A stretch of 64,000 nucleotides of DNA from Pseudomonadota bacterium (GTDB taxonomy: Bacteria; Pseudomonadota; Gammaproteobacteria; Steroidobacterales; Steroidobacteraceae): positions 186,001 to 250,000 of the forward strand of contig JBBCGI010000001.1 of assembly GCA_037200975.1 (NCBI GenBank), in the 5' to 3' direction. Position numbers and translations under genes: made by a program. Numbering within the stretch: position 1 is the stretch's first letter; every line of letters starts with the position of its first letter. The notes under the pieces were generated by a model that saw only the letters and a list, made by a program, of their open reading frames with translations, did not search any database and had not been told where the DNA came from. Shown piece by piece: positions 1 to 64,000 of this stretch.

Positions 1-366
1 GCAGCGGTGGGCGTATGCGCGCTTGCCGGCTGCAATCAGCGTGAATCGGCCAACGAGACGGCGAAGGATGTGGCAGAGGCCCGCCAGGACGCCAACGAGA
101 ACGTCGCCGAAGAGACACGCGAGGCGGCGGATACGGCGACCGCAGGTGCGGAAGACCGCGCCGCGGCCGAGTACGACGTGGCGGTGGCGCAGGCCGATGG
201 CCAGAAGAAGATCGCCACCGAGAAGTGCGAGACCCTGGGCAGCGATGCACAGAAGGCTTGCAAGGACCAGGCTGACGCGACCTACGAGTCGGCCAAGGCG
301 CAGGCCCAGGCGACACTCGATGCCGCGAAGCGTTCCGGTTCGGCGTCGATTCAGCCGACGAACTGA
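1..366 (+). CDS. Lipoprotein, Ala/Glu-rich, 5' end outside window
   Basis: The frame is open from the first base, and a lipobox LAGC falls at about residues 8-11 of the visible part. The start codon and most of the signal peptide must therefore lie upstream of the window; the GTG at position 7 is not a convincing start. The mature part of about 105 residues is rich in Ala, Glu, Asp and Gln and should be mostly helical or coiled-coil. It has two cysteines spaced C-x10-C that could form a disulfide. I do not recognise the family. The DUF4142 gene follows on the same strand 146 bases later, behind a strong hairpin. It is probably a periplasmic, membrane-anchored stress or envelope protein, but that is inference from the anchor and composition only. 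Confidence 0.7.
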   Translation, partial: AAVGVCALAGCNQRESANETAKDVAEARQDANENVAEETREAADTATAGAEDRAAAEYDVAVAQADGQKKIATEKCETLGSDAQKACKDQADATYESAKAQAQATLDAAKRSGSASIQPTN

Positions 367-452
367 AGTCTGGTGATGGAAGGAATGCGCACTCACGACG
401 GGGTGATGCCCACCTGCGAGACCATTGCAAACGGTCGTGATTGCGTGGCAGA

Positions 453-487
453 CCGTCCGGCGGCAGCTAACTACTGCCGCCGGACGG
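453..487. terminator. Perfect 14-bp stem-loop before the DUF4142 gene
   Basis: Bases 453-466 and 474-487 are perfectly complementary and GC-rich, around a 7-base loop CTAACTA. No T-run follows on either strand. It lies 86 bases after the stop of the upstream lipoprotein gene and 25 bases before the start of the DUF4142 gene. It could stabilise or end the upstream transcript, or form a structured leader of the next gene. The sequence alone does not decide which. Confidence 0.5.
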
Positions 488-512
488 GTTGTCCGGATAG
501 AGGAGAATGAAC

Positions 513-1196
513 ATGATTGCGAGGAAACTGCGGTCGGTCGGCACGAGCCTCGTGGCGATCGGCATCGCGACGGCCGCGCCCGCCTGGGCCGTGAGCCTAT
601 CCACGGTCGGACCGGCGCAGCCGTTGCCCGACTCCGCCCTGAACAATGCCGCCTCCCTTTCAGGTGACAGCTGGAGCGCCGGAAGCGGCTCGCTGGTGCC
701 GCTGATGGCGGTTGAAATGGAAGCCAACCACGCCGCCACGATCGATGCCCCGGCGGCCGAAGGCGGCGGTGCGCCGGCCGTGGGCAAACCCCTCGACGAC
801 ATCGCGTTCGTCAGGGTCGCTACCGAAAACGGCCGCAAGGAAGTGACTTCGGCGCGCGAGGCGCTGCCGCAGTTGAAGGCTCCCGAACTCAAGCGCATCG
901 CCGAGATGCTGGTCACCGACCACAACAATGCGAATGCCCGCCTGTCGCAGATCGCCGAGGCGAAGCAATGGCCTGTGCCGCCACCGTCCGCGCCCGCCGC
1001 CCCGCCATCGGGCAGCGCAAGCAGCGACTTCGATGCGAAATGGACCGCGGAGATGATCGCCGGGCATGAGCGCTCCGTTGCCCTCTACCGGGCACAGGCG
1101 GCCGGCGGCGAAGACAAGGATTTGCGCAAATACGCGCGCGACACCCTGCCGACCATCGAGCAGCACCTCGCCCAACTCAAAGGTCTGCAGAAATGA
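513..1196 (+). CDS. DUF4142 family exported protein
   Basis: The 227-residue product begins with a signal peptide ending near PAWA (about residue 26). Its second half resembles DUF4142, a helical-bundle family related to ferritin-like folds: a segment around FVRVATENGRKEV, then a VTDHNNAN stretch and a C-terminal EMIAGHERSV helix. DUF4142 proteins are exported and often found beside stress genes, with no defined biochemical role. ATG 513 is preferred over ATG 507 because GGAG at 502-505 is correctly spaced only for 513. A Pro/Ala-rich linker of about 15 residues interrupts the DUF4142 region, which is slightly unusual. The next small membrane protein gene begins 17 bases after the stop, so the two are probably co-transcribed. 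Confidence 0.8.
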   Translation: MIARKLRSVGTSLVAIGIATAAPAWAVSLSTVGPAQPLPDSALNNAASLSGDSWSAGSGSLVPLMAVEMEANHAATIDAPAAEGGGAPAVGKPLDDIAFVRVATENGRKEVTSAREALPQLKAPELKRIAEMLVTDHNNANARLSQIAEAKQWPVPPPSAPAAPPSGSASSDFDAKWTAEMIAGHERSVALYRAQAAGGEDKDLRKYARDTLPTIEQHLAQLKGLQK

Positions 1197-1213
1197 CCAC
1201 CACGGAGAAAAAC

Positions 1214-1417
1214 ATGGTAGCCATGCGAATCATCAAACTACTGGGCATTGCCGGCATCGCCATCCTGGCGGCTTCGTTCGTCGCCGCGCGCTCGCAGCGC
1301 AAGGCCGAAGAACAGCGCCGCCGTCTCAACGAGGATCTCGAGCGCGAGCGCTGGGAAAGCGAAGGCGGCGCGTCGCATACCGGGCCTGCGACGCAGAGCG
1401 CGGTGACCGCGCACTGA
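1214..1417 (+). CDS. Small single-pass membrane protein, unknown
   Basis: This encodes 67 residues: one hydrophobic segment (about residues 5-24) followed by a strongly charged Arg/Glu-rich helix and a polar tail. A longer reading starts at ATG 1193 and overlaps the previous stop. ATG 1214 has GGAG eight bases upstream and gives the more usual start, directly before the membrane helix. I do not recognise the family. The layout (short N-terminus, one helix, charged cytoplasmic or periplasmic tail) is that of a small envelope stress protein, but no function can be assigned. It is convergent with the lipoprotein gene at 1434, with a 16-base gap. Confidence 0.55.
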   Translation: MVAMRIIKLLGIAGIAILAASFVAARSQRKAEEQRRRLNEDLERERWESEGGASHTGPATQSAVTAH

Positions 1418-1433
1418 ACCCGTTCGACGGCGG

Positions 1434-2030
1434 TCAACGCCCCAGCTGCAGGGCCGTGAGTATTGCCGGATCGTTGCGTATCAGTTTGTGGATGAGCTCA
1501 GCGTAAAACGCCGGCATCGCCTTCTGCATGGCGGGAATTCCACCCGTGAAGACATTGGTGTTGTCGAGGATCTTGGTGTCCTCCGCGCGATTGTTGGCCA
1601 GCAACTTGCCGTCGGGAGTCGTCACCGACACTTCCACGTCGTACCAGAAGCGGCTGGACACCGCACTGTCGAAGTTCCAGTCGTGAATACGCACCGACAA
1701 TTGCGGCACAGCCGCGCCGGACGCTTCCACCATCCCGAGGCTCAGCAATTCCTGCCGCAAATCTCCCTTCATCTGCTCCGCCAGCGAGCGCTTCTGCTTG
1801 TTGAAGACGTCGATCGGATTGCCGTACCCACCCCTGACAATGCCGAGATAGAACGGAAACTTCCTGGCGTGTGTCACGTACGGCCGCAGGTCGGTGACGA
1901 CGAGGTTGAACGGCCTGGACGCCAGGCCCGGCAGGTATTCGGGCGCGGGTGGTGAGTAGCCCAGCTCGAGGAATGGCCTGCAGCCGGCCAACAGCAGGGA
2001 GGCAAATAGCAGCAGCATCCTGGTGGGCAT
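1434..2030 (-). CDS. Lipoprotein, possibly YajG-like
   Basis: The 198-residue product has a clear lipoprotein signal (MLLLFASLLLAGC, Cys near residue 17), so it should be anchored to the inner or outer membrane. The rest holds conserved-looking segments such as FNLVVTDLRPYV and LSVRIHDWNFDS, and a C-terminal helical stretch. This layout resembles YajG-type uncharacterised lipoproteins. The assignment is from memory of fold and length and is weak. A longer in-frame reading back to 2210 exists but has no signal peptide; starting at 2030 puts the hydrophobic stretch at the N-terminus. It lies downstream of the mscS gene on the same strand, separated by a hairpin. Confidence 0.6.
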   Translation of the reverse strand: MPTRMLLLFASLLLAGCRPFLELGYSPPAPEYLPGLASRPFNLVVTDLRPYVTHARKFPFYLGIVRGGYGNPIDVFNKQKRSLAEQMKGDLRQELLSLGMVEASGAAVPQLSVRIHDWNFDSAVSSRFWYDVEVSVTTPDGKLLANNRAEDTKILDNTNVFTGGIPAMQKAMPAFYAELIHKLIRNDPAILTALQLGR

Positions 2031-2096
2031 GACAGGCAGTCTGCCGCCAGGGGACGCTTTCTGACAATGCGGCCCGTCGGGCCCGCCACTTGTTAG

Positions 2097-2120
2097 AAGG
2101 ACCTCACGCAGGAGGTCCTT
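2097..2120 (-). terminator. Stem-loop overlapping the mscS stop codon
   Basis: Bases 2097-2105 and 2112-2120 form a perfect 9-bp stem with a 6-base loop. Read on the minus strand, the stop codon of the mscS gene (2104-2106) lies within the hairpin, and no T-run follows. It may limit read-through from mscS into the lipoprotein gene. The position suggests a terminator or a 3'-end stabilising element. Confidence 0.4.
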
Positions 2121-2991
2121 CGGGCACCGGGGCACGCGCGGTGGGTGGCCCCCGTTCCATGATCGTGACGGTCGAACGGGGCTGCTGTATGTCGGCCTTG
2201 TCGAAGGCATGTTTGAGGCGCAGCAGGAACTCGCGCTTCACATTGGATTGCTCCAGCGCCTGCACCTTGATACGCGCCCGCAACGTGATGCCGCGCTCGG
2301 TCCAGGCCTCGATACCCGCGATATCCAGATCGTCGAGGATCTTCGGGCCGAACACCGAGTTCGCGCGCAGCGCGACGCCGGTGTCGCGCATGACGTCGAT
2401 GACAGGCGCGATGTCCTGCTCCAGCGCAATCGTCACGTCCACCACCGCGTACGCGAACGTACGGCTCGAGCTCGTCACCACGCCGATCTCACCGTTCGGC
2501 ACGTAGTGCACGTTGCCCTCGTAATCGCGCAGCTGCACGTAGCGCAGTGTGAGGTCTTCGACCAGGCCGCTCTTGCCGGCCACCTCCACGACGTCGCCCT
2601 GACGAATCTGGTTCTCCGCCAGCAGGAAGAAGCCACGGAAGAAATCCTTGACCAGCGATTGCGCGCCGAAGGCGATCGCGATGCCCGCGACACCGGCGGT
2701 GGCAAGGAACGGCAGGATCGAGATGCCGAGCGTGTTGAAGATTGCGAGCGTGGCGAGCGCGGAAATCAGGATGGTCGCGAGTTTGCGCAGCACGTTGCTG
2801 ACCGTGGCGGCGCGTTTCTTCGCTTCCACGTCGTGCGCGTGCGTGGCCGTGAACTTCTCGAGACCGGCGATCAACCGGCGCGCGACGAACACCAGCAGGA
2901 ACGAGATCGCCAGGATGGCCGCAATACGCGAGCCGGCCTGGATCCAATCCATCGCGTTGAACCATTGCACCACTTTTTCTTCGTGATCCAT
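2104..2991 (-). CDS. mscS: Small-conductance mechanosensitive channel, MscS family
   Basis: The 295-residue product has the MscS layout. Transmembrane helices occupy about residues 15-35, 60-80 and 85-110, the last being the Gly/Ala-rich pore helix (GVAGIAIAFGAQSL). A beta domain follows (IRQGDVVEVAGKSGLVEDL and YVPNGEIG), then an alpha/beta C-terminal domain. These channels open under membrane tension to release solutes during hypo-osmotic shock. Length is close to the E. coli protein (286). ATG 2991 is preferred; a start 11 codons upstream adds only a charged tail. The C-terminal tail is Pro/Ala-rich. A lipoprotein gene follows on the same strand. Confidence 0.93.
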   Translation of the reverse strand: MDHEEKVVQWFNAMDWIQAGSRIAAILAISFLLVFVARRLIAGLEKFTATHAHDVEAKKRAATVSNVLRKLATILISALATLAIFNTLGISILPFLATAGVAGIAIAFGAQSLVKDFFRGFFLLAENQIRQGDVVEVAGKSGLVEDLTLRYVQLRDYEGNVHYVPNGEIGVVTSSSRTFAYAVVDVTIALEQDIAPVIDVMRDTGVALRANSVFGPKILDDLDIAGIEAWTERGITLRARIKVQALEQSNVKREFLLRLKHAFDKADIQQPRSTVTIMERGPPTARAPVPEGPPA

Positions 2992-3124
2992 CGATCGCCC
3001 CGTGTCTGAAGTTCGAGCCCGCAAGTTAGCGTAAATCGCCGCGTCGATACATGCGGCGTGTTCCTACGAGCGGCTGCTGCGGACTCCGAAAGGCGACAGC
3101 GGCGAAAAGTTCCACGATAAGCAC

Positions 3125-3520
3125 ATGAATTCAGGGAAACGGCTGGTCTTCATCGTCTCCTGGCTGGGCGCCGGCATGGCGCTCGCAGCGACCGATGCGC
3201 AGGCGCCGCCCGCGCCGCGAGAGACGGGACTACGGACTGCTGGGGAATTGATCGATGCCGCGCGCGCGGTTCAGCTGCTCGACTGCCCTGCAGGAGAGTC
3301 AGCTCAACGCATCGAGCTACGATTCGAGCGGATTACCACCGACCCCGATGCGGACGAGCTGCGCCGGCTGCTGAGCCGTGGTGCACAAAGAACCGTTGAA
3401 TTCGAATGGAACGCCGAGAGCGGCGAGCTGACTTTCCGCGCGCCTGTAGCTTTCACGCTCCCGGAGGATCACGGCGCTGCGGCTTCCCTTCTTGCGCAGG
3501 CGCGTTGCGAATCACGCTGA
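3125..3520 (+). CDS. Secreted hypothetical protein
   Basis: The 131-residue product has a signal peptide (about residues 1-21, ending near GMALA) followed by a Pro/Ala-rich spacer. The remaining domain of about 90 residues is predicted mixed alpha/beta and has two cysteines that could pair. I do not recognise the family. The reading frame runs past the 3' end of the convergent DUF421 gene by 68 bases, so its last 22 residues are encoded opposite DUF421. The signal peptide and codon use argue that it is real, but the overlap lowers confidence. Confidence 0.55.
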   Translation: MNSGKRLVFIVSWLGAGMALAATDAQAPPAPRETGLRTAGELIDAARAVQLLDCPAGESAQRIELRFERITTDPDADELRRLLSRGAQRTVEFEWNAESGELTFRAPVAFTLPEDHGAAASLLAQARCESR

Positions 3521-3974
3521 TCTGGCCGTCACCTTCGAGATACGCCACCTTCACGTCGCTCATCTGCTCGATCCCCTGCTCGCGCAGTTTTTCACCGAGT
3601 TCTTCCATGGTGATGAACTCGCGGCGCAGGTTCTTGCGCTGCGGAATCCCGCGCCGAACGAGTGTGAGACGGCCCGGTGAGGCGAATCGACGCACGACCG
3701 TGAAGCGATACGACAACAGGTCGAGCAGCCAGTTCCAGCCGACGATGGTGAGCACGAGGATCGCGCCTTCGGCGAACGTGTCATAGCCACCGGCCATCGC
3801 GTTCTGCGCCGCGTCCGCCACGATCACCAGCAACAGGATGTCGGCGATGCCGACCGCGCCGACGTCGCGGCGCAGGATGAATCTGAAGATGAGGAACAGC
3901 AGCCAGTAGACCAGCGTGCCCCGCAACATCAACTCGGGGATCGAGACATGGATGCGGAACAGATCCGCGAGCAC
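3453..3974 (-). CDS. DUF421 / YetF-type membrane protein
   Basis: The 173-residue product has three N-terminal hydrophobic segments (about residues 15-35, 40-60 and 65-90). A cytoplasmic part containing RKNLRREFITMEEL follows, and this motif is typical of DUF421 (YetF/YdfR) proteins. The function of the family is not firmly known; Bacillus members are spore or stress associated. It starts with GTG at 3974, 19 bases after the GlsB gene on the same strand, and is the last gene of the presumed stress operon. Its 3' end overlaps the convergent gene at 3125-3520 by 68 bases. Confidence 0.85.
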   Translation of the reverse strand: MLADLFRIHVSIPELMLRGTLVYWLLFLIFRFILRRDVGAVGIADILLLVIVADAAQNAMAGGYDTFAEGAILVLTIVGWNWLLDLLSYRFTVVRRFASPGRLTLVRRGIPQRKNLRREFITMEELGEKLREQGIEQMSDVKVAYLEGDGQISVIRNAPAQEGKPQRRDPPGA

Positions 3975-3993
3975 GCCCCGATCCCCTTTCCGA

Positions 3994-4263
3994 TCAACGC
4001 ACGCGATTGCGCGAGATGAGATTGACGATGGCGAGCAGGATCACGGCGCCCAGGAACGACACGAGCAAGCTGCCGATACTGATGACGCCGGAATTGATCG
4101 TCGGCGCGCCAAGCACCGGGCTCAACAACCAGCCGCCGAGCACGGCACCGACGATGCCCACCACGACGTTGAGGATGATCCCCTGACTACCATCGCGGCG
4201 CATCACGATGCTGGCGAGCCAGCCCACGACACCACCGATTACCAACCACAGAATGATTCCCAT
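3994..4263 (-). CDS. GlsB/YeaQ/YmgE family stress membrane protein
   Basis: The 89-residue product consists almost wholly of three hydrophobic glycine-rich helices. It has the GVVGWLASIVMRR and NVVVGIVGAVLGGWLL signatures of the transglycosylase-associated (YeaQ/YmgE/GlsB) family. These are small inner-membrane proteins induced by general or envelope stress; in Gram-positives, GlsB anchors Asp23. A very good ribosome site (AAAAAGGAGATATCG before ATG) lies in the 13-base gap after the sigma-54 activator gene. The gene is therefore probably strongly translated from the operon mRNA. Confidence 0.92.
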   Translation of the reverse strand: MGIILWLVIGGVVGWLASIVMRRDGSQGIILNVVVGIVGAVLGGWLLSPVLGAPTINSGVISIGSLLVSFLGAVILLAIVNLISRNRVR

Positions 4264-4276
4264 CGATATCTCCTTT

Positions 4277-5332
4277 TTAGTTCATGCCGGCGTTGCGATC
4301 GCGTTGGTACGCATGCAACTTGTTGTAAAGCGTCTTGAGGCTGCAACCGAGCACGTCGGCCGTGCGGCGCTTGTCGCCTTCGAAATGTCTGAGGGTCGCG
4401 AGGATGAAGGTCCGCTCGATCTGCTCCAGCGTCGCGCCGATGGGCATGTGAATGTTTTCCTTGTCCAAGGTGCCGCCGTCTTGCGGATCGGGCAGCGTCG
4501 GCATCTCCGCGTCGGTCAGGTTGAGCTCGCCGTCGCACAGGATGTACGCGCGCTCCACGGCGTTGCGCAATTCGCGCACGTTGCCGGGCCAGCGATGCGC
4601 GAGAAACCGCGCGCGCAGTTCCTCCGAAAGGCGCTTGTGCGTGCCGTTGCGAAGATTGAGCTCGGAGAGGAAAAAGTCCGCGAGCAGCAGGACGTCGTCG
4701 CCACGTTCGCGCAGCGGCGGCAAATGCACGGTCAACACCGCCAGCCGGTAGTAGATGTCTTCGCGCAGGCGGCCTTCCGCGATCGCCTGCGTGGCCGGGC
4801 GGTTCGTGGACGCCAGCACTCGGACGTCGATCGGCAGGTCCGCGGAGCCGCCCACCCGGCTCAGCCGTTTGGTCTCGAGCACGCGCAGCAGGCGCGATTG
4901 CAACTCCAGCGGCATTTCCGTGATCTCGTCGAGCAACAGGGTGCCACCGCTGGCGCGCTCGAACACTCCTTCGCGCGTGCGCATGGCGCCCGTGAAACTG
5001 CCGCGTTCGTGACCGAACAGCTCCGCTTCGATCAGCGTCGCCGGAATCGCGGCGCAGTTGATGGCCACCAGTGGTTTGGCCGCGCGCGGGCTCATGGCGT
5101 GGATGGACTCGGCGACCAGCTCCTTGCCGCAGCCGCTCTCGCCGCAGATAAGCACGGTCGAATCGGTCGGCGCGACGCGCCCGATCAGGTCGCGCACCTT
5201 CTGCAGTGCCTGAGAATTCCCGATCAGGCGCAGCGCGCTGTCATCGAGCACCGGTCCGAGGCTAACCACCGGAGAACGCTCGACGAGGCCACCACCGTAG
5301 TTGGCCGGCATGAATTGACCGCTGCCTTTCAT
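4277..5332 (-). CDS. Sigma-54-dependent activator without receiver domain (PspF-like)
   Basis: The 351-residue product has a short N-terminal stretch of about 35 residues, then a complete AAA+ activator domain (about 36-270). The domain carries Walker A GESGCGKE, the sigma-54 contact loop GSFTGA (canonically GAFTGA), Walker B GGTLLLDEI, and the arginine-finger region with WPGNVREL. A Fis-type helix-turn-helix ends the protein (KRRTADVLGCSLKTLYNKL). No receiver, PAS or GAF domain is present, as in PspF, so activity is probably controlled by a partner protein or by level. It lies 11 bases after the OmpA-type lipoprotein gene and directly before GlsB and DUF421, suggesting it regulates envelope-stress genes. 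I found no convincing -24/-12 promoter nearby. Confidence 0.93.
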   Translation of the reverse strand: MKGSGQFMPANYGGGLVERSPVVSLGPVLDDSALRLIGNSQALQKVRDLIGRVAPTDSTVLICGESGCGKELVAESIHAMSPRAAKPLVAINCAAIPATLIEAELFGHERGSFTGAMRTREGVFERASGGTLLLDEITEMPLELQSRLLRVLETKRLSRVGGSADLPIDVRVLASTNRPATQAIAEGRLREDIYYRLAVLTVHLPPLRERGDDVLLLADFFLSELNLRNGTHKRLSEELRARFLAHRWPGNVRELRNAVERAYILCDGELNLTDAEMPTLPDPQDGGTLDKENIHMPIGATLEQIERTFILATLRHFEGDKRRTADVLGCSLKTLYNKLHAYQRDRNAGMN

Positions 5333-5343
5333 CGCTGCGCAAG

Positions 5344-6255
5344 TTACGGCGCGCCGGCCGTGGCGCGGCCGGGAATCGCCTGGTCGCCGTTGGACACGAC
5401 GATTTCAACGCGACGGTTGAGCTGACGACTGCCGGCGTTGGTGTTGCTGGCCTTGGGATATTCCTCGCCGTAACCCATCGCGCGCACGCGCTGCGCGTCG
5501 ATGCCGCGCTGGATGATGGCCATGGCCACCGCATCGGCACGGCTCTGCGAGAGCTCCAGGTTGTAGTCGTTCGTTCCCTGGCTGTCCGTGAACCCCTCGA
5601 CCTGCACCCGTCTCTCGGGATGGTCGTTCAGGAATGCGGCGATCTGGTCGAGCGAACGCTCCGCGCCCGGCTTGAGTTGCGAGCGCCCGGTGTCGAACAA
5701 CACGTCCTGCAGGGTCAGCACGATCCCGCGCGAGGTCTGCGAAGCTTGCAGGTCCTCGAGTTGCGCGGCGAGCCGCTGCGATTCCGCCTGCGACTGGTTC
5801 AGCTGCGCCTGCGCATTCTGCGCTTCGTTGCGCGCCGCCTCGGCCTGCGACTGCGCGACGCGCGCCTGGGACAACGCGTTATCTGCTTCGTGCTCGCGCG
5901 CGGACAGCAGGATCTGCTGGCGCTCGCTTTCACCGGCCTTGATGCGCGCGGTCGCAACCTGTTCCTGCGCGCGTTGCGCCGCGATGCGCGCCATCTGGGT
6001 CGCCAGGTAAGCGTAGTGCGCGGCGTTCTTGTCGTTCGCGCCGTGCTCCTTCGCGGAGCCTTCCGCGTTGATCAACAGCTTGCGGGCGCGATCGAGTTCG
6101 GTCGCTGCGTACCTGGAGACATTCGGATCCGATTCGGCTTCCTGCACGGCAGCACGCGCCTGCTCCAGCGTCGCGTTGCTCGTGGGCGTGGTTTCACAAC
6201 CGGCCATGCCTAACAGGGCGGAGGCGACTGCGATGGCAATGAGATTGCGTTTCAT
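5344..6255 (-). CDS. OmpA-domain lipoprotein with DUF4398 N-terminal region
   Basis: The 303-residue product has a lipoprotein signal (LLGMAGC, Cys near residue 20). A DUF4398-like helical segment follows (about 25-90). A long Ala/Gln/Glu coiled coil (about 90-185) leads into a C-terminal OmpA/MotB peptidoglycan-binding domain (about 190-295) containing QVEGFTDSQGTNDYN and LNRRVEIVV. It should tether the outer membrane to the cell wall. It begins 12 bases after the smaller DUF4398 gene and is followed after 11 bases by the sigma-54 activator, so all three are almost certainly one transcript. The coiled coil gives it the reach of a periplasmic ruler. Confidence 0.9.
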   Translation of the reverse strand: MKRNLIAIAVASALLGMAGCETTPTSNATLEQARAAVQEAESDPNVSRYAATELDRARKLLINAEGSAKEHGANDKNAAHYAYLATQMARIAAQRAQEQVATARIKAGESERQQILLSAREHEADNALSQARVAQSQAEAARNEAQNAQAQLNQSQAESQRLAAQLEDLQASQTSRGIVLTLQDVLFDTGRSQLKPGAERSLDQIAAFLNDHPERRVQVEGFTDSQGTNDYNLELSQSRADAVAMAIIQRGIDAQRVRAMGYGEEYPKASNTNAGSRQLNRRVEIVVSNGDQAIPGRATAGAP

Positions 6256-6267
6256 GGCGGCGTCTCC

Positions 6268-6687
6268 TTACTGCTGCGGCGGCGTGGCGCGTTGCGGCGT
6301 CGAGGCGCCGGCGCCCGCGTTGTCCCGGCGCAGCGTCTCGTTACGCAGATCGCGCAGCGAGTTGTCCATCTCGCCAACCAGCTGTTCCTGCTGCTTGGCG
6401 CGCGCGGTGGATTCGGCGAGCTGCGCATCGACGTCGGCCTGATCGGCCATACGGGCGGCGATGTCCGCTTCGTGCTTGTCGGTGGCGGCCTGCGCGGCGG
6501 CATACTTGTTGCGCGCGCTGGTGAGCTCCACCTGGGCGAACTGCGCGGCCTGGGCCTGTTCGGCGCGTTCGATCGAACTCTTCGCGACAGCGAGCTTTTC
6601 CACCGGCATGGGTGCGGTGGCGCAGGCGACGATGCCGAACGCGATCGCGCAGAAGAAGGCGTTACGAATTCCGTTCAAGGTGAACAT
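6268..6687 (-). CDS. DUF4398 family lipoprotein
   Basis: The 139-residue product has a lipoprotein-like signal (FGIVAC, Cys near residue 22). A helical DUF4398 segment then resembles the N-terminal part of the following OmpA-type protein: VAKSSIERAEQAQAAQFA, a LTSARNKYAAA stretch and a heptad-rich tail. The family is exported and of unknown function. The two adjacent genes look like a duplication in which one copy gained or kept an OmpA domain. It starts 2 bases after the CsbD gene stop. Confidence 0.85.
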   Translation of the reverse strand: MFTLNGIRNAFFCAIAFGIVACATAPMPVEKLAVAKSSIERAEQAQAAQFAQVELTSARNKYAAAQAATDKHEADIAARMADQADVDAQLAESTARAKQQEQLVGEMDNSLRDLRNETLRRDNAGAGASTPQRATPPQQ

Positions 6688-6689
6688 GG

Positions 6690-6962
6690 CTACCCCCGTC
6701 CATTGATGTCGGTGGATGGCGCGTCCTCATCGAGCACCAGGTCCTGCGCGTCGAATTCTTCCACCGCGAGATTGCGCTCCCAGTTGCGCAGCTGACGCTC
6801 GGTTTCGTCTTTGGTGAGGCCATACACTTCCTGGATGCGGCCGGAGAGTTGATCGCGGCGCCCGGCGACCACGTCGAGATGGTCTTCGGTCAATTTGCCC
6901 CAGCGCTCCTGGATGCGTCCTTTCCACTGTGTCCAATTGCCGGAAATGCGGTCCCAGTTCAT
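6690..6962 (-). CDS. CsbD family stress protein
   Basis: The 90-residue product begins MNWDRISGNWTQWKG, followed by RWGKLTEDHL and GRIQEVYG, the typical CsbD repeat pattern. CsbD proteins are small hydrophilic general-stress proteins. A longer frame to 7169 exists, but it overlaps the antiporter gene and lacks CsbD similarity upstream. ATG 6962 has GAGGGC at proper spacing, so it is chosen over ATG 6980. The C-terminal extension of about 30 acidic residues is longer than in many CsbD proteins. It is the likely first gene of the CsbD-DUF4398-OmpA-activator-GlsB-DUF421 unit. Confidence 0.88.
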   Translation of the reverse strand: MNWDRISGNWTQWKGRIQERWGKLTEDHLDVVAGRRDQLSGRIQEVYGLTKDETERQLRNWERNLAVEEFDAQDLVLDEDAPSTDINGRG

Positions 6963-7068
6963 GACTGCCCTCGTTGTCATCCTGTTGCATCGAGTCTGGA
7001 CGGCTGCCGTGCTGCGCGGCAGCGGCGGGCGCTGCAATGCTCGTGGGGATCGAGGCGTTCCACCGTCA

Positions 7069-8352
7069 TCATTTGTCCGACAGCGGCGCGGCGGCAGCGC
7101 GTGTGCGGCCCCGCCTGCGCTCCTTCCTGGTTTGATAGAGCTCCATGAGCGGGGCGGCGGAGATTCCATGCACGACGATGCTCGCGGCGATCACCGTGAA
7201 CACGCAGGACAAGAGCTGCACCGCCACGGGGTAGTCGATTTCATGGCTCACGACGTACGCGGCGTAGTAGACGGAGCCGATGCCGCGGATGCCGAACCAG
7301 CCTAACAAGCGACGCGGCGCCTGCTGGGCCGGCATGCCGAGCACGCCTACCCAGACCGACAGCGGACGGATGACGACGAACAGGATCGCGGCCAGCAACA
7401 AGCCGTCCCACGACCAGTAACCGGTCGAGATCATCGCGCCGACCAGCAGCACGATCGCCACCTCGACGATGCGTTCGAGCTGCTCGTTCACATTCAGCAT
7501 GCTCGGAGTGAGCGGTGGTTTGTCGGTGGTGCGGCGCGAATCCGCATGAATGTCATCGGCGCGGCGCAGCGCCAGCGCCGCCGCGAACACCGCCAGGAAC
7601 CCGAGGCAATGCGCGGCCAGTGCCGCGCCGTAGCTCACTGCGATCGTGCCCAGCAGCAGGAATTCGTCGAAGTGCACCAGGTCCTGGCGCCAGGCGCGCA
7701 GCGCACGCACCCCCATCGCCAGCAGGTGGCCGATCGCGAAGCCGATGCCGAGGCCACCCACCGTGCCCCAGACCAGGTCGATCGCGATCCAGCGCCAGCC
7801 GTGCGCGCCGAGGTCATGCAATCCCATGAGTCCGAGCCCGAGCAGCACGAAAGGAAATGCAGTGCCGTCGTTCAGACCGCCCTCACCGGTCAATCCGAAA
7901 CGCAGTGCGTCGCGGTCGTGCGGACCGCGCAGCTGCACGTCGGATGCGAGCACCGGATCGGTGGGCGCCAGGGTCGCGCCGAGAACCAGCGCCAGGCCCC
8001 AGCCGAACCCCAGGAACCAGACGGCAATCGCCGCGATGCCGGCGATCGTGATCAGCATCGATACCGTGGCCAGCCGCAGCGGCAGGCTCCAGCGCCAGTC
8101 CCCGATGGGAACACGCAGCTTGATCCCGACCGTGAACAGCGCGATCAACAGCGCGATTTCGGTGATCGACTCCAGCAACACGAGTTCGCGCAGCGGATGC
8201 AGTTCCAGGGCGTCGAACATGGCGGGGCCGAGCGCAAACCCGACCAGCAGATAGATCATGGCCGGACTCACCGGCAGGCGATCGAGAAACCGCCCCAGCA
8301 GCGCGATCACGACCAGCAACACACCGACCAGCAGGAACCAGAAAGCATTCAT
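7069..8352 (-). CDS. Cation/proton antiporter, CPA1 (NhaP-like) family
   Basis: The 427-residue product has about 12 hydrophobic helices. It carries the CPA motifs TLAPTDPVLASDVQ (central unwound helix) and TGEGGLNDGTAF (the ND pair used in ion binding), plus GIRGIGSVYY near the C-terminus. It should exchange Na+ or K+ for protons across the inner membrane; the ion cannot be told from sequence. A short basic tail closes the protein, with no RCK/TrkA domain. It is upstream of CsbD on the same strand with a 106-base gap, so it may or may not share the stress operon transcript. Confidence 0.9.
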   Translation of the reverse strand: MNAFWFLLVGVLLVVIALLGRFLDRLPVSPAMIYLLVGFALGPAMFDALELHPLRELVLLESITEIALLIALFTVGIKLRVPIGDWRWSLPLRLATVSMLITIAGIAAIAVWFLGFGWGLALVLGATLAPTDPVLASDVQLRGPHDRDALRFGLTGEGGLNDGTAFPFVLLGLGLMGLHDLGAHGWRWIAIDLVWGTVGGLGIGFAIGHLLAMGVRALRAWRQDLVHFDEFLLLGTIAVSYGAALAAHCLGFLAVFAAALALRRADDIHADSRRTTDKPPLTPSMLNVNEQLERIVEVAIVLLVGAMISTGYWSWDGLLLAAILFVVIRPLSVWVGVLGMPAQQAPRRLLGWFGIRGIGSVYYAAYVVSHEIDYPVAVQLLSCVFTVIAASIVVHGISAAPLMELYQTRKERRRGRTRAAAAPLSDK

Positions 8353-8524
8353 CGACGTAGGCTGCGGTGATACGGCCGTCGCGGCCTTCGGACGGGTCCT
8401 ACATCCGTGTCAGTGGTTGGCGCCTGTCGCCGTCCGCCGGCGCATGGAGGCGGCTTTGTCGCATGGCACGGCCGGCGAGCAGCGCCGTAGAGTGGTTGCG
8501 GAAGCCCACTCAAAGGAAACGCTC

Positions 8525-8791
8525 ATGAACAAACTACTCGCCGCGGCCGTCGTCGCATTGATCCCGTTGGCTGCAGCGGCCGCTGAAGGAGACAAGACCC
8601 GGCCTGCCACTCCCGCCGGCCAGAGCGCATCGTTCGACTCGCTCGATGCGAACAAGGATGGCCGCATTTCGATGCCGGAGGCCTCGGCGGATCCCAGACT
8701 CGTCGAGAGCTTTTCAACCGCCGACAAGAACGGCGACGGTTATCTGGACAACGCCGAGTACGACGACTCTTTCCGGCAATCGCGCCAATAG
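8525..8791 (+). CDS. Exported EF-hand protein
   Basis: The 88-residue product has a signal peptide (about residues 1-20, ending AAAA). Two EF-hand loops follow: DANKDGRISMPE (about 43-54) and DKNGDGYLDNAE (about 67-78), both with the Asp/Asn/Asp/Glu ligands needed for calcium. It is probably a small periplasmic calcium-binding protein. ATG 8525 follows AAAGGAAACGCTC, an acceptable ribosome site, and puts the signal peptide at the N-terminus; a longer upstream reading does not. It ends 12 bases before a strong hairpin shared with the convergent sugar porter gene. Confidence 0.88.
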   Translation: MNKLLAAAVVALIPLAAAAAEGDKTRPATPAGQSASFDSLDANKDGRISMPEASADPRLVESFSTADKNGDGYLDNAEYDDSFRQSRQ

Positions 8792-8803
8792 AGACAGCCC
8801 ATG

Positions 8804-8830
8804 CCCGCGCGGCCCGCCGAGCCGCGCGGG
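8804..8830. terminator. Bidirectional GC-rich stem-loop between convergent genes
   Basis: Bases 8804-8813 and 8821-8830 form a perfect 10-bp stem (CCCGCGCGGC with GCCGCGCGGG) and a 7-base loop. It sits 12 bases after the EF-hand stop and 3 bases from the convergent sugar-porter stop. There is no long T-run, so termination strength is uncertain, but the position suits a shared terminator. Confidence 0.55.
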
Positions 8831-8833
8831 ATT

Positions 8834-10354
8834 CTACGGGCGCGCGCGCTCCAGATATTTCTCCTCGGCCGCGGCGACGTCTTCGCGCCGCCACAGCGCC
8901 ACGAGCGATTCGCTATCCACTCCGCGTGTCTCCGGTACGTAACGCATGACGACGAACGCCGCGAGCAGCCCGAAGCTGCCGTACAGCAGGAACGGAAAGC
9001 CGTGGTTCCACGCCGAGTTCAGCGTGTCGTTGCCGAGCAGCAGCGGAAAGGTCGCGGAAACCGCCAGGTTGGCTATCCACTGCGAAGCCACCGCGATCGA
9101 CATGGCCTGCCCGCGGATCGGCGCCGGGTAGATCTCGGTCATCATGATCCACACGATGGGCCCGAACGAGATCGCGAAGCCCGCCAGGTAGATGCAGATC
9201 GCGGCCAGGCCGAACATGCCGGTGTTCTGCGCGTGGAACAACGCACCGAGTGTCAACATCGAGATGCCCATGATGAGGCCGCCGAAAATCAGCAGCGGTT
9301 TGCGCCCGACCTTGTCGACGATGAGCACCACGACCATGGTCGACATGAGGTTGATCACGCAGGCGACCAACGTGCCGAGGAATGCCTCATCCATGTGATA
9401 GCCCATCTTCGCGAAGATCACCGGACCGTAGTACAGCACGGTGTTGATGCCGATCACCTGCTGGAATACCGACAAGGCGACGCCCACCAGCACGACCCGC
9501 CAGCCGTACGTCAATAGCGGCGCCGGCTTCTCATCGGGATGCGACTCGGCGAGCTCGCTCAACATCGTGCGCACTTCATCGGCGTCGCCGGAGCGCGCCA
9601 GCTGTTTGCGGGCCTGAGCGATCCGCCCGGTCTTCACCAGCCAGCTCGGAGATTCCGGCACCGAGAAACTCAGGTAGAAAAATGCCAGCGCGGGAATCGC
9701 CAGCGCCAGCATCATCCAGCGCCAGCCGATCTCGAGCACCCATTGGTCGTCGCCCTGCAACGAGATGCCCCAGTTGACGAAGTACGCGATGGTCATGCCG
9801 CCCGTGATCGCGATCTGCTGATAGGCGCCGAGTTGCCCGCGCACGGCGCTCGGCGCGAACTCGCCCACGTAGGTAGGCGCGATCATCGATGCCAGGCCCA
9901 CCGCGACGCCGCCAATCATGCGGTAGATGTTGAAAGCCCAGATGGCGTCCGGGCCCATCGTGCCCACCGGCGCCACGCCGATCTCCGGATACGCCGAGCC
10001 CACCGCCGACACGATGAACAACACGGCCGCGAGAATCATCGGGCGCTTGCGCCCTAACAAGGCGGAGGTCGGGCGCGCGATCAGCGCGCCCAGGATGGTG
10101 CCGAGCAGCGCGCTGCACACCGTCAGGCCCAGCAAGGCGTTGGCGGCGGTATTCGACAGTTGCCGCGGCGCGATGAAGTTGTGATCGATCGCGCCCACCG
10201 CACCCGCGATCACCGCGGTCGCGTATCCGAACAGCAGCGAACTCAGCGTCGCCACGAACGTGGTACCGGTAACTGCTTGAATGTGACTTGTGGAGACCTT
10301 GGCGAGTTTCATGCGCACGTCCGTCGAATCAGTAGTTGGAGGGCGGAGTGACAT
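8834..10354 (-). CDS. MFS sugar porter (XylE/GalP type)
   Basis: The 506-residue product has 12 predicted helices and sugar-porter marks: GRKRP after helix 2, PTYVGEFAPSAVRGQL in the helix 4-5 region, PESPSWLV before the central loop, QQVIGINTVLYYGPVIF in helix 7, and VPETRGV at the end. These identify a proton-linked sugar importer; the substrate is not predictable. The start is uncertain: ATG 10354 or ATG 10312, 14 codons later, and neither has a good ribosome site. It lies downstream of the sensor kinase gene on the same strand with a 48-base gap. The nearby DUF1080 and GMC genes also suggest sugar metabolism. Confidence 0.92.
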   Translation of the reverse strand: MSLRPPTTDSTDVRMKLAKVSTSHIQAVTGTTFVATLSSLLFGYATAVIAGAVGAIDHNFIAPRQLSNTAANALLGLTVCSALLGTILGALIARPTSALLGRKRPMILAAVLFIVSAVGSAYPEIGVAPVGTMGPDAIWAFNIYRMIGGVAVGLASMIAPTYVGEFAPSAVRGQLGAYQQIAITGGMTIAYFVNWGISLQGDDQWVLEIGWRWMMLALAIPALAFFYLSFSVPESPSWLVKTGRIAQARKQLARSGDADEVRTMLSELAESHPDEKPAPLLTYGWRVVLVGVALSVFQQVIGINTVLYYGPVIFAKMGYHMDEAFLGTLVACVINLMSTMVVVLIVDKVGRKPLLIFGGLIMGISMLTLGALFHAQNTGMFGLAAICIYLAGFAISFGPIVWIMMTEIYPAPIRGQAMSIAVASQWIANLAVSATFPLLLGNDTLNSAWNHGFPFLLYGSFGLLAAFVVMRYVPETRGVDSESLVALWRREDVAAAEEKYLERARP

Positions 10355-10402
10355 CGTTTTCGATGCAGCGGGTTGCCAGGTGCGAACAGTGCATGGCGGA
10401 TC

Positions 10403-12301
10403 TCACGCCGCCGCCACGGAGGCGCCGTTCATGCCGGCGATGGGCAGGCGGATGAAGAACGTGGTGCCCTGACCAGTCTCCGTTTCGAAATGCAAGGTTC
10501 CGGCATGTTTGTCGACCACCACGCTGCGCGCGATGGCGAGGCCCTGCCCGGTACCCTTGCCGACTTCCTTCGTGGTGAAGAACGGATCGAAGATGCGCGG
10601 CCGCACTTCCACCGGGATCCCGTTGCCGGTGTCGGAGATGGCGATCTCGACCTGCTCGCCGAGCACGCGTGTGGTCACGCGGATCTTGCCCTTCGCAGCC
10701 GTGCCCTTGACGACGTCCGCGATCGCGTGCGACGCGTTGACGATCAGGTTGAGCACGACCTGGTTGATCTCGCCGGCGTAGCAGTTCACCGGCGGCAGCT
10801 CGCCGAAACCGGTTTCGAGTTCGGCGACATACTTGTATTCGTTGGTGGCGATGACGAGTGTGCTCGAGATCGCCTGGTTGATGTCGACCTGCGCCATCTC
10901 CTTGCGATCCGGATGCGCGAATTCCTTCATGGAGCGCACGATGGCGGCGACCCGGCCGAGGCCGTCGCGCGCGCGATCGAGCGCCACCGGCGCGTTCTCG
11001 AGAATGTAGTCGAGGTCGGCGTCGTCCTCGGCTTCTTCGGCGGCCTTCGCGGCGGCCGCGATGTTCGCATCGCCGTTGCTGTTCTGCGTGGCGGTGCGCA
11101 GCTCACGATATTTGTCGACGATCCCGGACAGGTCATCCATTGCCTCGCGCACGAAGTGCACGCTGTCGGACACGAACTGCACGGGTGTGTTGATCTCGTG
11201 CGCGACTCCGGCGGCGAGACGGCCGACGCTCTCGAGTTTCTGTGCCTGGGCGAGCTCGCTTTCGAGGCGGCGTTGATCGGTGACGTCGAGCATCATGCCG
11301 CGCAACACTTTGTGCTGGCCGGTGCTTTCGCTCTGCTCGCAACTGGCCACCCAGCGCAGGTCGATGCGTTTGTCGTCCTGCGTGAGGACGGTGGTTTCCA
11401 GCTCGAAGTTGCCGCTCTTGCTGTCGTCGATGCTCTGGCGCACCGGGCCGTTGCGATCGCGCGGCATGAGTTTGTCGAGGAAGCCGATCTGCTTCCAGAT
11501 CTCCTCGCTGAACCCGAGGCGCTGCGGGCCCTGCGGGCCGATGTATTCGAAGTGCCCGTCCTCGACGTCGAGGGCGAACGGAATGGCGTGTGTGCCCTCG
11601 ACCACCAGGCGATATTGTTCCCGGCCGCGTTCGAGCTCCCGGGTGCGCTCCGACACCAGCGTCTCCAGGCGCTGTTTCTCGGTGCGCTCCATCTGGCGGC
11701 GCTCTTCGAACATGCGCACCACCTCGGACATCATGACGCTGAAGGAATGCGCCAGCGCCAGCAGGATGGCGAACAGCAATACGACGGCCGTGGTCATCGC
11801 CGGAAACTGCGCCGCGCGGAACCGCGCGGAGGCGATGTGTTCGGTAGATAGGGCGAGATACAGATGCCCGGCGGCGCCCTCACCCACCGCGATGTCGTGC
11901 AGCGACAGCAATACCCGGTCGTCGGCGGCCGTGACCGCATCGCCGCCGACGAACGAACTCGGATAACGGCCATGCCCCGCGAGCCGGCGTCCGCCCGGCG
12001 CATACACCGCGACGCCATACACGTTGCGGTCGGTGACGAGCGGTTGAATGATTTCCTCGGCGAGACCGGCATCACCCGTCGCAACCGCGCCGTACAACTG
12101 CGCGGTGAGGTTCGAGCTGTACATGGTCGCCTTGGCGCGCGCGCTGGCCTCGAGCGAGGAACCGTCGAACGTCGCGTATCCCACGATGCCAGCGATCGCG
12201 CTCAGGATGAAAACCAGCGCGAGACTGCCCATGAGCTGGGCCTGCAGCGGCAGGTCAGTGGTAGCGTGTTCGGCCGTGAAATCCCGATTCGCGTCGTTCA
12301 T
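10403..12301 (-). CDS. Membrane sensor histidine kinase with PAS domain
   Basis: The 632-residue product has a transmembrane helix at about residues 23-45, a periplasmic sensor of about 120 residues, and a second helix near 165-190. A coiled coil and a PAS-like domain (about 230-350) follow. The H-box is [17 protein letters not shown] with His368, then an insert rich in Ala and acidic residues. The ATPase domain has an N-box [17 protein letters not shown] and a [10 protein letters not shown]-box. No receiver or HAMP domain is seen. The unusual H-box (HEINTPVQF) marks a subclass of kinases usually fed by periplasmic or PAS signals. No response regulator is adjacent, so its partner is elsewhere. 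ATG 12301 has GGAG nine bases upstream; the open frame runs on to 12499 without coding features. Confidence 0.9.
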
Positions 12302-12483
12302 GAAAGCTCCGTCCCATGGGCGGCGAGCGGGGTTGTTTGCCCGCTGGCCCGGGAGGTTTATCGGATCAAAAAGGGCTTCCCTTGAACGAAAAGGGTGCGA
12401 AGGGCCTCGAAGCGAGGCGCTGCGCGGCGGCAAGAAATTGCCGTTCAGCTCACCTGTGACGGATGTCTCACGAAAAGGGGGCA
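12302..12483. other. Intergenic leader region upstream of the sensor kinase
   Basis: This is the first part of a 320-base non-coding gap (12302-12621); the rest is the large palindrome. It holds two small perfect hairpins: GCCTCG/CGAGGC at 12404-12418 and CGGCAA/TTGCCG with a GAAA loop at 12428-12443. It should contain the promoter of the minus-strand kinase gene, but no promoter could be picked with confidence, and no known riboswitch was recognised. Confidence 0.35.
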
Positions 12484-12615
12484 GCGGAAAAGGGGACATG
12501 CCTATTTAAAAAAGGGGACAGATCTATTTTTCGCCGTTTAGCAAGCCGTGTACATGACGCCCCGACGAAAAATAGATCTGTCCCCTTTTTTAAATAGGCA
12601 TGTCCCCTTTTCCGC
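12484..12615. repeat. Perfect 50-bp inverted repeat, AAAGGGGACA family (copy A)
   Basis: Bases 12484-12533 are the exact reverse complement of 12566-12615, separated by 32 bases. Each arm contains two AAAGGGGACA cores, one followed by TGCC and one by GATC. Related arms occur at 44659-44738, 45384-45407, 53983-54064 and, degenerate, at 52755-52788. The element begins 6 bases after the stop of the DUF1080 gene. There is no transposase in the window, so it resembles a REP-like or miniature mobile element. It would fold into a very stable hairpin and may also end transcription. Confidence 0.85.
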
Positions 12616-12621
12616 TTTTCG

Positions 12622-14097
12622 TCAGAGCTTGCGCAGCCAGATGTTGCGAAAGCGGACCAGGTGCGAGTGATCCTGCAGCCGGATGGGCATGTCGCCGTGC
12701 GGGGTATAGCCAGGCGCACCGATGTAGGTAGTGGCGCCCTTGAGCACCGAGTTGTTCTGCACCAGCACGCCGTTCAGCAGCACGGTGACACGCGCGGGCG
12801 ACGTCAACGAGCCGTCCGCCGCGAACCGCGGCGCAGTCCAGATGATGTCGTAGGTCTGCCAGTGCTCCGCGGGCAACGCGGCGTTCACCAGGGGCGGGAA
12901 CTGCTTGTAGATCGAACCGACCATGCCGTTCACGTAGGTCGGGTTCCTGAAGTTGTCGAGCACCTGCACTTCGTAGACGTCCTGCAGGAAGATGCCGCTG
13001 TTGCCGCGATCCTGGTTTACCTTGTCGGCCGGCAGCTCCGGATCCCACCACTCCACATGCAGCTGCACGTCGCCGAACGCGGCGCGGGTCTGGATGTCGC
13101 CGGTGCCCGGCGCCACGATCATCTCGCCATTGGTTACCGTCCACTTAGCGTCGCCGCCCTTCGCGCTCTTCCACGCGTCAATGTTCTTGCCGTCGAACAG
13201 CACGATCGCATCGGATGGCGGCGCACCGGAGGTCGTCGCTGGAGTTACCTTGGGAGGCACCGGGAACCAGATCTCCGTGAGTTTGGGTTCCGGCGGCAGA
13301 TCGTCGGCATTCGTCAGCGGCCGGATCCGGATATTGCGATAGGCAATCTCCGCGCTCTCGGCCTGCAACGCGATCCTGCCGTGATCGACCTTCACCCAGC
13401 TGTTCGTGGCCGCGTCCCAGCCCTTCATGTCGCTGACACGCATGTTCACGAGTCCGTTGACGAGGTGGGTGGCGCGATCGCCGCGCACGATCACCTCGAG
13501 CGTGTTCCAGCCGGGATACTCATTGGTGCGCGAATGAAAGGTGCGCTGGAACTCGCCGTTCCTGCCGACGGTGACGGGCACTCCGCCGTTCTCCGGCAGG
13601 GCATAGAAGCGCGTCTTCGGATCGACGAAGCTCGACAGCTGCGAGGACACGGCCCACGAATCGCCGGTGTCGCCTTCCTGGATCTGCGCCTCGAAGCCCG
13701 CCGGCCAGTTGGCGGGGATTTCGCGGTGGACGTTGTAGAGCAGCCCCGCGTCGCGCACCTGTTCGAGGCGGGGCGGAAATTTCTTCTCGCCCCATTGGTA
13801 TTCGAGGCTCAGCCGGTAGTTCTGGTAGTCAGCGACCGTCTCGAGGTACGCGTTCGGCTGCGGCGTGCCGGCGGCCTGCGTGGGATAAGTGCGGATCTCG
13901 CCGTTCGCCACGGCAAACAAGGTAGCGGGTGGCGGCGCATCGGCGGCGGTTCTGGATGCGTAGTGCACCGTCCACCCCTTGAGATCCTTGCCGTTGAAGA
14001 GGGGTTTCCAGGCTGGAGTTGCGTCAGCGGCGAAGGCCGCGCCGGCAAACAAACACAAGGCCGCACTGGCAGCCACGGACATCCTGTTCATTCGCAT
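12622..14097 (-). CDS. Exported protein with two DUF1080 (3-keto-glycoside hydrolase-like) domains
   Basis: The 491-residue product has a signal peptide (about residues 1-23). It contains two jelly-roll DUF1080 domains, at about 28-255 (starting WKPLFNGKDLKGW) and about 295-490 (starting IVLFDGKNIDAWK). DUF1080 is a concanavalin-like fold. Some members act on 3-keto-glycosides, others only bind sugars. The duplicated layout within one secreted chain is longer than the usual single-domain member. It follows the GMC oxidoreductase gene by 54 bases on the same strand, which fits sugar oxidation followed by keto-sugar cleavage, but that pathway is inference. Its stop lies 6 bases from palindrome copy A. 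Confidence 0.85.
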   Translation of the reverse strand: MRMNRMSVAASAALCLFAGAAFAADATPAWKPLFNGKDLKGWTVHYASRTAADAPPPATLFAVANGEIRTYPTQAAGTPQPNAYLETVADYQNYRLSLEYQWGEKKFPPRLEQVRDAGLLYNVHREIPANWPAGFEAQIQEGDTGDSWAVSSQLSSFVDPKTRFYALPENGGVPVTVGRNGEFQRTFHSRTNEYPGWNTLEVIVRGDRATHLVNGLVNMRVSDMKGWDAATNSWVKVDHGRIALQAESAEIAYRNIRIRPLTNADDLPPEPKLTEIWFPVPPKVTPATTSGAPPSDAIVLFDGKNIDAWKSAKGGDAKWTVTNGEMIVAPGTGDIQTRAAFGDVQLHVEWWDPELPADKVNQDRGNSGIFLQDVYEVQVLDNFRNPTYVNGMVGSIYKQFPPLVNAALPAEHWQTYDIIWTAPRFAADGSLTSPARVTVLLNGVLVQNNSVLKGATTYIGAPGYTPHGDMPIRLQDHSHLVRFRNIWLRKL

Positions 14098-14151
14098 CCC
14101 CCAGCCACGAAAAGATGGCGCGGCAGTGTAGCAAATCGAAATCGCGGCGCT

Positions 14152-15774
14152 TTACCCGCCGCGCGCGATCCAGCGCGCCGCCTTCTCCGCGATCATCAAT
14201 GTCGGACTGTTGGTATTGCCGCTGGTGACGGTGGGCATGACGCTCGCGTCGACGACGCGCAAGCCGGCGACACCGCGCACGCACAGGTGGCTATCCACCA
14301 CCGCCGCCGCATCTTCGGCTGCGCCCATGCGGGCGGTGCCGACCGGATGGAAGATCGTGTTGGCAATGTGGCCGGCCTCCCGCACCAGTTCCTCGTCGCT
14401 CTGGTATTGCGGTCCCGGCAGGTGCTCGACCGGCGAGTATTTCGCAAGCGCGGGCTGCGCCACGATGCGGCGCGTCAGCCGCAGCGAATCCGCCACGACG
14501 CGCCGGTCTTCGGCGGTGGCTAGATAGTTAGGAGCGATGCGCGGCGCGTCGTGGATGCGCGGGCTGCGGATCTGCACCGTGCCGCGGCTGGTCGGATTGA
14601 GGTTGCAGACACTCGCCGTGAACGCGGGGAACGAATCCGGCGGTTCGTCGTAGGCGCGCAGGCTCAAAGGCTGCACGTGGTATTGAAGATTCGCATGCAG
14701 CCGCGCGGGATCGCTGCGGATGAATGCACCGAGCTGCGATGGCGCCATGCTCGCGGGGCCGGTGCGCCGCAGCGCGTACTCCAGTGCGATGCCCGCGCGG
14801 CCCCAGAAACTGGCCGCAACCGCGTTGAGGGTGCGGACGCCGGTCACCTTGAACACCGGACGGATCTGCAGGTGATCCTGCAAGTTCGCGCCGACGCCCG
14901 GCAGTTCGTGGACAACCTCGAGGCCCTGATCGCGCAGCACTGCGGCGGGGCCGATGCCCGAAAGCTGCAGGATCTGCGGCGTGCCGATCGAACCCGCGCA
15001 GAGGATCACCTCGCGCGCCGCGGAAACCCGCACCCGCTCGTTTCCGCGCAGCAACACCGCTCCCGCGCAGCGCAGCCGGCCGCTGGCGTCCCGCGCCAGG
15101 ACCAGGGATTCGGTGAGCGAGCCGGTCCACACCGTGAGATTGGCCCGCGAGCGCGCCGGCCGCAGGAACGCCTTCGCGGAGCTCACGCGCCAGCCATCGC
15201 GCTGATTCACGTCGAAATAGCTGACCCCGGCGTTGTCGCCGCGATTGAAATCCTCGATACGTGCATACCCGGCCTCGGCCGCGGCGGCGGCAAAGGCATC
15301 GAGGATGTCCCAGCGCAGCCGTTGTTTGCTGACGCGCCACTCACCCAGCGAATTGTGATGCTCGTCGTCACCGCGGTAGTGAGACTCGTGCGCGCGGAAA
15401 TCCGGCAGCGAACGGGCCCAGCTCCATTCGTCGTCGCCGGTGACACCCGCCCAGTGATCGTAGTCGCGCGCCTGGCCGCGCATGTAGATCATGCCGTTGA
15501 TGCTCGAGCTGCCGCCGAGCACCTTGCCGCGCGGATACAGCAGGTCGCGGCCGTTGAGGCCGGGTTCCTTTTCCGTGCGGTAACACCAGTCGGTGCGCGG
15601 GTTGCCGATGCAACGCAGGTAACCGACGGGGATGTGGATCCAGTGGTAGTTGTCGTGGCCGCCGGCTTCGACCAGCAACACGCGGCGGGTGGGATCTGCG
15701 CTGAGGCGATTCGCGAGCAGGCATCCGGCAGTGCCGGCGCCGATGATCACGAAGTCGAATGCCGGATCGGCCAT
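14152..15774 (-). CDS. GMC family FAD-dependent oxidoreductase
   Basis: The 540-residue product starts with the dinucleotide-binding motif FVIIGAGTAGCLLANRL (about residues 8-24) and EAGG. The GMC signature 1 region (YPRGKVLGGSSSINGMIYMRG, here in parts near residue 80), signature 2 (GSIGTPQILQLSGIGP near 260) and the C-terminal HPVGTARMG / VVDASVMPTVTSGNTN follow. The His in HPVGT and the Asn in SGNTN are the usual catalytic pair. It is closest in feel to choline or alcohol dehydrogenases, with no signal peptide, so cytoplasmic. The substrate is unknown; the neighbouring DUF1080 gene hints at a sugar. It starts 17 bases after tRNA-Lys. Confidence 0.92.
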   Translation of the reverse strand: MADPAFDFVIIGAGTAGCLLANRLSADPTRRVLLVEAGGHDNYHWIHIPVGYLRCIGNPRTDWCYRTEKEPGLNGRDLLYPRGKVLGGSSSINGMIYMRGQARDYDHWAGVTGDDEWSWARSLPDFRAHESHYRGDDEHHNSLGEWRVSKQRLRWDILDAFAAAAAEAGYARIEDFNRGDNAGVSYFDVNQRDGWRVSSAKAFLRPARSRANLTVWTGSLTESLVLARDASGRLRCAGAVLLRGNERVRVSAAREVILCAGSIGTPQILQLSGIGPAAVLRDQGLEVVHELPGVGANLQDHLQIRPVFKVTGVRTLNAVAASFWGRAGIALEYALRRTGPASMAPSQLGAFIRSDPARLHANLQYHVQPLSLRAYDEPPDSFPAFTASVCNLNPTSRGTVQIRSPRIHDAPRIAPNYLATAEDRRVVADSLRLTRRIVAQPALAKYSPVEHLPGPQYQSDEELVREAGHIANTIFHPVGTARMGAAEDAAAVVDSHLCVRGVAGLRVVDASVMPTVTSGNTNSPTLMIAEKAARWIARGG

Positions 15775-15791
15775 GACCCGCCGTTGTTATT

Positions 15792-15867
15792 TGGTGGGTC
15801 GGGTGGGGCTCGAACCCACGACTAACGCCTTAAAAGGGCGCTGCTCTACCAGCTGAGCTACCGACCC
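15792..15867 (-). tRNA. tRNA-Lys (anticodon TTT)
   Basis: Read on the minus strand, the 76 bases fold into a standard cloverleaf. The acceptor is GGGTCGG with CCGACCC, the D-arm GCTC/GAGC, the anticodon loop CTTTTAA with TTT at 34-36, and the T-arm GTGGG/CCCAC around TTCGAGC. The 3' end encodes discriminator A and CCA. It sits between queC and the GMC oxidoreductase gene on the same strand. Confidence 0.97.
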
Positions 15868-15887
15868 GGATTTTTGGGGCGCGCAGT

Positions 15888-16580
15888 TTACCCGATTTGA
15901 GGACCAACTTGGGCATAGCGCGTGGGGTCGGAAATTCCTGCCGCGACAAAGCCTTCGCGGCGCAGCCGGCAGGAGTCGCAGCGGCCGCACGCGCGGCCAC
16001 TCGCATCGGCCTGGTAGCAGGAAACCGTGAGCGCGTAGTCGACACCCAAACCCGCGCCCACCCGGATGATCTGCGCCTTGCTCAGATCGATGAGCGGCGC
16101 GCGAATCCTGAGGCTTCCGCCCTCCACGCCCGCTTTTGTCGCGAGGCCGGCGAGCGCCTCGAACGCCGCGACGAACTCGGGGCGGCAATCCGGATAACCC
16201 GAATAGTCCACGGCATTCACACCGATGTGGATCTCGGAAGCCTTCAGGACCTCGGCCCAGGCGAGCGCCAGCGACAACATGATGGTATTGCGCGCCGGCA
16301 CGTAGGTGACGGGAATTCCGGGCGCGCTGGTGGTCGGTACGTCGATGGATTTGTCGGTGAGCGCGGAGCCACCGATCCGCGCAAGGTCGACGTGCATGAT
16401 GCGGTGTTCGCGTGCGCCTGACGCATGCGCGATTCGCGCGGCCGCGTTGAGTTCGGCCTGATGCCGCTGGCCGTACGACACCGACAAGGCGTAACACTCG
16501 AGCCCGGCGGCGCGCGCCATCGCCAGCACGGTGGCGGAATCGAGTCCGCCTGACAACAACACGACTGCACGCGTGATCAT
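15888..16580 (-). CDS. queC: 7-cyano-7-deazaguanine synthase
   Basis: The 230-residue product has the PP-loop [15 protein letters not shown] (residues 8-22). The C-terminal zinc cluster is formed by Cys residues in VSCYQ and ACGRCDSC. QueC converts 7-carboxy-7-deazaguanine to preQ0 with ATP and ammonia, in the queuosine pathway. Length matches the family (about 220-235). It is 43 bases downstream of queE, whose product feeds it, and just upstream of tRNA-Lys. Confidence 0.97.
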
Positions 16581-16623
16581 CCGCAGACCGCCCGGTAATT
16601 ACGAGAATTGCACCCCGGCACCG

Positions 16624-17277
16624 CTACTTCCCTGGCACGTTGCCCCACAGGACTTTGTGGAGCTGGAGTTGAAAGCGTACGGGGAGGCGGTCTTCGAGGA
16701 TCCAGTCTGCGAGCTGGCGGGCGGGCAGCTGTTCGGCGCTGGGTGAAAACAGCACGGTGCAGCGCTCGGGGAGTTTGAGCGCGCTCAGCCGCTCGCGACT
16801 CCATTCGTAGTCGGCGCGATCGCAGATCACGAACTTGATCTGTTCCTCGCCGCGCAGCAGCGACAGCTCCTCGTAACGATTGCGTTTTTCTTCGCCCGAT
16901 CCGGGGGTCTTGATATCCACGACGCGGTTCACGCGGGGGTCCACGCCGCCGAGCGGCATGGCGCCGCTGGTTTCGAGCGAGACGTGGTAGTTGGCGTCGC
17001 AGAGCCGCGTGAGCAGCGGCAGGCAGTTCTTCTGCGCCAGCGGCTCGCCGCCGGTCACGCACACGTAACGCGGCGTGAAGCTGGCGACACGCGCCAGGAT
17101 TTCATCGATCGTCATCCACTCCCCGCCGTGAAACGCATAGGCCGTATCGCAGAACTGGCAACGCAGCGGGCAGCCCGTGAGCCGCACGAACACCGTGGGA
17201 AAACCCACGGTGTCGGCTTCGCCTTGCAGCGAATGGAAAATTTCAGTGATCTTCAGCCGTGCCGGATCATTTTCCAT
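16624..17277 (-). CDS. queE: 7-carboxy-7-deazaguanine synthase (radical SAM)
   Basis: The 217-residue product has the radical-SAM cluster motif GCPLRCQFCDT (CX3CX2C, about residues 35-42) and the glycine-rich SAM motif VTGGEPL. It begins with the substrate-binding element KITEIFHSLQGE. QueE turns 6-carboxy-tetrahydropterin into 7-carboxy-7-deazaguanine. It overlaps the 3' end of cpoB by 11 bases and precedes queC, so the three are probably one transcript continuing from tol-pal. Confidence 0.97.
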   Translation of the reverse strand: MENDPARLKITEIFHSLQGEADTVGFPTVFVRLTGCPLRCQFCDTAYAFHGGEWMTIDEILARVASFTPRYVCVTGGEPLAQKNCLPLLTRLCDANYHVSLETSGAMPLGGVDPRVNRVVDIKTPGSGEEKRNRYEELSLLRGEEQIKFVICDRADYEWSRERLSALKLPERCTVLFSPSAEQLPARQLADWILEDRLPVRFQLQLHKVLWGNVPGK

Positions 17278-18037
17278 TCGACATGCGTTTCAGCCGCTCG
17301 GCGGCCAGCGTCGCGGCTTCGGTTCCCGGGTAACGCTTCTGCACGTTTTCGAGCGTGTCGCGCGCCTCGGCCGTCTTGCCGAGCGCGGCCTGGGTGAAGC
17401 CGATCTTGACCAGAGCGTCCGGCGCCTTGCGCGAATCCGGCCAATCCGCGATCACGCGCTGGAATGCGCCGATCGCATTCGGGTACTCGCGGTTGACGTA
17501 GTACGCCTCGCCTAACCAGTACTGCGCGTTGCTGGCGAGCGGGCTCGCCGGATAGGTGCTGACAAAGTTCTTGAACCCTGCGATGGCGCGCTGGTAGTCG
17601 GAACCTTTCAGCGCGTTGAACGCGGCGTCGTAACTCGCCTGCTCGCCGCCGCCCGCGGAGACACCACCCGGAGGCGGCACCACCGGCGTGGCGGAACCGG
17701 CGTTCGAACCGGCGACGCCGCCCAGTGTTTCGAGCGCGGCGATGCGTTTCTCGAGGTCGCCGTACAACGTGCGCGTTTGCGTCTTGCCGCCCTCGCTCTG
17801 GTTCTGCAGCACCTCGACTTCACCGCGCATGGCGCGCAGCTCGGCCTGCAGCGCGTCGATGCGTTGCGCCATCTCGATCAGGCTCTGGTTGGTCACCACG
17901 CGCTCGATGCGCTGCACGCGCGCGTCGAGATCGTTCATGCGGATGTACACCGGATCTTCTTCCGGCGACACCGCGCAACCGATGAGCGTATACGACCCCG
18001 CCGCCACGGCGCACAGGGCCAGCAGTCGCTGTCTCAT
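17267..18037 (-). CDS. cpoB: Cell division coordinator CpoB (YbgF)
   Basis: The 256-residue product has an N-terminal signal, a trimerising coiled coil (about residues 35-100) and a Gly/Pro linker. Three TPR-like repeats at the C-terminus (about 135-250) include YDAAFNALKGSDYQRA and AQYWLGEAYYV. CpoB coordinates Tol-driven outer-membrane constriction with peptidoglycan synthesis. ATG 18037 has GAGG nine bases upstream and is preferred to the ORF start at 18067. The signal ends in LIGC, which reads as a lipobox, whereas E. coli CpoB is soluble in the periplasm. It follows pal by 45 bases. Confidence 0.95.
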   Translation of the reverse strand: MRQRLLALCAVAAGSYTLIGCAVSPEEDPVYIRMNDLDARVQRIERVVTNQSLIEMAQRIDALQAELRAMRGEVEVLQNQSEGGKTQTRTLYGDLEKRIAALETLGGVAGSNAGSATPVVPPPGGVSAGGGEQASYDAAFNALKGSDYQRAIAGFKNFVSTYPASPLASNAQYWLGEAYYVNREYPNAIGAFQRVIADWPDSRKAPDALVKIGFTQAALGKTAEARDTLENVQKRYPGTEAATLAAERLKRMSNGK

Positions 18038-18082
18038 GACGAACCTCGATGCAGTCCGGGTGATCACGTCACTTCCCGGGAA

Positions 18083-18595
18083 TCACTTCAGATAGACGAT
18101 TTCGACGCGGCGGTTCGCGGCATAGGCCTGCTCGGTGCTGCCCACCTCGGCCGGACGCTCCTCGCCGTAGCTCACGGTCGCGAGCTGCACTTCAGCGACC
18201 CCTTGCAGCAACAGCGCACGGCGCACCGACTGGGCGCGTCGCTCACCGAGGCCGATGTTGTACTCACGCGAGCCACGCTCGTCGGCATGGCCTTCGAGCC
18301 GCACCTTCTGGCTGGGATTCTTCGACAGATAGGCCGCGTGCGCCGCGACCACCGACTGCGAATCCGCGCGGATATCGGCACGATCGAGATCGAAGTACAC
18401 GATGCGCTTCGACAGCAGCTCACCGCTGGGGCCCTGCGATTCGGTGCTGTCCGTGGTGGCGCCGGAATTGTCGACACCGCTGGTGTCGGCGGTGGACTGC
18501 GGTGGCGGCGCGGGCTGTTCGACCGGCTTGGCCGGGCAACCGGCGAGAAACGCGGCCGTGGCGAGAACGAATACTGTCGAGACGAAATTTTTCAT
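18083..18595 (-). CDS. pal: Peptidoglycan-associated lipoprotein Pal
   Basis: The 170-residue product has a lipobox LAGC (Cys near residue 20), a Pro/Ser/Thr-rich linker and an OmpA-like domain (about 60-170). Motifs are VYFDLDRADI, EGHADERGSREYN (diaminopimelate binding) and ANRRVEIVYLK at the end. Pal is anchored to the outer membrane, binds peptidoglycan and TolB, and completes the Tol-Pal system. It is 20 bases downstream of tolB. Confidence 0.98.
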   Translation of the reverse strand: MKNFVSTVFVLATAAFLAGCPAKPVEQPAPPPQSTADTSGVDNSGATTDSTESQGPSGELLSKRIVYFDLDRADIRADSQSVVAAHAAYLSKNPSQKVRLEGHADERGSREYNIGLGERRAQSVRRALLLQGVAEVQLATVSYGEERPAEVGSTEQAYAANRRVEIVYLK

Positions 18596-18615
18596 TGCTA
18601 CCTACTCCTTGAAAC

Positions 18616-19926
18616 TCACGGAAGAAACGGCCCCCACACCGGTTCACGTACTTCACCCGCGTCGGCATTGAGCCGCAGCGAGGTTTGACCATCGATCGAA
18701 ATCGTTTGCAGCACGCCCTGCCCGCGTTCGCGGCCGGCGAGGATCACCATGTCGCCGTTGGGGGCGAAGCTCGGTGACTCATCCTGGCGGCCCTTCGACA
18801 ACACGCCGAGCGAACCGCTGGCCACGTCCTGGATGGCGATGCGATAGGCACCGTCATCGAGCGTCAGCACGGCCAGCTTCTTGCCGTCGGGCGAGATGCG
18901 CGGCCGCGCATTGTACGCGCCCGTGAAGGTGACGCGGCGTGGCCGCTCGCTGCTGCCGAGCGTCAGCTTGTAGACCTGCGGATTGCCCGAGCGGTCGGAG
19001 GTGAAATAAAGTCCGGTGCCGTCCGGCGTGAACACCGCTTCGGTGTCGATGGACGGATCGTCGGTCAGCCGCGTCAACCCCTGCGTGCCGAGATCGAGTA
19101 GATAGATATCGAGGTTGCCGTTGGTGCCGGACAAGGTGAGCGCCAGCTTCTTGCCGTCGGGCGACCACGCCGGTGAGCCGTTGATGCCGGCGCGCGCCGA
19201 TACCATGCGCCGCTGGCCGGTGCGTACCTGCTGCACGTACACGGCGGACACGCGCCGTTCGAACGACACGTATGCGAGCCAGTCGCCGTCCGTGGACCAG
19301 GCCGGCGACATGATGGGCCGGTCCGACTGCAGGATCATGCGCGGGCCTTCGCCGTCCGCATCCGCGACGATCAGCTGGTAACGCTGCGCCGGCGCGCGCC
19401 CGTCGACCGATACGTACGCGATGCGCGTGGCGAACGCGCCGCGCACGCCGGTGACTTTCTCGTAGATGGCATCGGCGACGCGATGCGCGCCGTTGCGCAG
19501 GTTGGCGGCCTTCACGGTCCATTTCTGCCCGAGCACGCGCTGGCCGGTGAGCACGTTGACCAGCTCCACGTCGATGGCAATGTCGCCGTTGCCGACCGCA
19601 GTGAGGCGGCCGACCGCGACGTAATCGTTGCGCTGCTGCTTGAAGGCCGCGACGTCGACGTCGGCCGACGTGGTGGGCATCGACAACAGGTCCGCGCGCG
19701 GCATGCCCTTGAAGCGGCCGCTGCTTTCGAGATCGCGCTGGACGATGGCTGCGACATCGATGCCGCCATCGGCGGGCACCGCGCGCGCGAACGGCACGAC
19801 CGCGATCGGAATCGGATCGGTCACGCCCTGCGTGATTGTGAGCTTGAGCTGGGCAAAGGCCGGGCTCGCCGCGCCGAGCGCGGCCAGTGCGAGGAAGGTC
19901 GCGAGTTTTTTCATGCGGTTACTCAT
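18616..19926 (-). CDS. tolB: Tol-Pal system beta-propeller TolB
   Basis: The 436-residue product has a signal peptide (ending SPAFA), an N-terminal alpha/beta domain and a C-terminal six-bladed propeller. The propeller is visible as repeats such as SPAWSPDGKKLA, RPRISPDGKKLAV and SPSFAPNGDMVI. TolB is periplasmic and binds Pal and the TolA C-terminus. ATG 19926 overlaps the tolA stop by 8 bases; ATG 19914 is a possible alternative that still leaves a complete signal. Both fit translational coupling. Confidence 0.97.
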   Translation of the reverse strand: MSNRMKKLATFLALAALGAASPAFAQLKLTITQGVTDPIPIAVVPFARAVPADGGIDVAAIVQRDLESSGRFKGMPRADLLSMPTTSADVDVAAFKQQRNDYVAVGRLTAVGNGDIAIDVELVNVLTGQRVLGQKWTVKAANLRNGAHRVADAIYEKVTGVRGAFATRIAYVSVDGRAPAQRYQLIVADADGEGPRMILQSDRPIMSPAWSTDGDWLAYVSFERRVSAVYVQQVRTGQRRMVSARAGINGSPAWSPDGKKLALTLSGTNGNLDIYLLDLGTQGLTRLTDDPSIDTEAVFTPDGTGLYFTSDRSGNPQVYKLTLGSSERPRRVTFTGAYNARPRISPDGKKLAVLTLDDGAYRIAIQDVASGSLGVLSKGRQDESPSFAPNGDMVILAGRERGQGVLQTISIDGQTSLRLNADAGEVREPVWGPFLP

Positions 19927-20821
19927 TCGGCGCGAATGTTAGCTCCAAAATGCGTTCGAACGGCACACCCGGAGGCGGCGTCGGCAGTGGTGAGGCGTTA
20001 TACACCGCGCGTTCTACCGACTCGCGCAGCGCATCGTCGCCACCGGTGCAACCATTCACGTGAACCGAGGTGACTTCACCACCCGGGACCTGGCTGACCG
20101 ACACACTACACTGGACGCCGGCCCGTGCCGAGGGCGGACGAATCCACGCCCGGGTGATGCGCGCGACGATCGCGGCATGCCAGCGGTTGGCCTCGTCGCT
20201 GTTGCTCGCGGCATTGGCGCGCTCCTCGGCCTCCATACTGCGGCGCAATTCAGCCTCTTGCGCCAGCCGCGCCTTTTCGTCGGCGGCTTTCTTGGCGGCC
20301 GCGGCATCGTCGGCCCGCTTCTTCTCGGCGGCCTTCTTGTCAGCGGCCGCCTTCAAAGCCGCGGCTTTCGTGGCGGCCTGCTTCTCGACCTCGAGGCGCT
20401 CCGCTACTTCGCGTTCTTTCAATTCCTGCGCCTGCCGCTGCTGTTCCTGCTTCACCTGCTCGCGTTTCTGCTGCTCGGCTTTTTCCTGCTCGAGCTTTTC
20501 GGCGGCGCGGCGCTCTTCTTCCTGCTTGCGTTCGATCTCGGCCGGATCCGGCTTGGGCGGGCCCTGCTCTTCCACCGGCACGGGTTCGGGTTCCGGCACC
20601 GGCTCGGGCGGCGGCGGTTCGGGCGCGGGTGTCGTCGAGGCGCCCTTCAATGTGCGCTCGTCGACTACCGTGGCTTCGATGGCCAATACCGTCTCGGGCG
20701 GCCGGTGTTTCCACGTGAACCAGCTGTAGACGGCGGCGGCGACGATGCCGGCGTGCAGCAGTACCGACAGCGCGATCGCGCGCCAGCTGCCGGTGGTGAC
20801 GGACTTTGAACGGGGCGGCAT
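19919..20821 (-). CDS. tolA: Tol-Pal system protein TolA
   Basis: The 300-residue product has one N-terminal transmembrane helix (about 13-33). A Pro/Glu-rich segment follows, then a long Lys/Glu/Ala helical domain (about 85-200) that spans the periplasm. The compact C-terminal domain (about 210-300) has the TonB-like pattern RITRAWIRPP and ILELTFAPNE. It links TolQR energy to TolB and Pal. It starts 5 bases after tolR. The low-complexity helical domain explains the long shadow frames on the other strand. Confidence 0.97.
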   Translation of the reverse strand: MPPRSKSVTTGSWRAIALSVLLHAGIVAAAVYSWFTWKHRPPETVLAIEATVVDERTLKGASTTPAPEPPPPEPVPEPEPVPVEEQGPPKPDPAEIERKQEEERRAAEKLEQEKAEQQKREQVKQEQQRQAQELKEREVAERLEVEKQAATKAAALKAAADKKAAEKKRADDAAAAKKAADEKARLAQEAELRRSMEAEERANAASNSDEANRWHAAIVARITRAWIRPPSARAGVQCSVSVSQVPGGEVTSVHVNGCTGGDDALRESVERAVYNASPLPTPPPGVPFERILELTFAPNE

Positions 20822-20826
20822 CGCGC

Positions 20827-21282
20827 TCAGCGGGCTCGCTTCTTGTCCGGCGCTTCGGTGACGAAGCCGACCTTGTCCGCGCCCGCGCGCTGCAGGATGG
20901 TCATCGCCCCAACTACTTCTCCGTAGGCCACTCGATAGTCCCCGCGCACCAGCACCACGGTTTCTGGCGCACGGCGCAACACCGCGGCCGCCTGCGCTTC
21001 GACCACGGCCGCGGTCAGCGGTTCAGTCTCGGGCTTGTGGTAATTGAGGAAGAGACGCCCGGCTTCATCGATGCTGAGGATGATGGGTTTGACGTCCTTC
21101 ATCATCTCCGGCGGGATCGGCTTCGCACCGGCCTTGGGCAATTGCACCTTGATGCCTTCGGCCAGCAGCGGCGCGGTGATCATGAAGATGATGAGCAGAA
21201 CCAGCATCACGTCGATGTAGGGCACCACGTTGATCTCGCCCATCAGGCGCCGCTTGCGGCGCGAATTGTGTTGCTGGGCCAT
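20827..21282 (-). CDS. tolR: Tol-Pal system protein TolR
   Basis: The 151-residue product has a basic N-terminus (RRKRR), then INVVPYIDVMLVLLIIFM. Asp24 at the start of the single transmembrane helix is the conserved proton-responsive residue of the TolR/ExbD family. The periplasmic domain ends with a basic tail. It works with TolQ as the proton motor for TolA. The gap to tolQ is 3 bases. Confidence 0.98.
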   Translation of the reverse strand: MAQQHNSRRKRRLMGEINVVPYIDVMLVLLIIFMITAPLLAEGIKVQLPKAGAKPIPPEMMKDVKPIILSIDEAGRLFLNYHKPETEPLTAAVVEAQAAAVLRRAPETVVLVRGDYRVAYGEVVGAMTILQRAGADKVGFVTEAPDKKRAR

Positions 21283-21285
21283 GGG

Positions 21286-21960
21286 TCAGACTCCGCGTCC
21301 GGCATACCGCTGCAGGATGGTCGAGAACTCTTCCATGAACGCGTCGTAGCGCAGCTCGAGGCGGCTCAGCTTGTCGGCAAAGCGGTTGTAGGCGATCACC
21401 GCGGGGATGGCGGCGAACAACCCGATCGCCGTGGCGATCAACGCCTCGGCGATGCCGGGAGCCACCATCTGCAGCGTGGCCTGCTGCACGCCGCCGAGCG
21501 CGACGAAGGAATTGAGGATGCCCCAGACCGTGCCGAACAGGCCGACATACGGACTGGTGGAGCCCACCGTCGCGAGCGTGGCGAGGCTTTCCTCGAGACG
21601 TTCGATCTCCTTGAGCTGGCCGACGCGCATCGCGCGGCGCGCGCCCTCTAACAACTGGTCCGACGGAATATTGCCCTGCTTGAGGCGCGCGAATTCGCGG
21701 AAGCCGAATTCGAAGATGCTCGACATGCCGGTGGCGCCGCCGCGCGTCTCGATCTGCCGGTACAGGGCGGTGAGATCGCCGCCCTTCCAGAAGCTCGCCT
21801 CGAAGGACTCGGCTTCATCGCTGGCCCGCGACAGCAACGCGCGCTTGCGGAAAATGATGGTCCACGACATGAGCGAGGCCAGCAGCAACAGGCCCATGAC
21901 CACCTGCACCACCGGGCTCGCTTGCAGCACCAGCCTGACTATCGACAGTTCATTGTCCAT
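21286..21960 (-). CDS. tolQ: Tol-Pal system protein TolQ
   Basis: The 224-residue product is of the TolQ/ExbB/MotA type. Three transmembrane helices lie at about 15-37, 130-150 and 163-185, with a cytoplasmic loop of about 90 residues between the first two. The pore-lining region reads GLFGTVWGILNSFVAL and IAEALIATAIGLFAAIPAVIAYN. It forms the stator with TolR. It follows ybgC by 21 bases and heads tolQRAB-pal-cpoB. Confidence 0.98.
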   Translation of the reverse strand: MDNELSIVRLVLQASPVVQVVMGLLLLASLMSWTIIFRKRALLSRASDEAESFEASFWKGGDLTALYRQIETRGGATGMSSIFEFGFREFARLKQGNIPSDQLLEGARRAMRVGQLKEIERLEESLATLATVGSTSPYVGLFGTVWGILNSFVALGGVQQATLQMVAPGIAEALIATAIGLFAAIPAVIAYNRFADKLSRLELRYDAFMEEFSTILQRYAGRGV

Positions 21961-21981
21961 CGAACACCTTCAAAACCATGT

Positions 21982-22377
21982 TTAGGAAGCCGGCCGCACG
22001 AAATCGGGCAACGGCCGCGGCCGGAATGTCTTCGCATCGACGCAGGCGACGCGTACTTCGCCCTCGGCCAGCAGCGTGGCGTCGGCGCGCGTGACCGTCT
22101 GCGTGAAGCGGATCGACGCGCGGCCTTCGGGCACCGGTACACAACTGACCAGCAGCTCATCATCGAGTCGCGCCGGCCGCCGATAGTTCACTTTGACCTC
22201 GACGACCGCGAATACGAACCCCTGGGTTTCGGCCAGTTCCATCTGCGAATGACCCAGCGAGCGCAGCCATTCGGTGCGCGCGCGTTCCATGAATTTGAGG
22301 TAGTTAGCGTAGTAGACCACCCCACCGCCGTCGGTATCTTCCCAGTAGACGCGCGTGCGCCAGGAGAATTCGCTCAT
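21982..22377 (-). CDS. ybgC: Acyl-CoA thioesterase YbgC
   Basis: The 131-residue product is a hotdog-fold 4-hydroxybenzoyl-CoA thioesterase type protein. It has VYWEDTDGGGVVYYANY near residue 10, where the first Asp of DTDGGGV corresponds to the catalytic residue. YbgC usually precedes tolQ in Proteobacteria and acts on acyl-CoA, with links to phospholipid synthesis. It is 10 bases downstream of ruvB. Confidence 0.97.
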   Translation of the reverse strand: MSEFSWRTRVYWEDTDGGGVVYYANYLKFMERARTEWLRSLGHSQMELAETQGFVFAVVEVKVNYRRPARLDDELLVSCVPVPEGRASIRFTQTVTRADATLLAEGEVRVACVDAKTFRPRPLPDFVRPAS

Positions 22378-22387
22378 CGCCGCGTTA

Positions 22388-23446
22388 TCATCGTTCGGCC
22401 TCGAACAGCGGCATCGTGCCGAGTACCCGTTCGGGCACTTTCAGACCGAAATGCAGATAGGCATGACGCGTGGCCATACGGCCGCGCGCCGTACGCATCA
22501 GAAAACCCTGCTGGATCAGGAAGGGCTCGATCACGTCTTCGAGCGTGCCGCGTTCCTCGCCCACCGCCGCGGCCAGACTCTCGATACCCACCGGTCCGCC
22601 ATCGAACTTCTCGATGATGGTCGACAGCAGCTTGCGATCGAGCGCGTCGAATCCTTGCGGATCGACCTCGAGCAGGTCGAGCGCCGCGCGCGCCACGGTT
22701 TCGTCGATGCGGCCATCCGCCTTGACCTCGGCGTAGTCGCGCACGCGGCGCAGCAGCCGGTTCGCGATGCGCGGCGTGCCGCGCGAACGCGTCGCGATAC
22801 GCGCGGCGCCTTCCGCATCGATGGGCACACCGAGGATGCTGGCCGAGCGCGTGACGATCTTCTCGAGCTCCCCCACGGTATAGAACTCCAGGCGCTGCAC
22901 GATACCGAACCGGTCGCGCAGCGGGGATGTCAGTAACCCCGCACGGGTGGTCGCACCTATCAAGGTGAACGGCGCCAGCGTCAGTTTGATCGAGCGCGCC
23001 GCGGGGCCTTCGCCGATCATGATGTCGAGCTGGAAATCTTCCATCGCCGGGTACAACACTTCTTCGACCACGGGCGAGAGACGATGGATCTCGTCGATGA
23101 ACAACACGTCGCGCGGCTGCAGGTTGGTCAACAACGCCGCGAGGTCGCCCGGCCGTTCGAGCACCGGTCCGGAAGTCTGGCGCAGGTTTACGCCAAGCTC
23201 GCTTGCAAGAATGTTCGCGAGCGTGGTCTTGCCGAGACCCGGCGGCCCGAAGATCAGCGCGTGATCGAGCGCCTCGCCGCGATTCACGGCGGCCTTCACG
23301 AAGATCTCGAGCTGCGCCTTGACGTGCTCCTGGCCGACATAGTCGGCGAGCCGTTTCGGGCGAATGGCGCGATCGACGGCCTCTTCTTCCTTGGAGGCGA
23401 CGGCTTCGACGATGCGATCGGTGCCGGTTTTTTCCGGGGCACTCAT
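22388..23446 (-). CDS. ruvB: Holliday junction helicase subunit RuvB
   Basis: The 352-residue product is an AAA+ ATPase with Walker [14 protein letters not shown], Walker [12 protein letters not shown], sensor 1 GATTRAGLL and a C-terminal winged helix with [13 protein letters not shown]. It drives branch migration with RuvA. It overlaps the ruvA stop by 4 bases, so the two are translationally coupled. Length is standard (about 335-355). Confidence 0.98.
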
Positions 23447-24030
23447 TGCGGACGCACCGCACCCTGCAACGCACGACGGATCAGGTCTTCAGTGGAACCG
23501 CCCTGCCCCGCGAATGGTTTCAACATGTGCGTGACCTCGGCCGGTTTGTAGCCGAGCGCGACCAGCGCGCTCCAGGCCTCGCCCTCCACGCCCGTGCCGC
23601 CGGGCATCGTCGCCGCGCTGGCCGCCACGGCCTCGAGCCGGTCGCGCATTTCCATGAGCACGCGTTCGGCGGTCTTGCGGCCGACGCCGGGAATTTTCGT
23701 CAGCGACGCCGTGTCCTGCAATTTCACCAAGGTCGCGAATCCATCCACGCTCACGCCCGAGAGGATCGCCAGCGCGAGCTTCGGCCCCACCTGCGACACC
23801 TTGAGCAGGCTGCGAAACAGCGCGCGCTCTTCCTGCGAGCCAAAGCCGTAGAGGATGTGGGCGTCTTCGCGCACCACGAGATGCGTGAGCAGGCGCACTT
23901 CGCTGCCGACCGCGGGCAGCGTGTAGAACGTGGACATGGGCGCTTCGAGGTCGTAGCCGACACCGCCCACGTCCACCGTGAGATGCGGCGGGGCTTTCAC
24001 GGCCAATTTTCCGCGCACGAATCCGATCAC
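23443..24030 (-). CDS. ruvA: Holliday junction subunit RuvA
   Basis: The 195-residue product begins MIGFVRGKL with a GTG start at 24030 that overlaps the ruvC stop (GTGA). It has an OB-fold N-terminus, two helix-hairpin-helix motifs ([16 protein letters not shown] and [16 protein letters not shown]) and a flexible linker. The C-terminal domain that contacts RuvB includes [12 protein letters not shown]. Length is typical (about 200). The open frame runs upstream to 24447, but that stretch lies antisense within ruvC and is not part of the gene. Confidence 0.97.
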
Positions 24031-24521
24031 GCGATCATCTCGAGACGGCGGGTATTGGCGTGGCAGATCGCCACTGCGAGCGCATCGGCGGCATCCGCCG
24101 CGAGCTTCATCTCGATCGACAGCAGTCGCCTGACCATGTGCGCCACCTGCGCCTTCTCGGCGCCGCCGACACCGACCACGGCTAGTTTGATGGCACGCGG
24201 CGCATATTCGTGCACGCCGAGCGCCACAGGAATGGCGGCGAGCGCGGCGCCGCGCGCCTGGCCCAGCTTCAGCGCGCTGTCTGCATTCTTGGAAAGGAAC
24301 ACGCGTTCGACCGCGATCTCCTGCGGGCGATGTTCGGCGATCAACGCCGCAACCTGCGCGTGGATGATGCGCAACCGATCGGCCAGCGGCCCGCCAGCGG
24401 TGGCGATGCAGCCCTGCGCGACCAGCACCGCGGTGCCGCGGTCGCAATCGATGATGCCGAAGCCGGTTCGCAGGCTGCCCGGATCGAGCCCGAGAATGCG
24501 CTTGCGGCCCGCCGCCAACAT
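24027..24521 (-). CDS. ruvC: Crossover junction endonuclease RuvC
   Basis: The 164-residue product has the RNase-H-like RuvC motifs RILGLDPGSLRTGFG (catalytic Asp near residue 13), AVERVF (Glu) and AADAADALAVAICH (two Asp). It cuts Holliday junctions with RuvAB. ATG 24521 gives 12 residues before the catalytic Asp. An upstream ATG at 24584 is possible but adds a basic stretch unlike the family. The upstream frame to 25592 is antisense to relA and not coding. RelA is divergent, with about 170 bases between starts. Confidence 0.96.
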   Translation of the reverse strand: MLAAGRKRILGLDPGSLRTGFGIIDCDRGTAVLVAQGCIATAGGPLADRLRIIHAQVAALIAEHRPQEIAVERVFLSKNADSALKLGQARGAALAAIPVALGVHEYAPRAIKLAVVGVGGAEKAQVAHMVRRLLSIEMKLAADAADALAVAICHANTRRLEMIA

Positions 24522-24692
24522 GCGCGCGACGACCGGCGCCGCCGACTTTTCTTCCGGTCGGAATGCGCGCCAGGACGATCTCATCGGGTATCGCGCCATT
24601 GCTGTCTTAAATGCCTGCGCCCGTTGGAAAAAACTGCGCGTATCATAGCCGCAAATGCGCCGCTCCTCACGCCTCGCGCGGCCGTTTTCCGA

Positions 24693-26666
24693 GTGCACAA
24701 CCTCCATTCCTGTTCGCCTGAAATCCACGCTTCGATAAACGCGCATGCCGCGATGCTCGCCGGCTGGGGAGTACCGCGCGCGGCGATCGAGCGCGCGTCG
24801 GAAGCGGCCGTCATCGTGGCGTCGCTGACCGAAGACGCGGGGCTCGCCGCCGCCCTGCTCGCACAGGTGGCCTTCAGTGCGGAGGCCGAAGAATCGCGCG
24901 AAGTGGAGCTGCATTTCGGTCCGGCCGTGAGCGCGCTGGCGCGCGAACTCGCGCATTTCGGCGACATCCGCCTGACAGCCGCGTCGGCCGCGTCTCACCA
25001 CCTCGAACCCGCGCAGGCCGAAGCCCTGCGCAAGATGTTGCTCTCGGTGGTCAGCGATCCGCGCCTGGTGCTGGCGCGCCTCGCCCGCCAGCTGGTGGAT
25101 CTGCAGGCGTCCAAGGACGGCCACGCCGAGACGCGCGAGCGGCTGGCACTCGAAACGCGCGAAGTGTTCGCGCCGCTCGCGAACCGGCTGGGCCTGTGGC
25201 AGCTCAAATGGGAACTGGAGGATTTTGCCTTCCGCTTCCTGCAGCCGGACGACTATCGCCGCATCGCCGGCGCGCTGGCCGAAAAACGCGCCGACCGCGA
25301 ACGCTACATCGCGGAGCTGTGCCGCACGCTCGAGGACATGATGCGGCACGCCGGCATCAGCGCCGAGGTGAATGGCCGCCCGAAGCATATCTACAGCATC
25401 CACCGGAAGATGGAACGCAAGCAGCTGACCTTCGAGCAGGTGTTCGACCTGCGTGCCGTGCGCATCGTCACGGCGACGGTGGCGGATTGCTACGCGGTGC
25501 TGGGACTCGTGCATGGCCGCTACACCTACATTCCGGGCGAGTTCGACGACTACATCGCGACGCCGAAGGACAACTTCTACCGCTCCATCCACACCGCCGT
25601 GTTAGGACCGGAAGCCAAGGTGGTCGAAGTGCAGATCCGCACGCGCGAGATGCACGACCAGGCCGACCTCGGTCTCGCGGCCCATTGGAAATACAAAGAG
25701 GGGCGCTACATGGAGTCGCGCCCCCACGACGTCACCTACGATCGCAAGATCGAGTGGGTGCGCAAGCTGCTCGAGCCGACGCACGGCGACAAGGACTTTC
25801 TCGATGAGGTACGGGCCGAGCTGTTCGAGGATCGCGTCTACGCGTTGACCCCGAAGGGCGAAGTGGTCGATCTACCGCTGCACGCGACCCCGCTCGATTT
25901 CGCCTATCACGTGCACACCGACCTGGGGCACCGCTGCCGCGGCGCGCGCGTGAACGGCCGCATCGTGCCGCTGACCCGGGCGCTGGCCAACGGCGAAATC
26001 GTCGAGATCATCACGCACAAACACCCGCAGCCGAGCCGCGACTGGTTGTCCGAAACGCAGGGGTTCCTGGTCTCGCCGCGCAGCCGTTCCAAGGTGCGCG
26101 CCTGGTTCCGGAAGTTAGACGAGGAAGGTGCGCAGGCAGCGAGTGTGCCGGCTGAGCCGGCCGCGGCCGTGCCGGCACCCGCGCCGCCGCGCCGCAAGGC
26201 GCCGACCCGCAAAAGCGCGCGTTCGCCGGTGATCCTGGGAGGCGTCGAAGACCTGCCCGTAAGTCTGGCGCGCTGCTGCGCGCCCGTGAAACCCGAGCCC
26301 ATCGCCGGCTACGCGACCATCGGTCGCGGCGTCACCATTCATCGGGCGGATTGCCCGGGTTTGAAACGCATGAGTGCGCCGCGCCCCGACCGGTTGATAG
26401 CCGCGGAATGGGCCGACGCCGCGCAAACCCAGCCAGTAACGCTCAATATTGTCGCGATCGACCGACAGGGACTGGTCCGGGACATCGGCGATCTGCTCGC
26501 GAGCGAAAAAATCTCCATCGAAATGATGCACACCACTACCGACCGGGCGCAGTCGACGGCTACCATCGACGTGCGAGTGGCGATTGACGGTGTCGAGCAT
26601 CTGACGCGTTTACTGCAGCGTATCCGGAAGGTGGGAAGTGTCCTTTCGGTGCGCCGCTCGGGTTAA
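24693..26666 (+). CDS. relA: RelA-type (p)ppGpp synthetase
   Basis: The 657-residue product has an N-terminal region in the place of the HD hydrolase domain but without the HD metal motif. The synthetase domain carries EFDDYIATPKDNFYRSIHT; the EFDD (about residues 283-286) is the ExDD form found in synthetase-only RelA, while hydrolase-capable SpoT has RxKD. VEVQIRTREMHDQADLG follows, then a TGS domain (RVYALTPKGEVVDLP), a Pro/Ala/Lys-rich linker, a zinc-finger-like Cys segment (ARCCAPVK) and a C-terminal ACT domain. It makes (p)ppGpp on ribosomes stalled by uncharged tRNA. GTG 24693 and ATG 24753 are both possible starts, with no clear ribosome site. Confidence 0.94.
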   Translation: MHNLHSCSPEIHASINAHAAMLAGWGVPRAAIERASEAAVIVASLTEDAGLAAALLAQVAFSAEAEESREVELHFGPAVSALARELAHFGDIRLTAASAASHHLEPAQAEALRKMLLSVVSDPRLVLARLARQLVDLQASKDGHAETRERLALETREVFAPLANRLGLWQLKWELEDFAFRFLQPDDYRRIAGALAEKRADRERYIAELCRTLEDMMRHAGISAEVNGRPKHIYSIHRKMERKQLTFEQVFDLRAVRIVTATVADCYAVLGLVHGRYTYIPGEFDDYIATPKDNFYRSIHTAVLGPEAKVVEVQIRTREMHDQADLGLAAHWKYKEGRYMESRPHDVTYDRKIEWVRKLLEPTHGDKDFLDEVRAELFEDRVYALTPKGEVVDLPLHATPLDFAYHVHTDLGHRCRGARVNGRIVPLTRALANGEIVEIITHKHPQPSRDWLSETQGFLVSPRSRSKVRAWFRKLDEEGAQAASVPAEPAAAVPAPAPPRRKAPTRKSARSPVILGGVEDLPVSLARCCAPVKPEPIAGYATIGRGVTIHRADCPGLKRMSAPRPDRLIAAEWADAAQTQPVTLNIVAIDRQGLVRDIGDLLASEKISIEMMHTTTDRAQSTATIDVRVAIDGVEHLTRLLQRIRKVGSVLSVRRSG

Positions 26667-26681
26667 CTTAAGCCCGAAGGG

Positions 26682-26701
26682 CGGTCCCCCAGCCGGGGCC
26701 G
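26682..26701. terminator. Weak stem-loop after relA
   Basis: Bases 26682-26688 and 26695-26701 form a 7-bp GC stem with one G-T pair, 16 bases after the relA stop. There is no adjacent T-run; a T-rich stretch occurs about 60 bases later (26755-26774). It may be a weak terminator or part of the leader of the next gene. The 127-base gap otherwise holds nothing recognised. Confidence 0.3.
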
Positions 26702-26793
26702 AAACGTGACGTGTTGCGACGCCCAAAAGAGCCGTTTCGCGTTTACTCACAAGGGATTTTTCCTAGTTTTTTTCCGGGGTAACAAGACCGCTC

Positions 26794-28728
26794 ATGCGTG
26801 TCCTGCTGGTCGACCATGACTCAGAGGCTCTCGAGGCCATTGCGCGTGCCATTCGTGGGGTGCTCGAACTCGACTGCGTGACCAGCAAGGGCGATGCGCT
26901 CCTGCTGCTGCGCCAGAACACGTATGACGTGCTCATCGCCTGTGAGCGCGCCATCGACGGTTCGGGCCTGGACCTGCTCGGCCGCACGACCCGCACCGCG
27001 GTTCCGCTCAAGCGCATCTTCGCCGCGGCTCCCGAGCGGTTGCAGTTGTTAGGCCCGCGGCTCGCGCCGTTCAAGGTGCAGCGGACGATCAACTACCCCA
27101 TCGATCTCGAAGAGTTGTGGCTGGCCATCGCGCAGGTGACCGGCGGGCCCGACGACGGGACCGACGGCACCATCGAACGCGTGGTGCTCGACGAGCGCGG
27201 CATTCCTTCCGCCGGCAGCGTGCCGCGCGGTCCGATTCCGCCGCGTCCACCCGCGCCGTTGTCAGCCGCATCACCGCTGCCGGTTGCCGCCGCACCGCAG
27301 CCCGGCACGTCGGCATCGGGTCGATACGCCATCGCGCGCCTCGCACAAGCCCAGCCGGAACCGCCGCCGCGTGCTCCGCCGCCGCGCTCCATTCCGGGCC
27401 CGGCCGCGCGTGCCTCCGCGCCGGCGCAGATGCGTGCGCCCGCAGCACCCATGCAATCCATTCCGCCGATGCCGCTGAGCGCGGCGGCGCCGCGCGACAT
27501 GCTGCCGGCGTGGACTCCCGAAGCGCCGTCCGAAGACGATTTCGCTGCCATCGCGGCGCAGGCGCGGCTCGGCGTGCAGCAGAAGGTCGTGGATGAAGCC
27601 TCGCGCCGCAAGCGGCAGCGTCTGTTCACCGCCTGCGGCATCGCCGTCGTGGTGGCGGGCGCCCTCGTGTTCCTGATCGAGAAGTTCTACGACCCCGCCG
27701 CGCGCGCGCGCGAACAGGTCATCACTGCTGAAAAGACGCGCATGTCGGAGGAGCAGAAGGTCACCGACAACCTGATGATGATCGAGGTCGACATCGAGCA
27801 GGCGATCATGAACAACGACTTCGACACGGCACGCCGCGAGCTCGCGACGCTGGTCGAAAAGGCGCCCGACCATCCGCGCCGCGAGTTCCTGCAGGCTTCG
27901 ATCGACCGCGCCGTCGAACTCGCCAAGTTGTCGCCCCAAGGCCCGGACAAGGTTGCGGACAAGGGCGTTGCGAAGACGTCCGTGCCGACGCAGGCGGCGG
28001 TGCTGCCCACGGCCGGCGAACCACGCAACAGCGCGCGCCTGCGCCCCGCGGAGCGCGCCGTCGATCGCACGCCGGAACGAGTCGTGTCACGAGCTCCGGA
28101 ACGCACCGTCGCACAACGCACGCTGCGCGAGGCACCGTCCACGCTGCCGCGTACGTATGGCGCGCCGATCGGCGAGGCGCCGCGCGAAAGCATTCCGCTC
28201 AACGCGCCCATCAATGCCGCACCCACCACGACGATGCGGCGCAATGACAATGCCTTCAGCGGACGCACCGTCGAGGCCAGCGACAACTCCGCGACGCGCT
28301 CTCCCACTCCGGCGCCCGCCACGCGCTACCCGGCTGCACCGCCTCCCGGCGCGGCTGCGAATTCCGTCGTCACGCCTGCACCGGCCGCCGCCGGTTCCGC
28401 CGCGGTGAACATGCCGCCGGTCGCGGCGCCCGCGCCGGCACCGCCCGCCGCCACGGATGTCGTGCTCGCGAAAATCGTCAAGCGCGTATCCCCCGTATTG
28501 CCGGGCGGACTTCCGCGCAAGGCAAAGGGCTACGTACTGGTCCAATACAACATCACCGAGGCGGGTCGGGTCAGTGATGTCGAGGTACTGGAATCGGAGC
28601 CCGCCGGCACCTTCGACGATGCCGCGCTGGACGCGGTGCGCAAGTGGGTCTATGAGCCGCGCAAGGAAAACGGCGTGGCCGTCGCGTCGCCGGCGAAAGC
28701 GAAGCTGGTATTCGACGCGTCTAACTAG
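26794..28728 (+). CDS. TonB-type energy transducer with N-terminal degenerate receiver domain
   Basis: The 644-residue product is a fusion. Residues 1-115 look like a response-regulator receiver: LLVDHD with D7, a YDVLIAC strand and DLEEL near the end. The phospho-acceptor Asp is replaced by Cys50 and the conserved Lys by Tyr101. A Pro/Ala-rich stretch follows (about 140-250), then basic residues and one transmembrane helix (about 277-297). A periplasmic region contains a helical segment and a long Pro/Ala/Arg-rich spacer. A TonB C-terminal domain (about 560-644) ends the protein, with KGYVLVQYNITEAGRV, FDDAALDAVRKW and YEP. This topology puts the receiver in the cytoplasm and TonB_C in the periplasm. 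No ExbB/ExbD is adjacent. The role is unknown. Confidence 0.85.
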   Translation: MRVLLVDHDSEALEAIARAIRGVLELDCVTSKGDALLLLRQNTYDVLIACERAIDGSGLDLLGRTTRTAVPLKRIFAAAPERLQLLGPRLAPFKVQRTINYPIDLEELWLAIAQVTGGPDDGTDGTIERVVLDERGIPSAGSVPRGPIPPRPPAPLSAASPLPVAAAPQPGTSASGRYAIARLAQAQPEPPPRAPPPRSIPGPAARASAPAQMRAPAAPMQSIPPMPLSAAAPRDMLPAWTPEAPSEDDFAAIAAQARLGVQQKVVDEASRRKRQRLFTACGIAVVVAGALVFLIEKFYDPAARAREQVITAEKTRMSEEQKVTDNLMMIEVDIEQAIMNNDFDTARRELATLVEKAPDHPRREFLQASIDRAVELAKLSPQGPDKVADKGVAKTSVPTQAAVLPTAGEPRNSARLRPAERAVDRTPERVVSRAPERTVAQRTLREAPSTLPRTYGAPIGEAPRESIPLNAPINAAPTTTMRRNDNAFSGRTVEASDNSATRSPTPAPATRYPAAPPPGAAANSVVTPAPAAAGSAAVNMPPVAAPAPAPPAATDVVLAKIVKRVSPVLPGGLPRKAKGYVLVQYNITEAGRVSDVEVLESEPAGTFDDAALDAVRKWVYEPRKENGVAVASPAKAKLVFDASN

Positions 28729-28767
28729 ACGGTTGCGCCGCCGTCATCGCCGCCGCGCGCATCGAAA

Positions 28768-30210
28768 CTATCGGTTGATGTTGTCGATGGCGCGCTTGTC
28801 GGCCGCGAGGGCCGCTTCATGCAGCGCTTCGGACAGGGTCGGATGCGCGTGGATCGTGCGCTGCAGATCTTCGCTGCTGGCCGAATACTCCATCGCGAGC
28901 ACCGCCTCGGCGATCAGTTCGCCCGCCATCGGTCCGATGATGTGTACGCCCAGGATTTCGTCGTCATCCTGCGCGGCGATCAGCTTCACGAAGCCCGCGG
29001 TCGCTTCCATCGCCCGCGCGCGGCCACTGGCCGCGAAGGGGAACTGTCCGATCTTGTAGGGGCGTCCGCCCGCCTTCACCTGCTCTTCCGTCAGGCCCAC
29101 CCAGGCAATCTCCGGGTGCGTATAGATGACGGAAGGCACGGTGTGGTAGTTCGTGTGGCCATATCTGCCGGCGATCAGGTCGCCGACCATGACGCCCTCT
29201 TCCTTGGCTTTGTGCGCGAGCATCGGGCCGCGCACGCAATCGCCCACCGCCCAGACATTCTCGACGCTGGTCTTGCAGTGATCGTCGACCTTGATGAAGC
29301 CGCGTTCGTCGAGCAACACGCCGGTGCCGTCGGCCAGCAGGTTCTTCGTGAACGGCTTGCGGCCCACGGCCACGATGAGTTTGTCGACGGTGATCGTCTG
29401 GTTGCCGGTGGCGTCCGAGTAGCTGACCTCGACCGAACTACCGGAGATCTTGGCGCCCGAAACTTTCGCGCCGAGCTTGATATCCAGGCCCTGCTTCTTG
29501 AAATGCCGTGCGGCTTCCTTCGCCAGACCCTGGTCGGCCACCGCGAGGAACGTATCGAGCGCTTCGAGCACCACGACTTCGCTGCCGAGACGGCGCCACA
29601 CACTACCGAGCTCGAGGCCGATGACCCCGGCTCCGACCACGGCGAGTTTCTTCGGCACGGCGTCGAAATCGAGCGCGCCCCAGGAATCGACGATGTTCTT
29701 GCCGTCGAACGGCATGCTCTTGAGCTCGGTCGGGATCGAGCCGCTCGCCAGCACGATGTGTCTGGCAGTGAGCGTTTCGACCTTGCCGTCGTGCGCCGTG
29801 AACTCGACCTTGCCTTTGCCGAGTAGTTTGCCGTGACCCTGCAGCGGCGTGACACCCGCGCCCTTGAGCAGCATGGCGATACCGGTGGTGCTGGCCTTCA
29901 CGATGCCCGTCTTGCGCTTCTGCATCTGGGCGACGTCGAATTCCACGCTGCCGACCTTGATGCCGTGCACGGCGAGCTCTTCTTTCGTCTTGTGATACAG
30001 CTCGCTCGATTCGAGCAGCGCCTTCGACGGAATGCAGCCGGCGTTCGTGCAAGTGCCACCAAAGACGGCAGTGCCGTCCTTGTTCTTCCACTCGTCGATG
30101 CAGGCGACCTTGAGTTTGTTCTGGCCGGCGCGGATGGCGGCGGGATAACCGGCGGGACCGCCACCGATGACTATTACATCGAATTCTTTGGCACCGAGTT
30201 CATTGGCCAT
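28768..30210 (-). CDS. lpdA: Dihydrolipoyl dehydrogenase (E3)
   Basis: The 480-residue product has FAD motif VIVIGGGPAGYPAAIRA, redox-active disulfide GGTCTNAGCIPSKALL (CX4C), NAD motif VVGAGVIGLELGSVW, and the C-terminal dimer motif HAHPTLSEALHEAAL with catalytic His. It reoxidises dihydrolipoamide of the 2-oxoglutarate dehydrogenase complex and probably other complexes. It follows sucB by 9 bases in a sucA-sucB-lpdA unit and is convergent with the TonB-receiver gene. Confidence 0.98.
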   Translation of the reverse strand: MANELGAKEFDVIVIGGGPAGYPAAIRAGQNKLKVACIDEWKNKDGTAVFGGTCTNAGCIPSKALLESSELYHKTKEELAVHGIKVGSVEFDVAQMQKRKTGIVKASTTGIAMLLKGAGVTPLQGHGKLLGKGKVEFTAHDGKVETLTARHIVLASGSIPTELKSMPFDGKNIVDSWGALDFDAVPKKLAVVGAGVIGLELGSVWRRLGSEVVVLEALDTFLAVADQGLAKEAARHFKKQGLDIKLGAKVSGAKISGSSVEVSYSDATGNQTITVDKLIVAVGRKPFTKNLLADGTGVLLDERGFIKVDDHCKTSVENVWAVGDCVRGPMLAHKAKEEGVMVGDLIAGRYGHTNYHTVPSVIYTHPEIAWVGLTEEQVKAGGRPYKIGQFPFAASGRARAMEATAGFVKLIAAQDDDEILGVHIIGPMAGELIAEAVLAMEYSASSEDLQRTIHAHPTLSEALHEAALAADKRAIDNINR

Positions 30211-30219
30211 TTGGTTTCC

Positions 30220-31458
30220 TCAGACGCCGAGCAGCAGACGCGCCGGATCTTCCAGGCAATCCTTGATGGTCACGAGGAATTGCACGGCCTCGCGGCCGTC
30301 GATGATGCGGTGATCGTAGGACAGCGCCACGTACATCATCGGCCGGATGACGATCTCGCCGTTCACGACCACGGGCCGATCCATGGTCTTGTGCATGCCG
30401 AGGATCGCGCTCTGCGGCATGTTCACGATGGGCGTCGACTGCAGCGAACCGAACGTGCCGCCATTGGTGATGGAGAACGTGCCGCCGGTGAGTTCTTCGA
30501 GAGTGATCTTGCCTTCGCGGGCACGCGTGGCAAACACGCCGATGTTCTTTTCGACGTCCGCGTAGCTCTGCAGGTCCGCGTCGCGCAGTACCGGCACCAT
30601 CAGGCCTTTTTCCGTCGACACCGCGACACCGATGTCGTAGTACTCGTGATAGACGATGTCGTTGCCTTCGATCGACGCATTCACCGTCGGGAAGCGTTTC
30701 AGCGCCTCGACCGCGGCCTTCACGAAGAACGACATGAAGCCCAGCTTCACGCCGTGTTTCTTCTCGAAGCTGTCCTTGTACTTCGCACGCACGTCCATGA
30801 CGGCCTTGAGATCGACTTCGTTGAACGTGGTGAGCTGTGCCTGTGTCTGCTGGGCTTCGAGCAGGCGCTGGGCGATACGCGCGCGCAGGCGCGTCATCGG
30901 CACGCGCTGGTCCTGGCGGCCGGCGGCGCCGCTGACCGTGGCCGGCGCGGCAACCGCGGCAACCTTGTCAGGCGCAGCGGCCGCGGGCTTGTCCAGATAG
31001 TCCACGACATCGCCCTTGGTGATGCGTCCATCGCGGCCCGAGGCCGGAATCTTCGACGGGTCGAGTTGCTTTTCTTCGACCATGCGGCGCACCGAGGGAG
31101 CGAGCTTGTCACCACCCGCGGGTGCGGCGGCGGCTTTCGCGGCAGCGGGCGCCGGAGCGGCAGCAGCAGGGGCAGGCTTGGCGGCAGCGGGAGCAGGAGC
31201 AGGAGCAGCAACAGCCGCGGCGCCTTCTTCGAGAACGGCGAGCACCTGGCCACTGGTGACCGACGTGCCGGCGACGATGCGCAATTCCTTCAACACGCCG
31301 CTGACTGGCGCGGGGACTTCGAGCACGACCTTGTCGGTCTCGAGGTCCGCGAGGTTTTCATCCCGCGTCACGGCCTGCCCAGCCTGTTTGTGCCAGGTGA
31401 CGAGCGTCGCATCGGCGACCGACTCGGGTAACTGCGGAACTTTGATTTCAATGGCCAT
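30220..31458 (-). CDS. sucB: Dihydrolipoyllysine-residue succinyltransferase (E2)
   Basis: The 412-residue product has one lipoyl domain (about 1-78; lipoyl Lys in [10 protein letters not shown] near residue 43). An Ala/Pro linker leads to a peripheral-subunit-binding domain ([13 protein letters not shown] to KGDVVDYL, about 115-155) and another linker. The catalytic domain (about 180-412) ends with the active-site [16 protein letters not shown]. It transfers succinyl groups to CoA. It lies 15 bases after sucA. Length is normal (about 400-420). Confidence 0.98.
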
Positions 31459-31473
31459 GTTGTTTGTATGTCC

Positions 31474-34362
31474 TTAACGCGACGTGCCAGTGGCGGCCGC
31501 TGGCGTTGCCGTGAGGCGCTTGGTTTCGCGCGCCCCGTCTTCTTTGTTGGTGGCCGTCAACGCGGCTTCGATCAGGCCGCGCTGCTCGGCGTCGTGGATC
31601 TTCGAAATACCGGTCGCGGGCGCAGCGGCCGGCGGACGGCCGGCGTACAGCAACTCGCGTTTCCCCACCATCGCCTGCAGGCGATGGCGGATCTGGTACC
31701 AGGCGCCCTGGTTCTGCGGCTCTTCCTGGCACCACACGACTTCGCGTGCGTTGGGATACTTCGCGAGCAAAGCTTCCATCTCCGGCACCGGGAATGGATA
31801 CAGCTGCTCGACTCTCACCAGGGCAACGTCATTGTTGCTGGTCGCTCGGCGCGCCTTCAGCAGGTCGAAGTACACCTTGCCGGAGGACAACACCACGCGG
31901 CGCACGTTCGCCGCCTGCGGCTTGTCGATGTCGTCGATGACGACGGCAAATTCGCCATTGGCCAGGTCTTCGAGCGAAGACACGGACAGCTCGTGACGCA
32001 GCAGCGACTTCGGTGTCATCACGATGAGCGGTTTGCGCAGACTGCGCAGGATCTGCCGGCGAATCATGTGATACATCTGCGCCGGCGTCGACGGCACACA
32101 CACCGCCATGTTGTTCTCCGCGCACAGCTGCAGGAAGCGTTCGAGGCGCGCGGAGGAATGCTCCGGCCCCTGGCCTTCGTAGCCATGCGGCAGGAACAGC
32201 GCGAGACCGCAGAGGCGGCCCCACTTCGCTTCGCCCGAGCTGATGAACTGGTCGATGATGACCTGCGCACCGTTGACGAAATCGCCGAACTGGCCTTCCC
32301 AGATGACGAGCGCCGACGGATCGGTGGTCGAGTAACCGTATTCGAAACCGAGCACGGCCTCTTCCGACAACACGGAGTCCGTGATCTGGAACGAAGGCTG
32401 ACGCTCCGCGATGTGCTGCAGCGGAATGTACTGCGCGCCGGTGGCCTGCTCGTGCAACACGGCATGGCGATGGAAGAAAGTGCCGCGGCCGGCGTCCTGC
32501 CCGGTGAAGCGGATCGAATTGCCTTCCTCGAGGATGCTGGCGTACGCCAACGTTTCCGCGCAGCCCCAGTCGAGCGGCAATTCCCCGTGAATCATCTTCA
32601 CGCGATTCGCCATGACCTGCGCGACGCGCGGATGCAGCGCGAAATTCTCGGGGACTTTCACGATGCGTTCGCCGAGCGATTTCAGGCGCGCCATGTTGCC
32701 GCCGCCCTTCACGCGCTCGGTCCAGTCGTTGCCGAGATACTTGCTCCAGTCGACGGTGTACTTGTTGCCGATCATGCCGAGCGAGGCGCGCGCCTGCGGG
32801 CGCCCTTCGTCGAGACCCTGGCGATACGACTCGCTCAAGGCGGCGGCTTCGGCATCGGTCAGCACACCGGCGGCCGCGAGGCGGTCGGCGTAGATCTTGC
32901 GCGTGGTCGGATGTTTGCGGATGGTCTGGTACATCACCGGCTGCGTGGCCGCCGGCTCATCCGCCTCGTTGTGGCCGTGACGGCGATAACACACGAGGTC
33001 GATGACCACGTCCTTGTGGAACCGCTGGCGGTAGGCCAGCGCGAGGCGCGTGACGAACACGACGGCTTCCGGATCGTCGCCGTTCACGTGGAAGATGGGC
33101 GTCTCGAGCATCTTCGCGACGTCCGAGCAGTACATCGTCGAACGCGTGTCGCGCGGATCCGAGGTGGTGAAACCCACCTGGTTGTTGATGATGACGTGGA
33201 CGCTGCCACCGGTGAAGAACGCGCGCGCCTGCGACAGCTGCAGCGTCTCCATGACGACGCCCTGGCCGGCGAAGGCCGAGTCGCCGTGAATGAGGATGGG
33301 CAATACGCGCGTGCCGGCCGTGTCGCCGCGGCGCTCCTGCCGCGCGCGCACCGAACCTTCGACCACCGGGTTCACCACCTCGAGGTGCGAGGGGTTGAAC
33401 GCGAGTGCGACGTGTACGTTGCCGCCGGGCGTGCGCAGATCCGACGAGAAGCCTTTGTGGTACTTCACGTCGCCCGAGCCTTGCATGTGCGCGGTGTCGT
33501 ATTTGCCTTCGAATTCGTTGAACAGCACCGACGGCGACTTGCCTAACAAGTTCACCAGTACGTTGAGGCGGCCGCGATGCGCCATGCCGATGACACACTC
33601 TTCGACGCCCTGCTCGCCGCCGCGCTGGATGAGATCGTCGAGCAGCGGAATCATCGAATCGCCGCCTTCGAGCGAGAAGCGCTTCTGGCCGACGTATTTG
33701 GTGTGCAGGTAACGCTCGAGGCCTTCGGCCGCCGAGAGCTGCCACAGAATGTTTTTTTGTTCTTCGACGGTGAGCTTGCCCGTCAGACGGCCGACCAGGT
33801 ACTGGTCCTGCAGCCACAGGCGTTCTTCGGTATTCGACACGTGCGCGAACTCGGCGCCGATCGTGCCGCAGTAGGCATATTCGAGCTGGGCGACAATCTC
33901 GCGCAGCTTGAGCCGCGGTGCGAGCTCGCTCGGACGCGAACCGGTCAGGAACTCGGTGTCGAGGTCGGCATCGGTGAGGCCGAAATAGCCGAGCTCGAGT
34001 ACGCGCGGCCGTTCGCGTTTCTGCAGCCCGAGCGGATCGAGATTGGCGATCAGATGGCCGCGATTGGCGTAGATCTGCACCAGGCGCGAGACCGCGCCCT
34101 GCTTGGCGGCCGTTTCACCGCCGCGCGATACCGCACCTGCCGCGAGCCGCGGCTTGCCGGCGCGTTGCAGAATTCCCGCCTGCACGGCGGAGTGAATCTG
34201 TTCGGCACCCGCGCCGTCGCGCAACTTCTGAAAGTAGTCGCGCCACTTCGCATCGACCGATTGAGGATCGGTCAGGAACTGCTCATAAAGAGCTTCAACG
34301 TAAGGAGCGTTGCCACCCGACAGAGGCGTGGATGCCAGCAACTCGCCAAGGCTTCCGGCCAT
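31474..34362 (-). CDS. sucA: 2-oxoglutarate dehydrogenase E1
   Basis: The 962-residue product is a thiamine-diphosphate decarboxylase. An N-terminal segment FLTDPQSVDAKWRDYF (about 30-45) anchors to E2. CVIGMAHRGRLNVL (about 260), ILIHGDSAFAGQGVV (about 380) and INNQVGFTT form the cofactor-binding region, and the transketolase-like C-terminal domain carries EFGYSTTDP-type and LFLPHGYEGQGPEHSS motifs. It is slightly longer than E. coli SucA (933). It heads sucA-sucB-lpdA, the TCA-cycle complex from 2-oxoglutarate to succinyl-CoA. The 91-base gap before the next gene contains its promoter region, with no clear box. Confidence 0.98.
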   Translation of the reverse strand: MAGSLGELLASTPLSGGNAPYVEALYEQFLTDPQSVDAKWRDYFQKLRDGAGAEQIHSAVQAGILQRAGKPRLAAGAVSRGGETAAKQGAVSRLVQIYANRGHLIANLDPLGLQKRERPRVLELGYFGLTDADLDTEFLTGSRPSELAPRLKLREIVAQLEYAYCGTIGAEFAHVSNTEERLWLQDQYLVGRLTGKLTVEEQKNILWQLSAAEGLERYLHTKYVGQKRFSLEGGDSMIPLLDDLIQRGGEQGVEECVIGMAHRGRLNVLVNLLGKSPSVLFNEFEGKYDTAHMQGSGDVKYHKGFSSDLRTPGGNVHVALAFNPSHLEVVNPVVEGSVRARQERRGDTAGTRVLPILIHGDSAFAGQGVVMETLQLSQARAFFTGGSVHVIINNQVGFTTSDPRDTRSTMYCSDVAKMLETPIFHVNGDDPEAVVFVTRLALAYRQRFHKDVVIDLVCYRRHGHNEADEPAATQPVMYQTIRKHPTTRKIYADRLAAAGVLTDAEAAALSESYRQGLDEGRPQARASLGMIGNKYTVDWSKYLGNDWTERVKGGGNMARLKSLGERIVKVPENFALHPRVAQVMANRVKMIHGELPLDWGCAETLAYASILEEGNSIRFTGQDAGRGTFFHRHAVLHEQATGAQYIPLQHIAERQPSFQITDSVLSEEAVLGFEYGYSTTDPSALVIWEGQFGDFVNGAQVIIDQFISSGEAKWGRLCGLALFLPHGYEGQGPEHSSARLERFLQLCAENNMAVCVPSTPAQMYHMIRRQILRSLRKPLIVMTPKSLLRHELSVSSLEDLANGEFAVVIDDIDKPQAANVRRVVLSSGKVYFDLLKARRATSNNDVALVRVEQLYPFPVPEMEALLAKYPNAREVVWCQEEPQNQGAWYQIRHRLQAMVGKRELLYAGRPPAAAPATGISKIHDAEQRGLIEAALTATNKEDGARETKRLTATPAAATGTSR

Positions 34363-34453
34363 ACGAGAAAAAATCCTGTGGACTCAAGGTCCTGGAGCAA
34401 TAAGGGGGCGGTATGTTAGCCGAAGCGGCCCCCACCCGAAAGGCGACCAGTGC

Positions 34454-34912
34454 CTAATCTAGGGGAATGTTACGTAAAAGAAAGAGCTCGTAACCCACGA
34501 GCACGCAATACATTCCAAGGACGGCGTACAACACCCATCCCACCGCCTTGCCGAAAAAACGCAGCCGCGCCAAGAGCGTCAGAACGACGACACCCAGGGC
34601 GGTCAAGCCGAATTTCCAGTAAGCGAAGCTGTGCCCCGAGCCGCGGACCAGCGGATCCATGAGCGGATTGACCTCATTCGCACCATGGCCGATCAGAATG
34701 AGCGTCAGGAACGCGTCGGCGCCGCACAGAACCAGGATCAGGACGCCGACCGCGAGCCACTGCGGATGAAACCAGTCGGTAACGACGATGTGACGTTCGG
34801 TGTCGCGGCGCGGAGCGATGCGTCGGCGTTGGAAGTTGCCATGCCACAACGCACGAAGGACGGAACGACGCCGTTCGATGGGGACGCGTCGTTCGATACT
34901 GGGTTGAGGCAT
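34454..34912 (-). CDS. DUF5658 family membrane protein
   Basis: The 152-residue product has a basic soluble N-terminus of about 50 residues rich in Arg. Three or four transmembrane helices follow, with the pattern CGADAFLTLILIGHGANEVNP, shortened here, which is the DUF5658 mark (an ADAxLT helix and an N-P in the next loop). The family is uncharacterised. It lies upstream of sucA in minus-strand gene order only by position; it is downstream of the TonB-dependent receptor with an 80-base gap that contains a small hairpin (34957-34972). Confidence 0.8.
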   Translation of the reverse strand: MPQPSIERRVPIERRRSVLRALWHGNFQRRRIAPRRDTERHIVVTDWFHPQWLAVGVLILVLCGADAFLTLILIGHGANEVNPLMDPLVRGSGHSFAYWKFGLTALGVVVLTLLARLRFFGKAVGWVLYAVLGMYCVLVGYELFLLRNIPLD

Positions 34913-34992
34913 GTGGCATTCATTCTAGAGTGCCGCCGCTTCGCGGACGGTCGCGAACACGCAAAGGCGTGTGAGCCAAGTCCCATTTCGTT

Positions 34993-36915
34993 TCAGTAGC
35001 TGTAGCGCAGCTCCGCCATGACGCTGCGGCGAATCTCGCGGCCCTGCGGTTCCGCGTACTCACGATGCGTTTCGTTAAGTAAGTTGAAACCCTTGACAGC
35101 GATCTCGAGACGCTCGCTGGCGCGCCAGCCGACGTGCGCCGAGAGTTCGGTGTATTCCGGAACCGCGGGGCTTGGCATCGCGCCGACTTTGCGCCACACC
35201 GCATCGACGCTGAACTTGCCGAAGTCCATCGAGGATTTGAGCAGATACCTCGAGGTGGGATCGTTGCCTGCCTGGCCGATACCGGCGAGACCCGACCCGC
35301 CCTCGCTGAATTCCAGCCGCTTGTGCACCGAGCGATATCCGGGCGACAGACGCCACCAGGCGTTCACCTGCAGATTGGCCCAGGCCTCGATACCGTACGT
35401 GCTGCCCTCGATGAAATTCCCCCAGCGCAACGGCAGCAAGGTCACCGGGGTGATCTCGATGCTGCGCAAATCGTCGTACTCGTCGTAGAAGACGCTTGCG
35501 GAGAACGACACGGTGGCGCTGGGCTGGCCGCGATAACCGATCTCGTACGCGGTCACTTTCTCCGGCTTGAAGTCCGGATCGCCTCTCAGGAACAGCTGTC
35601 CGTCGACGAACTCCTGCACGTCCGTGTCGAACGGGGTCGGCGCGCGGATCGCCCGCGAACCGGCGATCCAGAGAAGCGTGGTGTCGTTCGGCGACCAGGA
35701 AAGCCGCAGGTCCGGCAGGACGCTCCAGTCCGAGTAGCTGTTGTCCTCGAGCTTGATGCCCGCCACCAGCTTGATCTCGTCGGTCAGCGCGATGTTGTCC
35801 TGGACGAACAGGTTGGTCTGCTCGAGCGTGCGATGGTCGGGGACGAACGCGAGCACGTTGTTGACGGTGTGATAGTCGTTCGAACGCCGGCCCACACCCC
35901 AGATGAGGTGGTGCCGCGTACCGAGCGCTGCGCTCTGCTGCAACTCGAAGTCATAGGTGTCGATGTCGTATGCGATGCCGCTCGGCGGGTGGTCGCGCTG
36001 CACACGGTCGTAGTAGACCTGCACACGCGTCGAAACCGGGCCCGCGTGTTCCCATCGGCCGAGCACGTTCGCGCCGGTGAAGCCGACGCCGTCGTCCTCG
36101 AGGAAATTCTGGCTGGCGCGTTCATAGTCGCCCTGCACTGTGAACATGTCCTCTGGCGAGCCGAACTCCGTACGGAACCCGGCCTGCCACTTGCTCCAGT
36201 CGTCCTGCGCGCTGTCGCCGTTGGCGAAATTGCTGGCGCCGCGATCGAACCACTTGGCGTACACACGAAACGCGCCGTCGTCGCCGAGCGCGCCGCCGTA
36301 GCGCGCGCCGATCGCCTGCTCCTCGTCCCCGGCATCGAGACGGATCAGCGCACCCTTCGTGTCGGCGGCCTTGCGCGTGATGATGTTGATCACGCCGTTC
36401 ATTGCGTTCGCGCCCCACAACGTGGCGCCGGGCCCGGAGATGACTTCGATGCGATCGATGTCATCCATGAGCACATCCTGCATGTCGTAGACGACACCGG
36501 AAAACAGCGGCGAATACACGCTGCGCCCGTCGATGAGGATCAGAGTCTTGTTGGAGAAGTTCTGCAGGTCGGGCGAACCGGCGAGCCCACGCGCGCCGTT
36601 GGAGTATTCGCTCGAATTGAGCTGCGTCACCTGCATGTTCGGCGCGAGCCGCAATGCTTCGGGAATGCTGAGCACACCCGTGCGCAGGATTTCTTCGCGC
36701 GTGATCACGTAGATGGAGGCCGGCGCGCTCGACAGGCTCTGCGCGCTCTTGGAAACCGAGGTGACCTCGACGTTGGCGAGCTCTTCGAGCGACATGCGGC
36801 CGAGCTCGTTGATGGGGCCACCGGCATCGGCCAGCTGCTGCGCGCGGACGGCTTGCGTCATCGTCAGCAACACGGCCATGACGACGGCCGCGGTTTTGCC
36901 GGCTGCGCAGATCAT
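34993..36915 (-). CDS. TonB-dependent outer-membrane receptor
   Basis: The 640-residue product has a signal peptide (ending VRAQ). The plug domain (about 45-165) has MSLEELANVEVTSVSK (a TonB-box-like start), APASIYVITREEI, DGRSVY and GANAMNGVINIITRKA. A beta-barrel with aromatic-rich strands follows and ends LRYSY. It is short for a TonB receptor (most are 650-800). The plug sequence is of the type found with YfiR and sensor kinases rather than with siderophore genes; the ligand is not predictable. Its start overlaps the yfiR stop by 4 bases (ATGA), so translation is coupled to YfiR. Confidence 0.93.
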   Translation of the reverse strand: MICAAGKTAAVVMAVLLTMTQAVRAQQLADAGGPINELGRMSLEELANVEVTSVSKSAQSLSSAPASIYVITREEILRTGVLSIPEALRLAPNMQVTQLNSSEYSNGARGLAGSPDLQNFSNKTLILIDGRSVYSPLFSGVVYDMQDVLMDDIDRIEVISGPGATLWGANAMNGVINIITRKAADTKGALIRLDAGDEEQAIGARYGGALGDDGAFRVYAKWFDRGASNFANGDSAQDDWSKWQAGFRTEFGSPEDMFTVQGDYERASQNFLEDDGVGFTGANVLGRWEHAGPVSTRVQVYYDRVQRDHPPSGIAYDIDTYDFELQQSAALGTRHHLIWGVGRRSNDYHTVNNVLAFVPDHRTLEQTNLFVQDNIALTDEIKLVAGIKLEDNSYSDWSVLPDLRLSWSPNDTTLLWIAGSRAIRAPTPFDTDVQEFVDGQLFLRGDPDFKPEKVTAYEIGYRGQPSATVSFSASVFYDEYDDLRSIEITPVTLLPLRWGNFIEGSTYGIEAWANLQVNAWWRLSPGYRSVHKRLEFSEGGSGLAGIGQAGNDPTSRYLLKSSMDFGKFSVDAVWRKVGAMPSPAVPEYTELSAHVGWRASERLEIAVKGFNLLNETHREYAEPQGREIRRSVMAELRYSY

Positions 36916-37556
36916 TGGCTCGACCGCGTTTCAGTCATCGCCACGCGGATGACGCAGGCGGAGTTTCGATGACGCTGCATATAGGGGTCGGCGCAGTTGA
37001 ACCACGCCTGCGGCCGCCGCTCCACCCGTGCGGCCACCGACAGCAAGCCGGAAGCTATCTTGAGCCGCGCACGATCCGCGGCTGCCAGCGAAACCTCGAA
37101 ACGGACGTTGCGCGACACCTCGATGAAATTGATCACGCCGCCGGCATCGAGACCCTTCTCATCGTCGGTGACGATGAGGATGGGCAATTGAATCGCCGCC
37201 TCCCGCACGGAGCGGCTGCGCGCCAACGGCTCTCTGGGTCCGACATACAAGATGTGCACGCCGTCGAGCTCCGAGGCGCGCGTGACCCTGCGTACCAGCG
37301 CGGCGCGCCCGTGCACCGTCATCTTCGGCAGTAGTTCGTCGAGTTGTTTGGCGACGTCCTCGGCGCCGTACACAGCGATGACGAACGGACCCACCGCCGG
37401 AGCGTCCTCAGGCCAGTCGATGTACGAAGCAAAACGATAAAGGAATGCGGCTTTCACGGCGTCGGCGGAGAATAGCGCCGCGTGAGCCTGAAAGGCGGCT
37501 AACAGGGTTGCGAGAACGAGTAATGAGACACGCGCCATCCGTCGCGCGCGCTTCAT
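36912..37556 (-). CDS. YfiR family periplasmic regulator (DUF4154)
   Basis: The 214-residue product has a signal peptide (ending AHA). A single YfiR domain follows (about 30-190), with VKAAFLYRFASYIDWPED, FVIAVYGAEDVA, VHILYVG, ILIVTDDEKGLDAGGVINF and FEVSLAAADRARLKI. In Pseudomonas, YfiR binds the periplasmic CHASE8 domain of the cyclase YfiN and represses it. Here the divergent gene has a CHASE8-like domain on a histidine kinase. The start is chosen at ATG 37556, just before the basic signal n-region; ATG 37538 is possible. The extra C-terminal 25 residues with a Cys pair are not usual. Confidence 0.9.
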   Translation of the reverse strand: MKRARRMARVSLLVLATLLAAFQAHAALFSADAVKAAFLYRFASYIDWPEDAPAVGPFVIAVYGAEDVAKQLDELLPKMTVHGRAALVRRVTRASELDGVHILYVGPREPLARSRSVREAAIQLPILIVTDDEKGLDAGGVINFIEVSRNVRFEVSLAAADRARLKIASGLLSVAARVERRPQAWFNCADPYMQRHRNSACVIRVAMTETRSSQ

Positions 37557-37656
37557 CGCCGGCTTCGTCAACTTGGTATAGCTCCCTGATGAGGCGTGTA
37601 GGAATCGTCTGATAGCAGTGGACCGTATTTCCAAAACTTAGGCAAGATGAGCGCGC

Positions 37657-39978
37657 GTGAACCCTAACGAAAAATACCATCGTCGCGATGAAAGCCCGCG
37701 TTTATGGCGCGCATTGGCGTCGATGCGCAACGCCCGGCGTTCGCTGAGCGGAAAGCTCATGGTTGTAATGCTTACAACGACCGCGATCGCGCTCTCCGCA
37801 GCCGGCGCGGCGCTTCTGTTCACCGACCTGCGCGACAACCGCGCGGCCTGGGCCGACGATTTGCTGACTGAAGCCGACATTCTTTCGCTCTCCGTTCAGC
37901 CGACATTGTCTTTCAACGATCGCGAAGGCGCGCAGCGCGCGGTCATCGCCCTGCAGGCGCGCGAATCCATTCGCGTGGCGGCACTTTATACCGCCGACGG
38001 CGCCAATTTCGTCCAATACGCAAGGCGCGGGGAGAACCCGGCACCGGCAATGGTGCCGGCCATCGCGCCCGGAATACACATCGACGGCGCGCAGGTGGAC
38101 CTCGTGAAGGTCGTCAAACAGGGCGACGAAATGCTCGGCACTATCTACCTGCGGGCGCAATACGATGTCGAGGGGCGCGTGCGCGCATATCTCAGCGTAC
38201 TCGGGGCAGTGATGGTCATCGGCTTCATCGCGGCGCTGCTGGCCTCGAGCTGGCTGCAACGCGTGGTGAGCCGGCCGATGGAATCCATGGCCAATGTGGC
38301 GCGGCAGATCGTGGAAAAACGCGACTACTCCTTTCGCGCGGAGAAAACCACCGACGACGAGATCGGCGTGGTCATCGACGCATTCAACAAGATGCTCGAC
38401 GAGGTGCAGTCGCATTCGCGCGCGCTCGAGACGAGCGAGAAGCTGTATCGCGCCATCGGCGAATCCATCAACTACGGCGTATGGGTGACGAGCGCCGACG
38501 GCCGCACGATCTACGCCAGCGATTCGTTCCTGCGGCTCGTGGGCCTCACGATGCAGCAGGCCGCGGACGACGGCTGGCGCAGCGTGCTGCATCCGGACGA
38601 CATCGAGGAAACGATGTCCGCCTGGAAGGAATGCGCGCGCACCGGCAGCACCTGGTATCGCGAGCACCGCATGCTGGGTGTGGACGGCAAGTACCACTCC
38701 ATCCTCGCGCAGGGTGTGCCGATCCGCGACGAACAAGGCCAGGTGCAGCGCTGGGCCGGCATCAATCTCGACATCTCGCGTCTGAAAAACACCGAACGCG
38801 CGCTGCTCGAAGCCGACCGCCGCAAGGACGAATTCCTGGCGACGCTCGCCCACGAACTGCGCAATCCGCTGGCACCGATCCGCAATGCGGTGCGTATTCT
38901 CGATTCCGCCGCCGCCGACGAGAGGCAGCGCAAGTGGGGCCGCGAGGTCATCGCGCGCCAGGTCCATCGCATGTCGCTGCTGCTCGACGACCTGCTCGAC
39001 GTTTCGCGCATCACGCGCGGCCAGCTCGAGCTCAAGAAGGACTACGTCGATCTGAAATCGGTGGTGGGTGTCGCAGTGGAAACCGCAAGGCCGCTGATGG
39101 ACGCCAAGCAGCACCGGCTCACCGTCCATCTACCCGCCGAGAACATCAAGCTCGAAGCCGATCCGCTGCGCCTCTCGCAGGTCATCGGCAACCTGCTGAC
39201 GAATGCTGCGAAATACACCGACCCGGAAGGCGCCATCGCGCTGAATGCGCGCATCGAAAACGCCGAGCTCGTCATCGGCATCCGCGATAACGGCATCGGG
39301 CTCACGCCGGAAGTGATGCCGGGGCTGTTCACCATGTTCTCGCAGGTCAATTCGGCGGTGGATCGCGCCGAAGGCGGGCTGGGTATCGGGCTGGCGCTGG
39401 TGAAAGGACTGGTGGCGCTGCACGGCGGACGCGTGGAAGTGAAGAGCGAGGGACTGGGTAAGGGCAGCGAATTCATCGTGCACCTGCCGCACAAAGTTTT
39501 GGCGCCGAAGAACGAAGCCACGCAGGAGGCAGATAGCGGCGCCGCGAATGCCAGCTCCGTGCGGCGCGGCCGCGTGCTCGTCGCGGATGACAATCGCGAT
39601 GCCGCCGAATCGCTGGCGCTGGTGCTGCGCTTCGCGGGTTACGAAGTGTTCATCGCGTTCGGCGGTGCCGAGGCGCTGGAAATCGCCGCCCGCGAGCGGC
39701 CCGATGCCGGGCTCATCGACATCGGCATGCCCGGCATGAGCGGCCATGAAGTTGCGCGCCGCATGCGGCACGAAGCCTGGGGGAAAAACGCGGTATTGAT
39801 CGCGCTGACCGGCTGGGGCCAGGAGCAGGATAAACAAGCCGCGATTGCCGCGGGGTTCGACGAACACATGACGAAGCCCGTGGACCCGGTCGATGTGGAA
39901 CGCATGTTAGGCGATCGGCTCCTGTCGTCCGCGAAGCCACACGCCGGCGGGCCCAGCGAATCCGTCGGCAATGGCTGA
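37657..39978 (+). CDS. CHASE8-type hybrid sensor histidine kinase
   Basis: The 773-residue product has a transmembrane helix (about 33-55) and a periplasmic CHASE8-like domain (about 56-178, with ADILSLSVQPTLSFNDREGA). A second helix (about 180-200), HAMP (about 200-253) and PAS (about 262-380, ending GINLDISRLK) follow. HisKA carries H399 in LATLAHELRNPLAPIRNAV. The ATPase domain (about 505-615) has IRDNGIGL and GLGIGLALVKGL, and the C-terminal receiver (about 638-755) has D644/D645, phospho-acceptor D688 and MTKP. It is an inner-membrane phosphorelay sensor. No separate phosphotransfer protein is adjacent. It starts with GTG 37657 and is divergent from yfiR with a 100-base gap. Confidence 0.94.
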   Translation: MNPNEKYHRRDESPRLWRALASMRNARRSLSGKLMVVMLTTTAIALSAAGAALLFTDLRDNRAAWADDLLTEADILSLSVQPTLSFNDREGAQRAVIALQARESIRVAALYTADGANFVQYARRGENPAPAMVPAIAPGIHIDGAQVDLVKVVKQGDEMLGTIYLRAQYDVEGRVRAYLSVLGAVMVIGFIAALLASSWLQRVVSRPMESMANVARQIVEKRDYSFRAEKTTDDEIGVVIDAFNKMLDEVQSHSRALETSEKLYRAIGESINYGVWVTSADGRTIYASDSFLRLVGLTMQQAADDGWRSVLHPDDIEETMSAWKECARTGSTWYREHRMLGVDGKYHSILAQGVPIRDEQGQVQRWAGINLDISRLKNTERALLEADRRKDEFLATLAHELRNPLAPIRNAVRILDSAAADERQRKWGREVIARQVHRMSLLLDDLLDVSRITRGQLELKKDYVDLKSVVGVAVETARPLMDAKQHRLTVHLPAENIKLEADPLRLSQVIGNLLTNAAKYTDPEGAIALNARIENAELVIGIRDNGIGLTPEVMPGLFTMFSQVNSAVDRAEGGLGIGLALVKGLVALHGGRVEVKSEGLGKGSEFIVHLPHKVLAPKNEATQEADSGAANASSVRRGRVLVADDNRDAAESLALVLRFAGYEVFIAFGGAEALEIAARERPDAGLIDIGMPGMSGHEVARRMRHEAWGKNAVLIALTGWGQEQDKQAAIAAGFDEHMTKPVDPVDVERMLGDRLLSSAKPHAGGPSESVGNG

Positions 39979-40000
39979 GAGGCTGTGCCGCGCCACCCCG

Positions 40001-40020
40001 CACACCTATATATAGGTGTG
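40001..40020. repeat. Perfect 20-bp palindrome CACACCTATA/TATAGGTGTG
   Basis: The sequence is a perfect inverted repeat without spacer, lying 22 bases after the hybrid kinase stop and 66 bases before the yjbQ stop on the other strand. It is AT-rich at its centre. No T-run follows, so it is not a classic terminator. It could be a binding site for a dimeric protein or a small 3'-end hairpin. Confidence 0.5.
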
Positions 40021-40086
40021 GCCGCGACCTTTGAGCCGCGCAACGCCGCACGACTGATCGAACGTGTTGATCGGCGCCCTCGCCGC

Positions 40087-40500
40087 CTAGCCCATGAGAT
40101 GCAGCACGATCTGCCGCTCGGTCGGAACGGCGCGATGCTCAAAGAGATAGATTCCCTGCCACGTTCCGAGCATCGGCTGGTTGCCGGAAACCGGAATCGT
40201 CAGCTGCACCTGCGTCAGCGCGGTGCGCAAGTGCGCCGGCATGTCGTCGGGTCCTTCGTCGTCGTGTGTATACGAACCGTCCTCGGGTGCGAGGCGTGCG
40301 AAAAACATCTCGAGATCGGCGCGCACCGCGGGCGCGGCATTTTCCTGAATGAGCAGGGACGCCGAAGTGTGTCGACAGAACAGCGTGAGAATCCCCGCCT
40401 CGATCGGTTGGGTAGCGACCCAGCGGCGCACCTCGGCGGTTATCTCGACCAATCCGCGGCGCGGCGCCCGCGTCCGCAAAGTGTGCATCGCCTGCTTCAT
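40087..40500 (-). CDS. yjbQ: YjbQ / UPF0047 family protein
   Basis: The 137-residue product has the family motifs TLFCRHTSASLLIQENA, HDDEGPDDMPAHLR and GTWQGIYLFEHR with conserved His and Glu residues. YjbQ homologues have a weak thiamine-phosphate synthase activity and may process stray pathway metabolites; the true role is unsettled. ATG 40500 has GGGAG ten bases upstream. The open frame continues to 40773 without family similarity. It is convergent with the hybrid kinase gene. Confidence 0.93.
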   Translation of the reverse strand: MKQAMHTLRTRAPRRGLVEITAEVRRWVATQPIEAGILTLFCRHTSASLLIQENAAPAVRADLEMFFARLAPEDGSYTHDDEGPDDMPAHLRTALTQVQLTIPVSGNQPMLGTWQGIYLFEHRAVPTERQIVLHLMG

Positions 40501-41086
40501 CTTCAAAGCTCCCGCGTTACGAACACGTGCTGCTTCAACGGCGCATTGACCGCGGTCATGTCCAACGTGCCGCGCGCTGCGCGAGCGCCGGACCTCGTTA
40601 TGTCGAATACGCAGGTGTGAAACCTTCGCGGTCTCACGCGACAGCATTGCAGGGACCTGCGTTCCAGCCGACACAACGCCCGATAACTCGTTGAATTGTT
40701 CGCGATGAATCGCGCCGGCGGCCGAAGCGTATTCCTGTTCGCGAGTGGGTTCAAAGAACGCCGGCGCGCGCATGAATCGCGCGCGCTGAAGACCGCGCGA
40801 ACTTCGTGTGTACGGAAAACACCTACAAGCCCGATCGCCACAGCGCCGCGCGCCGCTCGTTTCTGTCGGAATTTCTTACAGCGCGCCGATTTTTTCTCGA
40901 CTCGGCGAAGAAATCTCTTCGCAGATTTTGCTAGCTAGATCGTCGAGAAACTTTACAGCTCGAAAATTCTCGCTTTCGAATCGCGCGCGCTCGGGACTAG
41001 AATCGGCCAAAGCGAGTGAAACGAGCGGCGCGACGAAAGAGAAACGCGCCAACATGAAAAATCAAATGCTCAGGGAGAATTCACAA
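40501..41086. other. 586-base gap, AT-richer than surroundings, before the PEP-CTERM gene
   Basis: No credible gene is seen here; a 112-residue minus-strand frame (40503-40841) has no signal or family features. The right half (about 40860-41060) has T- and A-runs and repeated CGAGAAA / TTCTCG words, including CTCGAAAATTCTCG near 40960. It should hold the promoter region of the PEP-CTERM gene and, at its left end, of yjbQ. No -24/-12 or convincing -35/-10 pair could be chosen by eye. Confidence 0.4.
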
Positions 41087-41728
41087 ATGTTTCGGAAAAT
41101 TTTATTGAGCGCAGTGTTGATTGTGAGCAGCGCGGCGGCAAATGCCGACGTCATTTACAACGAAGGATTCGACGACGTCGCCAACCTCGCGGCCGCCGGC
41201 TGGGTCCAGTCCAATAACAGCACGCCGGGTGGCGAAACCGGCTGGTTTCAAGGCAACTCGGGCATCTTCGCCGCCGAGTCGGGCGCCGCGGACTCGTACA
41301 TCGCGGCTAACTACCTCAATGCGGGTCTGGGTGGAAACGTCGACAACTGGCTCATCACGCCCGTGTTCCACATCGAGCAGGCCACGTTGATCACGTTTGC
41401 AACCCGCACCGCGGGCGGGCTTCCGGGGGACAACCTCGAAGTGCTGTACAGCCTGGGCGGCACCAACACGTCGGACTTCTTCTCGCTCGGGTCGATCCTG
41501 AGCGCGGTGTATCCGATCGATTGGGGCACGTTCTCGCTGGTCGGCACCGGCACCGCCGACATCCGGCTCGCATTCCGTTATCTCGTGACGGATACGCTGA
41601 ACAACGGCGACTACATCGGAATCGATTCGCTTTCGGTTGCCGTACCGGAACCGTCCACGATTGCGCTGTTCGCCGCTGCACTGCTGATGATGTTCGTGGC
41701 AACACGCCGTCGTCGCGGCCAGATCTGA
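41087..41728 (+). CDS. PEP-CTERM sorted surface protein with choice-of-anchor-like domain
   Basis: The 213-residue product has a signal peptide (MFRKILLSAVL to about residue 20). A beta-sandwich domain (about 22-180) follows, of the choice-of-anchor J type, with YNEGFDDVANLAAAGW and NWLITPVFHI. The tail (186-213) is VPEPST, then a hydrophobic helix and RRRR. That tail is the PEP-CTERM signal recognised by exosortase (EpsH/XrtA), implying an exosortase elsewhere in the genome. ATG 41087 has AGGGAG ten bases upstream and starts the signal peptide; upstream ATGs at 41054 and 41066 are less likely. Confidence 0.9.
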   Translation: MFRKILLSAVLIVSSAAANADVIYNEGFDDVANLAAAGWVQSNNSTPGGETGWFQGNSGIFAAESGAADSYIAANYLNAGLGGNVDNWLITPVFHIEQATLITFATRTAGGLPGDNLEVLYSLGGTNTSDFFSLGSILSAVYPIDWGTFSLVGTGTADIRLAFRYLVTDTLNNGDYIGIDSLSVAVPEPSTIALFAAALLMMFVATRRRRGQI

Positions 41729-41741
41729 ACGCTCTTTGATC

Positions 41742-41770
41742 CGGCCGGCCTGCGGGCCGGCCGCTTCTTT
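41742..41770 (+). terminator. Stem-loop terminator after the PEP-CTERM gene
   Basis: Bases 41742-41750 and 41755-41763 form a perfect 9-bp GC stem (CGGCCGGCC with GGCCGGCCG) with a TGCG loop, followed by CTTCTTT. It is 13 bases after the stop and probably ends or reduces the PEP-CTERM transcript before the next gene. Confidence 0.65.
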
Positions 41771-41806
41771 CCCATTTGTTTTCCATCGACTCAAGGGAGT
41801 TTGACG

Positions 41807-42319
41807 ATGAAAAAAATTCACATAACGCGTCTCGTGGCCGCGGCCGGTATCACCGGTGCGCTCACGATCGCTTCGCCCGCAATGGCCGATGAACAAAAGC
41901 CGGCGACCCAGCAGGTTGTCGTAAAGTTCATCACGGCGACCCCGGAGCAGATCGCGCGCCACGGCGGCGATTCCACACAGAGTGGCGCCGGCATGCGCGC
42001 CTACATCGATGCCGACACCAAACAATTACGCGCGGCCACACAGGCCGAGCTGAACGAGTCGGCCGCGCGCCCCGCGGCCCCCGCGGCCGCCAAACGCAGC
42101 GCAGGAGTCGCCACTGCGGCCGTAAAGACTGGCCCGGCGGTCGAGAAACTCGCCAACGGTGTCAAAAAGGTCTCGCTCGACGATGCGTACCTCTCCTACG
42201 CCGTAGCGACCGTCGGCCCGGACGGAAAGGTCAAACAGGCCTGTGTCGATCAACAGCCGAATCAGCAAGCAGCCCTCGCGGTTGCGGCGAAGGCCGGAGC
42301 AGACAGCCATGAAAAATAG
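41807..42319 (+). CDS. Small secreted protein next to PEP-CTERM gene (post-PEP-CTERM type)
   Basis: The 170-residue product has a signal peptide (ending SPAMA). It then has an acidic/Ala-rich chain with VVVKFITATPEQIARHGG, a middle stretch of Ala and Lys, and an end resembling DAYLSYAVATVGPDGKVKQAC. Small proteins like this often follow PEP-CTERM genes and are annotated post-PEP-CTERM-1; I assign it from memory and did not check it. ATG 41807 has GGGAG eight bases upstream. The stop overlaps the start of the metalloprotease gene by 11 bases, so the two are translationally coupled and probably act together. Confidence 0.65.
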   Translation: MKKIHITRLVAAAGITGALTIASPAMADEQKPATQQVVVKFITATPEQIARHGGDSTQSGAGMRAYIDADTKQLRAATQAELNESAARPAAPAAAKRSAGVATAAVKTGPAVEKLANGVKKVSLDDAYLSYAVATVGPDGKVKQACVDQQPNQQAALAVAAKAGADSHEK

Positions 42320-43754
42320 TTTTGCAAAACTGCGCCTGCTCGCTTCGGCGGCGACGCTCGCAACCGGCCTCATGGCCGCTCCTGCCGCGAACGCGGCTCT
42401 CACCATCTACATCGCCAACGGCAACGCTGCCGGCGTGGGTTTCAACGACACGACTCCGGTCGCGCCGGTCGGCGGCAACAGCGGCACGACGCTTGGCCAG
42501 CAGCGCCAGATTGCGTTCGCGTACGCGGCGCAGAAATGGGGTGCCACACTCACGAGCTCGGTCGACGTCTACATCTACGCGCGCTTCACTGCGCTCGCAT
42601 GCAGCGAGACCGGCGCGGTGCTCGGCTCCGCCGGCACGACGGAGGTCTTCTCGGACTTCCCCAACGCACCGATTGCCAACACCTGGTACTCGAATGCGCT
42701 GGCCGACAAGATCGCCGGAGAGGATCTGGATCCGGTCGCATACGACATCAACGCCAATTTCAATGTGAACCTCGGTAAAACGGGCTGCCTCACCGGCGTT
42801 CCGTTTTACTTCGGTCTCGACAACAACCATGGCTCCGCGGTCGATTTCGTCACGGTGCTGACGCACGAGATGGCTCATGGGCTCGGGTTCCAGACGTTTA
42901 CGAACGGCTCGAACGGAACCCTGCTGGGCGAACCGGATATCCCGCAGCCTGCGATCTGGGATCACTACCTGTACGACAACGTCGCTGGCGTGAACTGGGT
43001 GCAGATGACTCCGGCGCAGCGCGTGGCCTCGGCGGTCGGCGTCAATAGCCTCGTGTGGACCGGTCCGAACGTGACGGCGAAAGTGCCGCAGGTTCTGCGT
43101 GGCGTTCCACGGCTCACGATCGGCGGGCCAGCGGCCGGCGCGACCGCGGGCAGCTACCTGTTGGGCTCGGCGTCCTTCGGTCCCCCATTGAAGTTTCCGG
43201 GCCTCTCCGCGGACGTGATGCCCGTCAGCAATGGCGGTGCGAATGGTGACGGCTGCCTGGCCTTCAGTGCGGCTGACAAGCTTGCGGTGACCGGCAACAT
43301 CGCGCTGATCAATCGCGGCGTGTGCGGCTTCGTCGTCAAGGTGAAGAACGCGCAACTCGCGGGCGCTGTGGGCGTCATCATTGCCGACAACGTTGCCGGC
43401 AGTCCGCCGCCGGACCTCGGCGGTACGGATGCCACCATCACGATTCCGTCGATTCGTATCACGCTCGGCGACGCCACGAATCTGCGTACGGCGTTGGCCA
43501 AGCGTTCACGCACCAAGTCCGGCGTGATCGCCACTCTCGACGCGAATCCGAACGTGCTCGGCGGCGCCGATGCATTGGGCCGCATCAAGATGTACACGCC
43601 GAACCCGTTCCAGAGCGGTTCGTCGGTCTCGCACTATGACGTGTCGGCCACGCCGAACCAGCTGATGGAGCCGGCGATCAACGGCGACCTGACGCACGAA
43701 GTCACGGTGCCGAACGATCTGACCTACGAACTGTTCAAGGACATCGGCTGGTAA
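42309..43754 (+). CDS. Secreted metalloprotease-like protein with PA domain
   Basis: The 481-residue product has a signal peptide (ending AANA). A catalytic-looking region carries the zinc motif HEMAHGLGF (His186, Glu187, His190). A protease-associated (PA) domain follows at about 290-400, with VALINRGVCGF-like and AVGVIIADNVAG segments. The last 60 residues end in LMEPAINGDLTHEV and a short Trp tail. HEXXHXXG plus PA suggests a secreted peptidase, but no propeptide or Met-turn was confirmed. No PEP-CTERM tail is present. It overlaps the preceding small secreted gene, so both are expressed together. Confidence 0.8.
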   Translation: MKNSFAKLRLLASAATLATGLMAAPAANAALTIYIANGNAAGVGFNDTTPVAPVGGNSGTTLGQQRQIAFAYAAQKWGATLTSSVDVYIYARFTALACSETGAVLGSAGTTEVFSDFPNAPIANTWYSNALADKIAGEDLDPVAYDINANFNVNLGKTGCLTGVPFYFGLDNNHGSAVDFVTVLTHEMAHGLGFQTFTNGSNGTLLGEPDIPQPAIWDHYLYDNVAGVNWVQMTPAQRVASAVGVNSLVWTGPNVTAKVPQVLRGVPRLTIGGPAAGATAGSYLLGSASFGPPLKFPGLSADVMPVSNGGANGDGCLAFSAADKLAVTGNIALINRGVCGFVVKVKNAQLAGAVGVIIADNVAGSPPPDLGGTDATITIPSIRITLGDATNLRTALAKRSRTKSGVIATLDANPNVLGGADALGRIKMYTPNPFQSGSSVSHYDVSATPNQLMEPAINGDLTHEVTVPNDLTYELFKDIGW

Positions 43755-43781
43755 GCCAGCATTTCACCGGTGTGAACCGGA

Positions 43782-43811
43782 GGGCGCCGGACGAGAGTCC
43801 GGCGCCCTTTT
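43782..43811 (+). terminator. Rho-independent terminator after the metalloprotease gene
   Basis: Bases 43782-43792 and 43797-43807 form a perfect 11-bp stem (GGGCGCCGGAC with GTCCGGCGCCC) around GAGA, followed by TTTT. It lies 27 bases after the stop and is the clearest intrinsic terminator on the plus strand. Confidence 0.88.
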
Positions 43812-43838
43812 CATTTATGCGCCCTAACAGGGAAGAAC

Positions 43839-43914
43839 TGGCGCCCCCGGCCGGAGTTGAACCGACGACCTACCGCTTAGGAGGCGGTCGCTCTATCCAC
43901 TGAGCTACGGGGGC
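43839..43914 (-). tRNA. tRNA-Arg (anticodon CCT)
   Basis: On the minus strand, the acceptor GCCCCCG pairs with CGGGGGC. The D-arm is GCTC/GAGC, the anticodon loop CTCCTAA with CCT at 34-36, and the T-arm GTCGG/CCGGC. The 3' end encodes discriminator G and CCA. It reads AGG codons and lies 113 bases downstream of tRNA-Ala. Confidence 0.95.
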
Positions 43915-44027
43915 GACGTGGAGAGTTTAAACACATGGAAACGGCGAGCGGAGGCACGCGCCAGCGCGCAAAGAGCCGTACGCCCCCGCCTCGACCCCGT
44001 AGAGAAGTGGCGCGTGAGCGCTTGGAA

Positions 44028-44103
<76 letters not shown>

Positions 44104-44200
44104 ACACGTGAAACCTGGCACCGAACCCAGGGTTCGGAAGGGCCGCGATTCTAGCATCGGGGCTGGCCTCGGCAAGCGAAACACTCTTAATATCCGGCAC

Positions 44201-44662
44201 ATGCTTGACAGCGGCGACAAGGCACCCGAGTTCACCCTGCCAGATCAGGATGGGCACGATATTTCCTTGACCAGCCTGCTCAAGGATGGTCCGGCCATCC
44301 TGTTTTTCTACCCGGCGGACTTCACCCCGGGGTGCACGCGGGAAGTCTGTTCGATCCGCGATATTCACCGGGAAATCAGCCGCGCGGGTCTGACGGTTGC
44401 AGGCATCAGCCCACAGAGTCCGGAGAGTCACAAACGCTTTCGTGACAAACACGGCCTGCCCTTCACGCTGCTGTCGGACGAGACCAAGGAAGTCATCAAG
44501 ATGTTCGAGGTCAACGGGCCGCTGGGATTCTGGGTTCAGCGGGTGACCTTTCTGATCGACCAGAACCGCGCCATCCAGGGACGGGTCAAGGCGCATTTCT
44601 CGATCGCCGAACACGAGGCGTTCATCCGCAAGGCCGTCGAGATCCGCGCCACCCCGATCTGA
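44201..44662 (+). CDS. bcp: Thiol peroxiredoxin, BCP/PrxQ type
   Basis: The 153-residue product has the thioredoxin-fold AhpC/TSA layout with FYPADFTPGCTREVCSIRD, where the first Cys (about residue 45) is the peroxidatic one. The second Cys, five residues later, gives the PrxQ C-X4-C pattern. It reduces peroxides in the cytoplasm using thioredoxin. ATG 44201 gives the usual N-terminus; the longer frame runs into tRNA-Ala. Its stop codon (44660-44662) lies inside the left arm of inverted repeat copy B. Confidence 0.95.
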   Translation: MLDSGDKAPEFTLPDQDGHDISLTSLLKDGPAILFFYPADFTPGCTREVCSIRDIHREISRAGLTVAGISPQSPESHKRFRDKHGLPFTLLSDETKEVIKMFEVNGPLGFWVQRVTFLIDQNRAIQGRVKAHFSIAEHEAFIRKAVEIRATPI

Positions 44663-44738
44663 ATAGAAGGTGAAAAGGGGACATGCCTATTTTCGGTCCG
44701 CCGAAAATAGGCATGTCCCCTTTTCACCTTCTATTCAG
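44659..44738. repeat. Perfect 38-bp inverted repeat, AAAGGGGACA family (copy B)
   Basis: Bases 44659-44696 and 44701-44738 are exact reverse complements with a 4-base loop. The inner part matches copy A over 21 bases (GAAAAGGGGACATGCCTATTT). The outer 13 bases are unique to this copy and contain the stop codon of bcp on the left (TGA 44660-44662) and of the phosphatase gene on the right (TCA 44735-44737, read TGA on minus). It probably acts as a bidirectional terminator for these convergent genes. Confidence 0.9.
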
Positions 44739-45319
44739 TACTTCATCCGCAGCACGGACGCCTTGCCGATAGTCGGTACCGTGACGACGTACAACGTGTC
44801 GAATTCCTCCTCCCCGATGGGAGGCACGTTATCGGCACCGCTCAGCGCCGCGACGATCTCGGGCACGGTATTGCTGTGACCTATCACGAGGGCGATCGAA
44901 CCGCGGTTCTCGCGCAGTACGCGGCGCGCCAGTTCACGCAAATCGGTCCGTGCGTCCACCACTTCGCCAGGGACGTTCAAGCGCTGCTCGAGAGCCGCCG
45001 CGGTCTGCTGCGTACGGCGGGTGTTGGTGACGTACACCTTCCGCACGCGGCCGAACATCTCGCTGTCGCCGAACATCTGCGCGAGCCGCGTCGCGCGTTT
45101 CTCACCCTCGGGTGACAGCGGCGCGTCGCTGATGGCGCTCAGTTCCTTCTCGGCATGACGCACCAGCACCACGGTGGTGGTGGTCGCGGAATTCCAGTAG
45201 ACGACGGCAGCGACCAGCACCACGATGCCGCCCAGGGCTAACAACCACAACGGCGCGAGAAACGTGCGGCGCCGCCGCGTGAGCGACGGAGTTCCGGAGG
45301 AAGAATCGGGGGCTTTCAT
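44735..45319 (-). CDS. Membrane-anchored histidine phosphatase family protein
   Basis: The 194-residue product has a basic N-terminus, one transmembrane helix (about 22-43) and a phosphoglycerate-mutase-type domain. The domain carries VVLVRHAEK (catalytic His near residue 55), VTNTRRTQQTA and LVIGHSNTVPEIV (second His). It is shorter than most members and lacks the usual insertion. The domain faces the periplasm if the helix is an uncleaved anchor. The substrate is unknown; SixA-like phosphatases are one possibility. Its stop is inside repeat copy B. Confidence 0.88.
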   Translation of the reverse strand: MKAPDSSSGTPSLTRRRRTFLAPLWLLALGGIVVLVAAVVYWNSATTTTVVLVRHAEKELSAISDAPLSPEGEKRATRLAQMFGDSEMFGRVRKVYVTNTRRTQQTAAALEQRLNVPGEVVDARTDLRELARRVLRENRGSIALVIGHSNTVPEIVAALSGADNVPPIGEEEFDTLYVVTVPTIGKASVLRMKY

Positions 45320-45377
45320 GGCGAGGCGGATGATAATCCCATTCGCCGAAATGCGGTCACTCCCGGCGTTCGCCTTG

Positions 45378-45407
45378 AAAAAAGGGACAGACCGCGCGGT
45401 CTGTCCC
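45378..45407 (-). terminator. Rho-independent terminator made from an AAAGGGACA palindrome (copy C)
   Basis: Bases 45384-45407 form a perfect 24-base palindrome (GGGACAGACCGC and its complement). On the minus strand it is followed by six T (45378-45383). It starts 10 bases after the stop of the GH43 gene and is a textbook intrinsic terminator for it. The GGGACAGA core is the same as the inner core of repeat copy A, so a repeat-family member serves as a terminator. Confidence 0.9.
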
Positions 45408-45417
45408 CATTTCCACT

Positions 45418-46578
45418 TCAGTTGGCGGCGGCAGGTGCCGGAGCCGCGGCCGGCGGATCTTCCTGGAACGGATCGATGGTCTGGATCGTGCCGTCGTCGT
45501 TGTAGTGGATCTCGATCGGCTGCTTGATGTTGCGCAGATGGGTATCGCCGTTCGACACCTGGCTGTCGTGATAGAAGATGTACCACTTGCCGTCCACTTC
45601 GGCGATCGAGTGGTGGTTAGTCCATCCCAGCACGGGCTCGAGGATCCTGCCCTTGTAGGTGAACGGCCCGTACGGCGACTTGCCCATCGCGTACGCGATG
45701 TAGTGCGTGTCGCCGGTCGAGTACGAGAAGTAGTAGTTGCCCTTGTACTTGTGCACCCACGACGCCTCGAAGAACCGGCGGTCGTGATCCTTGGAAAGCA
45801 GCAGCTTGCCGTTCTCGTCGAGGATCTTCACGTCGCGCGGCTTCTCCGCGAACTCGAGCAGGGTCTTGTCGAGGCGCGCGATCTTCGGCAGCAACGCCGG
45901 AGCATCATCGGCCGGCTGTGCATCGTCATCGGCCTTGTATTCGCCCGACTTCCACTTCTGCAGCTGACCGCCCCACAACCCGCCGAAGTACATGTAGTAC
46001 TTGCCGTCGCTGTCCTTGAACACGGCCGGGTCCATGCTGAAGCTGTTCTTGATCGCTTCCGGCTGCGCCTTGAACGGGCCCGCCGGGTTGTCGCCCACGG
46101 CCACGCCGATGCGGAACACGTCCTGCTTGTCCTTCACGGGGAAGTACAGGAAATACTTGCCGTCCTTCTCGGCGGCATCCGGCGCCCACATCTGGCGGCC
46201 GGCCCACGGCACGTCGGCCAGATCGAGAGCGACGTCGTGCACGGTGACCTTTCCACCGATGCCGTCGAGCTCGATCGGCCGGTAGTCGCGCATGGCGAAG
46301 TGGCTGCCGAGGTCGTCCTGCGGAATGCCGGCATCGATGTCATGCGACCCGTAAATCCAGATCTTCCCCCCGAAGACGTGGGCCGACGGGTCGGCGGTGT
46401 AGATCTCGGACAGCAGCGGTTGGGTCAGGAATTTCGCCGGATCGATGATCGGGGGCGCTTCAGGCTTGGGTGCCTCGGCAGCCGGCGGTGGCGGAGGAGG
46501 TTCTTTCTTCGCGCATCCGGCGAGAAAGGCAGTCGACGCGGCAATACTGGTGATTGCCACGAATAATGATCGTTGCAT
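45418..46578 (-). CDS. GH43 family glycoside hydrolase, lipoprotein
   Basis: The 386-residue product has a lipobox LAGC (Cys near 18), a Pro/Ala linker and a five-bladed GH43 propeller. The three acidic residues are visible: YTADPSAHVFGG (general base Asp), FSMDPAVFKD (pKa-modulating Asp) and FFEASWVHKY (acid Glu). It should cleave arabino- or xylo-oligosaccharides outside the inner membrane. There is no carbohydrate-binding module. ATG 46578 is taken over 46593 because it starts at the signal. A strong terminator follows the stop. Confidence 0.92.
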   Translation of the reverse strand: MQRSLFVAITSIAASTAFLAGCAKKEPPPPPPAAEAPKPEAPPIIDPAKFLTQPLLSEIYTADPSAHVFGGKIWIYGSHDIDAGIPQDDLGSHFAMRDYRPIELDGIGGKVTVHDVALDLADVPWAGRQMWAPDAAEKDGKYFLYFPVKDKQDVFRIGVAVGDNPAGPFKAQPEAIKNSFSMDPAVFKDSDGKYYMYFGGLWGGQLQKWKSGEYKADDDAQPADDAPALLPKIARLDKTLLEFAEKPRDVKILDENGKLLLSKDHDRRFFEASWVHKYKGNYYFSYSTGDTHYIAYAMGKSPYGPFTYKGRILEPVLGWTNHHSIAEVDGKWYIFYHDSQVSNGDTHLRNIKQPIEIHYNDDGTIQTIDPFQEDPPAAAPAPAAAN

Positions 46579-46632
46579 GGGTCGCACTCTCATGTAATGG
46601 AAGGGTCCGCGGGGCAGAAAATACCACTTCGA

Positions 46633-47283
46633 TCAGGAGTTGGGCATTACGGCCAGCTGGAGGTGAGCCGGCTGCGGCACCACGCGGTACACGCCGCTTT
46701 CCTGCGGCTGCGACACCCAGACATACCCGGCTTCCCTGGCGTCGATATCCCAGCTCAGGTTGCGCCCCTGGTAGACGATCTCGCCGCGGATACGCGCCGG
46801 CCGATCGAGGTAGATCAAGAGCAGCCGCGTACCCGTATCCGTGTCTAACCACTCGCTCATGCCGAGCGGCAGGCCGCCCTCCTTCGGCACGATGAACGGG
46901 GACACGCGCGCGACCCGCGCGGCGGCGGGCTCGATGGTCATCCATTTCTGCGAAAAGGCGGTCGGCACGAGCGCGGGGGCGAGTCGCAGATGACGCACAT
47001 TGAGGTCGATCATGAATGTGAGGTCGGGATTCAGCACCACCGGTGCGAGTTCACCCTCGTTCGGCGATCCGTAGAGGTCGCCGACGACATACGGCACCCA
47101 CAGCCGCAGCGGCTCGTTCGGTGCCGGCCGCGGCGTCTTCAGGTCCGCCTCGTAGAAGGCCACTTCGGATTTGATGATCCAGTCCGGATGAGGCGGAGTC
47201 GCATCTTCGCTGCGCGGCGCGCAGCCGGCGAGCGCGGCCAACAGGCAGGCGACGGCTACGATCGAGGCGGCACGCGGCTTCAT
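46633..47283 (-). CDS. Lipoprotein of unknown function
   Basis: The 216-residue product has a clear lipobox LAGC (Cys near residue 21). A beta-rich chain follows with PLRLWVPYVVGDLYGSPNEG, LNPDLTFMIDLNV and REAGYVWVSQPQESGVYRV. I do not recognise the family. It lies upstream of the GH43 gene on the same strand (54-base gap), so both may be expressed together; a link to carbohydrate or envelope function is possible but unproven. Confidence 0.7.
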   Translation of the reverse strand: MKPRAASIVAVACLLAALAGCAPRSEDATPPHPDWIIKSEVAFYEADLKTPRPAPNEPLRLWVPYVVGDLYGSPNEGELAPVVLNPDLTFMIDLNVRHLRLAPALVPTAFSQKWMTIEPAAARVARVSPFIVPKEGGLPLGMSEWLDTDTGTRLLLIYLDRPARIRGEIVYQGRNLSWDIDAREAGYVWVSQPQESGVYRVVPQPAHLQLAVMPNS

Positions 47284-47385
47284 GGCCGGCGATTCTACGG
47301 CGGGCCGGGTTGTTCGCGACGACCGGATGGATTTCTGCGACGCTATCGGCACAAACCAGACCCGCCTCGACGAGGGAGCTTCCCA

Positions 47386-47787
47386 ATGATCCTGCTCGTA
47401 CTGTTAGTGCTCGCGTTGTTCGTCATCCAGACTCTTCTGCCCGGCCGTTTTCGCAAGCCCGCGGTGCCAGGCGATCCCGGCATACTCGAAGAACACGTCG
47501 GCAACCGCGACCACGCCCGCCCGCTCACCGTGGTCGGGCAACGCGCCGCGCGGGCGCTCGCCAACATGCACGAGGCACTGCCGGTCTTCCTGACGCTGGC
47601 ACTTATGAACCTGATCGCCGGTACGGCTGCCGCGATGGCGACCACGGGCGCGCTGATCTTCCTGATCGCCCGCGTGCTTTATGTGCCGCTGTACCTGTCC
47701 GGCGTGTCCTGGCTGCGCAGCCTCATATGGACGGGCGGCTGGGTCGGCCTGATCCTGATGCTGATTCCGCTGCTCGACCGCGCCTGA
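47386..47787 (+). CDS. MAPEG family membrane protein
   Basis: The 133-residue product has four hydrophobic helices. It shows features of the membrane-associated eicosanoid/glutathione metabolism family in bacteria: NRDHARPLTVVGQRAARALANM with a conserved Arg-Asn pattern, then EALPVFLTLAL and ARVLYVPLYLSGV. The bacterial members have no settled substrate. ATG 47386 has GAGGGAG ten bases upstream. A bidirectional terminator follows. Confidence 0.88.
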   Translation: MILLVLLVLALFVIQTLLPGRFRKPAVPGDPGILEEHVGNRDHARPLTVVGQRAARALANMHEALPVFLTLALMNLIAGTAAAMATTGALIFLIARVLYVPLYLSGVSWLRSLIWTGGWVGLILMLIPLLDRA

Positions 47788-47795
47788 AAATGAAA

Positions 47796-47824
47796 AGCCC
47801 CCGGCGCTCATCACGCCGGGGGCT
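47796..47824. terminator. Bidirectional terminator between MAPEG and lipoprotein genes
   Basis: Bases 47796-47806 and 47814-47824 pair over 11 bp (AGCCCCCGGCG with CGCCGGGGGCT). On the minus strand TTTTCATTTT follows; on the plus strand the tail is CTTCAA. It should end the minus-strand lipoprotein gene, and to a lesser degree the MAPEG gene. Confidence 0.82.
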
Positions 47825-47863
47825 CTTCAACCACTAGAACCCAAGCAAGAAATCCGGGGCGGT

Positions 47864-48277
47864 TCAGGAGCTGCCCTTCTCCGTCTGTTCACGCAGCAGC
47901 TTGCGGTCTTCCTTCATCTGCTTCGTGTCGATCGGGCGGATCTCCTTGATGAAGCACCGGTCGCGACCGACGATCACCTTCTCGAACTTGTCGACCGTGT
48001 TCCCGGTCGAGGTCACGGCGATCCGCTGCGCGAACTCCAGGTCCGGGCAATATCCGGTGATCGTCAGTAGGTAGGCCTTGTTGACGCCGGACCAGACAAC
48101 GAGCTGGTCTTTCGAAACCGCCGACCACCCGTCGTAGTTGCCCAGGTAGAACGATTTGACCGGCTCACCCGCGTACTCGGTGTAGTCGAGCTTCGGTCCG
48201 TTGAGTTTGGCCAACGTGCTGGCGCACCCGGCCAGCGCCGCCGCCGCTAACAATGTTGCAACCACTGAAATCTTCAT
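47864..48277 (-). CDS. DUF6491-type lipoprotein
   Basis: The 137-residue product has a lipobox LAGC (Cys near residue 18) followed by a beta-rich domain. Its segments include VKSFYLGNYDGWSAVSKDQL, LVVWSGVNKAYLLT and DRCFIKEIRPID, which resemble DUF6491, a small exported family of unknown role. A disulfide between the Cys in GYCPDL and the one in DRCFI is plausible. AGAGGTG eight bases upstream supports ATG 48277. It lies 84 bases downstream of the RND permease gene. Confidence 0.75.
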   Translation of the reverse strand: MKISVVATLLAAAALAGCASTLAKLNGPKLDYTEYAGEPVKSFYLGNYDGWSAVSKDQLVVWSGVNKAYLLTITGYCPDLEFAQRIAVTSTGNTVDKFEKVIVGRDRCFIKEIRPIDTKQMKEDRKLLREQTEKGSS

Positions 48278-48361
48278 AAACACCTCTTGCGAATTACGAC
48301 TCCCCGGTCGTGAGTGGAGTTCCCTGCACTCCTGGTTCCTCAAGAAACGTTAACCCATCAT

Positions 48362-51300
48362 TCAGCTGCGATTCACTTTGTCCGTGTTGACGAACTTGTC
48401 TCCCGCCATGCGCCGCACGGTCACGTAGAACACGGGCGCCAGCAAGACGCCCAGGATCGCCGCGGACAACATGCCACCCGCCACACCGGTGCCGATGGCG
48501 CGGCGCGCGTTCGCGCCTGCGCCGCTCGAGAACACCAGCGGCAGCACGCCTAATATGAACGCAAATGACGTCATGAGTATTGGACGAAGGCGTAATCGCG
48601 CCGCTTCCATGACAGCTTCGTACAAGGGCACGCCCCGTTGTTGTGCAAGCAGGGCGAATTCCACGATCAGGATGGCGTTCTTGGCGGCAAGACCGATGAT
48701 GGTGATCAAACCGATCTTGAAGAATACGTCGTTCGAGAGACCCGTTCCCCAGGCCGCGATGATGGCGCCGATGATTCCCACCGGGACTACCAGCAGCACG
48801 GCGATCGGCGTTGCCCAGCTCTCATAAAGTGCGGCCAGGCACAGGAACACCACGAAGATCGACAGGCCGAACAGCAGCGGCGCCTCGGCGCCCGACAGGA
48901 TCTCCTGCAGCGACTGGCCGGCCCAGTCGACGCCGAAGCCCGGCGGCAAGTCCTGCGCGACCATGCGGCTCATTTCCTTCATCGCCTCGCCCGAGCTGTG
49001 ACCCGCGGCATTCGAGCCCACGATCTGCATCGCCGCGAAACCATTGAAACGCTGCAACGTCGGCGGAGCGATCACCCACTTCGACGAGAGCACGGACGCC
49101 AGCGGGATCATGCCGTCGCTGGTGGTCTCGCCGCTCGGCACGAACGCGTTGTTCGTGGCACCGTTCGTGGGTAGATAGAACCGCGCCAGCGCCTCTTCGC
49201 TCATGCGGAACGGCGCGTCGGCCTGCATCTGCACGCGCAGCACGCGGCCGTGATACAGGAAGTCGTTGACGTACACGGGCGCCAGCATGAGCTGGATGGC
49301 GTTGTAGACGTCGTCGATCGCGAGTCCCATCGACTGCGCCTGCGCGCGGTCGAGCTTGAGCTCGAGGCGCGGCGCGGGCGCGAGCCCGTTGTACCGTACG
49401 CCCTGCACCACCTTGCTCTGCGCCGCCTTGCCTACCAGCACGTTCTGTGCGGCGAGCAGCGCATCGGCACCCAGGTTGGCACGATCCTCGAGCCACAGGT
49501 CGAATCCGCCGAAGTCGGAGAGGCCCTGGATCACGGGCATGTTGACGAAGAACACGAAACCGTCGCGCTCGGCGCCGGAGATGTTGCCGAATGCCCAGCC
49601 GATGAAATCCGTCGCTGATTCCTTGCGTTCCTCGAGCTCCTTGAGCCGGATGAAGAAGATGCCGGCACTCTCGTCGCCGCCCGAGAAGCTGAAACCCGCC
49701 ACTTCGAACACCGAATGCACGGACGGTGACTGCCGCAATTTATAGCCGACGCGCTTCATGACCTCGCGCGTGCGCTGGATGGTCGAACCCGGTGGCATCT
49801 GGACGATGCCGAGCGCGTAGCCCTGGTCTTCCTCCGGCACGAAGCTGCCCGGCACCCGCCAGAACAACACGCCGCCGATCATCACCAGCACCGCGAAGGC
49901 CACCAGCGTCCAGATCTTGTGACGCAGGTTGAAACGCACGCTGGTCAGGTAATGAGCCTGCGTCCAGTTGTAGCCGCGATTGAAAAGCCGGAAAAACTTG
50001 TTCTCCTTGAGGTGCTCGGGACGCAGCAGCGTCGCGCACAGCGCCGGCGTCAGCGACAGCGCCAGGAACGCGGAGAAGACCATCGAGATCGCGATCGTCA
50101 TCGCGAACTGCCGGTAGATGACGCCGACCGAACCGGACTGCATGGCGCTCGGAATGAACACGGCCGCCAACACGATCGAGATCGCGATGATCGGACTCGT
50201 GATCTGGTCCATCGCCTTGCGCGTCGCATCGCGCGGGGCGAGATGCTCCTCGCGCATCAATCGTTCGACGGATTCGATGACGACGATGGCGTCGTCCACG
50301 ACGATACCGATGGCCAGCACCATGCCGAACAGCGTCAGCTGGTTGATCGAGAAACCGAAGATCTCCATGCCGATGAACGCGCCCATCAGCGCGACCGGGA
50401 CGACCAGCGTCGGGATCAGCGTCGCGCGGAAACTCTGCAGGAAGATCAGCATCACGATGAACACCAGCACGACGGCCGCGACCAGCGTGAAGATCACCTC
50501 GTGAATGGCATGCACGATGAAGGTGGTGGCATCGAAGGCGACGAACCACTCGACCCCCGGCGGGAATCCCTTCTGCAGCTCGTTCATGCGCGCCTTGACG
50601 GCGTCGGCGACGTCGAGCGCGTTCGCGCCGGGCAGCAGCAGCACGCCGAAGCCGCTCACCGGCTTGTCGTCCAGGCGCACGTCGAAGGCATAGTCCGCAA
50701 GACCCAGCTCCACGCGTGCGACGTCCTTGAGCCTGACGCTCGTACCGTTCGGCTCCGTGCGCAGGATGACGTCTTCGAACTCCTCGACGGAACTGAAGCG
50801 GCCTTCCGCGCTGACGGGCGCGGTGATCTGCTGGCCCTTGATCGACGGGGCCGCGCCGACCGAACCCGTGGCGAACTGCACGTTCTGCGCACGCACCGTC
50901 TGCAGGATCTCGGCAGCGCTCATGCCGAAGCTGCGCAGCTTGTCCGGGTTCAGCCAGATCCGCATCGAATAGGAAGAACCGAACTGCTGCGCCGAGCTCA
51001 CGCCGGGAATGCGCTGAACGGAATCGAGCACGTCCGCGGAAACGATGTTGTTGAGCTCGTCCGAGGAGACGCCACCGTTCGGCGCGCGCACGCCGAGCGC
51101 GAGGATGAAGCCCTGGTTGACCTTGGAAACCGCGAGGCCCTGCACCACCACTTCGCTCGGCAGGCGCGCTTCGGCGAGTTTGACGCGGTTCTGCGTCTGC
51201 AGTACCGCGAAGTCCGGATTCGTGCCGTTCTCGAATACCAGCGTGATGCCGGCGGTGCCGTTCGAATTCGACGACGAAGTGAAATACAGCAGCTTGTCGA

Positions 51301-51517
51301 GGCCGGTGAGCTGCTGCTCGATGATCTGCGTGACCGTGCGCTCGATGGTGTCCGCGTTCGCGCCGGGATACACCGCGCTGATCGACACCTGCGGCGGCGC
51401 GATGTCCGGATACGCCGCGGCCGGCAGGCGCGTGATGGCGAGCCCGCCGCCCACCATGATGAGGATGGCGATGACCCAGGCCAGCACCGGCCGGTCGATG
51501 AAATAATGCGGCAGCAT
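48362..51517 (-). CDS. RND multidrug efflux permease (HAE-1 family)
   Basis: The 1051-residue product has the AcrB/MexB layout: a first helix (about 10-30), two large periplasmic loops (about 35-330 and 560-870) and 12 helices in all. Helix 4 carries VVDDAIVVIES with the paired Asp used in proton transfer. The N-terminal pattern FIDRPVLAWVIAILIMVGG is typical. It exports drugs or other toxic compounds with the adaptor encoded just upstream (3-base gap). No outer-membrane channel gene is next to it, so it must use one encoded elsewhere. Confidence 0.96.
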   Translation of the reverse strand: MLPHYFIDRPVLAWVIAILIMVGGGLAITRLPAAAYPDIAPPQVSISAVYPGANADTIERTVTQIIEQQLTGLDKLLYFTSSSNSNGTAGITLVFENGTNPDFAVLQTQNRVKLAEARLPSEVVVQGLAVSKVNQGFILALGVRAPNGGVSSDELNNIVSADVLDSVQRIPGVSSAQQFGSSYSMRIWLNPDKLRSFGMSAAEILQTVRAQNVQFATGSVGAAPSIKGQQITAPVSAEGRFSSVEEFEDVILRTEPNGTSVRLKDVARVELGLADYAFDVRLDDKPVSGFGVLLLPGANALDVADAVKARMNELQKGFPPGVEWFVAFDATTFIVHAIHEVIFTLVAAVVLVFIVMLIFLQSFRATLIPTLVVPVALMGAFIGMEIFGFSINQLTLFGMVLAIGIVVDDAIVVIESVERLMREEHLAPRDATRKAMDQITSPIIAISIVLAAVFIPSAMQSGSVGVIYRQFAMTIAISMVFSAFLALSLTPALCATLLRPEHLKENKFFRLFNRGYNWTQAHYLTSVRFNLRHKIWTLVAFAVLVMIGGVLFWRVPGSFVPEEDQGYALGIVQMPPGSTIQRTREVMKRVGYKLRQSPSVHSVFEVAGFSFSGGDESAGIFFIRLKELEERKESATDFIGWAFGNISGAERDGFVFFVNMPVIQGLSDFGGFDLWLEDRANLGADALLAAQNVLVGKAAQSKVVQGVRYNGLAPAPRLELKLDRAQAQSMGLAIDDVYNAIQLMLAPVYVNDFLYHGRVLRVQMQADAPFRMSEEALARFYLPTNGATNNAFVPSGETTSDGMIPLASVLSSKWVIAPPTLQRFNGFAAMQIVGSNAAGHSSGEAMKEMSRMVAQDLPPGFGVDWAGQSLQEILSGAEAPLLFGLSIFVVFLCLAALYESWATPIAVLLVVPVGIIGAIIAAWGTGLSNDVFFKIGLITIIGLAAKNAILIVEFALLAQQRGVPLYEAVMEAARLRLRPILMTSFAFILGVLPLVFSSGAGANARRAIGTGVAGGMLSAAILGVLLAPVFYVTVRRMAGDKFVNTDKVNRS

Positions 51518-51520
51518 CGA

Positions 51521-52699
51521 CTAACTACCTGCGGCGGGCGCCGGCGCCGCGGCCGGGGCAGGTTCGCCTTCCGCCTTGGCATCCGCGGGCACGGCTTTCA
51601 CCTTCATTCCCGGGCGCACCATCTGCAGCCCGGAGACGATCACCTGGTCGCCGTCGTCGAGACCGCTGCTGACGATCCACAGCGGGCCCACCGAGCTCAC
51701 GACGTCCACGCGTTTCGCGCCGACCGTGCCGTCCGCCGCGACCACGAGCACGAACGAGCCCTGCCCGTCGCGTTGCACGGCCAGCTGCGGGACTTCGAAG
51801 CCACTCTTGAGAGTGCCGGCGGTGACGCGCACCGTGACGTACATGCCGGGCAGCAGCAGGCGGTCCGGGTTCGGCAGGCGGCCGCGGAAGGCGACGGCGC
51901 CGGTGGTCGCGTTGACGCTGAAATCGGAGAAATCGAGCGTGCCGACCTGCGGATACGGGGTGCCGTCGGCGCGCAGCACGCGCACTTCGGCCGCATTGCC
52001 CTGCGCCAGTTCGACCTTGCCTTCGGCCTGCGCGCGCTGCAGCCGTTCGAAGTCGGATGCCGGCTGGTCGAAGAACACGTAGATGGGATCGACCTGTTCG
52101 ACGGTAGTCAGGAGCGTCGCCTCGCCCTGCCCGACCAGCGCGCCTTCCAGAACGCGCAGCTGCCCCGCGCGGCCCGAGATCGGGGCGGTGACGTTGGCGT
52201 AACTCAGGTTGATGCGCGCGGTCTGCACCTGCGCGCGCGCGGACGACACCGCGGCCGCGCTCGAACGTTCGACCGCCTCGGAGTCGTCGAGCTGCATCTT
52301 CGAGATCAACGACTGTTTCGCGAGCTCGCGATTGCGCGTCGCGGCGACCTTGGCGTTCGTGGCGGACGCTTCGGCCGATTCGAGGTTTGCCGCGGCCACC
52401 GCCAGCTGGGCGCGATAAGGCGCCGTGTCGATCTGCACGAGGGGCTGGCCTTCCTTGACCATGCTTCCCTCCTTATATAGGCGCTTCACCACGACGCCCG
52501 GAACCCTGGCGCGGACATCCGAGGCGCGGGTGGGCGCGAGGCGCGCGGAGGCTTCGCGAATCAACGCCACGGGTTTGGCGTGCACGACGATCACGCCGAT
52601 TTCAGGCGGCGGCGGCTCACCCTGCGGCTGCTGTGCGCCGCAGGCAGAGAGAAAAACGGCGGCGAGCGCCGCGGTCATCAGCGGTTTCTTGTTGGACAT
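51521..52699 (-). CDS. RND efflux periplasmic adaptor (MFP)
   Basis: The 392-residue product has a lipobox-like LSACG near residue 20. A barrel-sandwich domain (VRARVPGVVVKRLYKEGSMVKEGQPL, here in part, near 70) and an alpha-hairpin (about 100-170) follow. The lipoyl half includes VTAPISGRAGQLRVLEGALV, and beta-barrel and membrane-proximal domains lead to a Pro/Ala-rich tail. It links the permease to an outer-membrane channel. There is no regulator upstream; the next gene on that side is ureF, 86 bases away. Confidence 0.95.
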   Translation of the reverse strand: MSNKKPLMTAALAAVFLSACGAQQPQGEPPPPEIGVIVVHAKPVALIREASARLAPTRASDVRARVPGVVVKRLYKEGSMVKEGQPLVQIDTAPYRAQLAVAAANLESAEASATNAKVAATRNRELAKQSLISKMQLDDSEAVERSSAAAVSSARAQVQTARINLSYANVTAPISGRAGQLRVLEGALVGQGEATLLTTVEQVDPIYVFFDQPASDFERLQRAQAEGKVELAQGNAAEVRVLRADGTPYPQVGTLDFSDFSVNATTGAVAFRGRLPNPDRLLLPGMYVTVRVTAGTLKSGFEVPQLAVQRDGQGSFVLVVAADGTVGAKRVDVVSSVGPLWIVSSGLDDGDQVIVSGLQMVRPGMKVKAVPADAKAEGEPAPAAAPAPAAGS

Positions 52700-52754
52700 G
52701 TTCTTGTTGGAGCGCCGGGAGGAGGAGTCTGTCCGGCCGAGGGTCGCGATTCTA

Positions 52755-52788
52755 TCTCACGAAAGGGGTAGGCACCAAAGAGGTGTCA
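52755..52788. repeat. Degenerate repeat of the GGGG family at the ureF stop (copy E)
   Basis: TCTCACGAAAGGGGTAGG at the left resembles the outer left flank of copy A (TCTCACGAAAAGGGGG). GGCACC (52771-52776) and GGTGTC (52782-52787) form an imperfect stem. The ureF stop (52786-52788) lies at its right end. It is the weakest family member, and it sits where ureG would be expected. Confidence 0.4.
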
Positions 52789-53541
52789 CGACCGGAACAG
52801 GCGCGTGTACTGCGTTTCGTGGCGCCCGCTGGCGATAGATTGCAGCGCAGTGGAAATCCCGATGTCGGAATCCAGCACTTCCATGGCCTGGGCACTGTAT
52901 GAACCCAGCCGCGAACTGAGCGAGTGCAGCATCCGTTGACCGGCGCTCTGCCCCAGCGGCACGAGCTTGACGGCCGCCAGCACCTGGTTCTCGGCCCAGG
53001 CCCATCCATAGGTCTGCAGCGCCGCCAGCGGGTCGATGCGCCAGCGCGCGCAGGCGAAGCCGAAGGCGGTGGCGTGTGTGAGCGCTGTGCGAATGTTTGA
53101 CGCGGTGATGGGGAACAGTCCGGTGGTGAGATCGAGCTCGGCCAGCACGCGCAACAGCGCCGCGCCAAGATGCCGATCTTCGAGCCGCAGCTCGTCCGTC
53201 TCGCGGCAGGCGATCAGGAAAGCGTTCCAGCGCAGGACATCCGCGTGATCTTCGCGCATCCATGCCGCCTGCAGGCGTTGCAGCACGGGCAGATCGAGCG
53301 TGGCGAGGCTCGCGTGGGCGATGCCGTCTATCCACTCGAGCGCGCTCGCTTCATCGCGCACCCAGCCGGCCTCGACGGCGTACTCCAGTCCCTGAGAAAA
53401 ATGAAACGCGCCGATCGGCAGCGCGGGGCTCGCGAGGTGCAGCAGCCGCAGCAGCTGCGGCACGTCGGCCGTCGCTACGGGCGCGGCCGCCGCGGGCAGC
53501 GGCGCCCGGTCAGCCGTGCGCGTGCGAATGCGAGTGCGCAT
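52786..53541 (-). CDS. ureF: Urease accessory protein UreF
   Basis: The 251-residue product is helical, with LHLASPALPIGAFHFSQGLEYAVEAG (shortened; about 35-60), the UreF signature, and SSRLGSYSAQAMEVL near the end. UreF works with UreD and UreG to load nickel into urease. ATG 53541 overlaps the 3' end of ureE by 32 bases; the added N-terminal 30 residues (Arg/Thr-rich) are unusual. No ureG follows; the next gene is the RND adaptor. Confidence 0.93.
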   Translation of the reverse strand: MRTRIRTRTADRAPLPAAAAPVATADVPQLLRLLHLASPALPIGAFHFSQGLEYAVEAGWVRDEASALEWIDGIAHASLATLDLPVLQRLQAAWMREDHADVLRWNAFLIACRETDELRLEDRHLGAALLRVLAELDLTTGLFPITASNIRTALTHATAFGFACARWRIDPLAALQTYGWAWAENQVLAAVKLVPLGQSAGQRMLHSLSSRLGSYSAQAMEVLDSDIGISTALQSIASGRHETQYTRLFRS

Positions 53542-53980
53542 GAGGGGCCGCGACGTACGCGCCGCCTTCCGGCTCGAACGCCGCCTGCTCGACGACAACC
53601 TCGAGACCGAAGCCGCGCAGCATGTCGTCGAGCACGTGGTCGTGCTGGTAGCGCAACCAGCCCGGCCCGATCTCGAGCGCGACGTGCCGGTTGCCGAGAT
53701 GGTAGCTGGCGCGCGCGAGCATCAGAGCGTCGCCGGTGTGCACGGTGGAAACGGTTTCGGTTGCGGCCCGCACCTCGATCACACGGCCGTCATCGGCCAG
53801 CAACAGGTCCCCACCGCGCAGCACCGAACCGCGCTCGAGGAACAGGCCGGCTTCCTCGCCATTGTCGAGCATGGCGCGCAACCGGCTCTTGGCCCGGTCA
53901 CCGAACGGCAGCACCAGCTTCAATTCGGCAGCGCGCGGGTGGTCGGTGGAGTTGTCGATCTTCACGGCGATTTTGAGCAT
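53510..53980 (-). CDS. ureE: Urease nickel metallochaperone UreE
   Basis: The 156-residue product has the UreE N-terminal domain and a metal-binding domain with YHLGNRHVALEIG and RYQHDHVLDDML. It ends in the His-rich tail APHAHSHSHAHG, which binds nickel. ATG 53980 is the family start (MLKIAVKI); an ATG at 53995 lies inside the repeat. No ribosome site is visible upstream because repeat copy D occupies the ureC-ureE gap. It overlaps ureF. Confidence 0.94.
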   Translation of the reverse strand: MLKIAVKIDNSTDHPRAAELKLVLPFGDRAKSRLRAMLDNGEEAGLFLERGSVLRGGDLLLADDGRVIEVRAATETVSTVHTGDALMLARASYHLGNRHVALEIGPGWLRYQHDHVLDDMLRGFGLEVVVEQAAFEPEGGAYVAAPHAHSHSHAHG

Positions 53981-53982
53981 GG

Positions 53983-54064
53983 TTAAAGGGGACATTCCGA
54001 ATTGATTGAAAAGTTGAGGTGATCGAGCGACCGAAATCCTGGAAATTCGGCATGTCCCCTTTAA
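53983..54064. repeat. Inverted repeat of the AAAGGGGACA family between ureC and ureE (copy D)
   Basis: Bases 53983-54003 and 54044-54064 are reverse complements except for one base (21-base arms), with a 40-base spacer. The core TTAAAGGGGACATGCC is shared with copies A and B. The ureC stop (54061-54063) lies inside the right arm, and ureE starts 3 bases beyond the left arm. It is the only gap over 10 bases within the urt-ure block and looks like an insertion into a previously continuous operon. Confidence 0.8.
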
Positions 54065-55764
54065 AAGAGAAAGTAGCGTTGCGCCAGGGGCAGCACGGAC
54101 GCCGGCTCACAGCGCAGCAACTCGCCGTCGGCGCGCACCTCGTAGGTCTGCGAATCCACCTCGACGTGCGGTTGATAGTCGTTGTGGACCATGTCCCGCT
54201 TGCGGACCGTGCGCGTGTTCTTCACGGCGACCAGCTGTTTGCGCAGCCCTAACTTCTGCGCCATGCCCGCGTCCAGGCCGGCCTGCGACACGAAGCTCAC
54301 GCAGGTCGCATGGCGCGCGCCGCCCAATGCCCCGAACATGGGACGGTAGTGCACGGGCTGCGGCGTCGGGATCGACGCGTTCGGATCGCCCATCGGCGCG
54401 GCGACGATCATGCCGCCCTTGATCACCATGGCGGTCTTGGCGCCGAAGAAGGCCGGCTTCCACAACACGATGTCGGCGAGTTTGCCGGTTTCGATCGAAC
54501 CCACTTCGTGCGCGATGCCATGCGTGATGGCGGGATTGATCGTGTACTTGGCGATGTAGCGCTTCACGCGGAAGTTGTCGTTGCGCGCCGCGTCCGGCGC
54601 AAGCGCGCCGCGCTGCACCTTCATCTTGTGCGCGGTCTGCCATGTTCTGGTGATGACTTCGCCAATTCGCCCCATGGCCTGCGAGTCCGACGACATCATC
54701 GACATCGCGCCCTTGTCATGCAGGATGTCTTCCGCCGCAATGGTCTCGCGGCGAATGCGCGATTCGGCGAACGCCACGTCCTCGGCGATGCCCGGATCGA
54801 GGTGGTGGCACACCATCAGCATGTCGAGATGTTCGTCGACGGTGTTCACGGTGTACGGCCGCGTCGGATTCGTCGACGACGGCAGCACGTTCGACTGGCC
54901 AACCGCCTTGATGATGTCGGGCGCGTGGCCGCCACCGGCACCCTCGGTGTGATAGGTGTGGATCGCGCGGCCCTTGAACGCCGCCAGCGTGTCTTCGAGG
55001 AACCCGGATTCATTGAGCGTGTCGGTGTGGATCGCTACCTGGATGTCGTACCGTTCGGCGACGCTCAGGCAGTTGTCGATCGCGGCCGGCGTCGTGCCCC
55101 AGTCCTCATGCAGCTTCATGCCCATGACCCCGGCCTCGACCTGCTCCTCGAGCGGCAGCGGCAGGCTGGCATTGCCCTTGCCTAACAACCCGAAATTGAT
55201 GGGCAGGTCTTCGAGCGCCTGGTACATGCGGCCGATGTGCCACGGTCCGGGCGTACAGGTGGTCGCGCTGGTGCCGGCCGCGGGGCCGGTGCCGCCGCCG
55301 ATCATCGTGGTGATGCCGGACATCATCGCGTCGTCCACCTGCTGCGGGCAGATGAAGTGGATATGCGAATCGATGCCGCCGGCGGTGGCGATCAACCCCT
55401 CGCCCGCGATGATCTCGGTGCCCGCGCCGATGACGATGTCGACGCCCGGCTGCACGTCGGGATTGCCCGCCTTGCCGATGCCGGCAATGCGCCCTTCCTT
55501 CAGGCCGATGTCCGCCTTGACGATGCCCCAGTGATCGACGATCAACGCGTTCGTGATCACCGTATCCGCGACGGCGGCCGCGCCGCGCTGGCCCTGGCCC
55601 ATGCCATCTCTAATAACCTTGCCGCCGCCGAACTTGACCTCTTCGCCGTAGACGGTGTGGTCGCGCTCGACTTCGATGATGAGCTCGGTGTCGCCGAGGC
55701 GCACCCGGTCCCCCGTCGTGGGCCCGTACATCTCCGCGTACGCGCGCCGCTCGATACGCGTCAT
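54061..55764 (-). CDS. ureC: Urease alpha subunit
   Basis: The 567-residue product carries all active-site residues at the family positions. His134 and His136 are in [10 protein letters not shown], carbamylated Lys217 in GMKLHEDWG, His in AIHTDTLNE and [17 protein letters not shown], the flap His in VCHHLDPG, and Asp360 in SSDSQAMGR. It hydrolyses urea to ammonia and carbamate using two nickel ions. It starts inside the end of ureB (4-base overlap). Its stop lies in repeat copy D. Confidence 0.98.
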
Positions 55765-56069
55765 GGCAGCTTGCCCATGATCTGCGCGTCGAACCCGTAC
55801 ACGAGGCGATCGCCGCCGAAGGCGACCAGTTCGACTTCGCGCTCCTGCCCGGGCTCGAAACGCACCGCGGTGCCGGCGGCGATGTTGAGCCGGAACCCTT
55901 TCGTCGGCGCGCGTTCGAAACGCAACGCCTTGTTGGCCTCGAAGAAGTGATAGTGCGAGCCCACCTGGATGGGGCGGTCCCCGGTATTGGCGACGTTCAC
56001 TTTCACGGTCGCGCGGCCGGCATTGATCTCGATGTGCCCTGCGTCGACGAACAATTCACCTGGGTTCAT
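55761..56069 (-). CDS. ureB: Urease beta subunit
   Basis: The 102-residue product has the family motifs [18 protein letters not shown] and [21 protein letters not shown], ending [14 protein letters not shown]. It is a separate subunit, as in most bacteria. It overlaps ureC by 4 bases (ATGA) and lies 9 bases after ureA. Confidence 0.98.
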
Positions 56070-56078
56070 GGGTGGCGC

Positions 56079-56381
56079 TCAGGGAATGGGATCGTGGACG
56101 GTCACTAGTTTGGTGCCGTCGGGGAACGTCGCCTCGACCTGCACTTCGGGAATCATCTCGGGGATTCCGTCCATCACGTCGCTGCGCGACAGCAGGGTCG
56201 TGCCGAAGCTCATGAGCTCGGCGACGGTGCGGCCATCGCGCGCGCCTTCGAGAATGGCGGCGGAGATGAACGCGACCGCTTCGGGGTAGTTGAGCTTCAA
56301 CCCACGCGCCTTGCGCCGCTCGGCGAGCAGCCCGGCGGTGAATATGAGTAGTTTGTCCTTCTCGCGCGGCGTCAGTTCCAT
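56079..56381 (-). CDS. ureA: Urease gamma subunit
   Basis: The 100-residue product has [14 protein letters not shown] at the start, [21 protein letters not shown] and [21 protein letters not shown] at the end (in part), all typical of UreA. It lies 1 base downstream of ureD. Confidence 0.98.
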
Positions 56382-56382
56382 G

Positions 56383-57303
56383 TCAGGTCGCCCAGATGCG
56401 TGGCAGCACGGCGGCGCGGCCGATCACGGCGGGCCGCAATCGCTGCCATGCGGCGATGAAGAGGTTGCGCACGGCTTCGGCCTGGGGCGCAAGTGCCCGC
56501 AGCACGAGCACGCCGTCGACCAGTGATACGGCCGCGAACGGTTTGTCGGCAACGAGCTCGCGGATCGCCTCGAGCTGCGCGACGGTTGCCGGCGCGGCGA
56601 GCAAAGTGCCCACCGCCTCCTGGCCGGCAAGCCCCCACGCCGCGCCGCGCGCGCGCGACGTGCCGCTGAGGCGCAGCCGGTCGATGAACACGGGGTGGGT
56701 ATCCGCGCCTGCGTGCATTCCGGGCCGGTCATGCTGCGTCCGCAAGTCGACCAGCGCCGCCGCACTCCCCGACCGCCAGATCTCGAGGTCGAGGCGCAGC
56801 GCGCCCGCATCGAAGTGCTCACCGCGTGCCGGCAGCCCGAGGCAGGCGATCTCCCAGCCGATGAAACGCGAATCCGCATCCAGTTGCACACGCGTCGCGG
56901 TGCGAACATCCGCGCCGCGATAGAAAATGTTCTCCTGCGGCAGCCACTCGAGCGTCGCGCCGGCCGCGCGCAACTCCTGCGTCTGCGACGAGACACGGCC
57001 CTCGCAGCGATAGAACTTGGTGGCCGCGGGCGTCGTGATCAGCGCATGCGCCTCGGCATCCACCTGCACATCGAGGCGCAATTCATCGCCGCCCACGACA
57101 CCACCCGGCGGATGCACGAGGTACACGTGACAGGGGTCGCCCTCGGGATAAAACGGCCGCTGCACGACGAGCGGCCCGCGATGCGAGCGCTCGACGAGGC
57201 GCGTGCGCCCGCATCGTTCCGCTCGAGCCGCGTCCGCATTGAATCTCAGCCGCAGGTCGGCCTGCCAGCCGGGGATGTTGCGTAGGGCTGCCTCCATACG
57301 CAC
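56383..57303 (-). CDS. ureD: Urease accessory protein UreD
   Basis: The 306-residue product has the UreD/UreH layout: a beta-rich domain with [20 protein letters not shown] and [20 protein letters not shown] (each in part), [16 protein letters not shown], and a Phe-Tyr-Arg segment FYRCEGR. It forms the base of the nickel-insertion complex. It overlaps the urtE stop by one base and precedes ureA, linking the transport and enzyme halves of the operon. Confidence 0.95.
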
Positions 57304-58013
57304 TACACCGTCAGATGCTGATGGACCAGGTCGTCACTCAATGCGGCGATGTCCCCGCCGCCGACGATGCGGCCCTTGTCGATGATGCGGAACTCGCTGG
57401 CGACGCGACGCGCGAACGGCAGCTTCTGCTCGACCAGCAGCACGGTGAGCTTGGCCTCGCGATTGAGCTTCATGATGATGTCGCCGATCTCGTGCACGAT
57501 GTTGGGCTGAATTCCCTCGGCGGGCTCGTCGAGGATCAGCAGCTTCGGATCGAGCACCATGGCGCGGCCGATCGCGAGCTGCTGCTGCTGGCCGCCGGAC
57601 AGGTCTCCGCCCCTTCGGCGCAACATTTTCTTGAGCACCGGAAACCAGCCGAAGATGTGTTCGGGGATTTCGCGGATCGCGGGTCCGCGGCGCGCGCCGA
57701 AGCCGATGCGCAGGTTTTCCTCCACGGTGAGCTGCGAGAAGATCTCGCGCCCCTGCGGCACGTAGGCGATGCCGAGTTTCGCGCGCCGGTCGGCCGCGAT
57801 CTTCGCGATGTCGAGGCTGTCGGCTCCGAGCCCGAAACTCATCGCGCCCGAGGTCGTCGGCAGCAGGCCCATGATGCATTTGAGCAGCGTCGTCTTGCCC
57901 ATGCCGTTGCGGCCCATGAGGCAGGTGCACGAACCTTCGCGCACCTCGAGATCCACGTCCCAGAGAATGTGACTGCCGCTGTAGAACTGGTTGAGTCCCT
58001 TGATGGACAGCAT
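57303..58013 (-). CDS. urtE: Urea ABC transporter ATPase UrtE
   Basis: The 236-residue product is an ABC ATPase with Walker A GRNGMGKTTLLKCIMG, signature LSGGQQQQLAIGRAM and Walker B LLILDEPAEGIQ. The N-terminal IKGLNQFYSGSHILWDVDLEV and the GIQPNIVHEIG segment identify the UrtE subgroup of the branched-chain amino-acid (HAAT) family. It pairs with UrtD. The spacing to urtD is 6 bases. Confidence 0.96.
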   Translation of the reverse strand: MLSIKGLNQFYSGSHILWDVDLEVREGSCTCLMGRNGMGKTTLLKCIMGLLPTTSGAMSFGLGADSLDIAKIAADRRAKLGIAYVPQGREIFSQLTVEENLRIGFGARRGPAIREIPEHIFGWFPVLKKMLRRRGGDLSGGQQQQLAIGRAMVLDPKLLILDEPAEGIQPNIVHEIGDIIMKLNREAKLTVLLVEQKLPFARRVASEFRIIDKGRIVGGGDIAALSDDLVHQHLTV

Positions 58014-58019
58014 GCCGAA

Positions 58020-58856
58020 CTACTCCTGCGGCTCGCCGAGGTAGACCTCGACGACCTTGGGATGATTCTGCACGGCGTCCATGCTGCCTTCGGCCAGCAC
58101 CGAGCCTTCGTGCAGCACGGTCACGGTTTTCGCGATCGAACGCACGAACGCCATGTCGTGTTCGACCACCACCACCGAGTGTTTGCCCGCCAGCGACAGC
58201 AGCAGCTCGGCCGTGCGTTCGACTTCCTGCGGCGTCATGCCTGCCACCGGCTCGTCCACCAGCAGCAGGCGCGGATCCTGCATGAGCAACATGCCGATCT
58301 CGAGCCATTGCTTCTGCCCGTGCGAGAGGATGCCGGCGCGTAGATCGCGTTGATCCTTCAATCCCACCGTGACCAGCACTTCGTCGATACGTGCGGCTTG
58401 AGCACCCGACATCGGCTTGAACAGCGTCGACCAGACTCTCTTGTTGCCCGCGGCCGCGAGGGCGAGGTTTTGCAGCACGCTGTGTTGTTCGAAAACCGTG
58501 GGTTTCTGGAATTTGCGTCCAATGCCGGCCTCCGCGATTTCTGGTTCGGTGAGCGTGAGCAGATCCGTGGTGACACCGAACCACGCGCTGCCGGAATCGG
58601 GCCGGGTCTTGCCGGTGATCACGTCCATCATCGTGGTCTTGCCGGCGCCATTCGGTCCGATGATGCAGCGCAGTTCGCCCACGTCGATGTACAGCGTGAG
58701 ATTGTTGAGCGCGCGAAAACCATCGAAGCTCACGGTGATGTCTTCGACGTAGAGGATCGTCCCGTGCGACGCGTCGCCCGGCATCGGCCGGTCGCTGCCC
58801 GTGCCCGCGCCGAACACTTTTTGCCAGCCTTGTTTGACGACTTGCCCCGCGCTCAT
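58020..58856 (-). CDS. urtD: Urea ABC transporter ATPase UrtD
   Basis: The 278-residue product has an N-terminal extension of about 35 residues, Walker A IGPNGAGKTTMMDVITG, signature LSHGQKQWLEIGMLL (the HGQKQWLEI form is typical of UrtD) and LLLVDEPVAGMTPQE. It starts at 58856, overlapping the urtC stop by 4 bases. A longer frame to 59774 is a shadow of urtC. Confidence 0.96.
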   Translation of the reverse strand: MSAGQVVKQGWQKVFGAGTGSDRPMPGDASHGTILYVEDITVSFDGFRALNNLTLYIDVGELRCIIGPNGAGKTTMMDVITGKTRPDSGSAWFGVTTDLLTLTEPEIAEAGIGRKFQKPTVFEQHSVLQNLALAAAGNKRVWSTLFKPMSGAQAARIDEVLVTVGLKDQRDLRAGILSHGQKQWLEIGMLLMQDPRLLLVDEPVAGMTPQEVERTAELLLSLAGKHSVVVVEHDMAFVRSIAKTVTVLHEGSVLAEGSMDAVQNHPKVVEVYLGEPQE

Positions 58857-59986
58857 GCCGCCACCACCGGTTTCGCCACCGGCGCAGGTTTGCGCCCGAA
58901 ACGGTCCAGCAACCCGACGACACCGCCCGGCAGGAACAAAGTGACGACGACGAACAACAGGCCGAGCGCGTACAACCAGAACTCCGGCAGCGCCGCGGTG
59001 AAGAAAGTCTTCGCGTAGTTCACGATGAACGCGCCGGCCGCCGCGCCGTACAACATGCCGCGCCCGCCGACCGCCACCCAGATGACGACTTCGATCGAGT
59101 TGATCGGCTGGAATTCGCTCGGGTTGATGATGCCGACCTGCGGCACGTACAACGCGCCGGCGATCCCCGCGAGCACCGCGGAGAACGTGAAGATCCACAG
59201 CTTGTACGACTCCACGCGGTAGCCGATGAAACGCGTGCGGCTCTCGGCATCGCGAATCGCCTGCACGACACGCCCGGCGCGCGACAGGGTGATGTAACGG
59301 CAGGCGAGATAACCCGCGATCAGCGCCACCGCGCTCGCTACGAACAAGGTCGCGCGTGTGGCCGGCGTGTTGATGGCGAAGCCCAGGATGTCCTTGAAAT
59401 CCGTCATGCCGTTGTTGCCGCCGAAACCCATGTCGTTGCGGAAGAACGCCAGCATCAGCGCGTAGGTCAGCGCCTGCGTGATGATGGATAGATAGACGCC
59501 GGTGACGCGCGAGCGGAATGCCAGCCAGCCGAACACCAGCGCCAGCAATCCCGGCACCAGCGCCACCATGATCATGGCGAACCAGAAGTGGTCGAACCCG
59601 TGCCAGAACCAGGGCAGTTCCTTGTAGTTGAGGAACACCATGAAATCCGGCAGCACCGGGTCGCCGTACACGCCGCGCGAACCGATCTGCCGCATGAGGT
59701 ACATGCCCATCGCGTATCCACCCAGCGCGAAGAACGCGGCATGACCCAGCGACAGGATTCCGCAATAACCCCACACCAGATCCACCGCGACGGCCAGCAG
59801 CGCGTACGTCATGTACTTGCCGATCAGCGTCATCGTGTAACCCGACAGCTGCAGCGCCGAACCTTCGGCCGGCACGAGATGCAGCACGGGCACGATCACC
59901 GCGACCGCGGCGACGATGCAGAGGAACACCGCGGTGCCGCGTTCGCCGGCGATCAGTCCTAACAAGGTGGTACGCGCGGTGCTCAT
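58853..59986 (-). CDS. urtC: Urea ABC transporter permease UrtC
   Basis: The 377-residue product has about nine or ten transmembrane helices and the LivM-type loop with YITLSRAGRVVQAIRDAESRTRFIGY (in part), which contacts the ATPases. GYCGILSLGHAAFFALGGY is the UrtC pattern. It forms the membrane channel with UrtB. One base separates it from urtB. Confidence 0.96.
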   Translation of the reverse strand: MSTARTTLLGLIAGERGTAVFLCIVAAVAVIVPVLHLVPAEGSALQLSGYTMTLIGKYMTYALLAVAVDLVWGYCGILSLGHAAFFALGGYAMGMYLMRQIGSRGVYGDPVLPDFMVFLNYKELPWFWHGFDHFWFAMIMVALVPGLLALVFGWLAFRSRVTGVYLSIITQALTYALMLAFFRNDMGFGGNNGMTDFKDILGFAINTPATRATLFVASAVALIAGYLACRYITLSRAGRVVQAIRDAESRTRFIGYRVESYKLWIFTFSAVLAGIAGALYVPQVGIINPSEFQPINSIEVVIWVAVGGRGMLYGAAAGAFIVNYAKTFFTAALPEFWLYALGLLFVVVTLFLPGGVVGLLDRFGRKPAPVAKPVVAA

Positions 59987-59987
59987 G

Positions 59988-61688
59988 TCAGCCTTCCGCC
60001 GCCCGGCCTTTCTGCGGGAACAACCCGCGCGGCCGCCGCTGGATGAACAGGATGAGCGCGACCAGCACGAAGATCTTCGCCAGCACCGCGCCCGCCCACG
60101 GCTCGAGCACCTTGTTGATCACGCCCAGCGACATGCCACCGATCAGCGTGCCCCACAGGTTACCGACGCCGCCGAACACCACGACCATGAACGAATCGAT
60201 GATGTACTGCTGGCCGAGGTTCGGACCGACGTTGGTGAGCTGGCTCAGCGCGACGCCCGCGACCCCGGCGATGCCGCTGCCGAGACCGAACGTCATCGCA
60301 TCCACCCACTGCGTGCGCACACCCATCGCGCGCGCCATATTGCGGTTCTGCGCGACCGCGCGCACCTTGAGCCCGAGCGAGGTCTTCTGCAGCACCAGCT
60401 GCAGGATCACGAACACCAGGATCATGAACAGGATCACGTACAACCGGTTGTAGGTGATCGACAGCGCTTCGTTGAATTGCAGCGAGCCCGACATCCAGGC
60501 CGGGGTCTCAACCGGCCGGTTGTTGGCGCTGAACACGTCGCGCACGATCTGCTGCAGGATCAGGCTCACACCGAAGGTGGCCAGCAAAGTCTCCAGCGGC
60601 CGGCCATAGAGGAATCGCACCACACCGCGCTCGATGGCAATGCCGACGCAACCCGCCACGAGAAACGCCAGCGGGATCGCGATGATCACCGAGAGGCCGA
60701 TGTGGTTGGGCATCGCGAGCTGCACCACGTAGGTGGTGTACGCGCCGAGCATCATGAGCTCGCCATGCGCCATGTTGATCACGCCCATCACGCCGAAGGT
60801 GATGGCGAGCCCGATCGCAGCGAGCACCAGCACGCTGCCGAGGCTCAGACCGAAGAACAGCGTCTCGACGGTGGAATAGACGCGCCGCGACGAATCGATC
60901 GAGGCGACGACCGCGCGCGCGGCGTCGCGCACCTCGGCATCCGGTTCCGGATACGAACCATCCGCCGCCGGCGTGATCATCACCGTCAAACGGTTGTAGA
61001 CATCCGGGTTCAACGTGCCCTCGAGCGACTGTGTCGCCGCAAGCCTTGTCTTCGCGTCGGGATTGTCGAGATCGACGAGCGCGAGGCCAGCGCGCATGGC
61101 CTGCTGCACGGCTGCGTTTTTTTCTTTCTCGAGGCCGGCGCGCAGGATGGCGACACTGTCGTCATCGAGCGAGCGCAGCATTTCGCGCACGGCATTGAGC
61201 CGTACGTCCGGATCGGGGTCGGCCAGCGCGAAGCTGGCCACGGCGCTGCGCAGCGATTTGCGCAGGCTGTTGTTGGTCGTGATGCGGGAGAATTCGTCGG
61301 GTTTGCCGGCGCCCGCGGGTTTGAGCGTCAGCGGATCGGTCAGCGCGAGCGCGGTCTCGCCGCCATCGGTGATGAAGACCTTGTTGTCGGTGGTGCGCGC
61401 ATACAGCTTGCCGTCGAGCAGCGCGGTCAGCACGGGCCGCGCATTCGGGTGGCGCAACTCCGTCAGTGCCGTGACTGCCGCGGCCTTGTCGGGAAAGTTG
61501 TCTGCCGCGAGCCCGGCCACCGCGATTGCGAATACATCGTCGGGAGACTGTGCCTGAACGCCGGCGCTCAGCAGCAGTGCAAACGCGGCGAGCAGTCCGC
61601 GAATGCGGCCGCCGCGGACACGACGAGGTCCCGGGATTCCTCCCGGGACCTCTGATCGCTGTTCCAATGGACTTTCGGTCACTAACAA
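59988..61688 (-). CDS. urtB: Urea ABC transporter permease UrtB
   Basis: The 566-residue product has a signal-like helix, then a periplasmic region of about 230 residues with Ala/Leu-rich repeats. The UrtB-specific N-terminal domain is longer than in LivH. The LivH-type permease follows (about 270-560) with MGVINMAHGELMMLGAYTTY and the ATPase-contact loop VRAVAQNRNMARAMGVRT. The start is unclear: TTG 61688, GTG 61682 or TTG 61667, all without a good ribosome site, and a strong stem-loop lies just inside the first codons. Confidence 0.93.
   Translation of the reverse strand: MLVTESPLEQRSEVPGGIPGPRRVRGGRIRGLLAAFALLLSAGVQAQSPDDVFAIAVAGLAADNFPDKAAAVTALTELRHPNARPVLTALLDGKLYARTTDNKVFITDGGETALALTDPLTLKPAGAGKPDEFSRITTNNSLRKSLRSAVASFALADPDPDVRLNAVREMLRSLDDDSVAILRAGLEKEKNAAVQQAMRAGLALVDLDNPDAKTRLAATQSLEGTLNPDVYNRLTVMITPAADGSYPEPDAEVRDAARAVVASIDSSRRVYSTVETLFFGLSLGSVLVLAAIGLAITFGVMGVINMAHGELMMLGAYTTYVVQLAMPNHIGLSVIIAIPLAFLVAGCVGIAIERGVVRFLYGRPLETLLATFGVSLILQQIVRDVFSANNRPVETPAWMSGSLQFNEALSITYNRLYVILFMILVFVILQLVLQKTSLGLKVRAVAQNRNMARAMGVRTQWVDAMTFGLGSGIAGVAGVALSQLTNVGPNLGQQYIIDSFMVVVFGGVGNLWGTLIGGMSLGVINKVLEPWAGAVLAKIFVLVALILFIQRRPRGLFPQKGRAAEG
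61626..61651 (-). promoter_or_regulatory. Perfect 11-bp stem-loop at the urtA-urtB junction
   Basis: AGGTCCCGGGA and TCCCGGGACCT pair over 11 bases; on the minus strand the loop is GGAA, giving GGGAGGAA, a Shine-Dalgarno-like sequence at the tip. It begins 45 bases after the urtA stop. In ABC operons a hairpin after the binding-protein gene commonly raises its mRNA relative to the permease genes. Here the hairpin may also hide or present the urtB ribosome site. If urtB starts at 61667 or upstream, the stem lies inside its coding region. Confidence 0.6.
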
Positions 61689-61695
61689 CTCGGAT

Positions 61696-62994
61696 TTACT
61701 TGTAGTTCTGGCCCGCGCAGGTCTTGGTCTTGGTGTTGTAGTTGCCGCACTTCAACGTGACCCAGTCGGCTTCGATGTCCTTGCTGCCCGGCAGGAAATC
61801 CGACCAGGCGTCGCCCGGCACCAGTCCCGCGGTTTTCCAGACCACGTCGAACTGCCCGTCCGCCCGCACTTCGCCGATGAACACCGGCTTCGTCAGGTGG
61901 TGGTTAGGCAGCATCTTGGCGATGCCGCCGGTCAGGTTCGGCGACTCGATGCCGATCATCGCGTCCGTGACCTTGCTCACGTCGGTGGTCTTGGCCTTCT
62001 CCACGGCCTTCACCCACATGGCGAAGCCGATCACATGTGCTTCCATCGGATCGTTGAAGGTGCGCTTCGGGTTCTTGGTGTATGCCTTCCACTGCGCAAT
62101 CGCCGCGGTGTTCGCCGGCGTCTTGATGCTCTGGAAGTAGTTCCAGGCGGCGAGATGTCCGACCAGCGGCTTGGTGTCGATGCCGCTCAATTCCTCTTCG
62201 CCGACCGAGAAGGCCACGACCGGAATGTCTTCCGCCGAGATCTTCTGGTTGCCAAGCTCCTTGTAGAACGGCACGTTCGCATCGCCATTGATGGTCGACA
62301 CGACCGCGGTCTTCTTGCCCGCCGAGCCGAACTTCTTGATGTCAGCCACGATCGACTGCCAGTCGGAATGTCCGAACGGCGTGTAGTTGATCATGATGTC
62401 GGCGTCCGCGACGCCCTTCGACTTGAGGTACGCCTCGAGGATCTTGTTGGTGGTGCGCGGATACACGTAGTCCGTGCCCGCGAGCACCCAGCGCTTCACG
62501 CCGAGGTCCTTCGCGAGATAGTCCACCGCCGGGATCGCCTGCTGGTTGGGCGCGGCGCCGGTGTAGAACACGTTCTTCGACGATTCCTCACCTTCGTACT
62601 GCACCGGGTAGAACAACAGGCCGTTGTTCTTCTCGAACACCGGCAACACGCTCTTGCGCGACACCGACGTCCAGCAGCCGAACACCACCGCCACCTTGTC
62701 CTTCACCAGCAATTGTTCCGCTTTCTCGGCGAACAGCGGCCAGTTGGAGGCCGGGTCCACGACCACGGCTTCCAGCTTCTTGCCGAGCAACCCGCCCTTC
62801 TTGTTCTGCTCGTCGATGAGCATGAGGACGGTGTCCTTGAGCGTCGTCTCCGAGATCGCCATCGTTCCCGACAGCGAGTGCAGGACGCCGACCTTGATCG
62901 TGTCCGCGGCTTGCGCCGACGCACCCAGCGTCATCGCCACCGCGGCGCCGAGCACGGCGAGCCTGCGGGTCATCTTCAGTTTGATGTTCTTCAT
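61696..62994 (-). CDS. urtA: Urea ABC transporter substrate-binding protein UrtA
   Basis: The 432-residue product has a signal peptide (ending AQA). A periplasmic-binding fold of the amide/urea branch follows, with IKVGVLHSLSGTMAISE, VVFGCWTSVSRKSVLPVFE, ENNGLLFYPVQYEGEE-type, PNQQAIPAVDYLAK and SVGEEELSGID. UrtA captures urea and gives it to UrtBC. It starts 11 bases after the porin gene stop. Confidence 0.96.
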   Translation of the reverse strand: MKNIKLKMTRRLAVLGAAVAMTLGASAQAADTIKVGVLHSLSGTMAISETTLKDTVLMLIDEQNKKGGLLGKKLEAVVVDPASNWPLFAEKAEQLLVKDKVAVVFGCWTSVSRKSVLPVFEKNNGLLFYPVQYEGEESSKNVFYTGAAPNQQAIPAVDYLAKDLGVKRWVLAGTDYVYPRTTNKILEAYLKSKGVADADIMINYTPFGHSDWQSIVADIKKFGSAGKKTAVVSTINGDANVPFYKELGNQKISAEDIPVVAFSVGEEELSGIDTKPLVGHLAAWNYFQSIKTPANTAAIAQWKAYTKNPKRTFNDPMEAHVIGFAMWVKAVEKAKTTDVSKVTDAMIGIESPNLTGGIAKMLPNHHLTKPVFIGEVRADGQFDVVWKTAGLVPGDAWSDFLPGSKDIEADWVTLKCGNYNTKTKTCAGQNYK

Positions 62995-63005
62995 GTATTC
63001 GTTCC

Positions 63006-64000
63006 TTACATCTGGATTTGCAGGCCGATTCCGATCGTCGAGCTGTCGCCGCCGACGTCCGGATCGAAGCTCTTGTCGAGGTAGTACAGGCTGATGCGTG
63101 CGTTGAACTGCTTGATGATGTAGTTCAGGTCGATCTCGAGCGTGTCCTGGTCGAGGTCGTCGCCCGCGAAGTCGTAGGTCGCCTGGCCGTACTTGCCGAG
63201 CACCTGGAACTTGCCGGGGCCGGCTTCGCCGGGGAATAGATAGGCGCCGAGCACGTAGAAGCCGTCCTGCTTGTCGTACAGGCTGCCGACCGGCGTGCCG
63301 TAGCCGCCGAGGCCGTCGTACATCGCGTATTCGGATTCGAGGGTGATCACGCCCGAATTGCCGAGTTTCTTCTCGAGCAGGAAATCCACCGAGTAGGCAT
63401 CGCCGGCATCGGCGGTTTGCGCCGCGACGCCGACCGCGAGCAGATCCTTGTCGCCGTAATACGTGCCGTTCAGGTAGTAGCCGTCTTCGGCATCCCAGAA
63501 ATCCACCTGCACACGCGAGGCGAGCAACACGTCGGAATCGCCGGTGGTCAGGCCGGCGACGTCGAAGGCGCCGAGCGAGAATTTGACTTTGCCGTACTGG
63601 CCCCAGTAGGCGATGCCGTCGTCACGGCCTTCGGTCTCGAACGGATAACCGTCCTGCACGCCGTCCTGGTACACGCCCCAGTTGCTGGCGTAGTACGGTC
63701 CGTAAAGATTGGCGCGGTCGCTGGGCGGCAGGAATCGGCCCACCCACACGTTGTGTTTGCCGCCGTCGAAGGAGAATTGCGCTGCCGCGTCGATGACGCG
63801 GATCTCCTCGTCGTCGGAGTTGTATTCGGTGTTGAGCATGAAGCCGATGTTTTCAGTGGCCTTGCCGCTGAAATACAGACGCACGCTGTTGACCGCGAAA
63901 TCGCTGTACGAACTGTCGTCACCTTCGCCCGAGTCGAAATCCGTGCTGGTGAAGCTGGTGCGCAGGCCGCCGCCGACCGAGACCTCAGGCAACTTGAAAT
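63006..64000 (-). CDS. Outer-membrane porin, N-terminus outside window
   Basis: The 331 visible residues are the C-terminal part of a beta-barrel. Alternating aromatic/polar strands such as VRLYFSGKATENIGFML, WVGRFLPPSDRANLYG and KVKFSLGAFDVAG are seen, and the last residues ISLYYLDKS ... IGLQIQM lack the usual terminal Phe. The frame is open through base 64000, so the start and signal peptide lie beyond the window. Porins of this kind are often co-transcribed with urtABCDE and may be the urea entry route, which the 11-base gap to urtA supports. Confidence 0.85.
   Translation of the reverse strand, partial: FKLPEVSVGGGLRTSFTSTDFDSGEGDDSSYSDFAVNSVRLYFSGKATENIGFMLNTEYNSDDEEIRVIDAAAQFSFDGGKHNVWVGRFLPPSDRANLYGPYYASNWGVYQDGVQDGYPFETEGRDDGIAYWGQYGKVKFSLGAFDVAGLTTGDSDVLLASRVQVDFWDAEDGYYLNGTYYGDKDLLAVGVAAQTADAGDAYSVDFLLEKKLGNSGVITLESEYAMYDGLGGYGTPVGSLYDKQDGFYVLGAYLFPGEAGPGKFQVLGKYGQATYDFAGDDLDQDTLEIDLNYIIKQFNARISLYYLDKSFDPDVGGDSSTIGIGLQIQM

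Follow-up and report, generated by a model that had tools for sequence, protein, structure and literature searches.

The gene under study occupies 26794-28728 on the forward strand of the window, the whole 64,000-nucleotide stretch of DNA analysed here, and forms a single open frame of 644 codons with zero internal stops. Its product is composed of a receiver fold, a Pro-rich linker, a transmembrane (TM) helix, periplasmic helices, a second linker, and a TonB C-terminal domain (TonB_C), in this order (Table 1). The protein unites a receiver-like domain, a single TM helix, and TonB_C in one chain and so belongs to a receiver-TM-TonB_C group. The relA-type gene ends 127 bp ahead of it, and there is no kinase gene next to it, the neighbors being relA upstream and lpd downstream.

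Table 1. Features of the receiver-TonB_C gene and its surroundings in window coordinates.
Feature	Position	Strand	Basis
tolA, tolR, tolQ of the tol-pal operon, 4.8 kb off	19919-20821, 20827-21282, 21286-21960	-	Pfam TonB_2/TolA, ExbD, MotA_ExbB
relA-type gene, upstream (HD_4, RelA_SpoT, TGS, ACT)	24861..26666	+	Pfam; relA adjacent in 14/15 other loci
Pseudo-receiver domain, residues 1-116	26794..27141	+	Profile matches to receivers, AF2, Foldseek, dN/dS
Cys50 codon, place of phospho-acceptor Asp	26941..26943	+	HupR alignment; C 14, T 1, G 1 (n = 16)
Glu51 codon, family-invariant	26944..26946	+	E in 16/16
Tyr101 codon, place of conserved Lys	27094..27096	+	Y in 16/16, followed by invariant Pro102
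Cytoplasmic Pro/Ala-rich linker, residues 117-245	27142..27528	+	Mostly pLDDT <50
Juxtamembrane segment, residues 246-276, short helix 248-260	27529..27621	+	AF2 helix
Single TM helix, residues 277-298, without His	27622..27687	+	Hydropathy and AF2
Periplasmic helical segment, residues 299-380	27688..27933	+	AF2 helices 301-339, 343-356, 363-379
Periplasmic Pro/Ala-rich linker, residues 381-555	27934..28458	+	Mostly pLDDT <50; dN/dS 0.46-0.58
TonB C-terminal domain, residues 556-644 (Pfam 576-640)	28459..28725	+	PF03544 3e-14; structural matches 6i97_D, 1u07_B
lpd-type gene (pyridine nucleotide-disulphide oxidoreductase), convergent neighbor	28768..30210	-	Pfam

The full-length AlphaFold (AF2) model has an overall pLDDT of 63.4 with disordered linkers, but it is confident in the receiver, in TonB_C, and in the periplasmic helices 301-379, less so around 301-320. 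The basic stretch ahead of the TM helix would place ~276 residues in the cytoplasm, in line with the first-pass annotation, which had counted about 270, including a long Pro-rich stretch. The single membrane crossing it had proposed is likewise seen in the one TM helix found by hydropathy and AF2, the core of which spans residues 277-295.

Alone, residues 1-125 match the Pfam model Response_reg with an E-value of 0.027 and 15.1 bits, below the cut-off of 30.2. At E-values up to 1, however, the model matches all 16 members of the protein family, the window's included, with 5.8e-9 as the best value. A profile of the 16 members places the HupR receiver on top of the PDB (2jk1, 2vuh; 3e-9 to 4e-9, ~40 bits). 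Moreover, AlphaFold run with the family alignment yields a (beta-alpha)5 fold for the receiver (pLDDT 90.6, pTM 0.85), and nearly all of the 50 Foldseek matches listed from the PDB are receivers or response regulators by title. Thus, profile, AlphaFold, and Foldseek all lead to the receiver that had been assigned to residues 1-115.

Unlike the window protein, HupR is a transcription regulator whose receiver has its Asp in place (2jk1). When aligned with wild-type 2jk1, Cys50 takes the column of this Asp and Tyr101 that of the Lys, precisely the two substitutions proposed before. Only the first acid (Asp7) is kept in the window receiver, while His8, Cys50, Ala78, and Tyr101 occupy the other catalytic places. 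The loss extends to the whole protein family: the first acid is present in 15/16 receivers, the second in none (His 11, Gln 3, Arg 2), and the phospho-acceptor Asp, Thr/Ser, and Lys are each found in 0/16. Therefore, the window receiver cannot be a normal receiver, and judged by these residues, phospho-dead appears to be the right description. Invariant are instead Glu51, Asp55, Gly56, Ser57, Gly58, Leu59, Tyr101, and Pro102. Cys50, for which a conservation survey had been suggested, is kept in 14 of the 16 but is not invariant, being replaced by Thr in L047 and Gly in L049. Its frequency, together with a receiver-derived redox sensor in the PDB (5u8m, by title), would suit a thiol or redox switch in which Cys50 takes over the sensing role from phosphorylation. 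Yet both exceptions are whole-layout relatives, and Glu51 and Tyr101 are better conserved. Because Cys50 is less conserved than its neighbors, a Cys-based mechanism is disfavoured, and we consider such a switch highly improbable.

Pairwise dN/dS among three members from the genus of the window gene is lowest in the receiver in all three pairs (0.07, 0.14, and 0.17). The values amount to 0.18-0.42 in TonB_C, 0.20-0.58 in the linkers, 0.29-0.52 in the periplasmic helices, and 0.27-0.43 in the juxtamembrane segment; the estimate for the TM helix, based on 22 codons, is noisy (0.53-1.69). Constraint within the protein is strongest in the receiver. A chance open frame, or two genes joined by an assembly error, would agree with a single-protein Response_reg match below the Pfam cut-off, but is contradicted by the confident fold, the low receiver dN/dS, and a domain order common to other genomes. 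The same order in eight uncut relatives (561-674 aa) rules out the frameshift raised as a caveat in the first-pass annotation; the fusion is real, and an artefact can practically be dismissed.

At 1e-3, the receiver domain is detected in 27 of 200 genomes of the taxonomic family. Strong matches of at least 66 bits are found in 15 of these genomes at 16 places, and the remaining 12 genomes give weak ones (21-27 bits). Across the order, strong matches occur in 13 of 396 genomes, all inside the family. In a profile search of the class, 24 of 368 other genomes reach 1e-9 with a best score of 55 bits, and the class matches listed are mostly intact receivers, apart from two degenerate ones, L075 and L091. 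The former lies in an open frame whose later part resembles an NtrC-type regulator by eye; the latter is a 190-aa frame carrying the YP motif. Scanning the genome contigs with a peptide pattern yielded a single locus, L041; its protein is the same as the L042 one and was left uncounted.

Pfam finds TonB_C in 10 of the 16 proteins (the window's and 15 others). In L046 and L053, the contig ends ahead of the place of TonB_C. Four copies are TonB_C-less, namely, L044 and L056 with a TM helix, L055 without one, and L054 with the receiver only. As the assemblies are mostly drafts, single cases of this kind may be assembly faults. A segment resembling the juxtamembrane one is also present in L055 and L056, as read by eye.

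The fusion was expected in relatives beside relA, and relA indeed adjoins 14 of the 15 other loci, the exception being L056. Downstream sequence is available for 11 of these 14, and lpd follows in 10 of them (not in L047). This arrangement, along with the short distance to relA in the window, would be in keeping with a pseudo-receiver that binds RelA or answers its product and so links the starvation response to the envelope. Moreover, no promoter-like or terminator-like site is found in 26500-28900 (shuffles give 0.2 and 1.8), so co-transcription with relA is possible. However, a RelA/SpoT match is present in 195/200 genomes of the family, as against 15 with a strong receiver match. Of 40 relA loci fetched, 39 came from genomes lacking a strong match, and the other, from G026, was included as a carrier. 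None of the 39 has such a gene between relA and lpd (Met-start frames of at least 100 aa), which weakens an exclusive link to relA; in G026, the domain is present as a 120-aa receiver-only frame. With one copy located elsewhere and the shared neighbors explained by vertical descent, RelA is an improbable partner. The (p)ppGpp-linked factor invoked earlier thus falls back on neighborhood, for which common descent accounts equally well.

At the C terminus, TonB_C scores 53.7 bits over residues 576-640 (cut-off 24.6). The full-length model matches the TonB C-terminal structures 1u07_B and 6i97_D (1.6 Å, 35% identity), the latter being what we take to be the TonB fragment in a FoxA complex. The domain is therefore canonical, as had been proposed. 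The TM helix differs from those of most TonB/TolA controls. TonB and TolA have in common an SHLS-type TM motif (PMC10907165). The histidine of this motif is needed for coupling. As controls, we used seven TM helices of the same genome, including those of five short TonB-type proteins, the TolA in the window, and L140; the TonB_C proteins L142, L145, L146, and L151, which seemed secreted or unusual, were excluded by choice. A TM histidine is present in 6/7 controls, with strict S/T-xxx-H spacing in just 2/7, but in none of the 13 distinct proteins of the window family (14 rows, as L041 equals L042). The D-box pattern after the TM helix, taken from PMC10907165, is matched by 0 family members but also by only 2/7 controls, too few for it to tell the two apart.

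The missing histidine speaks against ordinary coupling to ExbBD or TolQR, as far as a residue pattern can tell. Consequently, control of outer-membrane energy transfer from the cytoplasm, the role put forward in the first-pass annotation, is doubtful and finds no support here. A regulated energy transducer, in which ExbBD or the nearby TolQR drives the TonB arm and a partner of the pseudo-receiver switches it, would also have to do with no ExbB or ExbD gene directly adjoining the gene within the window. It could draw on the well-formed TonB_C, the tol genes at 4.8 kb, and eight ExbB-type matches in the genome. Further, control L140, a TonB_C protein whose gene begins 1.2 kb downstream of an ExbB-type match, has no TM histidine, so the rule is not absolute. 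Taken together, we rate this transducer as unlikely.

The layout is not confined to the window protein. The genome contains 13 TonB_C matches, two further ones of which belong to receiver-like-TM-TonB_C proteins, P0002 (714 aa, C1 2,200.7-2,202.8 kb) and P0003 (697 aa, C1 1,573.7-1,575.8 kb). Both resemble the window protein in their receiver-like domain, one TM helix without histidine, helical repeats, and TonB_C. Alone, neither matches Response_reg in Pfam at E-values up to 1, and the receiver becomes visible through the profile of their relatives. In contrast to the window protein, their receivers keep the Asp without the acidic pair, and kinase genes adjoin them. Downstream of P0002 follow a Ser/Thr kinase that begins with a receiver domain (22.4 bits, below the cut-off) and then a HATPase_c protein; a receiver-Ser/Thr kinase also adjoins its relatives in G034 and G004. 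Downstream of P0003 lie a histidine kinase (Hpt, HATPase_c), a CheY-like receiver, and CheX, a module that recurs beside relatives in G084, G044, and G028, the last being a 392-aa frame with no Pfam match at 0.001. These kinase-adjacent loci were chosen from the matches and are a non-random sample. The kinase once suggested as the cytoplasmic partner thus has a counterpart beside proteins of the same layout, but none beside the window gene.

At 1e-12, P0002 has matches in 61 of 100 genomes of the family, some of which are due to TonB_C alone. The P0002-type receiver itself, searched with the 30-row alignment A3, which holds P0002 and not P0003, is found in 192/392 genomes of the order at 1e-15. 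For a closer look, 17 genomes from nine other families of the order were selected because they match. Among their 26 P0002-type receivers, 12 share their frame with TonB_C, for another 12 a same-strand TonB_C frame lies no more than 1.5 kb away, and two have neither. In all four adjacent pairs fetched from those 12, a receiver-receiver protein is followed 14-19 bases on by a TM-TonB_C protein. The preceding gene encodes a histidine kinase (Pfam) in three of them (L244, L245, and L247), and the fourth pair starts near the contig start. Thus, a three-gene layout of kinase, regulator, and TonB-like protein exists in part of the order. A TM histidine occurs in one of 33 P0002-group proteins, at the helix end.

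The catalytic residues of these receivers differ with their context. P0002-type receivers have the Asp in 30/30 and Lys or Arg in 25/30, whereas the first acid is absent throughout and Glu stands at the second place in 3/30; accordingly equipped, they may be phosphate-dependent. We compared 16 receiver-receiver proteins, 10 from the order and six from other orders of the class, with TonB_C one gene away in at least seven. Their first receivers contain both acids, Asp, Thr, and Lys in 16/16, and the other comparison receivers both acids and Asp in 22/22. The first receiver of two fused proteins from family f7, however, has none of the catalytic residues, with Ala for Asp. First receivers are, by these residues, intact on separate regulators and degenerate on TonB chains. 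Extending this contrast to all receivers would be too wide: the second receivers of the separate regulators (L244-L247) have lost the acidic pair and look P0002-type, which limits it to first receivers.

An orthologue of the window protein in genus g14 carries a second receiver in place of the Pro-rich linker. By hhalign, this additional domain belongs to the P0002 type (probability 99, E 4.6e-18), which suggests that the window protein once had a second receiver too. The g14 order, a first receiver followed by a P0002-type receiver, is that of a receiver-receiver regulator plus TonB_C gene. Consequently, descent of the window receiver from the first receiver of such regulators is possible. 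The receiver tree gives this origin no support, placing the window-family receivers in a clade of their own (branch 3.13), and the profile does not separate the first receivers, at 38-52 bits, from other receivers, which reach 46 bits. In the tree of second receivers, the g14 copies are unplaced (branch 2.38).

The layout has a described counterpart in GltG (PglI) of Myxococcus xanthus. According to PMC3169522, this 640-residue protein has an FHA-TM-TonB_C architecture with one membrane span, a Pro-rich stretch, and TonB_C at 570-637. It is a component of the gliding machinery, and a two-hybrid assay showed it to interact with AglR, a motor protein. It shares with the window protein a cytoplasmic signalling domain, one TM helix, the Pro-rich stretch, and TonB_C, but differs by its FHA domain in place of a receiver and its part in gliding. 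Pfam gives no FHA match in the window protein at E-values up to 1. GltJ (AgmX) has cytoplasmic domains as well. It is a membrane protein with a TonB-like C terminus that has been compared with TonB (PMC9389320, PMC8262864), and the passages on it mention no receiver, unlike in the window protein. On the window protein, the NCBIfam model myxo_SS_tail reaches 19 bits where 40 are needed. According to PMC8262864, TonB proteins are generally without a cytoplasmic domain, and the TonB-like SjdR has a putatively cytosolic N-terminal extension.

A pseudo-receiver that works without phosphorylation is known from FrzS. Its receiver fold (PDB 2gkg, 2i6f) superposes on the model of the window receiver with a Foldseek TM-score of 0.79, and FrzS is not known to carry a TonB domain. 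For receiver-TonB_C proteins, no report appeared in the open-access literature searched, a set to which subscription journals mostly, and database annotations, do not belong. The novelty seen in the first-pass annotation, a TonB layout not known to have been described, needs narrowing: as GltG has FHA-TM-TonB_C in print (PMC3169522), it would apply, within the literature searched, to the receiver version and not to the general layout.

We favour, with moderate confidence, a reading of the window protein as a phospho-dead member, with no kinase gene beside it, of the order-wide receiver-TM-TonB_C group, which acts as a trans-envelope adaptor independently of phosphorylation and is not pulled by ExbBD or TolQR. 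The phosphate-free pseudo-receiver would provide a fixed docking surface for a cytoplasmic partner, formed around Glu51, the DGSGL loop, and Tyr101-Pro102. The single TM helix would anchor the adaptor, and the Pro-rich periplasmic arm would present TonB_C to a partner in the envelope, for which a TonB-box-like peptide on an outer-membrane protein is the probable candidate. In this way, the adaptor could position or gate an envelope complex from the cytoplasmic side or signal the state of the envelope inwards, in either case without pull from ExbBD or TolQR. The data show the anatomy, the loss of catalytic residues, the selection on the receiver, and the existence of kinase-linked proteins with the same layout, whereas we infer the partner, the direction, and the absence of proton-motive coupling.

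In favour of the adaptor are the fold and domains, the lost catalytic residues, the low dN/dS of the receiver, its retention in the four relatives without TonB_C (L044, L054, L055, and L056), the TM helix without histidine, the signalling genes beside proteins of this layout, and the frequent linkage of P0002-type receivers to TonB_C in the order. Against it count the good fit of TonB_C to classical TonB structures, as in an energy transducer, and the controls, where L140 does without a TM histidine and strict spacing is rare. Further, the P0002-type receivers all keep their Asp, and the window receivers form a separate clade in the tree, so that a common origin with the kinase-linked receivers is only putative.

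A wider reading, which we put forward tentatively and with somewhat less confidence than the adaptor itself, is that the output of two-component and Ser/Thr-kinase systems in the order consists of TonB-like trans-envelope proteins. The receiver-receiver regulator would be phosphorylated by a histidine kinase and would in turn act on the TonB_C protein of the next gene. These parts would recur in fused form with the catalytic residues partly or wholly lost, so that the signal passes by binding alone, and the window protein would be one such fused form, no longer adjoined by a kinase gene.

The usual picture of TonB-type proteins is that of force rods whose cytoplasmic part is minimal. A cytoplasmic signalling domain joined by a TM helix to TonB_C is known from GltG, and the receiver in that layout is new within the open-access literature searched. 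The difference between intact separate and degenerate TonB-fused first receivers offers a route to test the effect of fusion on phospho-signalling. A recurring group of receiver-TonB_C proteins, some of them encoded next to histidine kinases, CheY/CheX, or Ser/Thr kinases, would imply that cytoplasmic signalling can reach envelope or outer-membrane proteins directly, bypassing transcription.

In both family f7 proteins that fuse two receivers to a TM helix and TonB_C (L248 and L249), receiver 1 is completely degenerate. At both loci, a threonyl-tRNA synthetase-like gene, judged from its sequence start, lies close to the fused protein. L075 and L091 carry further degenerate receivers found in the class; beyond its receiver, the L075 frame resembles, by eye, an NtrC-type regulator.

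Features and their loci (G000, genome of the window; C1, its contig)
Feature	Position	Strand	Remarks
Two receivers, TM, TonB_C (f7)	L248:7648-10305		953-codon open frame, extends further upstream
Two receivers, TM, TonB_C (f7)	L249:6508-9240		983-codon open frame, extends further upstream
Three-gene set: histidine kinase, receiver-receiver protein, TM-TonB_C protein (other family of order)	L244:414-5063		
Same set (other family of order)	L245:416-5061		
Same set (other family of order)	L247:7-3823		
Degenerate receiver	L075:254-2638	-	Asp region replaced by AER..DGDGL
Degenerate receiver	L091:1156-1725	-	YP motif, as in window protein
ybgC-tolQ-tolR-tolA-tolB-pal, queE/queC-type genes	window 15888-22377	-	Pfam basis for tolQ, tolR, tolA; others by eye
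L140, TonB_C protein	G000:C1:3808461-3809358		TM helix without histidine; start 1.2 kb behind ExbB-type match
P0002 gene set	L205:697-6633 (G000:C1 about 2,200.7-2,206.6 kb)		receiver-TonB_C, receiver-Ser/Thr kinase, HATPase_c protein
P0003 module	L213:5546-10797		P0003 (receiver-TonB_C), Hpt/HATPase kinase, CheY-like receiver, CheX

Within the window's genome, L140 and the nearby ExbB-type match possibly constitute a non-classical motor system. The P0002 gene set has two Gsp-like proteins close by (L204:10200-12543), one GspA-like (AAA/PG-binding) and the other GspB-like (T2SSB), and frames resembling this pair by eye also occur close to the relatives in L211 and L212. The P0003 locus is a compact chemosensory-like module, with the TonB-like protein as its membrane component.
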